From Lachnospiraceae bacterium (lineage in GTDB: Bacteria; Bacillota; Clostridia; Lachnospirales; Lachnospiraceae), in NCBI GenBank assembly GCA_017469275.1, contig JAFUGT010000130.1, forward strand, positions 1 to 41,371: DNA of 41,371 nucleotides, in the 5' to 3' direction. Shown here one piece after another: positions 1 through 41,371 of this stretch. The translations under genes were made by a program, and so were the position numbers. Positions within the stretch are counted from its first letter, which is position 1. Each line of letters opens with the position of its first letter. Under the pieces are notes generated by a model. That model saw nothing but the letters and a program-made list of their open reading frames with translations, was not told where the DNA came from and ran no database searches.

Positions 1-140
1 GCTTTGGATTAGTCTCAATGTTAGATTACTACACCGAAAGGTGTGTCACTTGTTAAGTTGATTGAACCGCCGTGTACGGAACCGTACGCACGGTGGTGTG
101 AGAGGTCGGGAGATTAATTAAATCTCCCTCCTACTCGATT
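1..140 (+). mobile_element. Group II intron, 3' end (domains V and VI)
   Basis: Positions 64-97 fold as a 34-nt domain V: the arms ACCGCCGTG and CACGGTGGT pair (one G-U), with a short tip and a two-base CG bulge. Positions 100-136 fold as a domain VI-like stem (GGGAGATT with AATCTCCC, closed by AGG with CCT), and the element ends with the familiar CCTACTCGAT 3' terminus. The intron body and any reverse-transcriptase gene lie left of the window, so only the last part is seen. The exact 3' splice site (about 139/140) and the structural class are not fixed. The downstream exon is non-coding and leads into the phosphonate operon. Confidence 0.8.
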
Positions 141-258
141 GAACTAATGATAATATTTTCTAATATGATTTGTTAATAATATTTTATGAAAGATTTGTTT
201 AAAGAAATAGCATAAATTGTAACTATATTAAGTGACACGGCTAGAGGAGAAATATATT
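141..258 (+). other. AT-rich leader of the phosphonate operon
   Basis: This very AT-rich stretch lies between the intron end and the first phosphonate gene. I see no convincing promoter. It ends with the ribosome binding site AGGAG at 245-249, which sets the ATG at 259 as start of the next gene. The promoter may sit here unrecognised or lie upstream of the intron. Confidence 0.4.
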
Positions 259-2391
259 ATGAAAGCACTAATACTTAATTCGGGTATGGGAACCCGTATG
301 GGAGTTCTTACATCGGAGCATCCCAAATGCATGACAGAAATTTCTAACAGTGAAACAATATTATCCAGACAGCTTCATATGCTCGCTGATGTTGGAGTTA
401 CGGATATTGTAATGACGACGGGGGCTTTTGACTCTGTACTTGTGAATTACTGTGAAGGACTTAATCTTCCGGTTCATGTAACATTTGTTAATAATGAGTT
501 ATATAGAGATACTAACTATATATATTCAATCTATCTTGCAAGAAACTATCTTGATGACGATATTATCCTGATGCATGGAGATCTTGTATTTGAGAATGAG
601 GTTATAGATAGGTTGATGGAATGTGAGACTAGTTGCATGACGGTTAGCTCAACATTGGAATTGCCACAAAAAGATTTCAAAGCAGTTATAAGTAATACGG
701 TATGTGACGATTCGGAACAGGTTACGAAAAACCATAATTACAAAGTGGAAAGTTACGAGGGATATGGTATTGATGCAGAAGAAAGAGTTGATCAGAAAGA
801 TAAAGCGCTGCATAGAATTTCGCAAATCGGCATAGAATTCTTTAATAATGTTATGGCGGCACAGCCATTGTATAAGTTGAAAAAAGAAGACTGGAAGCGA
901 TGGCTTGATAAGATCATTGAATATTGTGAATCGGATGATGTGTCTAAGAGAAAATGTTATGCAGAGAATGCATTTAATGAGATATCTGATAAATGTAATA
1001 TATATCCGCTGGATGTTCATAATCTGCTTTGCAATGAGATTGATAATCCTGAGGACCTTACAGTAGTAGCCTCCAAACTTAAAGAGGTTAAATCAAGAAC
1101 AGTATATATGTGTTTCTCCACAGATATCATCCATGGTGGACATATTAATATTATAAAAAAGGCTCAGAGACTAGGGAAACTCACTATAGGGGTTTTATCG
1201 GATGAAGCAATATCCGGCTACAAGAGATATCCTCTGGTGCCATTTAGTGATAGAAAACTTATGATGGAGAATATTGCTGGAGTTCATCATGTGGTGGAGC
1301 AAAAGAGTCTAAGCTACAGGGACATACTTAATCAGTTAAGACCTGATATTGTAGTTCATGGTGATGACTGGACTAAGGGATTTCAGCGTCCTATAAGAGA
1401 TGAAGTGACATCCATTCTTGCATCCTATGGGGGAAAGCTTGTGGAGTTTCCTTATTCGAAGGAAGATAAGTATAAAGAGTTAGAGGCAAGGACAAGAGCC
1501 GATATGGCAATGCCTGATATAAGAAGGGGAAGACTTGGAAAAGAGTTAGAAATCAAAGGTCTTGTGACTGCAATGGAAGCACATGACGGACTAACAGGTC
1601 TTATAGTAGAGGATACAGTTGTTTATCAGAATGGTGGTGCTCATCAGTTTGATGCTATGTGGGTATCGAGTCTTTGTGATTCCACAGCAAAGGGGAAGCC
1701 TGATATAGAGCTTGTTGACATGACATCAAGATTTCGTACAATAGAGGATTTGATGGAAGTAACCACAAAGCCGATTATATTTGACGGAGATACCGGTGGA
1801 AAGACTGAACATTTTGTATATACCGTTAAGACGTTGGAGCGTCTTGGGGTATCTATGATTATAATAGAAGATAAGACCGGGCTCAAAAAGAACAGCTTGT
1901 TCGGAACAGAAGTTTTTCAGACGCAGGATACTATAGAGCATTTCTGTGAGAAGATCGCAGCGGGAAAGAAAGCACAAAAAACAAGGGAATTCATGATATG
2001 TGCAAGAATAGAATCTCTTATTTTAGAACGTGGTATGGAAGATGCGTTAGAGCGTGCAGTTGCATTCAGTAATGCCGGCGCAGATGCAATTATGATTCAT
2101 AGTCGAAAGAAAGATCCGACAGAAATTTTTGAATTTGTGGAAAAGTTTAGAGAAAAGGATACACATACTTATATTGTTGTTGTTCCTACTTCATTTAATT
2201 CTGTGACAGAAGAAGAGTTTAAGAAACGTGGAGTGAATATAGTTATATATGCTAATCAGTTAATGCGCGCAACAGTTCCGGCAATACAGAATGCGGCAAA
2301 GACAATTCTTGAAAATCACAGGGCTTTAGAGTGTGATGATATGCTTATGCCGTTTAATGAGATTATAAGACTTATCCCCGAAGAGATGTGA
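259..2391 (+). CDS. aepX: Three-domain nucleotidyltransferase / cytidylyltransferase / phosphoenolpyruvate mutase
   Basis: This 710-aa protein commits carbon to phosphonate synthesis. The C-terminal domain (about 430-705) is a PEP mutase (PEP to phosphonopyruvate), with the family's EDKTGLKKNS signature at 537-546 and IIFDGDTGG at 506-514. Residues 1-250 form a LicC-like sugar-phosphate nucleotidyltransferase (NSGMGTRMG at 7-15). Residues 281-400 form a second cytidylyltransferase-like domain with the H-G-G-H motif at 292-295. Fusion of PEP mutase with nucleotidyltransferases is known and fits nucleotide activation of the phosphonate headgroup; which domain does it is inference. I chose ATG 259 because AGGAG lies just upstream; the upstream in-frame start at 232 has no ribosome site. 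A polar insertion (about 146-188) interrupts the first domain between KDFKAVI and IGIEFF. First gene of a same-strand run with the reductase and decarboxylase. Confidence 0.92.
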   Translation: MKALILNSGMGTRMGVLTSEHPKCMTEISNSETILSRQLHMLADVGVTDIVMTTGAFDSVLVNYCEGLNLPVHVTFVNNELYRDTNYIYSIYLARNYLDDDIILMHGDLVFENEVIDRLMECETSCMTVSSTLELPQKDFKAVISNTVCDDSEQVTKNHNYKVESYEGYGIDAEERVDQKDKALHRISQIGIEFFNNVMAAQPLYKLKKEDWKRWLDKIIEYCESDDVSKRKCYAENAFNEISDKCNIYPLDVHNLLCNEIDNPEDLTVVASKLKEVKSRTVYMCFSTDIIHGGHINIIKKAQRLGKLTIGVLSDEAISGYKRYPLVPFSDRKLMMENIAGVHHVVEQKSLSYRDILNQLRPDIVVHGDDWTKGFQRPIRDEVTSILASYGGKLVEFPYSKEDKYKELEARTRADMAMPDIRRGRLGKELEIKGLVTAMEAHDGLTGLIVEDTVVYQNGGAHQFDAMWVSSLCDSTAKGKPDIELVDMTSRFRTIEDLMEVTTKPIIFDGDTGGKTEHFVYTVKTLERLGVSMIIIEDKTGLKKNSLFGTEVFQTQDTIEHFCEKIAAGKKAQKTREFMICARIESLILERGMEDALERAVAFSNAGADAIMIHSRKKDPTEIFEFVEKFREKDTHTYIVVVPTSFNSVTEEEFKKRGVNIVIYANQLMRATVPAIQNAAKTILENHRALECDDMLMPFNEIIRLIPEEM

Positions 2392-2504
2392 AGGAGGGTG
2401 TTGTGTTATATGATGCAGCCTGAAGATATAGAAAGTTAAAAGGTGCTAATAACAGAGTTTATTGATATGGCAGAGAAACATTGTAATGACATAATAGAGG
2501 GTTT

Positions 2505-3818
2505 ATGCAAACAGTAATAAAAATAGAAGATGAACTGAATATCTTAGATGAACACATTAAGAAGATGAACGCAGGGAAAATTATGCTTGTGTGTGGTTCA
2601 TCAATTCGATTCCTGCGATATGATTCATATTTTCGGAAACTGCAAAAACGTCTGGGAATTGAGGTCATACGTTTTTCTGATTTTACACCTAATCCGACCT
2701 ATGATTCGGTGGTTAAGGGTGTAGAAATGTATAACAAAGAACAATGTGACATGATTGTTGCGGTTGGTGGTGGATCAGCCATGGATGTGGCAAAGTGTAT
2801 TAAACTGTATGCAAATATGTATGTTCCCCTTAATACTGATGAAAATCAAGAGGCAAGAGGAAAAGATGCTGATTACATTGAAAATGAAATTGAACATAAT
2901 ACCATACCATTTATTGCAATTCCAACAACGGCAGGAACAGGGTCAGAAGCTACACATTTTGCGGTAATATATTATAAGGGCAAGAAAAAATCTGTCGAGC
3001 ATGAGAGTTGTGTTCCGTCAATTGTTGTAATGGATAGTTCGGTTCTTTCAGAACTGCCATTGTATCAGAAAAAGGCAACCGTATTAGATGCCTTCTGTCA
3101 TGCAGTGGAATCATATTGGTCTGTTAATAGCACGGCTGAGAGTAAAGAATATTCGCTTAATGCGTTAAAGCTGTTGATTGGTAATATGGAAACTTATTTG
3201 GGAATAAAACTGTTTGATGAAAGTACCTTTCGGGATGTTAGTATGAATGATACTAAAATAAAATTAAATGATACAGGCATTGCAGGATATTCGGATATTA
3301 TATCTGAATGTGAATTGAATATTAATAATAAAAAAAATGTAGATGTTTCAAATGGTTCCATGAAAATAGTATATGATAATATGCTTAAAGCTTCATATCT
3401 TGCCGGAAAGGCAATTAATATTACTAAGACTACGGCGGGACATGCAATGTGTTATAAGCTGACATCACTTTATGGCATTGCTCACGGGCAAGCGGCATTT
3501 TTATGTGTTGCGAAGTTATTGCCGTATATGACTCGACATACAGATGATTGTATTGATCCGAGAGGACGGCAATATCTGATAGAAATATTTGATGAATTAG
3601 CCAAGGTACTTGGTCTTGAAGGGTTGGATAAACTGGGAATGATGTTTGATTCTATGATCACAAGATTGCAGTTGGAAATACCTGATGTTTCAGATGAAGA
3701 TTATTTGATCCTTAAGACATCTGTTAATCCGGAACGGCTTAAGAATAATCCGGTTAGTCTTAATGAAAATCAGATTGATAAGTTATATCATGAAATTTTA
3801 AGTAATAATATACAATAG
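2505..3818 (+). CDS. Iron-type alcohol dehydrogenase, probable phosphonoacetaldehyde reductase
   Basis: This 437-aa group III (Fe-dependent) alcohol dehydrogenase has the nucleotide-binding GGGSAMD at 88-94, PTTAGTGSE at 140-148, and metal ligands readable as D195, H199, H313 and H327. Lying between PEP mutase and phosphonopyruvate decarboxylase, it most likely reduces phosphonoacetaldehyde to 2-hydroxyethylphosphonate, as PhpC-type enzymes do; the substrate is inferred from context. No AEP transaminase is present, so the product should be the hydroxy rather than the amino phosphonate. It is longer than usual because of an Asn/Asp-rich insertion around 231-287 and a smaller one near 108-133. 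A GAGGG motif just upstream of ATG 2505 is a modest ribosome site. The 113 bp separating it from the upstream gene hold only a 9-codon reading frame at about 2410. Confidence 0.85.
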   Translation: MQTVIKIEDELNILDEHIKKMNAGKIMLVCGSSIRFLRYDSYFRKLQKRLGIEVIRFSDFTPNPTYDSVVKGVEMYNKEQCDMIVAVGGGSAMDVAKCIKLYANMYVPLNTDENQEARGKDADYIENEIEHNTIPFIAIPTTAGTGSEATHFAVIYYKGKKKSVEHESCVPSIVVMDSSVLSELPLYQKKATVLDAFCHAVESYWSVNSTAESKEYSLNALKLLIGNMETYLGIKLFDESTFRDVSMNDTKIKLNDTGIAGYSDIISECELNINNKKNVDVSNGSMKIVYDNMLKASYLAGKAINITKTTAGHAMCYKLTSLYGIAHGQAAFLCVAKLLPYMTRHTDDCIDPRGRQYLIEIFDELAKVLGLEGLDKLGMMFDSMITRLQLEIPDVSDEDYLILKTSVNPERLKNNPVSLNENQIDKLYHEILSNNIQ

Positions 3819-3911
3819 CTAATTGAAAAACGTAATATGCACATAGACAAAAACAAAGAAACAGAGTTTCGCAAACGCATAATATTGTATAGTATGGAAA
3901 GGACCATAATA

Positions 3912-5105
3912 ATGAATGTTGAAACTTTAATTAATACAATCAATTCCGATTTCTACACCGGGGTACCTGACAGCCAACTTAAAGCATTATGTAATTATCT
4001 TATGAATACATATGGCATTGATCCTGCCCACCATGTCATAGCTGCCAACGAGGGCAACTGCGTGGGGCTTGCAGCAGGATATCATTTGGCAACAGGTAAA
4101 GTTCCTGTTGTGTATATGCAGAATTCCGGGGAGGGCAATATCATTAATCCGGTGGCGAGTCTGTTGAATGATAAAGTATATGCCATTCCTATGATATTTA
4201 TTATAGGGTGGCGGGGCGAACCCGGTGTGCATGATGAGCCTCAGCATATATATCAGGGAGAGGTTACCCTTAAACTTCTTGCTGATATGGGCATATCCAG
4301 TTTTGAAATCGGTAAGGATACAACAGAAGATGAGGTCAAGGCTGTTATGAACAGATTTCAAACAAAACTTGGGCAGGGAAGTCAGGTTGCCTTTGTTATT
4401 CGTAAGGGCGGGCTTACCTATGATGGAAATGTTGAATACGGCAATGGAAATGTTATGACCCGTGAGGAGATAATCAGGCATATTGTTAAGTACAGTGGGA
4501 AGGATCCGATAATAAGCACCACCGGTAAAGCTTCCAGAGAGCTTTTTGAGATACGGGAGAGTCAAAAAACTGATATGTTTCCTAAAGAAGATGAAAACAA
4601 TAATATTACTGATAGTAATAATGATGTTAGAAGCCGGAATGAGAATATACACAAATATGATTTTCTCACGGTTGGTTCCATGGGTCATTGTTCGTCAATT
4701 GCTCTCGGAGTTGCAATTAACAAACCTGATAAGAAGATTTGGTGTATAGATGGTGATGGTGCAGCACTGATGCATATGGGTGCAATGCCGGTAATAGCTA
4801 ATTGTCATCCAAAGAACCTTGTTCACATAGTCATCAATAATGGTTCCCATGAAACTGTTGGTGGTCAGCCTACGGTAATGAGCAATTTGAATTTTTGGGA
4901 GATTGCAAGAGATTGTGGTTATCCTTTTGCGTCTTGTGTGGCAGATTATGAGTCCCTTGACAGGGAACTTGAAATTGCAGGAAATAGAGATGATCTTACA
5001 TTAATTGAGGTCAAATGCGGGATTGGCGCCAGAGATGATCTTGGCAGACCAACTACTACAGCTCTTGATAATAAAATTAACTTTATGGATTATCTTAATG
5101 ATTAA
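3912..5105 (+). CDS. aepY: Phosphonopyruvate decarboxylase
   Basis: This 397-aa thiamine-diphosphate enzyme decarboxylates phosphonopyruvate to phosphonoacetaldehyde, the irreversible step that pulls the unfavourable PEP mutase reaction forward. The N-terminal Pyr domain has the conserved glutamate in AANEGN (E47). The C-terminal PP domain has the ThDP/Mg motif from GDG (281-283) to NN (309-310), followed by GSHETVGGQP. Start ATG 3912 is preceded by GGAAAGGA at an 8-base spacing; the frame stays open to 3837 but without a ribosome site. Residues about 218-247 (rich in Asn, Asp, Glu, Ser) are an unusual insertion just before the conserved FLTVGSMGH. The gene completes the three-enzyme cassette. 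Other ThDP decarboxylases such as sulfopyruvate decarboxylase are the main alternative, but the adjacent PEP mutase decides. Confidence 0.92.
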   Translation: MNVETLINTINSDFYTGVPDSQLKALCNYLMNTYGIDPAHHVIAANEGNCVGLAAGYHLATGKVPVVYMQNSGEGNIINPVASLLNDKVYAIPMIFIIGWRGEPGVHDEPQHIYQGEVTLKLLADMGISSFEIGKDTTEDEVKAVMNRFQTKLGQGSQVAFVIRKGGLTYDGNVEYGNGNVMTREEIIRHIVKYSGKDPIISTTGKASRELFEIRESQKTDMFPKEDENNNITDSNNDVRSRNENIHKYDFLTVGSMGHCSSIALGVAINKPDKKIWCIDGDGAALMHMGAMPVIANCHPKNLVHIVINNGSHETVGGQPTVMSNLNFWEIARDCGYPFASCVADYESLDRELEIAGNRDDLTLIEVKCGIGARDDLGRPTTTALDNKINFMDYLND

Positions 5106-5273
5106 GCGGGGAGAAAGTTGGTGCAATGGCGGGAGCACTGCTTGAGACTTTTGTTGATCCGGAAATTTTAAAGATTTTTTCAAATGTTGGTAAGGACTAT
5201 CGAATATATGTGGCTTGTTACAGAGGTAAAGATAAATGGAGAAGTATATTACATGAAGGGTGTGTAGTTAACT

Positions 5274-5972
5274 ATGGAAAAAAAATCTATCGCAATCATA
5301 ACAGCCAGAGGTGGCAGCAAAAGAATACCCAAGAAGAATATCAAAGAATTTTGTGGAAAGCCAATCATAGCATATTCTATTGAGGCTGCGTTAGAATCAG
5401 GAATGTTTGAAGAAGTGATGGTCTCTACCGATAGTGATGAGATAGCAGAGGTTGCTAAGAAATATGGTGCCTCGGTACCTTTTATGAGGAGTGAAAAGAC
5501 TTCGGATGATTATGCCACTACTAATGATGTGCTGCGTGAGGTTATTACAGAATACAGAAAGCTTGGGAAGGAGTTTGATATTGTCGTGTGTATATATCCA
5601 ACAGCACCATTTGTAACGGCTGATAAATTGAAAAGAGCGATAGAACTTATGGACAAAGATGGGGTTGACAGTGTTACTCCTGTCGTGCAGTATTCATTTC
5701 CGCCCCAGCGGGCATTTGTCGTGAAGGATAATCTGTTGTATTACCAATTCCCTGAAAACAGATTGAAACGGTCACAGGATCTGGAACCGATATACCACGA
5801 TTGCGGACAGTTCTATGTAATGAAGACAGAAAGTATTTTTGATAGTGATAGTGCCGGTGGAAGCGCACCTATAATCGTTTCGGAATTAGAGGTACAGGAT
5901 ATTGACAATGAGACGGATTGGAAGATAGCTGAGATGAAGTATCGGTTGATGGTTGGACATCCTGATCTTTGA
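5274..5972 (+). CDS. pseF: Pseudaminic acid cytidylyltransferase
   Basis: This 232-aa protein of the CMP-sialic acid synthetase family activates a nine-carbon sugar acid with CTP. The N-terminal signature IITARGGSKRIPKKNI (8-23) binds CTP, and IYPTAPF lies near 106. Because the neighbours are pseI, pseC and pseG, the substrate should be pseudaminic acid rather than N-acetylneuraminate, so PseF is preferred over NeuA. ATG 5274 follows a GAAGGG motif at a long 13-base spacing. The 168-bp gap to the decarboxylase gene contains no recognisable gene. It may be transcribed together with the phosphonate genes, since no terminator is visible between them. Confidence 0.85.
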   Translation: MEKKSIAIITARGGSKRIPKKNIKEFCGKPIIAYSIEAALESGMFEEVMVSTDSDEIAEVAKKYGASVPFMRSEKTSDDYATTNDVLREVITEYRKLGKEFDIVVCIYPTAPFVTADKLKRAIELMDKDGVDSVTPVVQYSFPPQRAFVVKDNLLYYQFPENRLKRSQDLEPIYHDCGQFYVMKTESIFDSDSAGGSAPIIVSELEVQDIDNETDWKIAEMKYRLMVGHPDL

Positions 5973-5973
5973 T

Positions 5974-6002
5974 TTGCTATAAACATACGTATAGTATATA
6001 AT
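5974..6002 (+). promoter_or_regulatory. Putative SigA promoter for the pseI operon, with hairpin
   Basis: TTGCTA (5974-5979) and TATAAT (5997-6002) are separated by exactly 17 bp and lie over and just after the pseF stop codon. A hairpin, AGAGTCAG with CTGGCTCT around TGTTCG, follows at about 6004-6025 and is trailed by ATTTCT. It could act as a terminator for pseF or as a 5' structure of the new transcript. Confidence 0.5.
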
Positions 6003-6105
6003 AGAGTCAGTGTTCGCTGGCTCTATTTCTATAACATATCAAAAGGATATATTCATTGAGGATATTTAATAAAAAATGTAGATTGATAATAGGAGAGAAT
6101 AGTAT

Positions 6106-7155
6106 ATGAACAAAGAGATTAATATCGATGGAAAACTTATCAACACTAACTCACCAACTTATATAATCGCAGAGATGTCTGCAAATCACCTTATGAACTT
6201 TGACAGGGCAAAAGAGATCATTTATCGTCTCAAGGATTCAGGTACAGATGCAGTGAAGCTTCAGACATATACGGCTGATACAATAACGATAGATTGTGAT
6301 CGCCCTGAGTTTCAGATACACGGAGGACTATGGGATGGGGAGACCAGATATTCTCTATATCAAAAGGCTTATACACCCTGGGAATGGCAGAAAGATTTGA
6401 TGGAATATGCTAATAGCCTTGGGATGTCATGTTTTTCATCACCATTTGATCTGACAGCGGTAGATTTCATGGAAGAGATAGGAATGCCTGCATACAAGGT
6501 TGCATCCTATGAAATATTTGATATTCCCATGATTAAAAAAATAGCCGGAACTAAGAAGCCTATTATTATCTCTACTGGAATTGCGTATATGGAAGATGTT
6601 GAAAGAGCATTAAGAGTTTGTAAAGAAGAAGGAAATGAGGATGTAATCCTGCTTAAATGTACATCGGCATATCCATGTCCTTATGAAGATATGAATATCA
6701 GAACTATACCTTTAATGAGCAAAACCTTTGATTGTATAACAGGTCTTTCTGATCATACTTTTGGTAGTGAGGTGACCTTGGGTGCGGTGGCACTTGGTGC
6801 TAAAGTAGTTGAAAAGCATGTTACACTTAAGCGCTCAGATGGTGGACCGGATGGAGGTTTTTCTATGGAGATGGAAGAGTTCATCGACATGGTAAGACAG
6901 ATTCGTAATCTGGAGAAGGCGCTGGGAAAAGGCACATTTGAACTAAAAGAGAAACAAGTAGGTGAGAGAGAAAGCGGACGTTCACTATACGTGGTGAAGG
7001 ATGTCAAAGAAGGTGAAGCATTTACTCCGGATAATGTACGTTCAATAAGACCTGGATTTGGAATGCATCCTATGTATTATGAAGAGATTTTGGGAAAGAC
7101 GGCAAGGCGGGATTTGAGTAAAGGTGAACCACTTTCTTGGGACATGATAAATTGA
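6106..7155 (+). CDS. pseI: Pseudaminic acid synthase
   Basis: This 349-aa NeuB-family enzyme condenses PEP with 2,4-diacetamido-2,4,6-trideoxy-L-altrose to give pseudaminic acid. The TIM barrel shows IIAEMSANH (21-29), KLQTYTADT, the PseI-typical HGGLWDG, CFSSPFD, STGIAYMED, CTSAYPCP and GLSDHTFG. An antifreeze-like (SAF) domain occupies about 285-345 (ARSLYVV-type segment, then RPGFGMHP). The IHGGLWD segment and the order of motifs match PseI rather than NeuB or LegI. AGGAGAG precedes ATG 6106. PEP is drawn on here as well as by the PEP mutase next door. Confidence 0.9.
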   Translation: MNKEINIDGKLINTNSPTYIIAEMSANHLMNFDRAKEIIYRLKDSGTDAVKLQTYTADTITIDCDRPEFQIHGGLWDGETRYSLYQKAYTPWEWQKDLMEYANSLGMSCFSSPFDLTAVDFMEEIGMPAYKVASYEIFDIPMIKKIAGTKKPIIISTGIAYMEDVERALRVCKEEGNEDVILLKCTSAYPCPYEDMNIRTIPLMSKTFDCITGLSDHTFGSEVTLGAVALGAKVVEKHVTLKRSDGGPDGGFSMEMEEFIDMVRQIRNLEKALGKGTFELKEKQVGERESGRSLYVVKDVKEGEAFTPDNVRSIRPGFGMHPMYYEEILGKTARRDLSKGEPLSWDMIN

Positions 7156-7257
7156 GTTTTGCATAGATTTGCGTGTCCGCAAAGAATACTAAGAAGTTGA
7201 AAACAAACGAAGATGTAGAGGATTTTATTATTATTTATATTTGGGGAGAACACTGTA

Positions 7258-7530
7258 ATGTCAATTCAGGACATATTGAAGGAAATTGAATATAGGTGCA
7301 GACAGCATAATGTTGAACATTTATACTTGTATGGTTCATATGCGAAAGGAACTGAACGAGATACAAGCGATATTGATATTATAGTAAAAGGCTGCAGTAA
7401 TATCGGAGCTTTGAAAGAAGATCTGGATAGAATTCCTACACTAAAGAAGATAGATGTATTCAATTACGCTACGTGTAAGAACGAATATCTAAAGGAGGAT
7501 ATGGATAAGTATGGTAAGCAAATCTATTAA
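7258..7530 (+). CDS. mntA: MntA-type minimal nucleotidyltransferase (antitoxin of a HEPN/MNT pair)
   Basis: This 90-aa protein carries the complete nucleotidyltransferase signature GSX10DXD (GSYAKGTERDTSDIDI), so it should be catalytically competent. Members paired with a HEPN partner neutralise the toxin by adding AMP to a tyrosine beside the HEPN active site (HepT-MntA). It ends inside the start of the next gene (19-bp overlap), typical of co-translated toxin-antitoxin pairs. GGGGAG precedes ATG 7258. The pair sits between pseI and pseC on the same strand, which is unusual company for a defence or addiction module. A housekeeping role in sugar-nucleotide metabolism cannot be excluded; this family was first described as HI0073/HI0074 proteins of unknown substrate. 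Confidence 0.82.
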   Translation: MSIQDILKEIEYRCRQHNVEHLYLYGSYAKGTERDTSDIDIIVKGCSNIGALKEDLDRIPTLKKIDVFNYATCKNEYLKEDMDKYGKQIY

Positions 7531-7924
7531 TCGATATAAAAGCTTTGTAAAGTCATTAACTGGTTTGGAACAGGCAAAGGGTAGAGATATGTCAGATGAT
7601 TTTGTGTTAAGTGGCACGGTGCAGAAGTTTAATCTTACTTTTGATATTTCGTGGAAAGTTATGAAAGACATAGTAACAGAGTATTATAAGATTTTGGATT
7701 TCGCAATGGGATCGCCCAGAGAAGTGCTTAAATGTGCCGCCTCGGTAAAACTTATTGGGGATGATATGTGGATGAAGATGTTAGATGAAAGAAATGCTTT
7801 TGCGCATGATTATGATGGAGATATGGCGAAAGATGGAGTCAATAACATACTCGAATTTTATATTCCGCTGTTTGTTGATTTAAAAGATAAAATATCAGAA
7901 CTTGGAATTTACAAGGAGGCTTGA
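7511..7924 (+). CDS. hepT: HepT-type HEPN ribonuclease toxin (HI0074-like nucleotidyltransferase partner)
   Basis: This 137-aa, all-helical protein belongs to the HI0074 'nucleotidyltransferase substrate-binding' group of HEPN domains. It keeps RNAFAHDY, an exact RX4HXY: the R and H are the ribonuclease residues and the Y is the AMP acceptor of the MntA antitoxin in characterised HepT-MntA systems. AAAGGAGG at 7491-7498 lies inside mntA. The last codons contain the AAGGAGG ribosome site of pseC, so hepT and pseC are packed as one transcription unit. RNase toxicity is predicted from the motif only. Confidence 0.82.
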   Translation: MVSKSINRYKSFVKSLTGLEQAKGRDMSDDFVLSGTVQKFNLTFDISWKVMKDIVTEYYKILDFAMGSPREVLKCAASVKLIGDDMWMKMLDERNAFAHDYDGDMAKDGVNNILEFYIPLFVDLKDKISELGIYKEA

Positions 7925-7928
7925 ATTA

Positions 7929-9068
7929 ATGTATATACCATATGGACGACAATCAATAGATGATGATGATATAAATGCAGTAGTGGATGTGTTACGGTCT
8001 GACTATCTTACTACAGGACCTAAGGTGTCAGAATTTGAAAAATGTGTGGCAGATTATGTTGGTGCAAAATATGCAGTTGCGGTTTCTAATGGTACGGCGG
8101 CACTTCATGTTGCCTGTCTGGCAGCGGGAATCAAGGAAGGTGATGAGGTGATTACATCTCCCATTACATTTGCTGCTTCAGCCAACTGTGTATTATATTG
8201 TGGAGGAACGCCGGTATTTGCAGATATTAAGAAGGATACATACAATATTGATCCTGAAGATATAGAAAGGAAGATTACAGATAAAACTAAGGCTATTATT
8301 CCTGTGCATTATACCGGACAGCCCTGTGAGATGGATGCGATACATGAGATTGCAAGAAAGCATAACCTGATTGTGATTGAGGATGGCGCACAGGTTATAA
8401 GCGGAGAGTATAAGGGCAGGAAAGTGGGGGCATTATCCGATATGACTACTTTCAGCTTTCATCCGGTCAAACCTGTGACTACCGGTGAGGGTGGAATGAT
8501 AATGACCGATAACAAAGAGCTTTATGATAGGCTCAAGTTATTCAGAACTCATGGGATTACAAGAGAAGACGAATATCTTGAAAATAAATCTATGCCTGTA
8601 AATGATGGCGCATGGTATTATGAACAGTTAGAACTCGGATTTAATTATCGTATAACTGATATTCAGTGTGCTCTTGGCATCTCGCAGATGAAAAAACTAG
8701 ATGGTTTTGCAGAACATAGAAGAAAACTTGCAGCATTATATGACAAGTTGCTTGCGAATTGTGATAATGTAGTGATTCCCTATCAGCATCCGGATTGTCT
8801 GTCTAGCTATCATTTATACATGATTAAAGTTCCGGCAGATAGACGAAAAGAGATATTTGATATTTTAAGGAAAGCAGGAATAGGAGTTAATGTACATTAT
8901 ATTCCTGTTTACAAATTACCATACTATCAAAAGCATGGATTTAAGGATGTATGCTGCCCTAATGCAGAGGAATTTTATTCGAGGGCAATTACCTTACCGC
9001 TTTATGCAGATATGACGGAAGAGCAGGTAGAGTATGTTGTAAAAATACTTAAAGAAATATGCAACTAG
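7929..9068 (+). CDS. pseC: UDP-4-amino-4,6-dideoxy-N-acetyl-L-altrosamine transaminase
   Basis: This 379-aa PLP-dependent aminotransferase of the DegT/DnrJ/EryC1 family makes the 4-amino sugar, the second step of the pseudaminic acid pathway. SNGTAALHVA (53-62) binds the PLP phosphate, EDGAQ (151-155) contacts the cofactor, and the Schiff-base lysine is K181 in FHPVKPVTTGEGG. ATG 7929 is chosen because AAGGAGG at 7913-7919 precedes it; the frame extends back to 7902 inside hepT, where no start is credible. The product is acetylated by PseH, which is not in this window; PseB (dehydratase) is also absent and must be elsewhere. Confidence 0.9.
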   Translation: MYIPYGRQSIDDDDINAVVDVLRSDYLTTGPKVSEFEKCVADYVGAKYAVAVSNGTAALHVACLAAGIKEGDEVITSPITFAASANCVLYCGGTPVFADIKKDTYNIDPEDIERKITDKTKAIIPVHYTGQPCEMDAIHEIARKHNLIVIEDGAQVISGEYKGRKVGALSDMTTFSFHPVKPVTTGEGGMIMTDNKELYDRLKLFRTHGITREDEYLENKSMPVNDGAWYYEQLELGFNYRITDIQCALGISQMKKLDGFAEHRRKLAALYDKLLANCDNVVIPYQHPDCLSSYHLYMIKVPADRRKEIFDILRKAGIGVNVHYIPVYKLPYYQKHGFKDVCCPNAEEFYSRAITLPLYADMTEEQVEYVVKILKEICN

Positions 9069-9097
9069 TATGATTATCTGGAAAGCGATAACAATTT

Positions 9098-10159
9098 ATG
9101 AAAAATGTTGAAAAGGTGTTAAATAAAATATACATTCGTGCAGACGGTAATGATGTGATTGCGACCGGACATATTATGAGATGTCTTTCAATTGCCGAGC
9201 AGATAAGAAAACATGACGTGGAGGTTAGATTTGTTACTGCAGATGATTCGCCTTGCTCGTTGATTGAAGAAAGGGGCTTTTCTGTTGATGTTCTGGGAAC
9301 TGTGTGGAATGATCTTGATAAAGAAATGGATGTTATAGGTAAATATATAGAGGATAATAATGTAACGATTATTCTTGTTGACAGCTACTATGTGACTGAG
9401 AAATACCTGAGTTTTTTGTCGCGGAAAACGAAGGTTGTATATATTGATGACATATATGCATTTGCATATCCGGTCAACACACTTATTAATTATGCGGTAT
9501 TTGCAGATATGAGTGCATACCATGAACTGTATGGAGAAAGAGGCGAGCCGAAATATTTAATTGGTGGAGAATATGTACCAATAAGAGAAGAATTTTTGAA
9601 TGTGGACTGTAGTGTCAAAACTGATGTGAATAAGGTGATGATAACTACCGGAGGCACGGATAGATTAAATGTTACTGGGAATCTGTTAAAAGCTGTTTTA
9701 TGTGATGATAAGCTTAATAAGCTTTATTATCATATAATTGTGGGCAAGTTTAATAAGAATAAAAGTATGCTTGAAACTGCGGCTGCGGCTTCAAACGGAC
9801 ATATTATTCTGCATGAGAATGTAACTAAAATGTCTGCTTACATGACAGAATGTGATTTAGCTGTTTCGGCAGCGGGATCTACACTCTACGAACTTTGTTC
9901 CTGCGGAACTCCTACTATATGCTTAGAGATTGCTGATAATCAAAAAGGTGCATATATGTGGGAAAGGAAAGGCTTGATGAGATATGCGGGTAATGCTGCA
10001 AAGAACTTGGACGGATGTATAAATGAATGTCAGGTCCAACTTCGTGAATTAATAACTGATTATGATACTCGTCTTGAAATGTCACATCGTATGAAAAAAA
10101 TTGTTGATGGCAGGGGAGCAGAAAGGATAGCTGGATATTTAATAGATACAATATCATGA
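9098..10159 (+). CDS. pseG: UDP-2,4-diacetamido-2,4,6-trideoxy-L-altropyranose hydrolase
   Basis: This 353-aa GT-B-fold hydrolase removes UDP from the diacetamido altrose to supply PseI. IYIRADGNDVIATGHIMRCL (11-30) is the family's N-terminal signature, with H25 as probable catalytic base. The C-terminal half shows ITTGGTD and the UDP-binding segment SAAGSTLYELCSCGTPTICL-like motif near 250-270. The start at 9098 has only a weak ribosome site (GGAAAG, distant). It is the last plus-strand gene of the glycan locus; a terminator lies 65 bp downstream. Confidence 0.87.
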   Translation: MKNVEKVLNKIYIRADGNDVIATGHIMRCLSIAEQIRKHDVEVRFVTADDSPCSLIEERGFSVDVLGTVWNDLDKEMDVIGKYIEDNNVTIILVDSYYVTEKYLSFLSRKTKVVYIDDIYAFAYPVNTLINYAVFADMSAYHELYGERGEPKYLIGGEYVPIREEFLNVDCSVKTDVNKVMITTGGTDRLNVTGNLLKAVLCDDKLNKLYYHIIVGKFNKNKSMLETAAAASNGHIILHENVTKMSAYMTECDLAVSAAGSTLYELCSCGTPTICLEIADNQKGAYMWERKGLMRYAGNAAKNLDGCINECQVQLRELITDYDTRLEMSHRMKKIVDGRGAERIAGYLIDTIS

Positions 10160-10223
10160 TTGTCAAAGGACTTTTGTATTGAATTATACTTAAAGTAATT
10201 GAATAGAGGAATACAGATATCAG

Positions 10224-10254
10224 AAATGGCAGGGACTCATACCCCTGCCATTTT
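10224..10254 (+). terminator. Terminator after pseG, overlapping the 3' end of the opposite glycosyltransferase gene
   Basis: The arms AAATGGCAGGG (10224-10234) and CCCTGCCATTT (10243-10253) are perfectly complementary around an 8-base loop and end in a short T run. The minus-strand gene stops at 10237, inside the hairpin, so one structure probably serves both converging transcripts. Confidence 0.75.
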
Positions 10255-12597
10255 CAACATCTTCTGAAGTTTGATTTTGTAACTGTGTTCGTTCTTTACT
10301 TTTTCCTGTCCGTTTTTTGCAATCTCTATTCGTTCATCTTCATGCTCAAGATAATAAGCAATCTTATTAAGCAGATCTTCCTGACTTTCATACACTTCAA
10401 GGTCTTTACCGATTTCGAAGTATTCGGGTATTTCAGCCTGATAATTAGTCAGAAGAAATCCACCTGCCCCCATAGTGTCGAACATGCGAAGAGGCATACC
10501 TGTGCGGATTGGGCGGTTGGTCATGCTTAAGTTGATCTTGCTGCATTTGAATATCTTGGGCATCATGGTAACGGAGTCGGCACCACCTCTGAAATTAGCT
10601 TTCGGGAAGCGGGAAACATCACTTAATGTCCACAGATCCAGTTTGAAATGTTCTGATATATTCTTAAGCGTCATGAACCGTTCCTGTTCGGTACATTTGT
10701 ATCCGATGTATGTATCGGCAATTATCGCTCTGTCATCTTCGGTGTAGTCCTCGCCTAGAGGATACCAGCCGGCTTCTTTCTTGAACTGTTTTACAAAATC
10801 ATCTGTTAAGGCATCTTCCAAGAAATTATAGCCATATACGTTGAGCTGGGCGGCAATCAGACCGTCTACATAACCTTTAACAAATGGTGACAGGTCTTTG
10901 ACAATATCGTTATATTTGCATTTTTCCTCATAGGTCGATCCGATAAATGATATATCACAATCATAATTCTTATGGTCTTCCTCAGTAAGTTCAAATGAAT
11001 TCCAGGCTTCATAATCACAGGCCAAAGGCATATAATAAATGTTATCCGGATTCTTTGGAGCGAACTTGTTGTATTGGCTCTGATCGAACATGAATATTCT
11101 ATTAAATGGAAGCTCAATAGTGTTTGAAAATAATTCAAAATCAGGATTGTCAACGGTCCAGCTTACGTAAGGAATCTTGAAAACATTACAACATCTCGCG
11201 ATGATCGGAATGAAATTGACAGTGAAGACACAGTCGTATTTCTTTCCGGCATTAATGCTGTTTTCCAATTTGTCTGCTAAGGCAGTAAGATAATCCTGAT
11301 CATAGTCGTAGCTGGTGAATTCTTTGGTCATGTAATCCACATCATAATCAAGATATTTGAAGCCATTGGATATGCCATCCTCGCAGATTGAACCGCGTTT
11401 GCAGAATAAAATGTGGTATTTTTTATTGTCTGCAGCTTTTGAACTGTTATTGATCGGTTCATCAATTTGGCTGTTTCTTGTAGTATTAGAAAGGTTTGCT
11501 TCAGTGCAATTATCTTGAGGAATATAGGAATGTGAAACGTTGGACTGCTTTCCAAACTTTATAAGCAGTTCATCGCGGAAACTTTCCAACTGCTCTTTCG
11601 TAAGCCTGTAATCCACAAAATTCAACATAAGATTATCAAATGCATTGCTTTCCCAGAAACGGAACGGATTAGTCTTGTAATCAGGAACCTCATTTAATAT
11701 AGTCTCGCGCATCTCTATGAAATAGTCGTAAGAACGGTCAGGGAACTCCTGGAAGATCTCCCAGAGCATGTACACATAATATTTCTCAAGGAACATCCAC
11801 TCTATGCAGTCTTTGGTGGTTATGCTTGATAAGGTTTCCTCCTCAAACAATCTTCTCTCTTTGCAAGTCTCAAGGAAACCCAGTGCGATGGTCATCTTGT
11901 CAAGCTGATATTCCTGACTCTTTCTTTGCACTGTTCCTTCAGGATTGACAAAATAATGGTAAAGTGCTTCGTCTATTCTATAGTAGGATTTGGCATAGAG
12001 AAATGCCAGATAGCAGAAAAAGATATCTTCGTATCTTATCTGCTCCGGACAGAATATATCATTATCCTCAAGAAAGGATTTTTTGAATACTTTGCTCCAA
12101 AGAGCCGTGATACCTATCTGATCGCCGATGAATTTGGCACGTATCTCCGGTTTTGTGAGGTCAAGATAACCATTGTCGCCAAGTTTCTTAACGGGTGTGC
12201 GGTGCTTTTCGTCCCTTGCAAGATCCCAGCGGCACTCAACAAAATCGCAGTCGTATTTCTCAATGGCAGATATCATTTTCTCAAACATGGTGACATCAAT
12301 CCAGTCATCGGAATCCACATAACCTATATATGGCGCTGACGCATATTCCAAGGCTACGTTTCTCGCAGTGCCCTGGCGCCGGTTCTCGGTAAAGTTGATA
12401 ACGATTATATTGTCGGGATATTGTTCCTCGAGTGAGGTGAGTTTTGCAAGAGTGCCATCGGTTGAGGCATCATTTACAAATATGAGCTCTATATTCTCGA
12501 AACCTAATGTCTGATTCTTCAAACTGTTGAAGCATCGGTCCAGATATTGTTCTACATTGTAACACGGAAGTATAATGCTGATTTTTTTGTTGTTCAT
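10237..12597 (-). CDS. Two-domain glycosyltransferase: GT2 plus CgeB/DUF3880-type C-terminal domain
   Basis: This 786-aa protein begins with a GT-A family 2 domain (about 5-230): SIILPCYNVEQYLD, VNDASTDGT and the metal-binding DSDD at 95-98. After a helical region and an Asn/Ser-rich linker (about 346-392), a second domain (393-786) resembles the CgeB/DUF3880 plus glycosyl-transferases group 1 (GT-B-like) family: YVSWTVDNPDFELF, FMFDQSQYNKF, DISFIGSTYEEK, and the C-terminal MRMFDTMGAGGFLLTN with the YESQEDLLNKI tail. Such double enzymes are common in Lachnospiraceae near flagellar or surface-glycan genes. Acceptor and sugars are unknown; the nearby Pse pathway makes flagellin or surface glycan plausible. 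AAGGAGG precedes ATG 12597. I see no clear promoter for it. Confidence 0.85.
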   Translation of the reverse strand: MNNKKISIILPCYNVEQYLDRCFNSLKNQTLGFENIELIFVNDASTDGTLAKLTSLEEQYPDNIIVINFTENRRQGTARNVALEYASAPYIGYVDSDDWIDVTMFEKMISAIEKYDCDFVECRWDLARDEKHRTPVKKLGDNGYLDLTKPEIRAKFIGDQIGITALWSKVFKKSFLEDNDIFCPEQIRYEDIFFCYLAFLYAKSYYRIDEALYHYFVNPEGTVQRKSQEYQLDKMTIALGFLETCKERRLFEEETLSSITTKDCIEWMFLEKYYVYMLWEIFQEFPDRSYDYFIEMRETILNEVPDYKTNPFRFWESNAFDNLMLNFVDYRLTKEQLESFRDELLIKFGKQSNVSHSYIPQDNCTEANLSNTTRNSQIDEPINNSSKAADNKKYHILFCKRGSICEDGISNGFKYLDYDVDYMTKEFTSYDYDQDYLTALADKLENSINAGKKYDCVFTVNFIPIIARCCNVFKIPYVSWTVDNPDFELFSNTIELPFNRIFMFDQSQYNKFAPKNPDNIYYMPLACDYEAWNSFELTEEDHKNYDCDISFIGSTYEEKCKYNDIVKDLSPFVKGYVDGLIAAQLNVYGYNFLEDALTDDFVKQFKKEAGWYPLGEDYTEDDRAIIADTYIGYKCTEQERFMTLKNISEHFKLDLWTLSDVSRFPKANFRGGADSVTMMPKIFKCSKINLSMTNRPIRTGMPLRMFDTMGAGGFLLTNYQAEIPEYFEIGKDLEVYESQEDLLNKIAYYLEHEDERIEIAKNGQEKVKNEHSYKIKLQKMLKMAGV

Positions 12598-12621
12598 GAT
12601 ATCTGTCCCCCTCCTTACAAA

Positions 12622-12659
12622 TTGCCAATATTGACAATGGCATAACTGGCAGTTATAAT
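12622..12659 (+). promoter_or_regulatory. Consensus SigA promoter with two overlapping dyads, upstream of the 31-aa peptide gene
   Basis: TTGACA (12631-12636), a 17-bp spacer and TATAAT (12654-12659) form a perfect consensus promoter. The -35 is embedded in a 16-bp near-palindrome, TTGCCAATATTGACAA (12622-12637). The spacer and -10 overlap a second dyad, ATAACTG-G-CAGTTAT (12642-12656), with perfect 7-bp arms. The dyads look like operators that could restrain an otherwise very strong promoter, possibly acting also on the divergent glycosyltransferase gene. Confidence 0.75.
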
Positions 12660-12673
12660 ATATGTGTTGTCTT

Positions 12674-12690
12674 CTCCTTTAAGAAAGGAG
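12674..12690 (+). promoter_or_regulatory. Hairpin masking the ribosome binding site of the 31-aa peptide
   Basis: CTCCTTT (12674-12680), loop AAG, AAAGGAG (12684-12690) form a perfect 7-bp stem. The 3' arm is the Shine-Dalgarno sequence (AAAGGAGG, 12684-12691) of the ATG at 12698. The predicted transcript starts near 12666, so the hairpin is almost at the mRNA 5' end, as in several type I toxin mRNAs whose translation needs a conformational change or processing. Confidence 0.7.
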
Positions 12691-12697
12691 GTGAAAT

Positions 12698-12793
12698 ATG
12701 CCAATTGTAGTATCTTTTATAATCTCTGTTATGGCAGGTATGGTTTGCCACTATATTTGCAAGTGGCTAGATGGGGATGGCAAAGACAACTAG
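12698..12793 (+). CDS. 31-residue hydrophobic membrane peptide, putative type I toxin
   Basis: A 31-aa open frame (ATG 12698, TAG 12791) encodes a peptide with one membrane span (MPIVVSFIISVMAGMVCHYI) followed by a short charged tail (CKWLDGDGKDN). It has its own consensus promoter, a strong but hairpin-sequestered ribosome site, and a terminator about 60 bp after the stop. A second promoter points back at the mRNA 3' end from the opposite strand. Size, topology and layout are those of type I toxins (compare TxpA/RatA and BsrG/SR4 of Bacillus); toxicity is inferred. Alternatives are a regulatory or stress membrane micropeptide. I recall no characterised homologue. Confidence 0.7.
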   Translation: MPIVVSFIISVMAGMVCHYICKWLDGDGKDN

Positions 12794-12844
12794 CCCGAAC
12801 AGTTACTTCGCTGTGTGGCAAGTAGAATATTATACTGCCACAAA

Positions 12845-12954
12845 GAAGGAGAAACCCCGGAAGTCGGAAGCTTCTGGGGTTTCGTTTTGTGCAATATGCC
12901 TTGTAATATCTTTTTGCCTGTTCACACTATAACACATCCCCATCTGATATGCAA
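12845..12954 (-). ncRNA. Putative antisense RNA converging on the 31-aa peptide mRNA
   Basis: On the minus strand, TTGCAT (12949-12954), a 17-bp spacer and TATAGT (12926-12931) form a good SigA promoter. A transcript would start near 12919 and run toward the peptide gene; if it stops at the shared hairpin it is about 70 nt and overlaps the 3' untranslated end of the peptide mRNA. The RNA itself is inferred from the promoter and terminator only. Confidence 0.5.
12851..12890 (+). terminator. Probably bidirectional terminator of peptide mRNA and antisense RNA
   Basis: GAAACCCC-G-GAAG pairs with CTTC-T-GGGGTTTC (12851-12883, one G-U) around a 7-base loop. The plus-strand product runs into GTTTTGT. 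The minus-strand product runs into TTTCTCCTTCTTT, which is pyrimidine-rich though not a clean T run. Confidence 0.75.
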
Positions 12955-13060
12955 GCAAAACCTTATTGCCATCGGTATAAAAATGCTTACAAGCACAGTA
13001 TATCAGATAAATCCCAAAATTAAAAGACAAAATCGATATTTACAATGGAGAAGCCTGTCG

Positions 13061-13089
13061 TTGACACAATCTGGCGACTAATTTATAAT
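13061..13089 (+). promoter_or_regulatory. Consensus SigA promoter upstream of the MITE and lipoprotein gene
   Basis: TTGACA (13061-13066), 17 bp, TATAAT (13084-13089) is a perfect consensus. The MITE-like element begins 27 bp after the -10, so the promoter now drives the lipoprotein gene through a long structured leader of about 260 nt. Confidence 0.75.
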
Positions 13090-13105
13090 TCAGTTATGCA
13101 ATTGC

Positions 13106-13337
13106 CTAAATCATAATAGGTAATTGCGAAACTCATTAATACAGTTGATTGCCTTGTGCATGTTGTACAGATTCCATACGCAGGTGCTTTGGAGCCGCCG
13201 GCACTTAACGAATGCGAAGCATGAGTTTAGTGCCGCTGCGTGCGACGAGCAGCGAGAGCGTGCCTGCAATGGAACTGTCAATATGCACAAAGGCAAAACA
13301 AAGAATAAGCGTTTCGCAATCACCTACTAAATCATAA
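13106..13337. mobile_element. MITE-like element (210 bp) with 16-bp inverted ends and 11-bp target duplication
   Basis: The element spans 13117-13326. Its ends, TAGGTAATTGCGAAAC (13117-13132) and GTTTCGCAATCACCTA (13311-13326), are inverted repeats with 15 of 16 matches. The direct repeat CTAAATCATAA flanks it exactly at 13106-13116 and 13327-13337, as expected of a target-site duplication. The interior continues to pair: TTGCCTTGTGCAT with ATGCACAAAGGCAA, CAGATTCCAT with ATGGAACTG, GCAGG with CCTGC, CCGGCACT with AGTGCCG. The whole element can therefore fold into one long rod. It has no coding capacity; the 68-70 codon frames on both strands follow from the palindrome. An 11-bp duplication recalls IS4/IS231-type transposases, but the source is unknown. 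Confidence 0.8.
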
Positions 13338-13359
13338 GAATGAAGGGAGAAAATTGATT

Positions 13360-15063
13360 ATGAGAAGATTAATTCGAACCGTGATGACATTATTGACGAT
13401 AATGCTTATGGCGGGATTTTGCCAGGGTTGCGGACAGACAGGTGGGAGACAGGAAGCGAAAGAGGATATTGATGTTACGGAAAATGCAGAGGAAACCAAA
13501 GAAGATGACCAAAGTGCCAAAGAAGCGGCCAGGGCATCTGATGAAGCTTCTCCTGCAGCCGATGAAGATAACGGACAGCAGGACGAGACTTCTTACAAAG
13601 GACCGCTTAAGTTGGTGATAGAGAACAAATCCCATGAAGAATATAAGGAACCGGATTCTTACAATGTTCTGATGTCAGGCAGTTATGCCAAGGCTTATCT
13701 TGCTGATGAGTGTAAGGTGGCATATCCCGAATTGGAAAAGTCCTTAGAGGCATTTAACAAGCAGCAGGAGGAAGAATATCTTAAGACATATGAAGAGTAT
13801 TTGAATGAGGCAAAGAGCTGGTATGAGGAGGCAGAGGATAAAGAAAGCTTTGCTCAGTATTCATTGGATAAAGAAATTGATATAACAAGAGCTGATGATG
13901 CCTTTTTGTGTATCAGGGTAAATGAGAGCGATTATATGGGAGGCGCCCATGGCTCCTACGGAAGCGGCGGCTATAATTTTGATTCGGTTTCCGGAAAAGA
14001 ACTTACTCTAAAAGATGTGATTCCGGATATTGAAGCTCTTCGGACTGTAGTTAAGGACAAGATCGTAGAGAAGTATTCAGACAGCATATTACTTGATTCC
14101 CTGGACGAGTCTATACCTGAATATCTCACAGGAGAAGCCAATCAGGGCTGTTCGTGGTTCATAACTCCCGATGGAGTTGACATTTACTTTGGCATTTACC
14201 AGCTTGGCGCTTATGCTTCCGGAACACAGACAGTAAGTATTACCTATGATGAACATCCGGAGTTGTTCTTTGACGGCTTTCGTAAGCAGGAGGACAATTA
14301 TGTGGAAAAGGTCAGTATCTGGGATACGATCACAACGGATATAAATGGTGACGGAACGAAGGATACGTTAATGATAGAACCGGAAACTGACGATTACGAT
14401 TGGGTAAACAGTTTATATATCACAGTTAACGGTGAGAAAAATACTATGGAGGTATATGGATACGATACAACTCCCTATCTTGTTCATGTAGGTGGCAAGA
14501 CATATATCTATGTTCATATGACTATGGAAAATGATTACAGTACCACCCGCGCATTTCGTGTAAATGGGAACAAGGTGGAAATGATCGGTGAGTATGGCGG
14601 ATACATAACAGGTGATCTTCCTGTGCCGGATTACGAATCTGATTGGATTACCACCTGGGAGGCACCATTTACATCTCCAAGCGATATATATATTGGCGAT
14701 ATTATTCAGATATTCTCGACTCATACGGGAATTGCAAAGGCTTATATAAATGATAATGGCGAACTTATAAAACCTGAGGATTACTACTATGCCATGAAGA
14801 GTGATGATTATAATATGACCTCTAAGAAGGATTTAACGGCAGATATGGTAGATAAGGAGAGTTTGGAAGTTGCATCAGAGAAAGTAACTGTTCCGGCGAA
14901 AACCAGGCTTTCGGTCTACGGTACCAAGGGAGAAGATATAGTTGATCTTATAGATGAAAAAGGTAATATATATAGATTTTCCATAAAGACGGGTGATTGG
15001 CCACAGACAATAGATGGTACGGATATCGAGGAATTATTTGACGGAATAATGTTTGCAGGTTAA
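13360..15063 (+). CDS. Lipoprotein with RsiV-like DUF3298 domain
   Basis: This 567-aa secreted lipoprotein has a basic start, hydrophobic core and cysteines at 21 and 24 (CQGC) as likely lipidation site. A long acidic linker (about 30-80, rich in E, D and A) follows. Residues about 85-305 resemble the DUF4163/DUF3298 pair of the anti-sigma factor RsiV, including ADDAFLCIRVN, MGGAHG and GKELTLKDVIPD. The C-terminal half contains DINGDGTKDTL, a calcium-loop-like segment, and is otherwise unrecognised. There is no membrane-spanning anti-sigma region and no adjacent sigma factor, so a sensory or cell-wall role is open. ATG 13360 is preferred (GGGAG about 11 bases upstream); TTG 13354 is the alternative. 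Expression should depend on the promoter at 13061 through the inserted element. Confidence 0.75.
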   Translation: MRRLIRTVMTLLTIMLMAGFCQGCGQTGGRQEAKEDIDVTENAEETKEDDQSAKEAARASDEASPAADEDNGQQDETSYKGPLKLVIENKSHEEYKEPDSYNVLMSGSYAKAYLADECKVAYPELEKSLEAFNKQQEEEYLKTYEEYLNEAKSWYEEAEDKESFAQYSLDKEIDITRADDAFLCIRVNESDYMGGAHGSYGSGGYNFDSVSGKELTLKDVIPDIEALRTVVKDKIVEKYSDSILLDSLDESIPEYLTGEANQGCSWFITPDGVDIYFGIYQLGAYASGTQTVSITYDEHPELFFDGFRKQEDNYVEKVSIWDTITTDINGDGTKDTLMIEPETDDYDWVNSLYITVNGEKNTMEVYGYDTTPYLVHVGGKTYIYVHMTMENDYSTTRAFRVNGNKVEMIGEYGGYITGDLPVPDYESDWITTWEAPFTSPSDIYIGDIIQIFSTHTGIAKAYINDNGELIKPEDYYYAMKSDDYNMTSKKDLTADMVDKESLEVASEKVTVPAKTRLSVYGTKGEDIVDLIDEKGNIYRFSIKTGDWPQTIDGTDIEELFDGIMFAG

Positions 15064-15245
15064 GGTTATGATTCATATAGAGGCTGCTTTAGTTTAATAT
15101 TGAAAGTGTTTTTCTTTATAAAAAATTTGCGTATATTTTCTAACATTTGACAGATACTACATACAGAAAGTGCCATTAAGAACAATGCAGTAATGTGAGG
15201 CTGATAATGTATGGCAAGTATCTTAAAATGGAGGAATTACGAATT

Positions 15246-15794
15246 ATGAAAGCAACCGGAATTGTAAGAAGGATAGACGAGCTTGGAAGAATTGTTGTAC
15301 CGAAGGAAATAAGACGCACCCTGCGGATTAGAGAGGGTGACCCGTTAGAGATATTTACTGATAAGGATGGAGAGATTATTTTAAAAAAGTATTCTCCTAT
15401 CGGAGAGTTGTCCATATTTGCTCAGGAATATGTGGATGCTACGGCGAACATCCTGGGATGTCCGGTGTGCGTGACGGACAGAGATCAGATCATAGCTGTT
15501 TCCGGTATCTCTAAGAAAACTCTGCTGGGAAAGCCGCTGCACAAGGAATTGGAAGATGCGATTAATGACAGAGAAGCTATAATGGCAAGAAAAGGCGAGA
15601 AGAGATATATCAGGATTACAGGTGAAAATGATGATATTTATGAGGGTGAGATCGTACAGACAATCATATGTGAGGGAGATGCCATAGGGGCAGTGATTAT
15701 CCTTAATAAAGATGCCAAAAACCCTCTGACAGAGATCGAGAGAAAAGCTGCGATCATAGCCGCCAATTTCCTAGGTAAGCAGATGGAAGGCTAA
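15246..15794 (+). CDS. spoVT: Stage V sporulation protein T, AbrB-family transcription factor
   Basis: This 182-aa protein has an N-terminal swapped-hairpin AbrB DNA-binding domain (MKATGIVRRIDELGRIVVPK, then EIRRTLRIREGDPLEIF) and a C-terminal GAF domain (about 55-180), the architecture and length of SpoVT, a forespore regulator of late sigma-G genes. GGAGGA at 15230-15235 sets ATG 15246; the frame extends to 15195 without a ribosome site. It stands at the head of the sporulation/division block also conserved in Bacillus, where other genes (yabM, yabN) intervene; those are absent here. I saw no confident sigma-G promoter. Confidence 0.95.
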   Translation: MKATGIVRRIDELGRIVVPKEIRRTLRIREGDPLEIFTDKDGEIILKKYSPIGELSIFAQEYVDATANILGCPVCVTDRDQIIAVSGISKKTLLGKPLHKELEDAINDREAIMARKGEKRYIRITGENDDIYEGEIVQTIICEGDAIGAVIILNKDAKNPLTEIERKAAIIAANFLGKQMEG

Positions 15795-15994
15795 AAATCA
15801 AGGTAAATCAATGGTTTCATTGAAAAATGAGTCATAAAATCCACAAAAAGTCTATAGTCAAAGTATACAAAAGGATACTGGATTATATGTGCAAAATATA
15901 TAAATCAAATTAGCAAATTGAATATAATTTGACACGTTTCAACTCGAAAAATTCTACTAATTTGTACAAAAAAACGAAGAATATAGGGAATTGC

Positions 15995-16023
15995 TTGACA
16001 AACTACCATTAAACGAGTATAAC
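15995..16023 (+). promoter_or_regulatory. SigA promoter of the HU gene
   Basis: TTGACA (15995-16000), 17 bp, TATAAC (16018-16023) lie about 65 bp before the HU ribosome site GAGGAGG. The rest of the 302-bp gap after spoVT (15795-15994) is AT-rich; I recognise nothing else in it. Confidence 0.7.
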
Positions 16024-16096
16024 TACTGATAGGACTTGTCCAGGCGGCAAGGAATATTAAGCAAATACTATATATTTAAGAGGAGGAACTATTCCT

Positions 16097-16393
16097 ATGA
16101 ACAAAGCAGAGTTAGTAGCAGCTATGGCTGAGAAGACTGAATTATCTAAGAAGGACGCTGAGAAGGCACTTAAGGCTTTCACAGATGTTGTAGCAGCAGA
16201 GTTAACAAAGGGTGAGAAGATCCAGTTAGTTGGTTTCGGTACATTCGAAGTTGTTGACAGACCGGCAAGAGAGGGAAGAAATCCTAAGACTGGCGCAACA
16301 ATGAAGATTCCTGCATCTAAGGCTCCTAAGTTCAAGGCTGGTAAGGCACTTAAGGATTCTGTTAACGCAGGTAAGGGTAAGAAAAAGAAATAA
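16097..16393 (+). CDS. hup: HU-family histone-like DNA-binding protein
   Basis: This 98-aa nucleoid protein compacts and bends DNA as a dimer. MNKAELVAAMAEKTELSKKD begins the helical dimerisation part, GFGTFEVVDRPAREGRNPKTG is the signature leading into the beta-arm with the intercalating proline (IPASKAPKFKAGKALK), and a lysine-rich tail GKGKKKK ends it. AGGAGGAA precedes ATG 16097. It has its own promoter and terminator inside the spoVT-ftsH block. Its codons are strongly biased (many GTT, GCA, AAG), fitting high expression. Confidence 0.96.
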   Translation: MNKAELVAAMAEKTELSKKDAEKALKAFTDVVAAELTKGEKIQLVGFGTFEVVDRPAREGRNPKTGATMKIPASKAPKFKAGKALKDSVNAGKGKKKK

Positions 16394-16424
16394 TTGATTT
16401 TATTATATTAATCTTACAAAACCG

Positions 16425-16457
16425 GAAGGCTGTTGCATTTGCGACAGCCTTCTTTTT
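16425..16457 (+). terminator. Rho-independent terminator of the HU gene
   Basis: GAAGGCTGT pairs with ACAGCCTTC around TGCATTTGCG and is followed by TTTTTC. It separates HU from rqcP, which starts 22 bp later, so the downstream genes need read-through or their own promoter. Confidence 0.85.
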
Positions 16458-16478
16458 CTGAAAATGAGAGGTAAAACA

Positions 16479-16718
16479 ATGAGATTAGATAAATATCTTA
16501 AGGTATCGCGCCTGATCAAACGCCGCACTGTGGCAAACGAGGCCTGTGATGCGGGGCGGGTGATGGTCAATGGAAAAGTTGCCAAGGCATCAGCCGATGT
16601 CAAAGTCGGTGACAGAATTGATATAGAATTCGGTAACAAGAATGTTTCTGTTGAAGTAACTCAGATAGCTGATTCCACCAGGAAGGAAGACGCGAAGGAA
16701 ATGTTCAAATATCTGTGA
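16479..16718 (+). CDS. rqcP: RqcP (YabO), S4-domain ribosome quality-control protein
   Basis: This 79-aa protein is essentially one S4 RNA-binding domain: MRLDKYLKVSRLIKRRTVAN matches the start of Bacillus RqcP closely, followed by ACDAGRVMVNGK, KASADVKVGD and a STRKEDAKEM tail. RqcP works with RqcH in C-terminal alanine tailing of stalled nascent chains on 50S subunits. ATG 16479 is chosen because GAGAGG lies 7 bases upstream; ATG 16464 would add five residues not seen in the family. Position between HU and yabP matches the Bacillus order. Confidence 0.93.
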   Translation: MRLDKYLKVSRLIKRRTVANEACDAGRVMVNGKVAKASADVKVGDRIDIEFGNKNVSVEVTQIADSTRKEDAKEMFKYL

Positions 16719-16860
16719 AATCCAGTCATGTTTATAACTGAGTATTCATACATTTATTATATAAAAAAGATTGTTGCGGGACACATCTATGCATATGCTG
16801 CCGGTATGCGTAGAACAGGCTGTTTCGCAATTGTCTGATGGAAATGTATGGAGGACATGG

Positions 16861-17148
16861 ATGGAAGAAGTTCGCAGTAATAGTAAATCCCATAGAATAA
16901 CCCTTAATAATCGCGGTGCAGGTGTAGTCACAGGTGTTAACGCTGTGATATCCTTTGACCCCAACGAGATTTTATTAGAGACTGAGCAGGGTATGCTCTT
17001 AATAAAAGGCAAGGACTTGAATGTCACAAAACTGACCTTAGAGAAAGGTGAGGTTGAGATTGACGGCAGGGTGGATTCTTTTACCTATTCAGATATTAAG
17101 CCGGGTATCAAAGATGAAAACTCCATATTCAACAGGCTGTTTAAGTAG
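16861..17148 (+). CDS. yabP: Sporulation protein YabP
   Basis: This 95-aa protein has the YabP pattern: SHRITLNNRGAGVVTGVNAV, SFDPNEILLETEQGMLLIKG, LNVTKLTLEKGEVEIDGRV and a C-terminal FNRLFK. YabP is made in the mother cell and is needed, with YabQ, for cortex formation in Bacillus. ATG 16861 is preferred because GGAGG (16850-16854) sits 6 bases upstream and gives the usual family length; the frame stays open to 16771 but those 30 residues do not fit the family. Confidence 0.92.
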   Translation: MEEVRSNSKSHRITLNNRGAGVVTGVNAVISFDPNEILLETEQGMLLIKGKDLNVTKLTLEKGEVEIDGRVDSFTYSDIKPGIKDENSIFNRLFK

Positions 17149-17156
17149 GTGAAACG

Positions 17157-17579
17157 GTGGCAGATTTAATATATGATGAAATGACTCTTTTTGGAATCTG
17201 TCTGCTTCTCGGAGCTTTTCTTGCCTTTTTATATGACCTTATAAGAATATTGCGCCTGTTGATACCCCACAAGGACGTAATAGTGGATATTGAGGATCTG
17301 GCATTCTGGATATTTACTGCCTGGATGGTATTTAAGACATTGGTGGTATATAACCGGGGAGCACTTCGGGCATATGCTTTTATAGGCATGTTTTTGGGCG
17401 TTGTAATATACGCATTTACTTTGTCAAAACTTTTGTTAAAGTTTTTTCGATTGATAACTCCTTATTGGAAAAAATGTTTTCGCATTATCATATCGCCTGT
17501 GACATATCTTATAGGCTTTATAAGAAAAATGTTGAAAAATATCGTGACAGAGGTTAAAATAGCGATTAAAGGAAGATAA
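17157..17579 (+). CDS. yabQ: Spore cortex biosynthesis protein YabQ
   Basis: This 140-aa integral membrane protein has about four hydrophobic segments (residues 8-32, 46-66, 70-92, 108-125), with the family's LGAFLAFLYDLIRILR near the start. It acts in the mother-cell outer forespore membrane for cortex synthesis. The start is GTG 17157, 8 bp after yabP; AGGTG lies just upstream, and the pair is surely co-transcribed. Confidence 0.9.
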   Translation: MADLIYDEMTLFGICLLLGAFLAFLYDLIRILRLLIPHKDVIVDIEDLAFWIFTAWMVFKTLVVYNRGALRAYAFIGMFLGVVIYAFTLSKLLLKFFRLITPYWKKCFRIIISPVTYLIGFIRKMLKNIVTEVKIAIKGR

Positions 17580-17602
17580 TGGAAATCAAGAGGTGAACCT
17601 GA

Positions 17603-17905
17603 TTGAGCAGAAATCGTAAGAAAAAGAAGAACAGAAGAAGAGAAGTACCGGTTATATTTGTCGGTGTGTTGATTGTATGTATTGTTATCGGAATCAGGTC
17701 GTTTTCTCTATACAAGGAGAGTAAAGAGCTTTCAAAGAGGCAGGAGGCGCTTGCCGCCAAAATCGAGAGTGAGGAAAAGAGAAAAGAAGATCTTGAAGAC
17801 CTGGAGAAATATATGCAGACCAAGAGATATATGGAGGAGGTTGCCAAGACCAAATTAGGGCTGGTATATCCGAATGAGATTCTTATACAGCCGGATAATA
17901 AATGA
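17603..17905 (+). CDS. divIC: Septum formation initiator DivIC/FtsB-family protein
   Basis: This 100-aa bitopic division protein has a basic cytoplasmic start (SRNRKKKKNRRRE), one membrane span (about 16-34), an extracellular coiled coil (about 38-75) and the conserved AKTKLGLVYPNEILI tail of the DivIC/FtsB family. It should form the FtsL-DivIB-DivIC complex that activates septal peptidoglycan synthesis. The start is TTG 17603 with GAGGTG upstream. The order yabQ-divIC-spoIIE is that of Bacillus. Confidence 0.92.
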   Translation: MSRNRKKKKNRRREVPVIFVGVLIVCIVIGIRSFSLYKESKELSKRQEALAAKIESEEKRKEDLEDLEKYMQTKRYMEEVAKTKLGLVYPNEILIQPDNK

Positions 17906-18002
17906 TATCGAATTTTGCGATTAATGGAAATATAATATGACATATTTATCCATATGTACATGCTATGGTAGCTTAGTGTAATTATGTAAGGAGGTATGTC
18001 AT
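17906..18002 (+). promoter_or_regulatory. Upstream region of spoIIE, possible Spo0A-dependent promoter
   Basis: In Bacillus spoIIE is driven by SigA with Spo0A. Here TATAAT (17931-17936) could be a -10 with no good -35. TATCGAA (17906-17912) differs at one base from the TGTCGAA core of a 0A box and lies 18 bp before it. This is suggestive only. TAAGGAGG just before ATG 18003 is a strong ribosome site. Confidence 0.35.
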
Positions 18003-20099
18003 ATGCGTTATAGAATTTATAAGATAGGGATACATGTCCTGGCGTTTATGGTGGCAAGATGTTCACTGCTCGGAATGTATCCTTTTGTTGTGCCCTTTTT
18101 TATGGCATCTTATCTGCAGGAGGAAAGCTCCCTGAGCATGTTTATTGCGTTGCTTTTTGGAGTGATGAGCAGATTTGAAGGACAGGAGGTGTTGAGGTAC
18201 GGGATTATTCTGGTTCTTCTTCTGGTGATACTTAACAGGACTAAGCGTGAAATAATATTTTCCGGAAGCGGTCAGATAGCTTTGGCGGCAGGAATGATAC
18301 TCTGGGGAGTATCCATGCCTTTTGAATACATTGTCACGGGTAAGGAAATAGCCATACTTTATACCCTTCTCGAAGGCGTTATAGCCGGTTGCATGACTAT
18401 TGTTTTTGAGCAGGGGTTTGCTGCAATGAAGGTGGGGACAAGCAGAATATTTGCTGATGACAGAAGATTTATAGGACTATTCTCGCTGATGGGAGCAGGG
18501 GTTTTCGGACTCCCTGATATTAGCGAACCCTTTTCATTAGTACTTATTGTGACAGGATATATGATCCTCTATTTTTCTTACCGGTTTGATGCGGGTATAG
18601 GAATTGCCATGGGAAGTCTTTGCGGTGTGGCCATGGCATTTACTTCAGGTAAAATATCATATCTTGTGGTTATGATCGCTGTGGCAGGACTGACAGTGAT
18701 ACTGAAGGAGGCAGGTAAGGCGGGAGCGCTGCTGGCCTTTGTTTCCGGAATGGTGCTTTTAGGTATCACCTATGAGAAAAGCTTACTTGGCACGAATATG
18801 TTGATAAGTATACTTATAGCGTCTGTCATATTTATGTTCACCCCGGAGTCCGGGTTGAAGCGGGTTGTGATAAAAGATGCAGAGGTCACAAAATCGTCCC
18901 AGGATATATTGGTGCAGGAGGCGACTAAGAGACAGATAGAGAATTTCGGACAGGCATTTATTGCCATGGAGAAAATGTTGTCTTTGCACGAGAATGAATG
19001 GGAGGACCATATACCGAGCGGTCTTTCCAATATGTATCTAAGCGGTGACGGCATTTCGCTTTTGAATGCTATGGAGTCAGAAAGCAGCAGACTTAACGAA
19101 ATGCGAAAGAATTTTATTAGGCAGTTAAGACAGGTGGGTGAGATTATTACGGGATTTCAGGGGGAGATATTAGAAGAGATTTATCCGGTGGATAATTTTG
19201 AGGCAAGAATTACGGATAAATGCAGAAGAAGAGGGGTTGGTGTATCCAAGGCGGTGTGTCTAAGAGATAAAGACGAAAGGCTTCAAGTGCTTATCCGGTG
19301 CAGGATTAACGGCAATCGTATAGTGTCGGGAAAAATGCTGGCGAGAAGTGTAGGGAGTGTTGTAAGACAACACATGTACTGTGTTGGCAGAAGTGAGGAT
19401 CTGGTGGGAACGGAGGACAGCATATTCACATTTTCCGAAGAGGGGAAATATTTTCTAACAACAGGATTAATGAGAAAAAATCGCATGGGAGAGGAAATGT
19501 GCGGTGATAATTTCTCGATTACAAAACTGGATAATGAAAAGGTGGTCTGCATGATTTCGGACGGAATGGGAAGTGGAGAAAATGCGTACACTAAGAGCAG
19601 GCAGATTGTAGATTTGCTGGAGCAGTTGTTGTCTGCCGGTTTTGGCAGAGAGCTTGCAGTGGAACTTATGAATTCATTTATAAGTTTTCTGACGGACGGA
19701 GGAGGAAGTTCGACACTCGATCTTACAGTGCTTAATCTTTATACGGGAGCGGCGGATTTCATCAAGCTCGGAGCTTCGACCACATTTATACGGCATGAGG
19801 ACAGTGTGGAGTGTATCCGTTCATCTTCTTTGCCTGTGGGTGTACTTGAAGATATTGAGTTTGACACTTGCGCAAGAAAGCTTTATGATGGTGATATTAT
19901 AGTCATGATAAGTGACGGTGTGCTGGATGGAATATCCGCACCCGATAAGGAGAATTATCTTGCGAATCTAATCGCAGATATAGATACTGAAAATGTACAG
20001 AAATTTGCCCAGCTCATTATGGAAGATGTTTCCGGTATGCAAAATGGGAACCTTTCCGATGACAGCACAGTGATGGTGGTCGGAGTGTGGGAACGGTGA
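18003..20099 (+). CDS. spoIIE: Stage II sporulation protein E, membrane PP2C phosphatase
   Basis: This 698-aa protein has a polytopic N-terminal region (to about 277, some ten hydrophobic segments), a central domain (about 280-500) and a C-terminal PP2C phosphatase domain (about 500-698). Metal-binding aspartates are in MISDGMGSG (about 516-524) and MISDGVLDG (about 635-643), with SDDSTVMVVG at the end. SpoIIE dephosphorylates SpoIIAA to release sigma-F in the forespore and associates with FtsZ at the polar septum. It is shorter than the Bacillus protein (about 827 aa), as is usual in Clostridia. Confidence 0.95.
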   Translation: MRYRIYKIGIHVLAFMVARCSLLGMYPFVVPFFMASYLQEESSLSMFIALLFGVMSRFEGQEVLRYGIILVLLLVILNRTKREIIFSGSGQIALAAGMILWGVSMPFEYIVTGKEIAILYTLLEGVIAGCMTIVFEQGFAAMKVGTSRIFADDRRFIGLFSLMGAGVFGLPDISEPFSLVLIVTGYMILYFSYRFDAGIGIAMGSLCGVAMAFTSGKISYLVVMIAVAGLTVILKEAGKAGALLAFVSGMVLLGITYEKSLLGTNMLISILIASVIFMFTPESGLKRVVIKDAEVTKSSQDILVQEATKRQIENFGQAFIAMEKMLSLHENEWEDHIPSGLSNMYLSGDGISLLNAMESESSRLNEMRKNFIRQLRQVGEIITGFQGEILEEIYPVDNFEARITDKCRRRGVGVSKAVCLRDKDERLQVLIRCRINGNRIVSGKMLARSVGSVVRQHMYCVGRSEDLVGTEDSIFTFSEEGKYFLTTGLMRKNRMGEEMCGDNFSITKLDNEKVVCMISDGMGSGENAYTKSRQIVDLLEQLLSAGFGRELAVELMNSFISFLTDGGGSSTLDLTVLNLYTGAADFIKLGASTTFIRHEDSVECIRSSSLPVGVLEDIEFDTCARKLYDGDIIVMISDGVLDGISAPDKENYLANLIADIDTENVQKFAQLIMEDVSGMQNGNLSDDSTVMVVGVWER

Positions 20100-20114
20100 G
20101 ATAAAGGAAGAAAA

Positions 20115-21728
20115 ATGATAGATAAAGTCAAAAGATATATAGCTCTAAATAAAATGCTGACAGTAAATGATAAAGTGGTTTTAGGTGTTTCGGGGGGTGC
20201 GGATTCCACTGCGCTTTTGGAGATACTTTTTCGCTTGTCGAAAGAATATAATTTGTCTCTTTATGTTGTCCATATCAATCATGGCATAAGGGAAGAAGCA
20301 GGGGAGGATGCGCAGTATGTGGAAAGCCTGTGCAGAGAAAGAAATATTCCCTTTTACCTTTTTGAGGAAGATATTCCGTTACTGGCAACGACATATCATT
20401 TGTCGGAGGAAGAGGCGGGGCGCCAATACAGATATGAGTGCTTTGCGAAAGTAATGAAAGACATCGGTGCTACAAAACTTGCAGTGGCGCATCATCTTGA
20501 CGATCAGGCGGAAACGGTATTGTTTCATTTGGCCAGAGGTACGGATATATCAGGAATGGCAGGAATGAGACCGGTATCTTTGTTGACGGTTAGTGATATT
20601 GCTCCTAAAGAGAAGGAGACCGGAGTGGTAGACGGCGAAGGGACACATGACTTTATCAACTCCAATGCTAAGATTATACGCCCCCTGCTGGATGTCAGAA
20701 GATGCGAAATCGAAAAATTTCTAAAGGACAATAATATAATCTGGCAGGAAGATGTGACTAATAAGGATGACAATTATGCTAGAAACCGGATACGTAATCG
20801 CGTTATGGCAGAACTGTCCGAGGTAAATGAGGGGGCGGCGGTTCATATTGCCGAATTTGCAGGACTATCCGCTAAGTATGATGAATATATTAAAAAGCAG
20901 GCGTTGTTATATATTGAACGCGAAGTTGATTTTTTTGGCGCAAAAAATGACCGTTATGACATAAGTGATGTATGGCAAAAGGAGGATTTTTTTCCGGGTG
21001 GCGACAGGATAAGACTTAAGGACGGTATTTGTAGAATCAGGATTAAGCGGAATCATTTACTCAAAGAAGACGGGATCATAATATCAAGAGTCCTGTATGA
21101 GTTGCTTACCATGATTGCGGGGGCAAAAAAGGATGTGGGCAGAGAACATGTCAACGTGTTGTGCGATATGCTTGAAAAACAAAGCGGCAAAGAGGCTGCT
21201 CTTCCCTATGGAGTATCGGCTTTTCTGTCTTATGAATGGCTGATTATGGAGAAAATAAATGCTTCACCAAAAGCTGGTATTGTGCAGGAAACATTAAGGT
21301 GCAAAGTAGTGATGGCTGATATTGAGGCTGACGGAACCTGCGAGATTAATATTTCCGGGGATGAGTCTGGTGGGTCGAGAGTTATATTATCTGTTGTGAA
21401 TAAAGAAGATGATAAAAAATCCATAATAGATGACGAGGAAATTTTACAAAAAAACTATACGAAATACTTTGATTGTGATACAATAGGGGATACGTTATAT
21501 ATTCGGTACCCGGAACAGGGTGATTATCTTTTGTGTGATAATGAGGGACACAGCAAGAAGCTTTCTAAGTTATTTAAAGATATGAAGATACCGAAGGATA
21601 AACGAATGTGTCAGCCTGTGTTGGCAGCGGGAAAGGAGATATTATGGGTGCTTGGTGAGAGAAGATGCGAAGCCCATAAGGTGACCGTGGATACAAGGCG
21701 GATATTGAAGGTTGAATATATCATTTAA
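20115..21728 (+). CDS. tilS: tRNA(Ile)-lysidine synthase
   Basis: This 537-aa ATP-dependent ligase attaches lysine to C34 of tRNA-Ile(CAU). The PP-loop SGGADS is at 26-31; HINHGIREEAGEDAQYVE and AVAHHLDDQAETVLFHLARGT follow. The C-terminal TilS domain (about 440-535) has KKLSKLFKDMKIPKDKR and LWVLGERRCEAHKV. GGAAG precedes ATG 20115, 15 bp after spoIIE. The tilS-hpt-ftsH order is conserved in Firmicutes. Confidence 0.95.
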   Translation: MIDKVKRYIALNKMLTVNDKVVLGVSGGADSTALLEILFRLSKEYNLSLYVVHINHGIREEAGEDAQYVESLCRERNIPFYLFEEDIPLLATTYHLSEEEAGRQYRYECFAKVMKDIGATKLAVAHHLDDQAETVLFHLARGTDISGMAGMRPVSLLTVSDIAPKEKETGVVDGEGTHDFINSNAKIIRPLLDVRRCEIEKFLKDNNIIWQEDVTNKDDNYARNRIRNRVMAELSEVNEGAAVHIAEFAGLSAKYDEYIKKQALLYIEREVDFFGAKNDRYDISDVWQKEDFFPGGDRIRLKDGICRIRIKRNHLLKEDGIIISRVLYELLTMIAGAKKDVGREHVNVLCDMLEKQSGKEAALPYGVSAFLSYEWLIMEKINASPKAGIVQETLRCKVVMADIEADGTCEINISGDESGGSRVILSVVNKEDDKKSIIDDEEILQKNYTKYFDCDTIGDTLYIRYPEQGDYLLCDNEGHSKKLSKLFKDMKIPKDKRMCQPVLAAGKEILWVLGERRCEAHKVTVDTRRILKVEYII

Positions 21729-21750
21729 TAAGACACAAAGGAGATAAGTT

Positions 21751-22275
21751 ATGGACTATCATATTGATGAACTTATATCAGAGGAGAAGGTTAATAAAAG
21801 GATTGCTGAGCTTGCGGCACAGCTTGACAGGGATTACGCTGGCAAAGAATTGCATCTTATCGTAATTCTTAAGGGAAGCGTGTTCTTTGCCTGTGAGCTT
21901 GCCAAGAGACTTACCATTCCGGTTACAATGGATTTTATGGCTGTATCATCTTATGGAGATGGAATGGTTTCGGCCGGAGAAATCACAGTTAAGAAGGAAC
22001 TGGATGAAGATATATATGACAAAGAAGTTCTTATAGTTGAAGATATTTTAGATTCGGGAGTTACATTATATAATCTCAAGATACTTTTATCAGCGAGAGC
22101 TCCTAAGAGTCTTAAGATTATAACTCTTCTGGACAAAAAGGATAACCATGAAGCAGATGTCAAAGCTGATTACTGTGGCTTTGATATCCCTAATCAATTC
22201 GTGGTTGGATATGGATTGGATTATGCACAGCGTCACAGAAACCTTCCCTATGTGGGGGTTGTTGTTGCTGATTGA
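21751..22275 (+). CDS. hpt: Hypoxanthine phosphoribosyltransferase
   Basis: This 174-aa purine-salvage enzyme converts hypoxanthine and guanine with PRPP to IMP and GMP. The PRPP loop VLIVEDILDSGVTL covers 93-106; LKGSVFFACEL (40-50) and VVGYGLDYAQRHRNLPYVG near the C-terminus complete the family signature. AAAGGAG precedes ATG 21751. In Bacillus Hpt interacts with FtsH, and the two are neighbours here too. Confidence 0.95.
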   Translation: MDYHIDELISEEKVNKRIAELAAQLDRDYAGKELHLIVILKGSVFFACELAKRLTIPVTMDFMAVSSYGDGMVSAGEITVKKELDEDIYDKEVLIVEDILDSGVTLYNLKILLSARAPKSLKIITLLDKKDNHEADVKADYCGFDIPNQFVVGYGLDYAQRHRNLPYVGVVVAD

Positions 22276-22314
22276 TAATAACTATAAATATGTAATGCGA
22301 GGAGACGTAAGTAA

Positions 22315-24150
22315 ATGAATAAGAATATGAGAAGGAGTATCATCTCCTACTTACTGTTGTTTTTGATCATATTCGGTATTCTGACACTTATTCAGAATAA
22401 TAACCAGAATGTTGATTTGAGCTACACCGAAACTTCCTTTGCGGAAGATATGAAAGAAGGTAAGATTAAGGAGGTATACGTTCAGCAGAATGCCGAGGTT
22501 CCCACAGGTACAGTTGAGATTACCAAGAAGGATCGTTCAAATGTGAGATTTTATGTGACAGATGTTAACGATTTTCAGGAGCTTTTCGATACTCTTGTCA
22601 AAGATGAGAATTTAAATGTCAGCTTTGAGATGAGTGATGTGGTCAGACCAAGCCTTGTAGAGAGAATATTGCCGTATCTGTTAGGTGCGATTGCCATAAT
22701 AATAATTGTTATGATGTCCGCTGGTATGCAGGGTGCCGGTGGTGGCGGCGGTTCTATGATGAACTTCGGAAGAAGCCGTGCACAGATGACATCAGAAGAA
22801 GATAATCAGATGAATTTTGATGATGTGGCAGGTCTGAAGGAAGAGAAGGAGGATCTTGAAGAGGTTGTTGACTTCTTGAGAAATCCTTCAAAATATGTTG
22901 AACTGGGTGCCAGAATCCCCAAAGGAATACTTTTGGTAGGTCCTCCGGGAACAGGTAAAACACTTCTGGCCAAGGCGGTTGCAGGTGAGGCAAAAGTCCC
23001 CTTCTTCTCTATTTCAGGTTCTGATTTCGTTGAGATGTTTGTGGGTGTAGGTGCATCACGTGTCAGAGACCTTTTTGCGGAGGCAAAGAAGAATTCACCA
23101 TGTATTGTTTTCATAGATGAGATTGATGCGGTTGCAAGACGAAGAGGCTCCGGCCTTGGCGGCGGACACGACGAGAGAGAACAGACGCTTAACCAGATGC
23201 TGGTGGAGATGGATGGCTTTACTGTCAATGAGGGAATTATAGTGATGGCTGCGACGAACCGTGTTGATATTCTCGATCCCGCAATTCTCCGTCCCGGACG
23301 TTTTGACAGAAAGATTGCAGTTACCAGACCTGATGTACAGGGAAGAGAAGATATATTAAAGGTTCATACCAGAAACAAGAAACTGGCCGATGATGTGGAT
23401 CTTCATGAGATAGCAAGAACTACGGCTGGATTTGCCGGCGCGGATCTCGAGAATCTTATGAATGAGTCGGCGATAAATGCGGCAAAGAACAGCAGACAAT
23501 TTATAATCAAATCAGATATAGATAAAGCATTTATCAAAGTCGGAATAGGTACTGAGAGAAAGTCTCGTCTTGTCCCTGAAAAAGAGAGAAAGATTACTGC
23601 TTATCATGAGTCGGGACATGCGATTTTATTCCATTTACTTGAAGGGGTAGGTCCGGTGTATGCGGTATCCATCATTCCGACCGGTGAGGGCGCTGCCGGT
23701 TATACGATGCCGCTTCCTGAGAATGATAATGTGTTTAATACCAAAGGTAAGATACTCCAGGATATAAAGGTAAGTCTTGGAGGACGTATAGCGGAAGAGA
23801 TGATAATGGATGATATAACAACCGGTGCGTCGCAGGATATTAAGCAGGCTACTGCCGCTGCCAGAGCAATGGTAGTCAAGTATGGTATGTCTGAAGAATT
23901 AGGTCTTATCAATTACGAGACAGACAACGAGGAAGAGACCTTTGTGGGACGTGATATCGGTCATCAGAGAATGTTGGGCGAGGCAACCGCAGCGGCAATT
24001 GATAAAGAGGTTAAGCGCATTATTGATGAGTGCTATGTGGAAGCAAGACGTATTCTCGAGGAAAATATAGATGTTCTTCACAAATGTGCAGAGCGTCTTC
24101 TTGAGAAAGAAAGAATTGACAGAGAAGAGTTTGAATCTCTGTTTGTATAA
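22315..24150 (+). CDS. ftsH: ATP-dependent zinc metalloprotease FtsH, first copy
   Basis: This 611-aa membrane AAA+ protease has a span near residues 10-28, an extracytoplasmic domain, and a second span near 116-136 followed by a glycine-rich linker ([15 protein letters not shown]). Walker A GPPGTGKT begins at 209; the Walker B and second-region-of-homology motifs ([20 protein letters not shown]) follow. The zinc motif HESGH begins at 431. It degrades unassembled and regulatory membrane proteins. GAGGAGA precedes ATG 22315. This is the syntenic copy, downstream of hpt; a divergent paralogue lies at 38940. Confidence 0.96.
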
Positions 24151-24164
24151 TGAAAATATGCACA

Positions 24165-24201
24165 TGTGAAGACAATTTATAACATTTTAATTGTCTTCAC
24201 A
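24165..24201. repeat. Perfect 13-bp inverted repeat after ftsH
   Basis: TGTGAAGACAATT (24165-24177) and AATTGTCTTCACA (24189-24201) are perfectly complementary around an 11-base AT loop, 14 bp after the ftsH stop. There is no T run on either side, so it is a poor intrinsic terminator. It could be a protein-binding dyad or an mRNA 3'-end-stabilising hairpin. Confidence 0.7.
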
Positions 24202-24470
24202 CAGTAAGCGATAGGTGTTTCAGATATAGGGTGTTGTGAAATAAATATGGCATAATGGTGATGTTTAGTGCAATTTAGACAAAAAAGGGGTTGTCTTTGG
24301 AAATGTGTAGCAAACTGATTATACTTTTTGCACAAAAGATGTTCAAAAAAAAATAATTGTTTGTGAACACTTTCGGAGAAAAATACATATAATAATACTT
24401 GTAACCCCCCCAATACATTATATAGTTTTTTTGCTACACCCCATAAGTAACAAAAAAATACCTTCTCCAG
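24202..24470. other. Non-coding AT-rich spacer
   Basis: No credible gene on either strand. Small structures are present: AGACAA/TTGTCT around AAAAGGGG near 24276, TGTTCA/TGAACA near 24338-24367, and a C7 run near 24404. I cannot assign a function. Confidence 0.4.
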
Positions 24471-24504
24471 AAAAGGGCAGTCGATCGGAATGACTGTCCT
24501 TTTT
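24471..24504 (+). terminator. Intrinsic terminator
   Basis: AAAAGGGCAGTC pairs with GACTGTCCTTTT (one G-U) around a 9-base loop, followed by a T run. It lies 320 bp from ftsH, so it may terminate an unrecognised RNA or read-through from ftsH. Confidence 0.8.
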
Positions 24505-24535
24505 GCGTGCTAGCTACGAGCTACGCACCAAGAAC

Positions 24536-24580
24536 AAAGGCAGTATTGCAAGCTGGCTTGCAAGATACTGCCTTTTTCTT
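24536..24580 (+). terminator. Second intrinsic terminator
   Basis: AAAGGCAGTAT-TGCAAG pairs with CTTGCA-AGATACTGCCTTT around CTGG, with a 2-base bulge, and continues into TTTTTCTT. It directly precedes the 73-bp tandem repeats. Confidence 0.8.
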
Positions 24581-24815
24581 GGTATGTGGCGACCGCCACG
24601 ACCGAGTGACGAAGTCGCGAGGTGCGAGTGGCTCGTAGCGAGAAGTATATCTTATTATATGGCGCCAGCCATGACCGAGTGACGAAGTCACGAGGTGCGA
24701 GTGGCTCGTAGCGAAAAGTATATCTTGGTATATGGCGACAGCCACGACCGAGTGACGAAGTCACGAGGTGCGAGTGGCTCGTCGCGAGGTGCGAGTGGCT
24801 TGTAGCAATTATAAC
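24581..24815. repeat. 73-bp tandem repeat, three copies, with a 21-bp secondary duplication
   Basis: The copies start at 24581, 24654 and 24727, an exact 73-bp period. Each carries GGCGNCNGCCA, CGAGTGACGAAGTC, CGAGGTGCGAGTGGCTCGT and, in copies 1 and 2, AAGTATATCTT. GTGAC-GAA-GTCAC and GCCAC...GTGGC pair within a unit, so each can form a hairpin. At the end of copy 3, 24760-24780 is duplicated at 24781-24801 with three substitutions. GC content is far above the surroundings. No coding function is supported. Confidence 0.85.
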
Positions 24816-24844
24816 TTGCTTATTCTTTTCGAATACGATACAAT
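24816..24844 (+). promoter_or_regulatory. SigA promoter of the GH13 gene
   Basis: TTGCTT (24816-24821), 17 bp, TACAAT (24839-24844) immediately follow the repeat array. GGGAGG lies before ATG 24881. Confidence 0.65.
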
Positions 24845-24880
24845 ATTATGAGTATCATTCCCGGGAGGTAACAATTCATA

Positions 24881-26986
24881 ATGGGTTATTCATTTAGGAG
24901 CTTTACGAAGGCTCAGAAGATACAGACATACGTTTTTCAAAACAAACCGGCAATTCGTTCGGATGCACTTTTTGCAGATGGTACAGGTGATTATCGCATT
25001 CCGGCGGAACCTATGCCCGGCGATTCCATCACGTTAAAGTTTCGTACTGCCAAGGGCAATGTGGATCACGTATATCTTATCTGCGATGGCAATAGAATTG
25101 AGATGAGAATCGGAGAGACGGATGAGGCATTTGATTATTATGAGGCTTCTCTTCCTCCGGTTAAGAAGGAATGTGTTGAGTATTATTATGAGATTGTTTC
25201 CGGTAATACCCTATGTTATTACAATAAGATAGGTGTTCAGACGGAAGTGAACCCTGATTATAATTTTTCAATCATGCCGGGCTTCAAGACTCCGGACTGG
25301 GCCAAGGGTGCAGTTATGTACCAGATATATGTGGACAGATTTTTTAACGGTGACCAAAGTAATGATGTTTTAGATAATGAGTATTGTTATATAGGAGATT
25401 TTTCAAAACGTGTAACTGATTGGGGGAAATATCCGGATGCCATGGATGTCAGATGTTTCTATGGCGGTGATCTTTTGGGAGTTATGAATAAGTTGGATTA
25501 TCTCAGTGACTTGGGAGTTGAAGTCATATATTTAAATCCAATATTTGTATCTCCTTCCAATCACAAATATGACATTCAGGATTATGATTACGTGGACCCA
25601 CACTTTGGCAGAATTGTCAAAGATGAGGGCGAGGTGCTTAATTCCGGAGATAAGATCAATAAGAATTCCTCCCGCTACATTACGCGTGTGACCAACAAAG
25701 AGAATCTTATAGCCAGTAATGAATTGTTCCGCCAGTTGGTGGAAGAGATACACAGGCGCGGCATGAAGATTATATTAGACGGAGTGTTTAACCATTGTGG
25801 TTCATTTAATAAATGGCTTGATAGAGAACTCATTTACGAAGGACAGGAGGGCTATGAGCCGGGAGCCTACCCTTCCAAAGACAGTCCTTATAGAAGTTTC
25901 TTTAAGTTCTATGATGAAAATGCGTGGCCGTATAATGCAAGCTATGACGGCTGGTGGGGGCATGACACGTTACCGAAGCTTAACTATGAAGAATCGGAAG
26001 AATTATACAATTATATTTTGCATATAGGGAAGAAATGGGTATCTCCCCCCTTCAATGTTGATGGCTGGAGACTGGATGTTGCGGCTGATTTAGGGCATTC
26101 AGAGGAGTTTAATCACAGATTCTGGCGTGATTTCAGGCGGGTTGTCAAAGAGGCTAATCCTAATGCGATCATTTTAGCTGAGCATTACGGAGACCCTCAC
26201 AATTGGTTGCAGGGTGACCAGTGGGATACGGTAATGAACTATGATGCATTTATGGAACCCATCACCTGGTTTCTTACGGGTGTGGAGAAGCATTCAGACG
26301 AATTTCGTGGTGACCTGCTAGGTAATCCTGACGTTATGATAGGATCGTTAAGACATCACATGAGTCGTTTTCATCAGCAGTCATTGGAGGTTTCCATGAA
26401 TGAACTTTCAAACCATGACCATTCAAGATTCCTCACCAGAACTAACAGGCGTGTCGGAAGAACCCATACCTTAGGTCCTGATGCCGCAAATGAAAATGTT
26501 AACAAGGGTGTTCTAAGGGAGGCGGTGGTATTTCAGATGACCTGGCCGGGGGCACCGACAATATATTATGGTGATGAGGCTGGGCTTTGCGGTTGGACAG
26601 ATCCTGATAATCGGCGTACTTATCCATGGGGGCATGAGGACAGAGACCTAATACTGTTCCACCGTGATATTATTAAGATACACAAGGAAAATATGGTATT
26701 AAAGCGCGGCTCGGTAATGTTTTTATATGGTGCCCATAAGGTTATCGCCTATGGACGTTTTAACAGACATGATAAGATAGTGGTTATACTTAATAATAAT
26801 TACGAAGAGGTACAACTTTCTCTGGCTGTGGATCGTATGGGTATAATTAACGGAACAGTATTAAGGCAGCTCATACTCACTACGGAAGAATCTTATATAA
26901 TGGAGCCTAAGACATATACCGTGGAGGATAATCAGCTTCGTATTTCGGTGCCGAAGATTTCTGCAATGGTACTGAAGGCTGAGTAA
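24881..26986 (+). CDS. GH13 alpha-amylase-family enzyme, neopullulanase/cyclomaltodextrinase-like
   Basis: This 701-aa glycoside hydrolase has an N-terminal CBM34-like beta domain (about 10-125) and a GH13 barrel. Readable motifs are DGVFNHCG (region I, 300-307), GWRLDVA with nucleophile D399, ILAEHYG with acid/base E434, and LSNHDHSR with D513. The N-terminal domain plus MYQIYVDRFFNGD suits neopullulanase/maltogenic amylase (subfamily 20-like), which cleaves maltodextrins, pullulan or cyclodextrins. No signal peptide is seen, so it is probably cytoplasmic. A long loop at 246-280 is rich in Asn and Lys. The following LRR gene starts 17 bp later and may be co-transcribed. Confidence 0.9.
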   Translation: MGYSFRSFTKAQKIQTYVFQNKPAIRSDALFADGTGDYRIPAEPMPGDSITLKFRTAKGNVDHVYLICDGNRIEMRIGETDEAFDYYEASLPPVKKECVEYYYEIVSGNTLCYYNKIGVQTEVNPDYNFSIMPGFKTPDWAKGAVMYQIYVDRFFNGDQSNDVLDNEYCYIGDFSKRVTDWGKYPDAMDVRCFYGGDLLGVMNKLDYLSDLGVEVIYLNPIFVSPSNHKYDIQDYDYVDPHFGRIVKDEGEVLNSGDKINKNSSRYITRVTNKENLIASNELFRQLVEEIHRRGMKIILDGVFNHCGSFNKWLDRELIYEGQEGYEPGAYPSKDSPYRSFFKFYDENAWPYNASYDGWWGHDTLPKLNYEESEELYNYILHIGKKWVSPPFNVDGWRLDVAADLGHSEEFNHRFWRDFRRVVKEANPNAIILAEHYGDPHNWLQGDQWDTVMNYDAFMEPITWFLTGVEKHSDEFRGDLLGNPDVMIGSLRHHMSRFHQQSLEVSMNELSNHDHSRFLTRTNRRVGRTHTLGPDAANENVNKGVLREAVVFQMTWPGAPTIYYGDEAGLCGWTDPDNRRTYPWGHEDRDLILFHRDIIKIHKENMVLKRGSVMFLYGAHKVIAYGRFNRHDKIVVILNNNYEEVQLSLAVDRMGIINGTVLRQLILTTEESYIMEPKTYTVEDNQLRISVPKISAMVLKAE

Positions 26987-27003
26987 AGGGAGGCGCAAAA
27001 TAA

Positions 27004-28623
27004 ATGAGTGCAGGTGCGATAAGAAAAGAGATTTCAGTATTAAAAAGCATAATATTTGTAATTACTGTTGTGTGTGTGGGTTTTATTATGGGTGAATTTG
27101 ACATGGTCACAAATGCGGCTTCTGCAACAGACATTACATACACTTACGATCCGGCAGGCTGGGAGGTAAGCTCGACCTTTAATACAACTACAGGTATGAT
27201 GGCGAACAACACAACAGGTGGTTTTACGTTAATCCGGCAGGCCTCAGGAAGCACCGGCAGTAAGAGCAGTAGCAGCAGAAGCAGTTCTTCGGCTTCAAGC
27301 ACCGTGTTAAAGATACCGGACTATGTTACAGTTACTGTTAGTTATCCTACCGTTGATGCTAATGGAAAGACCGTCAAAGCGACCAAAACGATCAGAAAAC
27401 CGATTACTGAGCTTGCGGATAATGTGTTCTACCAGAATGATACATTAGAGGAAGTGGTTATTCCGTCAACTCTCAAAAAGGTAGGCAATTATGCTTTCTA
27501 TAATTGTCGTAATCTCAAAAAGATTATAATACCCTCCAGTGTGGAAGAACTTGGCGAGGGCGCGTTTGAGTACTGTACCTCCCTGCAGAGCGTGACGATA
27601 CCATCTACATTAACAGAGATAAAGCGGCATGCGTTTTATCAATGTACATCGTTAAATGATCTTAAATTTATGCTTCCCTCAACGGTTAAGACAATAGGTC
27701 CTTCCGCATTTTCCGGATGTACTTCTCTTTCCACCATAACGATTCCGGCATCGGTTGAGGATATTAATGAGGATGCTTTTGAGAATTGTTCCAAGCTTAG
27801 CAATATCATTATCCTTACAGGAGAGAAAAATAGTGTTACTGTTGGCAAGGGAGCCTTTGAAGGCTGTACAGGTCTCAAGGTATTTAACGTGCCGGTGAGT
27901 GTTACCAGTATAGGAAGTCATGCTTTTTGGAACTGTACAGCTCTTAATGAAGTCAATTTTCCGGATAGTTATAATCAGGCATTGTTAAGTGGAGATGTCT
28001 TTGAGGGTTGCCCGAAAAGCCTTAGTCTGGTTTCGGGTAAAACGAGTAACGTAAGGCTCTATGCAGCTAATCACGGAATAATATTCAAGTATCGTACAGG
28101 AGCTTTATCACGTGTGGTTTTGGATGATACAAAACTAGTCTGGTCCGGGAATGTCAGAAGACCTAATGTGGTAGGGGTCTATGATGCTGATGGACAGCCG
28201 GTTGCTGCCTCTGATTATTCTTTGTCTTATGCTGACAGCAAAGATGTTGGTTATGGCATGGTTATGGTAACGGCTAATGGGGCAAGCTGTTATACCGGAA
28301 GTACATCTGCATATTACACAATTGTGCCTAGAAGTACCAAATTTACCAAAAAGAAATCCTCCAAAAAATCGATTTATCTTAAATGGAAAAAACGGTCTGA
28401 AGGAGACGGGTATCAGATACAGTACTCGAGATATTCTGACTACAGAAGTAGTTCCACTACCACCAGAAGCAAGAATATTAAGAATAAAAAAACTGTTACC
28501 AAGACTTTGACTTCTCTTAAAAAGAAAAAGAACTACTATATAAGGATACGAAGTTACAAGATGGTAGGTGACGATAAGATATATTCTGACTGGTCTGCAC
28601 CTGTGGTAGTTAAAGTTAAGTAA
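27004..28623 (+). CDS. Secreted BspA-type leucine-rich-repeat protein with Fn3-like C-terminus
   Basis: This 539-aa surface protein has an N-terminal signal or anchor segment (about 13-40, ending NAASA). A Ser-rich stretch (about 80-100) is followed by some eight LRR_5 (Treponema/BspA) repeats (about 135-350) of the pattern AFxxCxxLxxIxIPxSV, as in VGNYAFYNCRNLKKIIIPSS. The C-terminal 100 residues form a lysine-rich fibronectin type III-like domain (YLKWKKRSEGDGYQIQYS, YYIRIRSYKMVGDDKIYSDW). Such proteins bind host, mucin or polysaccharide surfaces; the ligand here is unknown. GGGAGG precedes ATG 27004. A terminator follows. Confidence 0.85.
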   Translation: MSAGAIRKEISVLKSIIFVITVVCVGFIMGEFDMVTNAASATDITYTYDPAGWEVSSTFNTTTGMMANNTTGGFTLIRQASGSTGSKSSSSRSSSSASSTVLKIPDYVTVTVSYPTVDANGKTVKATKTIRKPITELADNVFYQNDTLEEVVIPSTLKKVGNYAFYNCRNLKKIIIPSSVEELGEGAFEYCTSLQSVTIPSTLTEIKRHAFYQCTSLNDLKFMLPSTVKTIGPSAFSGCTSLSTITIPASVEDINEDAFENCSKLSNIIILTGEKNSVTVGKGAFEGCTGLKVFNVPVSVTSIGSHAFWNCTALNEVNFPDSYNQALLSGDVFEGCPKSLSLVSGKTSNVRLYAANHGIIFKYRTGALSRVVLDDTKLVWSGNVRRPNVVGVYDADGQPVAASDYSLSYADSKDVGYGMVMVTANGASCYTGSTSAYYTIVPRSTKFTKKKSSKKSIYLKWKKRSEGDGYQIQYSRYSDYRSSSTTTRSKNIKNKKTVTKTLTSLKKKKNYYIRIRSYKMVGDDKIYSDWSAPVVVKVK

Positions 28624-28660
28624 ATTAATATTCACTATTTGGTATAATGCTGAAAATAAT

Positions 28661-28722
28661 TGTGCAATCTATACAAGCGCATTGAATATCCTTGCGTTTA
28701 CATAAGATTGCACATTTTTTTG
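28661..28722 (+). terminator. Terminator after the LRR gene
   Basis: TGTGCAATCT (about 28661) and AGATTGCACA (about 28705) pair perfectly around an interrupted inner stem (GCGCA with TGCG) and lead into TTTTTTTG. Confidence 0.75.
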
Positions 28723-28745
28723 TCCAAAACAGGCGAAAAATGTCC

Positions 28746-28791
28746 TTGCATTTTGTACTGCTAAGGTGTATTATAACACAAGATGTTGTGT
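28746..28791 (+). promoter_or_regulatory. nrdD promoter with NrdR box
   Basis: TTGCAT (28746-28751), 17 bp, TATTAT (28769-28774) form the promoter. ACACAAGATGTTGTGT (28776-28791) fits the NrdR-box consensus acaCwAtATaTwGtgt and covers the start of transcription, so NrdR with ATP or dATP should repress it. I see no clear second box at the usual helical spacing. Confidence 0.75.
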
Positions 28792-28819
28792 CAGGGATAG
28801 ACAATGAACGGTATATAAA

Positions 28820-28868
28820 GGGTCTGGAGCATTCAGGAGGGAGCCTGGTGACCAGAGTCTTTTTTGCA
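28820..28868 (+). promoter_or_regulatory. Hairpin with T run in the nrdD leader, possible attenuator
   Basis: The leader between promoter and nrdD (about 150 nt) contains GTCTGG ... CCAGAG with an inner CAGG/CCTG stem, followed by TCTTTTTTG near 28858-28865. This resembles a weak intrinsic terminator before the gene. Its function is a guess. Confidence 0.35.
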
Positions 28869-28937
28869 CCTTATAGGTTATTACTTAATTGTGGTGAGGG
28901 GACACGCAAAAGACTAATACGGAGGAATAGGAAAGAT

Positions 28938-31142
28938 ATGAAGATTATCAAGCGAAGTGGAACAGAGGTCGAGTTTGATATTAGCAAGATTGTTGCCGCT
29001 GTAGCGAAAGCCAACAAAGAAGTGGTGGAAAAGGACAGATTAACAAGAGAGCAGATCAATGAGATCGCCAAGAAGGTAACTCTTACCTGCAGTGGTATGA
29101 ATCGTACAGCCAGTGTGGAAGAGATACAAGATATGGTGGAGAATGAGATTATGGAGGCACAGGCTTTTGCTGTTGCCAGAAAGTATATTACATATCGGTA
29201 CACCAGAGCGCTTGTGCGTAAGGCAAATTCAACGGATGAGCAGATATTAAGTCTTATTGAGTGTAATAATGAAGAGGTAAAACAGGAGAATTCCAATAAG
29301 AACCCGGTCGTTAACAGCGTTCAGCGTGACTATATGGCAGGTGAGGTCAGCAAGGATATTGCAAAACGTATCCTTCTTCCGGAAGATGTAGTTAAGGCTC
29401 ACGAGGAGGGAATCATTCATTTTCATGATTCCGACTATTTTGCACAACATATGCATAACTGTTGTCTTGTGAATCTTGAGGACATGCTTCAGAACGGAAC
29501 TGTCATAAGCGAGACTATGATAGATAAGCCGAAAAGTTTTTCGACGGCATGTAATATAGCAACACAGAGTATAGCTCAGATTGCAAGTTCACAGTACGGC
29601 GGTCAGAGTATTACTCTATCTCATTTGGCACCATTTGTTGATGTGAGCCGTAAGAAATATCTCAAGATGGTTCAGGAAGAGTTTGAGGAAGCAGGACTTG
29701 CCCTTGACCATAATCAGATAGCAAAGATTGCTGAGCTTCGTGTGCGTGAGGAGATCAAGCGCGGTGTTCAGATGATTCAGTATCAGGTAATAACTTTGAT
29801 GACCACTAACGGGCAGGCGCCATTTGTTACAGTATTCATGTATCTTAATGAGGTGCCGGAAGGGCAGACCAGAGATGATCTTGCACTGGTTATTGAGGAG
29901 ATGCTTCGCCAGAGGATTTTGGGTGTTAAGAATGAGAAAGGTGTATATATAACACCGGCATTTCCCAAACTTATATATGTATTGGAAGAGGATAACATCA
30001 CAGAGGATTCCAAGTACTGGTATTTGACAAAGATGGCAGCTACCTGTACCGCTAAGAGAATGGTTCCTGATTATATTTCAGAGAAGATAATGAAGAAGTT
30101 AAAAGGCGGAGATGTGTATGCCTGTATGGGATGCCGCTCCTTCCTTACACCGGACAGGTTTACAGAGGCGGGTGTCGGCAATATAGCTAATGCAGGTAAT
30201 TATGACCCTAACAAACACAAATATTGGGGACGTTTCAACCAGGGAGTCGTTACCATCAATCTTGTAGACGTGGCCTGTTCTTCAGAGGGTGACATGGATA
30301 AATTCTGGGATATTATGGATGAGAGATTGGAGCTGTGCCATAAGGCATTGATGTGCAGACATGAAAGACTTCTCGGTACCCCGTCAGATGTTGCTCCGAT
30401 TCTTTGGCAGTATGGAGCGTTGGCGAGATTAAAGCGCGGTGAGAAGATAGACAGACTACTCTTTGACGGCTACTCAACAATATCCCTTGGATACGCCGGA
30501 CTTTGCGAGTGTACCAGGTATATGACCGGGCTTTCACATACCAATCCTGAGGCGACGCCATTTGCGATGGAGGTTATGCAGCATCTTAATGATGCCTGTG
30601 CAAAGTGGAAAGCGGAATCTAATATTGATTTTTCCATTTACGGCACACCGCTTGAATCTACAACCTACAAATTTGCAAAATGCCTTCAAAAGAGATTTGG
30701 TGTAATTGAAGGAGTGACCGATAAGAATTATATAACCAACAGTTATCATGTTCATGTAACTGAGAAGATAGATGCATTTTCCAAGCTCTCCTTTGAGGCT
30801 AAGTTCCAGGAGCTATCTCCGGGTGGGGCGGTAAGTTATGTGGAAGTGCCTAATATGCAGAACAATATAGATGCGGTTTTGGCAGTTATGAAGCATATAT
30901 ATGATAATATCATGTATGCGGAGCTTAATACCAAGAGTGATTACTGTCAGAAATGCGGATATGACGGAGAGATTCAGATTGCCGAGAATACGGATGGCAA
31001 GCTTGTTTGGAAGTGTCCTAATTGCGGTAACACCGATGAGGAGACCATGAATGTGGCAAGACGTACCTGTGGTTATATTGGAACTCAGTTCTGGAATCAG
31101 GGGCGTACACAGGAGATTCAGGAAAGAGTCCTTCATTTGTAG
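28938..31142 (+). CDS. nrdD: Anaerobic (class III) ribonucleoside-triphosphate reductase
   Basis: This 734-aa glycyl-radical enzyme reduces NTPs to dNTPs without oxygen. An ATP-cone (about 1-95, MKIIKRSGTEVEFDISKIV) gives allosteric control. The catalytic barrel follows (HFHDSDYF, NLEDML, GNYDPNKHKYWGRFNQGVVTINL-type segments). A zinc site C-x2-C ... C-x2-C precedes the radical motif RRTCGYIG, whose G712 carries the radical. The ATG at 28938 is chosen because GGAGGA lies about 10 bases upstream and the ATP-cone begins exactly there; the frame is open from 28692 but covers the promoter and NrdR box. The activase gene nrdG, usually next, is not found downstream. Confidence 0.95.
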   Translation: MKIIKRSGTEVEFDISKIVAAVAKANKEVVEKDRLTREQINEIAKKVTLTCSGMNRTASVEEIQDMVENEIMEAQAFAVARKYITYRYTRALVRKANSTDEQILSLIECNNEEVKQENSNKNPVVNSVQRDYMAGEVSKDIAKRILLPEDVVKAHEEGIIHFHDSDYFAQHMHNCCLVNLEDMLQNGTVISETMIDKPKSFSTACNIATQSIAQIASSQYGGQSITLSHLAPFVDVSRKKYLKMVQEEFEEAGLALDHNQIAKIAELRVREEIKRGVQMIQYQVITLMTTNGQAPFVTVFMYLNEVPEGQTRDDLALVIEEMLRQRILGVKNEKGVYITPAFPKLIYVLEEDNITEDSKYWYLTKMAATCTAKRMVPDYISEKIMKKLKGGDVYACMGCRSFLTPDRFTEAGVGNIANAGNYDPNKHKYWGRFNQGVVTINLVDVACSSEGDMDKFWDIMDERLELCHKALMCRHERLLGTPSDVAPILWQYGALARLKRGEKIDRLLFDGYSTISLGYAGLCECTRYMTGLSHTNPEATPFAMEVMQHLNDACAKWKAESNIDFSIYGTPLESTTYKFAKCLQKRFGVIEGVTDKNYITNSYHVHVTEKIDAFSKLSFEAKFQELSPGGAVSYVEVPNMQNNIDAVLAVMKHIYDNIMYAELNTKSDYCQKCGYDGEIQIAENTDGKLVWKCPNCGNTDEETMNVARRTCGYIGTQFWNQGRTQEIQERVLHL

Positions 31143-31227
31143 AAAAGATAATGAATAAGTTTTGCGTGGGTTTACTGCAGGAACGCTCTGTGATTGAATC
31201 GATTGAAGAAATTGATAAAGTAATTAA

Positions 31228-31278
31228 TAAAAACGGCCATACCGTTGAGAAGTCAATCGGTATGGCAGTTCTTTTGTG
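31228..31278 (+). terminator. Terminator after nrdD
   Basis: GGCCATACCG pairs with CGGTATGGCA across a loop containing TTGAGAAGTCAAT (itself TTGA/TCAA), and GTTCTTTTG follows. It lies between the converging nrdD and csp genes. Confidence 0.7.
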
Positions 31279-31311
31279 TTCGAACATACTATACAAATAT
31301 ATGCATTAAGC

Positions 31312-31515
31312 TTAAGCTACTGTTACGTTAACAGCCTGAGCTCCCTTAGCACCCTGTTCGATATCAAATGTTACTGACTGACCTTCGTCTAAAGTCTTGT
31401 AACCATCTGATACGATTCCTGAATAGTGTACGAATACATCCTCGCCGGTCTCACTGTTTGTGATGAAACCAAACCCTTTCTTAGCGTTGAACCATTTAAC
31501 TGTACCTTTGTTCAT
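31312..31515 (-). CDS. csp: Cold-shock protein, CspA family
   Basis: This 67-aa single OB-fold protein binds single-stranded RNA and DNA and acts as an RNA chaperone. [18 protein letters not shown] contains RNP1 (KGFGFI), and VFVHY is RNP2. Reading on the minus strand, AAGGAGGTAC precedes ATG 31515. It is monocistronic, convergent with nrdD, and has a leader of about 100 nt as is common for cold-shock mRNAs. Confidence 0.96.
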
Positions 31516-31620
31516 GAAAAAGTACCTCCTTAAAAAAATTGCGTATCAATAGAGGTAGTATGAATACCAAAACATAGCGAGAAATGCTGGTACCGTAAAA
31601 CACTTTATAAATACATGCAT

Positions 31621-31649
31621 AGTTTATCATTATTAAAATTGTAAGTCAA
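31621..31649 (-). promoter_or_regulatory. Promoter of csp
   Basis: On the minus strand TTGACT (31644-31649), 17 bp, TAAACT (31621-31626) lie about 110 bp upstream of the csp start. The transcript would start near 31614. Confidence 0.55.
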
Positions 31650-31736
31650 TGGAAATTTGTAAAATGAGAGGTTTTTTCAAGTAATAATCTACAAATTAAT
31701 AGTTAATTATTATATAAATTGTTGACATAAAAGGAA

Positions 31737-31765
31737 TTGTGAAATGATGAAAAATGCGCTATAAT
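31737..31765 (+). promoter_or_regulatory. Promoter of the GH25 gene
   Basis: TTGTGA (31737-31742), 17 bp, TATAAT (31760-31765) lie 59 bp before the ATG. Between this and the csp promoter (31650-31736) the DNA is AT-rich and otherwise empty. Confidence 0.6.
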
Positions 31766-31824
31766 GGTAACGATTATACAAAGTGGTTTTTTCTCCATAA
31801 TTTTTATTTTGAGGAGATTGACGA

Positions 31825-32754
31825 ATGAAAAAGCGGCTTTTATTTTTTATAATAATATGCTTAGCAAGTGTTAATTTTTGGGGCTGTCAGAAGGATTATT
31901 ACGGGAAAGGGCAGCCATTTACTATGAGTACGGATAAATTATCGGGATATAGTAATTCAGAAATTATGGCTTTGTCAGCAGATAATTATGATAGATTCAT
32001 GCATGCAAGTTACCTTATAGTTACAGATAAGTTCGGAGAAGTACATAAGATTAAGATAAGTGCTAATATCAAGAGGCATGAATGGGATTTCTCTAATCTT
32101 GACAGCAGCGGTATGTTTAAGAATTATATTGGCGAAGACGGAACTGCTGTAGGAAAGGTTGGAATAGACGTCTCGGAACATCAGGGTGTGATAGATTGGG
32201 AAAAAGTAGCAGCCAATGTTGACTTCGCATTTATAAGACTTGGGTACAGAGGATATACAGGCGGCGGATTGCAATTAGACGGTTATTACTCTGCCAATAT
32301 GGAAGGAGCTGCAGCGGCAGGAATACCTGTGGGAGTATATTTTTATTCCCAGGCTGTGACTTATGAAGAAGGTGTGGAAGAAGCCAATTTTGTTCTGTCA
32401 AACCTTGGTGACTATGGGCTTGCATATCCGATTGTTCTTGACAGGGAAGATCCTATGGCGGAGGATGCAAGGACCAATGATCTGTCTGCTGAACAGCATA
32501 CGGCGGCAGCACTCGGCTTTTTAGATACGATTGCGGCATCGGGGCATAGGGCGATGATGTACACTAACAGGTTGTACTATTCGCTTTATGTTGATATAGA
32601 ACAGATTTATAAGTATCCTATATGGTTTGCACAATATGCGGATGAACCGGATTGGCCTTATGAGTTTGCAATCTGGCAGTATACTGAGAGCGGTGAAGTG
32701 CCGGGGATATATGGTTCTGTAGATCTCAATCTGCAGATGATGGATATACAATGA
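31825..32754 (+). CDS. GH25 lysozyme-like lipoprotein
   Basis: This 309-aa exported protein has a signal with a candidate lipid-attachment cysteine at C21 (FWGC, an imperfect lipobox). A short N-terminal region (about 25-108) is followed by a GH25 muramidase domain (112-305): GIDVSEHQGVIDW with D115, AFIRLGYRGYTGGG, GVYFYSQAV, and YPIVLDRED with D206 and E208 as the D-x-E pair. It should cleave the N-acetylmuramic acid-GlcNAc bond of peptidoglycan, presumably in wall remodelling. GAGGAGA precedes ATG 31825. The next gene starts about 100 bp later on the same strand. Confidence 0.9.
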   Translation: MKKRLLFFIIICLASVNFWGCQKDYYGKGQPFTMSTDKLSGYSNSEIMALSADNYDRFMHASYLIVTDKFGEVHKIKISANIKRHEWDFSNLDSSGMFKNYIGEDGTAVGKVGIDVSEHQGVIDWEKVAANVDFAFIRLGYRGYTGGGLQLDGYYSANMEGAAAAGIPVGVYFYSQAVTYEEGVEEANFVLSNLGDYGLAYPIVLDREDPMAEDARTNDLSAEQHTAAALGFLDTIAASGHRAMMYTNRLYYSLYVDIEQIYKYPIWFAQYADEPDWPYEFAIWQYTESGEVPGIYGSVDLNLQMMDIQ

Positions 32755-32858
32755 AAAGGTTATTTTGAAAAGTATAAGAATTGAATAAGTATAAGATTGA
32801 ATAGGCATCAGGTATAGGGAGAGCTGATGTTTAAGCGTGTGTAAGGGAGGACATAGCT

Positions 32859-34781
32859 TTGGGTGGAAGTTTGGATTTACATTTTGATATAGCTGCGATG
32901 GTGATTATGGTAGTGATTTTGGGAATGCTGTCTGGAAAGAAGAATATTCCAATCAAACGCAGTTATGTTTTTATAGTTATGTGTATTGTTCAGGTATTGG
33001 TTATTGTCTGCAGTATGGGTATGCAGATATGCTTTACCTCTGACGAATACTATTCGGGCAGCTTAAGTTTGATATTTGCTGATTTATATTATGCACTTGA
33101 TTTCTTTACCGCGTTCATATTTATGTATTATATGGTGCTTTGGTCCGGAAGAAGTATTCGCACAAAGAGATTGACGCAGGTTATATTGTTTATACCGTTA
33201 ATTGTTTATGCGGTAATGATAGCAGATAACTTTATCAATCATAATCTATATAAGATTTTACCGGGTGGAGGTTTTGTATACTCCGAAAGATTAGAAATTC
33301 TTAGTGGTGTTGCGCTTTACGCAATGATATTTGGAATTTGTTATGCAATTAAGTATGTAGAGGCCATGTCATACGGAAAACTTACTGCAATTGCTCTTGG
33401 ATGTGCCGGTGTGGTTGTGGGCTTACTTTTGCAGTTCCATATTAATGAATCGTTTTTTATTAATTTTGTTATTGCCATCTCGATTTTATTGCTTTATGAA
33501 TTAGCACAGAATCCGTTAAATATATTGGACGGTAATACACAGGTTATGAACAGAACAATAATGGATGAGATGTTAGGCTTAGATATTGAGGAAGAAAAGA
33601 GATTTGAACTGATTGTTCTTGCGATGGACGATTTCAAACTTATAAACAAAACATATGGAATAGATATGGGTGATGTTATGCTGAGACAGGTTGCGGATTT
33701 TCTTGGTACCGTCAGCAGACGCGGCAAGGTGTTCCGATATGGTTCTGACCAGTTTGCAGTACAGATCAAACCCGGTTCTGATAATCTCAAGGATGTACTT
33801 AACAATATAACGGAGAGATTCAGACATCCATGGATATATGAAGATAATTCAATTCATTTATCAGCTACAACAATTTGTATATCTTATCCGGATGACGGCA
33901 GCACACTGGGAAGTCTTATCGAGGTATTAGATTATACGATTTTGTTTGCAAAGAAGAAAAACAGAGGCTCCGTTATCTATACAAAAGAAGTTGATCTTCA
34001 CGCTATGCGTAAGGAGAAAGCTATTGAGAAGGCGGTTGAGGAAGCAATTCAGAATGATACTTTGGAAGTGCATTATCAGCCTATATATAACACGGATAAG
34101 GGATGTTATACATCGGCAGAGGCTCTTGTCAGAATGAAAGATGAGAAGCTTGGTAATATTTCTCCTGAGATATTCATTCCTATTGCGGAAAGGACCGGTA
34201 AGATTGTTAAGCTCGGAACGATGGTATTTGAGAAGGTATGTAAGTTCATGCATGAGCAGAATATCGCCAATTCTACAATAGAGTACATTGAAGTTAATGT
34301 TTCCGTTGTGCAGTGTATGCGGGAGGATTTCGTGGATACCATATTGGAGATAATGGACAAATATGAGATACGACCTGAGCAGATCAATTTAGAGATAACC
34401 GAGACCGCGGAGATATCAGCATTACAAATTCTTCAGGACAATGTGGAGAAGCTCCATGCAAAGGGAATTACTTTTTCGCTTGATGATTACGGTTCGGGTT
34501 ATTCTACACTGGGATATATACATCAATTTCCTTTCCATATTATTAAGTTGGATAAACTTATGGTATGGGATGCCTTTGAGACAGAGCGTGCCGGAACCAC
34601 TCTCAAATATACAGTGGGTATGATAAAGGAACTCAATATGCATATTGTTGCAGAGGGGGTTGAGACAGAACAACAACAGAAACGTCTCAGTACTCTCGGA
34701 TGTGATTATCTTCAGGGTTGGTATTATTCAAAGGCAGTACCACCTGAGCAATTCGCAAGTCTTATTAAGAAAGCAAGTTAA
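32859..34781 (+). CDS. Membrane EAL-domain cyclic-di-GMP phosphodiesterase with degenerate GGDEF
   Basis: This 640-aa protein has an N-terminal membrane region (about seven hydrophobic segments to residue 215), a GGDEF-fold domain (about 225-385) and an EAL domain (about 390-635). The GGDEF active site reads RYGSDQF near residue 297, so cyclase activity is probably lost and the domain may sense GTP or serve structurally. The EAL domain keeps E421 in EALVRM, ITETAEIS, LDDYGSGYSTLGYI, KLDKLMV and AEGVET, so phosphodiesterase activity is likely. Start TTG 32859 is supported by GGGAGG upstream. A role in motility versus surface attachment is family knowledge. Confidence 0.88.
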   Translation: MGGSLDLHFDIAAMVIMVVILGMLSGKKNIPIKRSYVFIVMCIVQVLVIVCSMGMQICFTSDEYYSGSLSLIFADLYYALDFFTAFIFMYYMVLWSGRSIRTKRLTQVILFIPLIVYAVMIADNFINHNLYKILPGGGFVYSERLEILSGVALYAMIFGICYAIKYVEAMSYGKLTAIALGCAGVVVGLLLQFHINESFFINFVIAISILLLYELAQNPLNILDGNTQVMNRTIMDEMLGLDIEEEKRFELIVLAMDDFKLINKTYGIDMGDVMLRQVADFLGTVSRRGKVFRYGSDQFAVQIKPGSDNLKDVLNNITERFRHPWIYEDNSIHLSATTICISYPDDGSTLGSLIEVLDYTILFAKKKNRGSVIYTKEVDLHAMRKEKAIEKAVEEAIQNDTLEVHYQPIYNTDKGCYTSAEALVRMKDEKLGNISPEIFIPIAERTGKIVKLGTMVFEKVCKFMHEQNIANSTIEYIEVNVSVVQCMREDFVDTILEIMDKYEIRPEQINLEITETAEISALQILQDNVEKLHAKGITFSLDDYGSGYSTLGYIHQFPFHIIKLDKLMVWDAFETERAGTTLKYTVGMIKELNMHIVAEGVETEQQQKRLSTLGCDYLQGWYYSKAVPPEQFASLIKKAS

Positions 34782-34785
34782 TAAT

Positions 34786-35838
34786 TCATTTGAATGGGAA
34801 GTCACCCCGATCGGTGATGACTTTATAACCAATAGATTCCATTCGCGTATTAATACAGGTGATGCATTCTGCGGATTCATCACCTGTACATATTTTATTG
34901 TCATATAACATATATTTTTTTCTGACGCTTATCGGTGAAAGATTAGGCATAACAACATTGGCACCTGCTTTGATTCCCATTTCTCTGCCCAGAGGATGAA
35001 TTGTGCCGAGAGAAGTTGTTGCCGGTATCAATAACCGGGGATTAATCAGTCTTAAGATGCTGATTAAAAGGAGCGTATCTTCTAAAGTGCCGTTTTGCAT
35101 ATTGGCAAATGGTGTGTCTGCATGGGTGATATACGGACCTATTCCAACCATATGTGGTTTGAAATCCTGAATAAATGCAAGGTCTTGCGCTATATTTTCT
35201 GTTGTCTGGAAGGGTGATCCCACCATGAAACCACAACCGGTCTGATAACCTATTTCTTTGAGATTTTCAAGACATTCCATACGGTTTGAGAATGACATAG
35301 ACTCAGGGTGAAGTTTTTTATAATGTGCTTCGTTAGAAGTTTCTTCACGTAGCAGATATCGCTCGGCTCCCGCTTTATATAATCGCAGATAACTATCATA
35401 ACTGCGTTCTCCAAGGGATAACGTGATTGCGCAATCAGGAAAACTGCTATGAATAGCTGAAACTATTTCTTCCATTCGATCGTCATCATAGTAGGAATCT
35501 TCACCACCCTGAAGAACAAAGGTACGAAATCCTAAGGAGTATCCCTGCTTACAACAATCTAAAATATCTTCTTTAGATAGTCTGTATCTTACAATATTTC
35601 CGTTGCCGGCTCTGATTCCGCAATAGTAGCAATTGTTTTTGCAGTGATTCGTGAACTCTATAAGACCTCTGATATATATATGGTTTCCAAATATATTTTT
35701 GCGCAGGGAATCGGCTTTTAAGGCTAATTCCCTGCGCAATTCTTCACAGTTGTTATCAATGAGAACCTTGAATTCCTCTATAGATAATCTATGTCCGCTG
35801 ATAAGTTTTTGGATAACATCGGTTACAATAGTGTTCAT
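34786..35838 (-). CDS. hydE: [FeFe]-hydrogenase maturase HydE, radical SAM protein
   Basis: This 350-aa radical SAM enzyme acts with HydF and HydG to build the H-cluster of [FeFe]-hydrogenase. The CX3CX2C cluster motif is C66, C70 and C73 in HCKNNCYYCG, as in HydE. It is followed by LQGGEDSYYDDD, REETSNEAHYKKLHP, GFMVGSPFQT, GIGPYITHADTPF and a C-terminal C-x7-C-x2-C (CTGDESAECITC) that can hold the accessory cluster. It lies 11 bp after plsC and is probably the last gene of lysA-plsC-hydE. It converges with the EAL gene, 4 bp apart. hydF and hydG are not in the window. Confidence 0.93.
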   Translation of the reverse strand: MNTIVTDVIQKLISGHRLSIEEFKVLIDNNCEELRRELALKADSLRKNIFGNHIYIRGLIEFTNHCKNNCYYCGIRAGNGNIVRYRLSKEDILDCCKQGYSLGFRTFVLQGGEDSYYDDDRMEEIVSAIHSSFPDCAITLSLGERSYDSYLRLYKAGAERYLLREETSNEAHYKKLHPESMSFSNRMECLENLKEIGYQTGCGFMVGSPFQTTENIAQDLAFIQDFKPHMVGIGPYITHADTPFANMQNGTLEDTLLLISILRLINPRLLIPATTSLGTIHPLGREMGIKAGANVVMPNLSPISVRKKYMLYDNKICTGDESAECITCINTRMESIGYKVITDRGDFPFK

Positions 35839-35849
35839 AAGATATCCTC

Positions 35850-36575
35850 TTAATTAGCAAAATTATGTTCATTTTCCGCAATAACTTTCTCGATTCGTTC
35901 TTTGACCATATCGGCAATCTCGGCAGTTTTCATACCCTTGTATTCCTCATATTGAATTGGCGGAAGAATATGAAGCTGAACATCTACTTTTTTGGTTGAG
36001 TTCGTATCGAAGGGAAGGTAACAATCAATGATCGCAATCGGTACTATCGGGCAGCGGGCTTTGGTGGCTGCTTTGAAACTGCCACTTTTGAATTCTCCCA
36101 AATGATTGCCGTTTTTTGAACGGGTTCCTTCAGGAAAGATCAGAAAATTACGCCCGGCCTTTACCTGATTGGCGACCTCGTTGATGACAGTAAGACCTTG
36201 CTTAACATCGGAACGATCCATGAACAACCCGCCAAGAATCTGAATCAGTTGTCTAAGCAAAGGAACCTTATAGGCCTCTTTTTTGATGACCACGCCAAAA
36301 GGTGTGGGATTAAGATATACAAGACCCATAACATCAAATAATCCCTGATGATTGGGATACATTATATATCCCGAATCTTTTGGAAAATTATCCAGACCAT
36401 AACCATGAACTATTACGTTGCCTTTACGACAGCCACGTTCACCTATCTCCCTGATGAGTTTGTATTTCTCATCCTCGGATATCTTGTCTGACTTAGCGTA
36501 ATAAAAAAGTTTAAACAAGATTATCGGCAAACGCCATAAATTACGAATTAACATCATTGTAAGTCTTTTCGCCAT
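35850..36575 (-). CDS. plsC: 1-acyl-sn-glycerol-3-phosphate acyltransferase
   Basis: This 241-aa membrane-associated acyltransferase makes phosphatidic acid from lysophosphatidic acid. The catalytic NHQGLFD motif (H76 to D81, HX4D) and the glycerophosphate-binding FPEGTRS (147-153) are intact, with a hydrophobic N-terminal segment (about 10-28). It starts 42 bp after lysA and has a GGGG-containing ribosome site. Confidence 0.92.
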   Translation of the reverse strand: MAKRLTMMLIRNLWRLPIILFKLFYYAKSDKISEDEKYKLIREIGERGCRKGNVIVHGYGLDNFPKDSGYIMYPNHQGLFDVMGLVYLNPTPFGVVIKKEAYKVPLLRQLIQILGGLFMDRSDVKQGLTVINEVANQVKAGRNFLIFPEGTRSKNGNHLGEFKSGSFKAATKARCPIVPIAIIDCYLPFDTNSTKKVDVQLHILPPIQYEEYKGMKTAEIADMVKERIEKVIAENEHNFAN

Positions 36576-36617
36576 TTTAATTCCCCACTTTCCATGTTTA
36601 AGAAGCCAATAATTAGA

Positions 36618-37877
36618 TTACAGTTCCACGTCCCAATACCCCTCAAGGGTCGCGAAGTAATCTTCCGGTGTTTCGGCTCGTCTGATCATTACAGTATCGC
36701 CGTTTTCTTTTAATAAAATTTCTGATGACTTCAGTTTTCCATTATAATTATAACCCATTGCAAATCCATGCGCACCGGTATCATGTATGACAAGAATGTC
36801 ACCTAAGTCAATCTTGGGAAGTTTTCTGTCTATGGCAAATTTGTCGTTATTTTCACACAGAGAACCGGTTATATCGTATAGGTGGTCTGCGGGTTCATTT
36901 TCTTTACCCATAACAGTGATGTGGTGATAAGCGCCATACATAGCAGGTCTCATGAGATTAACTGCACAGGCGTCTACACCAATGTACTCCTTGTGGGTGT
37001 GCTTTTCGTGGATTGCCTTTGTAACTAAGTGTCCATAGGGAGCTAACATGAAACGGCCAAGCTCTGTGTATATGGCAACATTACCCATTCCGGCAGGTAC
37101 GAGTACCTCTTCGTAAGCCTTTCTGACACCTTCGCCGATGGCTAAGATATCATTTGGTTCCTTGTCCGGAGTGTAGGGTATTCCTACACCACCTGAAAGA
37201 TTAATAAATGCGATATTGACGCCGGTCTCTTCCTTAAGTTCAACGGCAGTTTTGAATAAAATCTTTGCAAGAGTAGGATAGTAGTCGTTGGTCACTGTAT
37301 TGCTGGCAAGAAATGCGTGTATTCCGAATTCCTCAGCCCCTAATTCTTTGAGTCTTGTAAATGCTTCTGTCATCTGCGGACGGGTCATACCATACTTGGC
37401 ATCTCCCGGGTTGTCCATGATTGTGTTGGATATTGAAAATGTTCCTCCGGGATTGAATCTGCAGGAGATTCTTTTTGGTATACTTCCGAGAGCATCTTTA
37501 ACAAAGTCAATATGAGTTATATCATCAAGATTAATTGTGGCACCAAGTTTGGCGGCTAGTTGAAATTCCTCTTTGGGAGTATCGTTGGAAGAAAACATGA
37601 TATCATTCCCACCAAATCCGCATTTATCAGACATCATAAGTTCTGTGTAGGAAGAGCAGTCTGTTCCGCATCCTTCCTCTTTGAGTATTTTCAATATTGT
37701 AGGATTAGGTGTTGCCTTTACGGCGAAGAATTCCTTATAGCCTGAATTCCATGAAAAAGCCTGTTTCAATCTTCTTGCATTCTCACGGATACCCTTCTCA
37801 TCATAAAGATGAAACGGAGTTTGGTATTGTTTGCATATGCTCTCAATTTGTTCTTTTGTGACAAATGGTTTTTTCAT
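36618..37877 (-). CDS. lysA: Diaminopimelate decarboxylase
   Basis: This 419-aa fold-type III PLP enzyme decarboxylates meso-diaminopimelate to L-lysine. The PLP lysine is K54 in FFAVKATPN. NLSGGVGIPY is the phosphate-binding glycine stretch, ELGRFMLAPYG follows, and DACAVNLMRPAMYGAYHHI and HDTGAHGFAMGYNYNG are the C-terminal active-site segments. The CGTDCSS segment is typical of LysA and its relatives; carboxynorspermidine decarboxylase is a less likely alternative. TTGACA at 37932-37937 on the minus strand, about 55 bp upstream, probably marks the promoter (its -10, AGTATA, is weak). Confidence 0.88.
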   Translation of the reverse strand: MKKPFVTKEQIESICKQYQTPFHLYDEKGIRENARRLKQAFSWNSGYKEFFAVKATPNPTILKILKEEGCGTDCSSYTELMMSDKCGFGGNDIMFSSNDTPKEEFQLAAKLGATINLDDITHIDFVKDALGSIPKRISCRFNPGGTFSISNTIMDNPGDAKYGMTRPQMTEAFTRLKELGAEEFGIHAFLASNTVTNDYYPTLAKILFKTAVELKEETGVNIAFINLSGGVGIPYTPDKEPNDILAIGEGVRKAYEEVLVPAGMGNVAIYTELGRFMLAPYGHLVTKAIHEKHTHKEYIGVDACAVNLMRPAMYGAYHHITVMGKENEPADHLYDITGSLCENNDKFAIDRKLPKIDLGDILVIHDTGAHGFAMGYNYNGKLKSSEILLKENGDTVMIRRAETPEDYFATLEGYWDVEL

Positions 37878-37973
37878 AGTATATTGGTTCCTTTCTTTAA
37901 TCTATTTATATACTAGTGTTTTTTTGAAGTTTGTCAAGAAAAAAAGTGCAAATCCCTATGCATAGTTATTCTG

Positions 37974-38002
37974 TTTACTTTGCAAATAATGACTGCTATA
38001 AT
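37974..38002 (+). promoter_or_regulatory. Surviving promoter of the ptsI pseudogene
   Basis: TTTACT (37974-37979), 17 bp, TATAAT (37997-38002), then AAGGAGGAGG before ATG 38024. Transcription and translation signals of the broken gene are intact. Confidence 0.6.
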
Positions 38003-38023
38003 CTTAAAAGGAGGAGGCGTAAC

Positions 38024-38727
38024 ATGGAGAAATATGTAGGTAAATCTGTTTTTAGCGGTACAGCAATCGGACGTATACTGTTTTATTCAAGGGGGCAGCA
38101 GCAGGTTAAATGTGAAAAGGTAGATGACGTTGATGCTGAGATTGCCAGATATGAGGATGCAAAGGCAAAAGCTATAGAGCAGTTAGGAATGCTTTATGTA
38201 AAAGCGCTTGCTTAGCGAGAACCATGAATATTCCGGCGCTTATAGGAGTTGATATCAGGGAAGACTGGAACGGAAAGATGGCTATTGTTGACGGAAAGCA
38301 GGGATTATTGTTTGTGGATCCTGATGTGGCTGCTATGGAGAAATATATTGAGCAGAAAAAGAGTGAGGAGATGGCAAGGGAACTGCTGAAACAATTAAAA
38401 GGGAAGCCGGATGAGACGGTTGACGGAAAGCATATTAATTTGTATGCCAATATCGGAAGTGTGGCTGATGTGGCCAATGTCCTTGATAATGACGGGGCGG
38501 GAATCGGTCTTTTCAGAAGTGAATTTCTCTATCTTGAACGGGATGATTATCCTACGGAGGAGGAACAGTTCGAGGTATATAAGACTGTAGCTTGCAATAT
38601 GGCAGGTAATAAGGTTGTCATTCGTACATTGGATATAGGTGCCGATAAGCAGGTAGACGAACTTTCGGTCTCTCCTGCATTTATACTGCCTGTTAGAAAG
38701 GCGATAAGAGAGGCGTGCTACAAATAA
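38024..38727 (+). pseudogene. ptsI: ptsI (PTS enzyme I) pseudogene with two internal deletions
   Basis: The first frame (38024-38215) is the enzyme I N-terminus (MEKYVGKSVFSGTAIGRILF ... QLGMLYVKAL) and stops at TAG. A second frame (ATG 38224, with LART upstream in the same frame) resumes at MNIPALIGVDI and continues through NLYANIGSVADV, DGAGIGLFRSEFLYL and VIRTLDIGADKQVD. It then jumps to ELSVSPAFILPVRKAIRE, the family's extreme C-terminus. Missing are about 125 residues, including the phosphohistidine segment (out of frame), and about 210 residues of the PEP-binding barrel (in frame). Enzyme I is normally about 540-575 aa, so this cannot be functional. An intact copy presumably exists elsewhere. 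Confidence 0.88.
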
Positions 38728-38775
38728 AATAAAACTGGGAAATCTTAACTTCACACAATCTACACCAAAAATGCA

Positions 38776-38804
38776 TTGCTTATTTAAAAAAAAGTTGTTA
38801 TCAT
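38776..38804 (+). promoter_or_regulatory. Putative promoter of the second ftsH
   Basis: TTGCTT (38776-38781), 17 bp of A-rich DNA, TATCAT (38799-38804). The leader would be about 130 nt and includes the palindrome at 38843-38886. Confidence 0.5.
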
Positions 38805-38842
38805 TAGACTTGTTTTTAAGAGAGCATTGATTATTTGATACT

Positions 38843-38886
38843 AGTACCCCGAATATTAATTCTGGAAATTAATTATTCGGTGTACT
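38843..38886. repeat. 44-bp imperfect palindrome in the leader of the second ftsH
   Basis: AGTAC-CCCGAATA-TTAATT and AATTAA-TTATTCGG-TGTACT pair around CTGGA with small bulges. No T run follows, so it is more likely an operator or an RNA leader structure than a terminator. Confidence 0.6.
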
Positions 38887-38939
38887 AAGTTGCAGCATTT
38901 ACTGTAACCAATACATTAGATAACAGGAGGATGAGTGCT

Positions 38940-40958
38940 TTGGATAACAACAATATGCAAAATGGAGAGAACCAAAACAGCAATAATAACGGAAAGAATT
39001 CCAACAGGAATTTTTTATTTATGCTTGTGGTATCGGTTTGCCTGACTCTGTTGTTTTTCTATGCGTACAGCAGATATCAGACCAGTCAGCAGATTGAGGT
39101 CTCGTACAGCGATTTCCTTGATATGATTGATGAGGGTACGGTGAAAGAAGTCAAGATATACAACTCATCAATTGAGATAATTCCCAAAAGTAAAAAGGAA
39201 TTGGCAAAGGAAAAAGATGAGAAACAGAATAAGAGCGGTGTAGTTAAGGAAAATGCAACAACCGAATCGGATGAACCGGACGATAGCAGCTCTATGATGT
39301 GGAAAAGAACAGGCAGGAAGAGTTATTATTGTACAAGGATAACCGATATTAACTTAGTCGACAGATTAGAGAAGGCAAAAGCGAAGGGGGAACTGAACTA
39401 TAAAGCAGTTGATGAGAGCAGTTCCGCTATTATAGGCAATATATTGTCTTATGTTGTGATGATAGCTGTCTTTTATATAATAATCTGGCTTTTCATGCGT
39501 TCTATGAGTAAGAGTGGCGGCGGCTTTATGGGAGTCGGAAAGAGCAATGCCAAGATGTATATGGAAAAGAAGACGGGTATCACTTTTGAGGATGTGGCAG
39601 GTCAGGAAGAGTCCAAAGAATCCCTTAAAGAGATGGTAGACTTTTTGCATAATCCAAAGAAGTACACGGCAATCGGTGCCAAACTTCCTAAGGGCGCATT
39701 GCTTGTGGGTCCCCCGGGAACAGGTAAGACACTTCTTGCAAAAGCTGTTGCGGGAGAAGCCAATGTTCCGTTTTTCTCTCTTTCGGGTTCTGATTTTGTA
39801 GAGTTATATGTGGGTGTGGGAGCGTCCCGTGTCAGAGATCTTTTTAAACAGGCTACAGCAGTGGCACCGTGTATTATATTTATAGATGAGATAGATGCGA
39901 TAGGAAGAAGCCGTGACAGTAAGTATGGCGGCGGTGATTCAGAGCGTGAACAGACACTTAACCAATTGCTCGCAGAGATGGATGGTTTTGATACATCTAA
40001 GGGTATTGTGATACTTGCGGCTACAAACCGTCCGGAGATACTTGATAAGGCATTGCTTCGTCCCGGACGTTTTGACAGACGTGTTATTGTGGAGAAGCCT
40101 GATCTAAAGGGACGTATGGAGACACTTAAAGTTCATGCCAAGAATGTCAAGATGGATGAGACGGTTGATTTCAGAGAGCTTGCTCTTGCCACATCAGGTG
40201 CTGTGGGTGCCGATCTTGCCAATATGATAAATGAGGCGGCACTTGCGGCGGTAAAGGCCGGCAGAGAGTTTGTAAGTCAGTCAGATCTTTTTGAGGCTGT
40301 TGAGGTGGTGTTCGCAGGTAAAGAGAAGAAAGACCGCATCATGAGTAAAGAAGAGAAGCGGATAGTTGCTTATCATGAGACGGGGCACGCACTTGTGTCT
40401 GCCCTCCAAAGTCATACGGAGCCGGTTCAGAAGATTACTATCGTGCCAAGAACCATGGGTGCGTTGGGATATGTATGGCAGGTGCCTGAAGAAGAAAAAT
40501 ATCTTAACAGCAAAGTGGAGATGGAAGAGGATATAGTAACATTTCTTGCAGGACGTGCTGCTGAGGCAATTAAGTTCGAATCAATCACAACAGGAGCCTC
40601 TAACGATATTGAGCAGGCCACTAACATGGCGAGAAAGATGATTACCATATATGGTATGTCAGACAAGTTTGGTATGGTGGCACTTGAGTCGGTACAGAAC
40701 AGATATCTTGACGGAAGTCTGGCGCTCAACTGTTCCGAGGAGACAGCAACTAAGATCGACAATGAAGTTAGAAAAGTAATCAAGAAATCTTATGACAAAG
40801 CATACAAATTACTTAAGGATAATGTTGAGGTCTTAGACGCTTTGGCAGAATTCCTTATTGAGAAGGAGACGATCACAGGAAAGCAGTTCATGGAGATATA
40901 TGAAGAAATCACAGGCGAGAGTCTAAAGTCTGCAACTGATGAGGAAGATAGAAAGTGA
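38940..40958 (+). CDS. ftsH2: ATP-dependent zinc metalloprotease FtsH, second copy
   Basis: This 672-aa paralogue of FtsH has a polar Asn-rich start, a span near 24-43 and an extracytoplasmic domain carrying a charged insertion rich in K, E, D and S (about 80-125). A second span lies near 165-185. Walker A GPPGTGKT begins at 257 and HETGH at 479; [13 protein letters not shown] and LRPGRFDRR are intact. TTG 38940 is chosen as start because AGGAGG (38925-38930) is 9 bases away; ATG 38931 directly abuts the ribosome site and is unlikely to be used. It differs from the hpt-linked copy in its N-terminal half and has a transcription unit of its own. The symbol only marks it as second copy. Confidence 0.93.
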
Positions 40959-40993
40959 ATGATTCTGTAACTATCGGAGTTACGGAAGTATTA

Positions 40994-41040
40994 TAGAGCG
41001 ATTGCATCAATAGTAAGGATTGATGTGGTCGCTCTTTTGT
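40994..41040 (+). terminator. Terminator after the second ftsH
   Basis: AGAGCGA...CATCAAT pairs with ATTGATG...TCGCTCT around AGTAAGG, with a TTG/TGG internal loop, then TTTTG. Confidence 0.85.
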
Positions 41041-41205
41041 TATTTATTATAAGTATCAATAATAATTGGTTTGAAAATGTGCATCTCCAATCAAGAGCAA
41101 ATATGATTCTTAATTGAAGGGTGTTATAGGGTGATCAATATTCCTTGTTTATACTTTATGCATAATACTAAAATTTCATATATATTTATAAATAAAATGA
41201 TAGAT

Positions 41206-41235
41206 TTGACAATAGAATTTATATGATTTTATAGA
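41206..41235 (+). promoter_or_regulatory. Possible promoter near the right edge
   Basis: TTGACA (41206-41211), 18 bp, TATAGA (41230-41235) in very AT-rich DNA. The rest of 41041-41324 shows no gene or repeat that I can recognise. Confidence 0.4.
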
Positions 41236-41324
41236 ATTTATTCATGGTATTTTATATTTTTGTCTGATAGAATATTGGCATCAACTGTACAGATGAAATA
41301 TATTTTGGGCGAGGCAGCATTTAC

Positions 41325-41371
41325 GTGGATAATATATATTCTGATTTTGCATATGATGATGCATTTAGGAC
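41325..41371 (+). CDS. Possible 5' end of a gene cut by the window edge
   Basis: A frame from GTG 41325 (GAGG 10 bases upstream) reads VDNIYSDFAYDDAFR to the end of the window. The FAYDDAFR segment recalls the start of Rpn/PD-(D/E)XK-nuclease-like proteins of Lachnospiraceae, but 15 residues cannot prove it. An ATG frame from 41293 overlaps it and is an alternative. Confidence 0.3.
   Translation, partial: MDNIYSDFAYDDAFR

What the first reader, a model, noticed from the sequence alone, without database searches (positions are those of the whole stretch)
12598..12960. Candidate new type I toxin-antitoxin locus encoding a 31-residue membrane peptide
Seen directly: a 31-codon frame for a one-span hydrophobic peptide with a charged tail, a perfect consensus promoter, a 7-bp hairpin that buries the whole ribosome binding site near the mRNA 5' end, a strong terminator, and a well-formed promoter on the opposite strand (TTGCAT-17-TATAGT) that fires back into the 3' untranslated region. 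Known type I toxins share exactly these parts. The peptide is shorter than the Bacillus toxins and I recognise no described family.
Basis: partly seen in the sequence, partly recalled or inferred. Interest (0 to 1): 0.75.

Follow-up and report, generated by a model that had tools for sequence, protein, structure and literature searches.

The report
Fst-like toxin-antitoxin locus in gut Clostridia
This looks like a small bacterial self-poisoning switch (a short membrane peptide gene held silent by an antisense RNA) of a type already known from other Gram-positive bacteria, here in a poorly recognised branch that is common in Lachnospiraceae.

Summary
In detail: 31-codon ORF, 12/12 promoter, SD-burying hairpin, terminator and opposing promoter are at the stated coordinates. 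The start-codon region (12691-12718) is repeated beyond the terminator (12889-12914), so a convergent RNA would be antisense to the start site; the terminator reads both ways. Of 144 related loci, 122 match their own repeat better than any other locus's (0 of 10,000 permutations as good), the signal peaking at the start codon. That is the par(pAD1)/Fst layout. Codons are under purifying selection (pN/pS 0.24). The mRNA 5' end pairs with the ORF end (z 15.9). RNA I of relatives, including a paralog in this genome, matches Rfam RF02442 "SpF66 sRNA"; F66 (spd_sr109) is described as the toxin mRNA of a pneumococcal Fst-like system. Against: the window peptide and RNA miss the curated Fst and SpF66 models. 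So: type I toxin-antitoxin locus, very likely; new family, no. It is a divergent SXXXG-type Fst-like branch, found in 61 of 200 sampled Lachnospiraceae genomes. Transcription and toxicity are untested.

The parts
12631..12659 (+). RNA I (toxin mRNA) promoter, TTGACA-17-TATAAT
   Evidence: 12 of 12 consensus matches; in related loci the -10 is at least 5/6 in 131 of 144, but the -35 is at least 4/6 in only 62 of 144
12666..12890 (+). predicted RNA I, about 225 nt (ends inferred from promoter and terminator)
   Evidence: z -5.28; ends are inference
12666..12673 (+). 5' arm of the 5'-end/ORF-end helix (GTTGTCTT)
   Evidence: mean pairing probability 0.98 over six of the pairs
12783..12790 (+). 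3' arm of that helix (AAGACAAC), inside the last codons (Asp-Asn) of the ORF
12674..12690 (+). 7-bp hairpin sequestering the Shine-Dalgarno sequence (5'-SL equivalent)
12698..12793 (+). toxin-like ORF, 31 aa, one hydrophobic span, S10-VMA-G14 motif, W23, charged tail
   Evidence: purifying selection pN/pS 0.24 across relatives
12691..12718 (+). direct repeat copy 1, over the start codon (target of the antisense RNA)
   Evidence: score 35, best of 144; 0 of 5000 shuffles reach it
12889..12914 (+). direct repeat copy 2; transcribed on the - strand it is antisense to copy 1
   Evidence: duplex -30.3 kcal/mol with own RNA I; -17.3 and -6.5 with the RNA I of the two paralogs
12851..12883 (.). intrinsic terminator usable in both directions
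   Evidence: one search lists it on + (12851-12883) and on - (12875-12850)
12926..12954 (-). RNA II (antitoxin) promoter, TTGCAT-17-TATAGT, extended -10
   Evidence: read
12842..12919 (-). predicted RNA II (antitoxin), about 78 nt (ends inferred)
   Evidence: ends are inference

Best explanation
A chromosomal type I toxin-antitoxin locus of the par(pAD1)/Fst kind. RNA I is a stable mRNA for a 31-residue membrane peptide. At first it is untranslatable, because a hairpin hides its ribosome binding site and its 5' end is locked to the end of the ORF. RNA II is a short RNA from the convergent promoter. It meets RNA I at the shared terminator hairpin and at the direct repeat, covers the start codon and keeps the mRNA silent. 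If RNA II is lost (locus loss or reduced transcription), the longer-lived RNA I is translated and the peptide inserts into the membrane and stops growth. Shown here by sequence: the parts, their conservation, cognate repeat matching, coding selection, 5'-end/ORF-end pairing. Inferred from the Fst family: transcription, differential stability, toxicity, membrane action.
For: Cognate repeat best in 72 of 83 loci, 55 of 63 further loci and 122 of 144 combined, 0 of 10,000 permutations, peaking with the probe at -8 to +22 of the start codon. The start region is also repeated downstream in the 11 canonical Fst loci read out (scores 24-35; no permutation run there). pN/pS 0.24 against 0.68 and 1.03 in the other frames. 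In this genome's three paralogs each RNA I pairs best with its own repeat (-30.3, -38.3, -36.1 kcal/mol own; -6.5 to -22.0 others). Serine at W-13 in 116 of 143 and glycine at W-9 in 106 of 143 peptides, the positions of P and G in Fst. Megamonas homolog 29.2 bits against a 26-bit Fst cut-off. Of 67 RF02442 places in 200 family genomes, 64 contain a peptide hit.
Against: The window peptide itself hits no Fst, Ldr or C. difficile toxin model at E up to 10, and PF13955 passes its cut-off in 0 of 200 Lachnospiraceae genomes. Profile-profile comparison with canonical Fst is weak (E 0.0055, probability 6.6%). The window RNA reaches only 16.7 bits for RF02442 (cut-off 42). 22 of 144 loci fail the cognate test; paralog L003 was second-best. 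The window's antisense promoter is weak at -35 (3/6). No U-turn motif in the terminator loop (CGGAA; the review says not all homologs have it). No transcript or toxicity data.
Confidence: 0.9

Rival explanations
1. A type I locus of the TxpA/BsrG or C. difficile kind, in which the antitoxin works by 3'-end overlap and decay rather than by a start-site repeat.
For: Convergent RNAs with 3' overlap. 13 of 38 alignment members match NCBI's C. difficile type I toxin model weakly (best E 2.7e-4).
Against: The repeat is tied to the start codon: 122 of 144 loci. The C. difficile model has a 60-bit cut-off and the one match whose bits were printed reached 15.3. The window peptide does not match it.
Confidence: 0.05
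2. The window copy is a decaying remnant of such a locus and no longer works, while relatives do.
For: It scores far below RF02442's cut-off and lacks the local GGCAAC partner seen upstream of the SD in many relatives. Its repeat carries a 2-base gap and two mismatches.
Against: Perfect promoter, intact ORF, SD hairpin, 8-bp helix, terminator and a -30 kcal/mol repeat duplex are all kept. Window-against-relatives pN/pS is 0.21.
Confidence: 0.08
3. A small membrane protein that is not a toxin (for instance a regulatory or leader peptide) under antisense control.
For: Toxicity was not tested; a hydrophobic span and charged tail are common to many small membrane proteins.
Against: Predicted stand-alone transcript with its own terminator, several copies in 28 of the 61 positive genomes, presence on small plasmids, and the anatomy of the Fst family throughout.
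Confidence: 0.04

Closest known systems
par locus of Enterococcus faecalis pAD1 (Fst, RNA I/RNA II), as described in PMC7472228
   Same: Convergent promoters, shared bidirectional terminator, direct repeats over the start codon, SD-sequestering stem-loop, sequestered 5' end, RNA I of about 230 nt there and about 225 nt predicted here, peptide of 33 aa there and 31 aa here with a charged tail.
   Different: SXXXG in place of PXXXG; tryptophan present (valine in pAD1 Fst). One continuous repeat here where pAD1 has DRa and DRb. The 5' end pairs with the ORF end; whether pAD1's 5'-UH uses the same partner I could not verify (papers not held).
Pneumococcal Srf-27/spd_sr109 Fst-like system; toxin RNA F66/srn502, taken as the founder of Rfam RF02442 SpF66_sRNA (PMC9812572, PMC12323649, PMC3395615, passages seen)
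   Same: RF02442 covers RNA I of paralog L003 over all 239 model positions at 45.3 bits. The model consensus carries an SD and a CAaAUGGCuaGA stretch aligned with the KWLD codons of L003.
   Different: The window copy itself scores 16.7 bits only. The equation F66 = srn502 = spd_sr109 rests on PMC12323649; that RF02442 derives from F66 is inferred from its name and length; I did not see the pneumococcal sequence.
Lpt of Lactobacillus rhamnosus plasmids (PMC5608710, passages seen)
   Same: 29-aa toxin, convergent RNAs, 24-nt repeat over the start codon, UH and SL.
   Different: PXXXG-type by PMC7472228; plasmid-borne; not compared by sequence here (record not held).
C. difficile type I toxins (NF047374; PMC6563280, passages seen)
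   Same: Convergent type I loci in Clostridia with small membrane toxins.
   Different: 34-59 aa toxins by that review; weak model matches only.

Membership tests
Fst/par type I toxin-antitoxin | convergent promoters on either side of the toxin ORF | tested here: met
   (sequence level only; the antisense -35 is 3/6; transcripts not tested)
Fst/par type I toxin-antitoxin | bidirectional intrinsic terminator shared by both RNAs | tested here: met
   listed on both strands
Fst/par type I toxin-antitoxin | direct repeats giving antisense complementarity at the toxin's translation start | tested here: met
   canonical Fst loci read out
Fst/par type I toxin-antitoxin | stem-loop in RNA I sequestering the SD | tested here: met
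   (predicted structure)
Fst/par type I toxin-antitoxin | upstream helix (5'-UH) sequestering the 5' end of RNA I | tested here: inconclusive
   The 5' end is predicted to pair with the ORF end; identity with pAD1's 5'-UH could not be checked
Fst/par type I toxin-antitoxin | tryptophan between the TM span and the charged C-terminus | tested here: met
   W23, invariant in the 38-sequence alignment; KD peak 2.19 over 19 residues
Fst/par type I toxin-antitoxin | P/D/S/TXXXG motif in the TM span (given as an unpublished observation in PMC7472228) | tested here: met
   S10-V-M-A-G14; S at W-13 in 116 of 143, G at W-9 in 106 of 143 peptides; same register as P and G
Fst/par type I toxin-antitoxin | match to curated toxin models NF033608 / PF13955 | tested here: not met
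   window peptide no hit; 6 of 38 and 1 of 38 alignment members at E up to 1; the Megamonas homolog passes the NF033608 cut-off
Rfam RF02442 SpF66_sRNA | gathering score 42 bits | tested here: not met
   window 16.7 bits; paralog L003 45.3 bits; 46 of 200 family genomes at E up to 0.01, 11 over the cut-off
Fst/par type I toxin-antitoxin | U-turn (YUNR) in the RNA I terminator loop | tested here: not met
   loop CGGAA by the stem; the review says not all homologs have it, so not strictly defining
Fst/par type I toxin-antitoxin | toxic on over-expression, neutralised by RNA II | not testable with these tools
   needs growth assays
C. difficile type I toxins (NF047374) | match to the curated model (cut-off 60 bits) | tested here: not met
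   window no hit; 13 of 38 alignment members weakly, best E 2.7e-4; 15.3 bits in the one printed

The most novel reading that the evidence does not exclude
Lachnospiraceae carry a large SXXXG branch of Fst-like systems, largely missed by the curated models, in which the mRNA 5' end is locked to the last codons of the ORF. The toxin's C-terminal Asp-Asn codons then double as an RNA helix arm. A competing local partner next to the SD in many members would make this a metastable, hok-like folding switch not yet described for Fst systems.
Probability: 0.3. Interest if true: 0.5.

Novelty: new member of a known kind. Interest (0 to 1): 0.36.

Why it matters
It places a par/Fst-type toxin-antitoxin system in 61 of 200 sampled Lachnospiraceae genomes, 28 of them with two or more copies, where PF13955 passes its cut-off in none. 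It gives a sequence test (cognate start-site repeat) that can find and pair such loci without annotation. It also suggests that Rfam RF02442, listed as a Streptococcus sRNA, is really a toxin mRNA family.

Tried and rejected
Pfam, NCBIfam and PHROGs gave nothing over cut-off for the window peptide, and PADLOC nothing for it; PADLOC also matched none of the 38 alignment members. XapX, DUF2158, holin and PspB hits were sub-threshold and dropped. Rfam at gathering score gave only a group II intron domain elsewhere in the window. PF13955 over 200 family genomes gave 35 genomes at E up to 1, none over cut-off, and it also rang in 7 of 14 control genomes, so these hits look like noise. Solved-structure search with the alignment found two irrelevant sequences at E near 1. 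DNA similarity of the whole locus against plasmids: none. No structure was predicted: a lone 31-residue helix would not discriminate.

Phylum-wide the picture is thinner: in 299 genomes the alignment profile matches 9 (E up to 0.001) and NF033608 matches 4 (E up to 0.01, one over cut-off). Of 523 plasmid records with any match at E up to 10, the Enterococcus ones among the 20 shown have E of 1 to 2 and I did not rely on them.

Rows dropped before counts. Of 111 peptide places, 92 were held as loci; the 19 weakest were not fetched. With L004 and two plasmid loci this makes L001-L095. Of these 95, 8 had no recognisable start, L004 is a different protein, and L018, L033 and L077 failed the ORF-length filter, leaving 83; tighter length and flank filters left 81 for the combined test. 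The genome-contig scan kept the best 80 of 263 confirmed stretches; 73 were usable and 10 near-duplicates were removed, leaving 63. Residue counts at W-13 and W-9 cover 143 of 144 peptides. pN/pS uses pairs 70-98% identical in the core. In one search, RF02442 covered the RNA of 11 of 16 loci given (2 over cut-off) and touched a twelfth partially; L008, L021, L108 and L109 gave none at E up to 1. The three RF02442 places without a peptide hit are G105:C95, G196:C38 and G002:C25. Of 12 canonical Fst loci given to the script, 11 were recognised.

The local 5'-end partner next to the SD was tested too: its cognate excess is small (14.25 against 13.48, sd 0.20) though no permutation reached it. The 5'-end/ORF-end helix is short or absent in the canonical Fst loci read. 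Whether it equals pAD1's 5'-UH stays open.

Statements that something was not found in print rest only. One search searched five peptide strings in full text and found 0 papers. The Fst-like sequences of C. bolteae and C. asparagiforme reported in an earlier survey (told in PMC6563280) may belong to this branch; that survey was not held when I asked by a recalled DOI.

Full report
What is there. The intergenic region between a glycosyltransferase gene (10237-12597, -) and a PdaC-like gene (13354-15063, +) holds a 31-codon ORF at 12698-12793. A 12/12 sigma-70 promoter lies at 12631-12659 and a 14-pair terminator at 12851-12883 that reads as a terminator on both strands. A 7-bp hairpin hides the Shine-Dalgarno sequence. 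On the opposite strand TTGCAT-17-TATAGT (12954-12926) points leftwards; it is a modest promoter (3/6 and 5/6 with an extended TG), not listed by the scanner. The window also holds SpoIIE-like and FtsH-like genes and looks chromosomal (inference).

The missed feature. The + strand at 12889-12914, just beyond the terminator, repeats the start-codon region 12691-12718 with two mismatches and a 2-base gap. An RNA from the reverse promoter would therefore be antisense to the toxin's translation start. The score (35) is not reached in 5000 shuffles (highest 26), and no other of 144 loci matches the window's start region or its repeat as well.

Is it conserved? The peptide is found in 61 of 200 sampled genomes of the family at E up to 0.01, with two or more places in 28 of them, and three times in this genome. 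It also occurs on small plasmids: the seven best-ranked records have E between 2e-4 and 3e-2, none with an annotated gene at the match (the plasmid gene table is incomplete). In 83 usable loci from these searches 72 match their own downstream repeat best; in 63 further, non-duplicate loci from named genomes 55 do; combined 122 of 144, mean 32.6 against 15.7 for non-cognate pairs, 0 of 10,000 permutations as high. With 30-base probes the signal peaks at -8 to +22 of the start codon (z 66.6), is still strong one step away on either side, and is near zero at -60, -45, +20 and +50 (0.8, 0.3, 0.9, -1.0; 2.1 at +35). Twenty-two loci fail; I did not examine them one by one, and some probably have wrongly chosen starts. 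Core codons show pN/pS 0.24 over 5833 pairs, against 0.68 and 1.03 in the shifted frames, so the frame is under selection as protein.

The 5' end. The RNA I fold pairs the first eight bases (12666-12673) with 12783-12790, the last codons of the ORF. Across 144 loci the complementarity between the transcript's predicted 5' end and its own RNA exceeds permuted pairs clearly only around the stop codon (z 8.7, 15.9 and 6.1 for windows starting 24 before, 12 before and at the ORF end; between -2.2 and 1.5 upstream, between -1.4 and 2.9 downstream). A perfect helix of 6 bp or more exists in 105 of 144 loci, against 24.6% of non-cognate pairs and 15.7% with shuffled ORF ends. It is kept through many different arm sequences and lies either within the ORF (56) or from the stop codon on (48). 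Where tails are longer, as in the two paralogs, the GACAAC/T arm stays inside the ORF. This may correspond to the upstream helix of pAD1, but I could not verify that helix's partner. In canonical Fst loci of one distant family of the phylum it is short or absent.

How it works (inferred from the family). RNA I accumulates but is closed at its 5' end and SD. RNA II pairs at the terminator loop and at the repeat and blocks the start site. Loss of RNA II frees a stable toxin mRNA. The review PMC7472228 (abstract, passages, sections 4 and 12 seen) gives these elements for par(pAD1) and says they are highly conserved in Firmicutes homologs. The three paralogs in this genome have distinct repeats; each RNA I pairs best with its own RNA II (-30.3, -38.3, -36.1 kcal/mol against -6.5 to -22.0), so cross-talk should be limited.

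Which family? Structure of the locus: Fst/par. Peptide: W23 between span and tail and S10-XXX-G14, the SXXXG version of the P/D/S/TXXXG motif. hhalign against nine canonical Fst peptides puts S on P, G on G and W on W without gaps, though with weak statistics (E 0.0055, probability 6.6%). Curated models: none for the window peptide; 6 of 38 alignment members match NF033608 at E up to 1, and the Megamonas plasmid homolog passes it and is so annotated. One locus (G291:C9) is hit both by NF033608 (E 0.008) and by the profile of this branch. RNA: RF02442 'Streptococcus sRNA SpF66' matches RNA I of a paralog in this genome over its full length at 45.3 bits and 67 places in 46 of 200 family genomes, 64 of them containing a peptide hit; the window copy itself reaches 16.7 bits only. 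F66 was listed as a pneumococcal sRNA of 239 nt (PMC3395615, passages), the length of the RF02442 model. PMC12323649 (passages) lists F66 with srn502 and Spd_sr109, and PMC9812572 (passages) describes Srf-27/spd_sr109 as a par-homologous type I system with both RNAs followed by Northern blot. So a relative of this locus is already recognised as an Fst-like system.

Prior knowledge of Clostridia. PMC7472228 names commensal Clostridia among the hosts of the Fst subfamily. [quoted passage not shown] bolteae and an Fst-like one in C. asparagiforme. I recall, from no call, that both are now placed in Lachnospiraceae. The family was thus glimpsed there before; its breadth in Lachnospiraceae and its repeat-based pairing I did not find described.

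Verdict. Observation confirmed; type I toxin-antitoxin reading supported; 'new family' not supported. A divergent Fst-like member, with an unusually clear 5'-end/ORF-end helix as the part most worth following.

Noticed in passing
window 13117-13326: 210-bp MITE-like element: terminal inverted repeats TAGGTAATTGCGAAAC/GTTTCGCAATCACCTA flanked by an 11-bp direct repeat CTAAATCATAA (13106-13116, 13327-13337), read. A 251-base probe over it gives 47 matches in this genome, many partial.
   Followed up: partly
window 13061-13089: A second perfect TTGACA-17-TATAAT promoter, just upstream of the MITE-like element and about 265 bases before the PdaC-like ORF.
   Followed up: no
window 65-139: Group II intron catalytic domain match, RF00029, 48.7 bits.
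   Followed up: no
Rfam RF02442; L003 1405-1623, L202 373-569: The Rfam family 'Streptococcus sRNA SpF66' appears to be a toxin mRNA family: in 200 Lachnospiraceae genomes 64 of its 67 places contain a hit of the KWLD-type peptide.
   Followed up: partly
G394:C23 95580-96849 and G470:C10 95539-96097: Clusters: four peptide-profile matches within 1.3 kb in one genome, and one match about 420 bases from a canonical Fst gene in another.
   Followed up: no
L005 (Megamonas funiformis plasmid): The Fst-annotated homolog lies about 280 bases from a HipA-domain gene.
   Followed up: no
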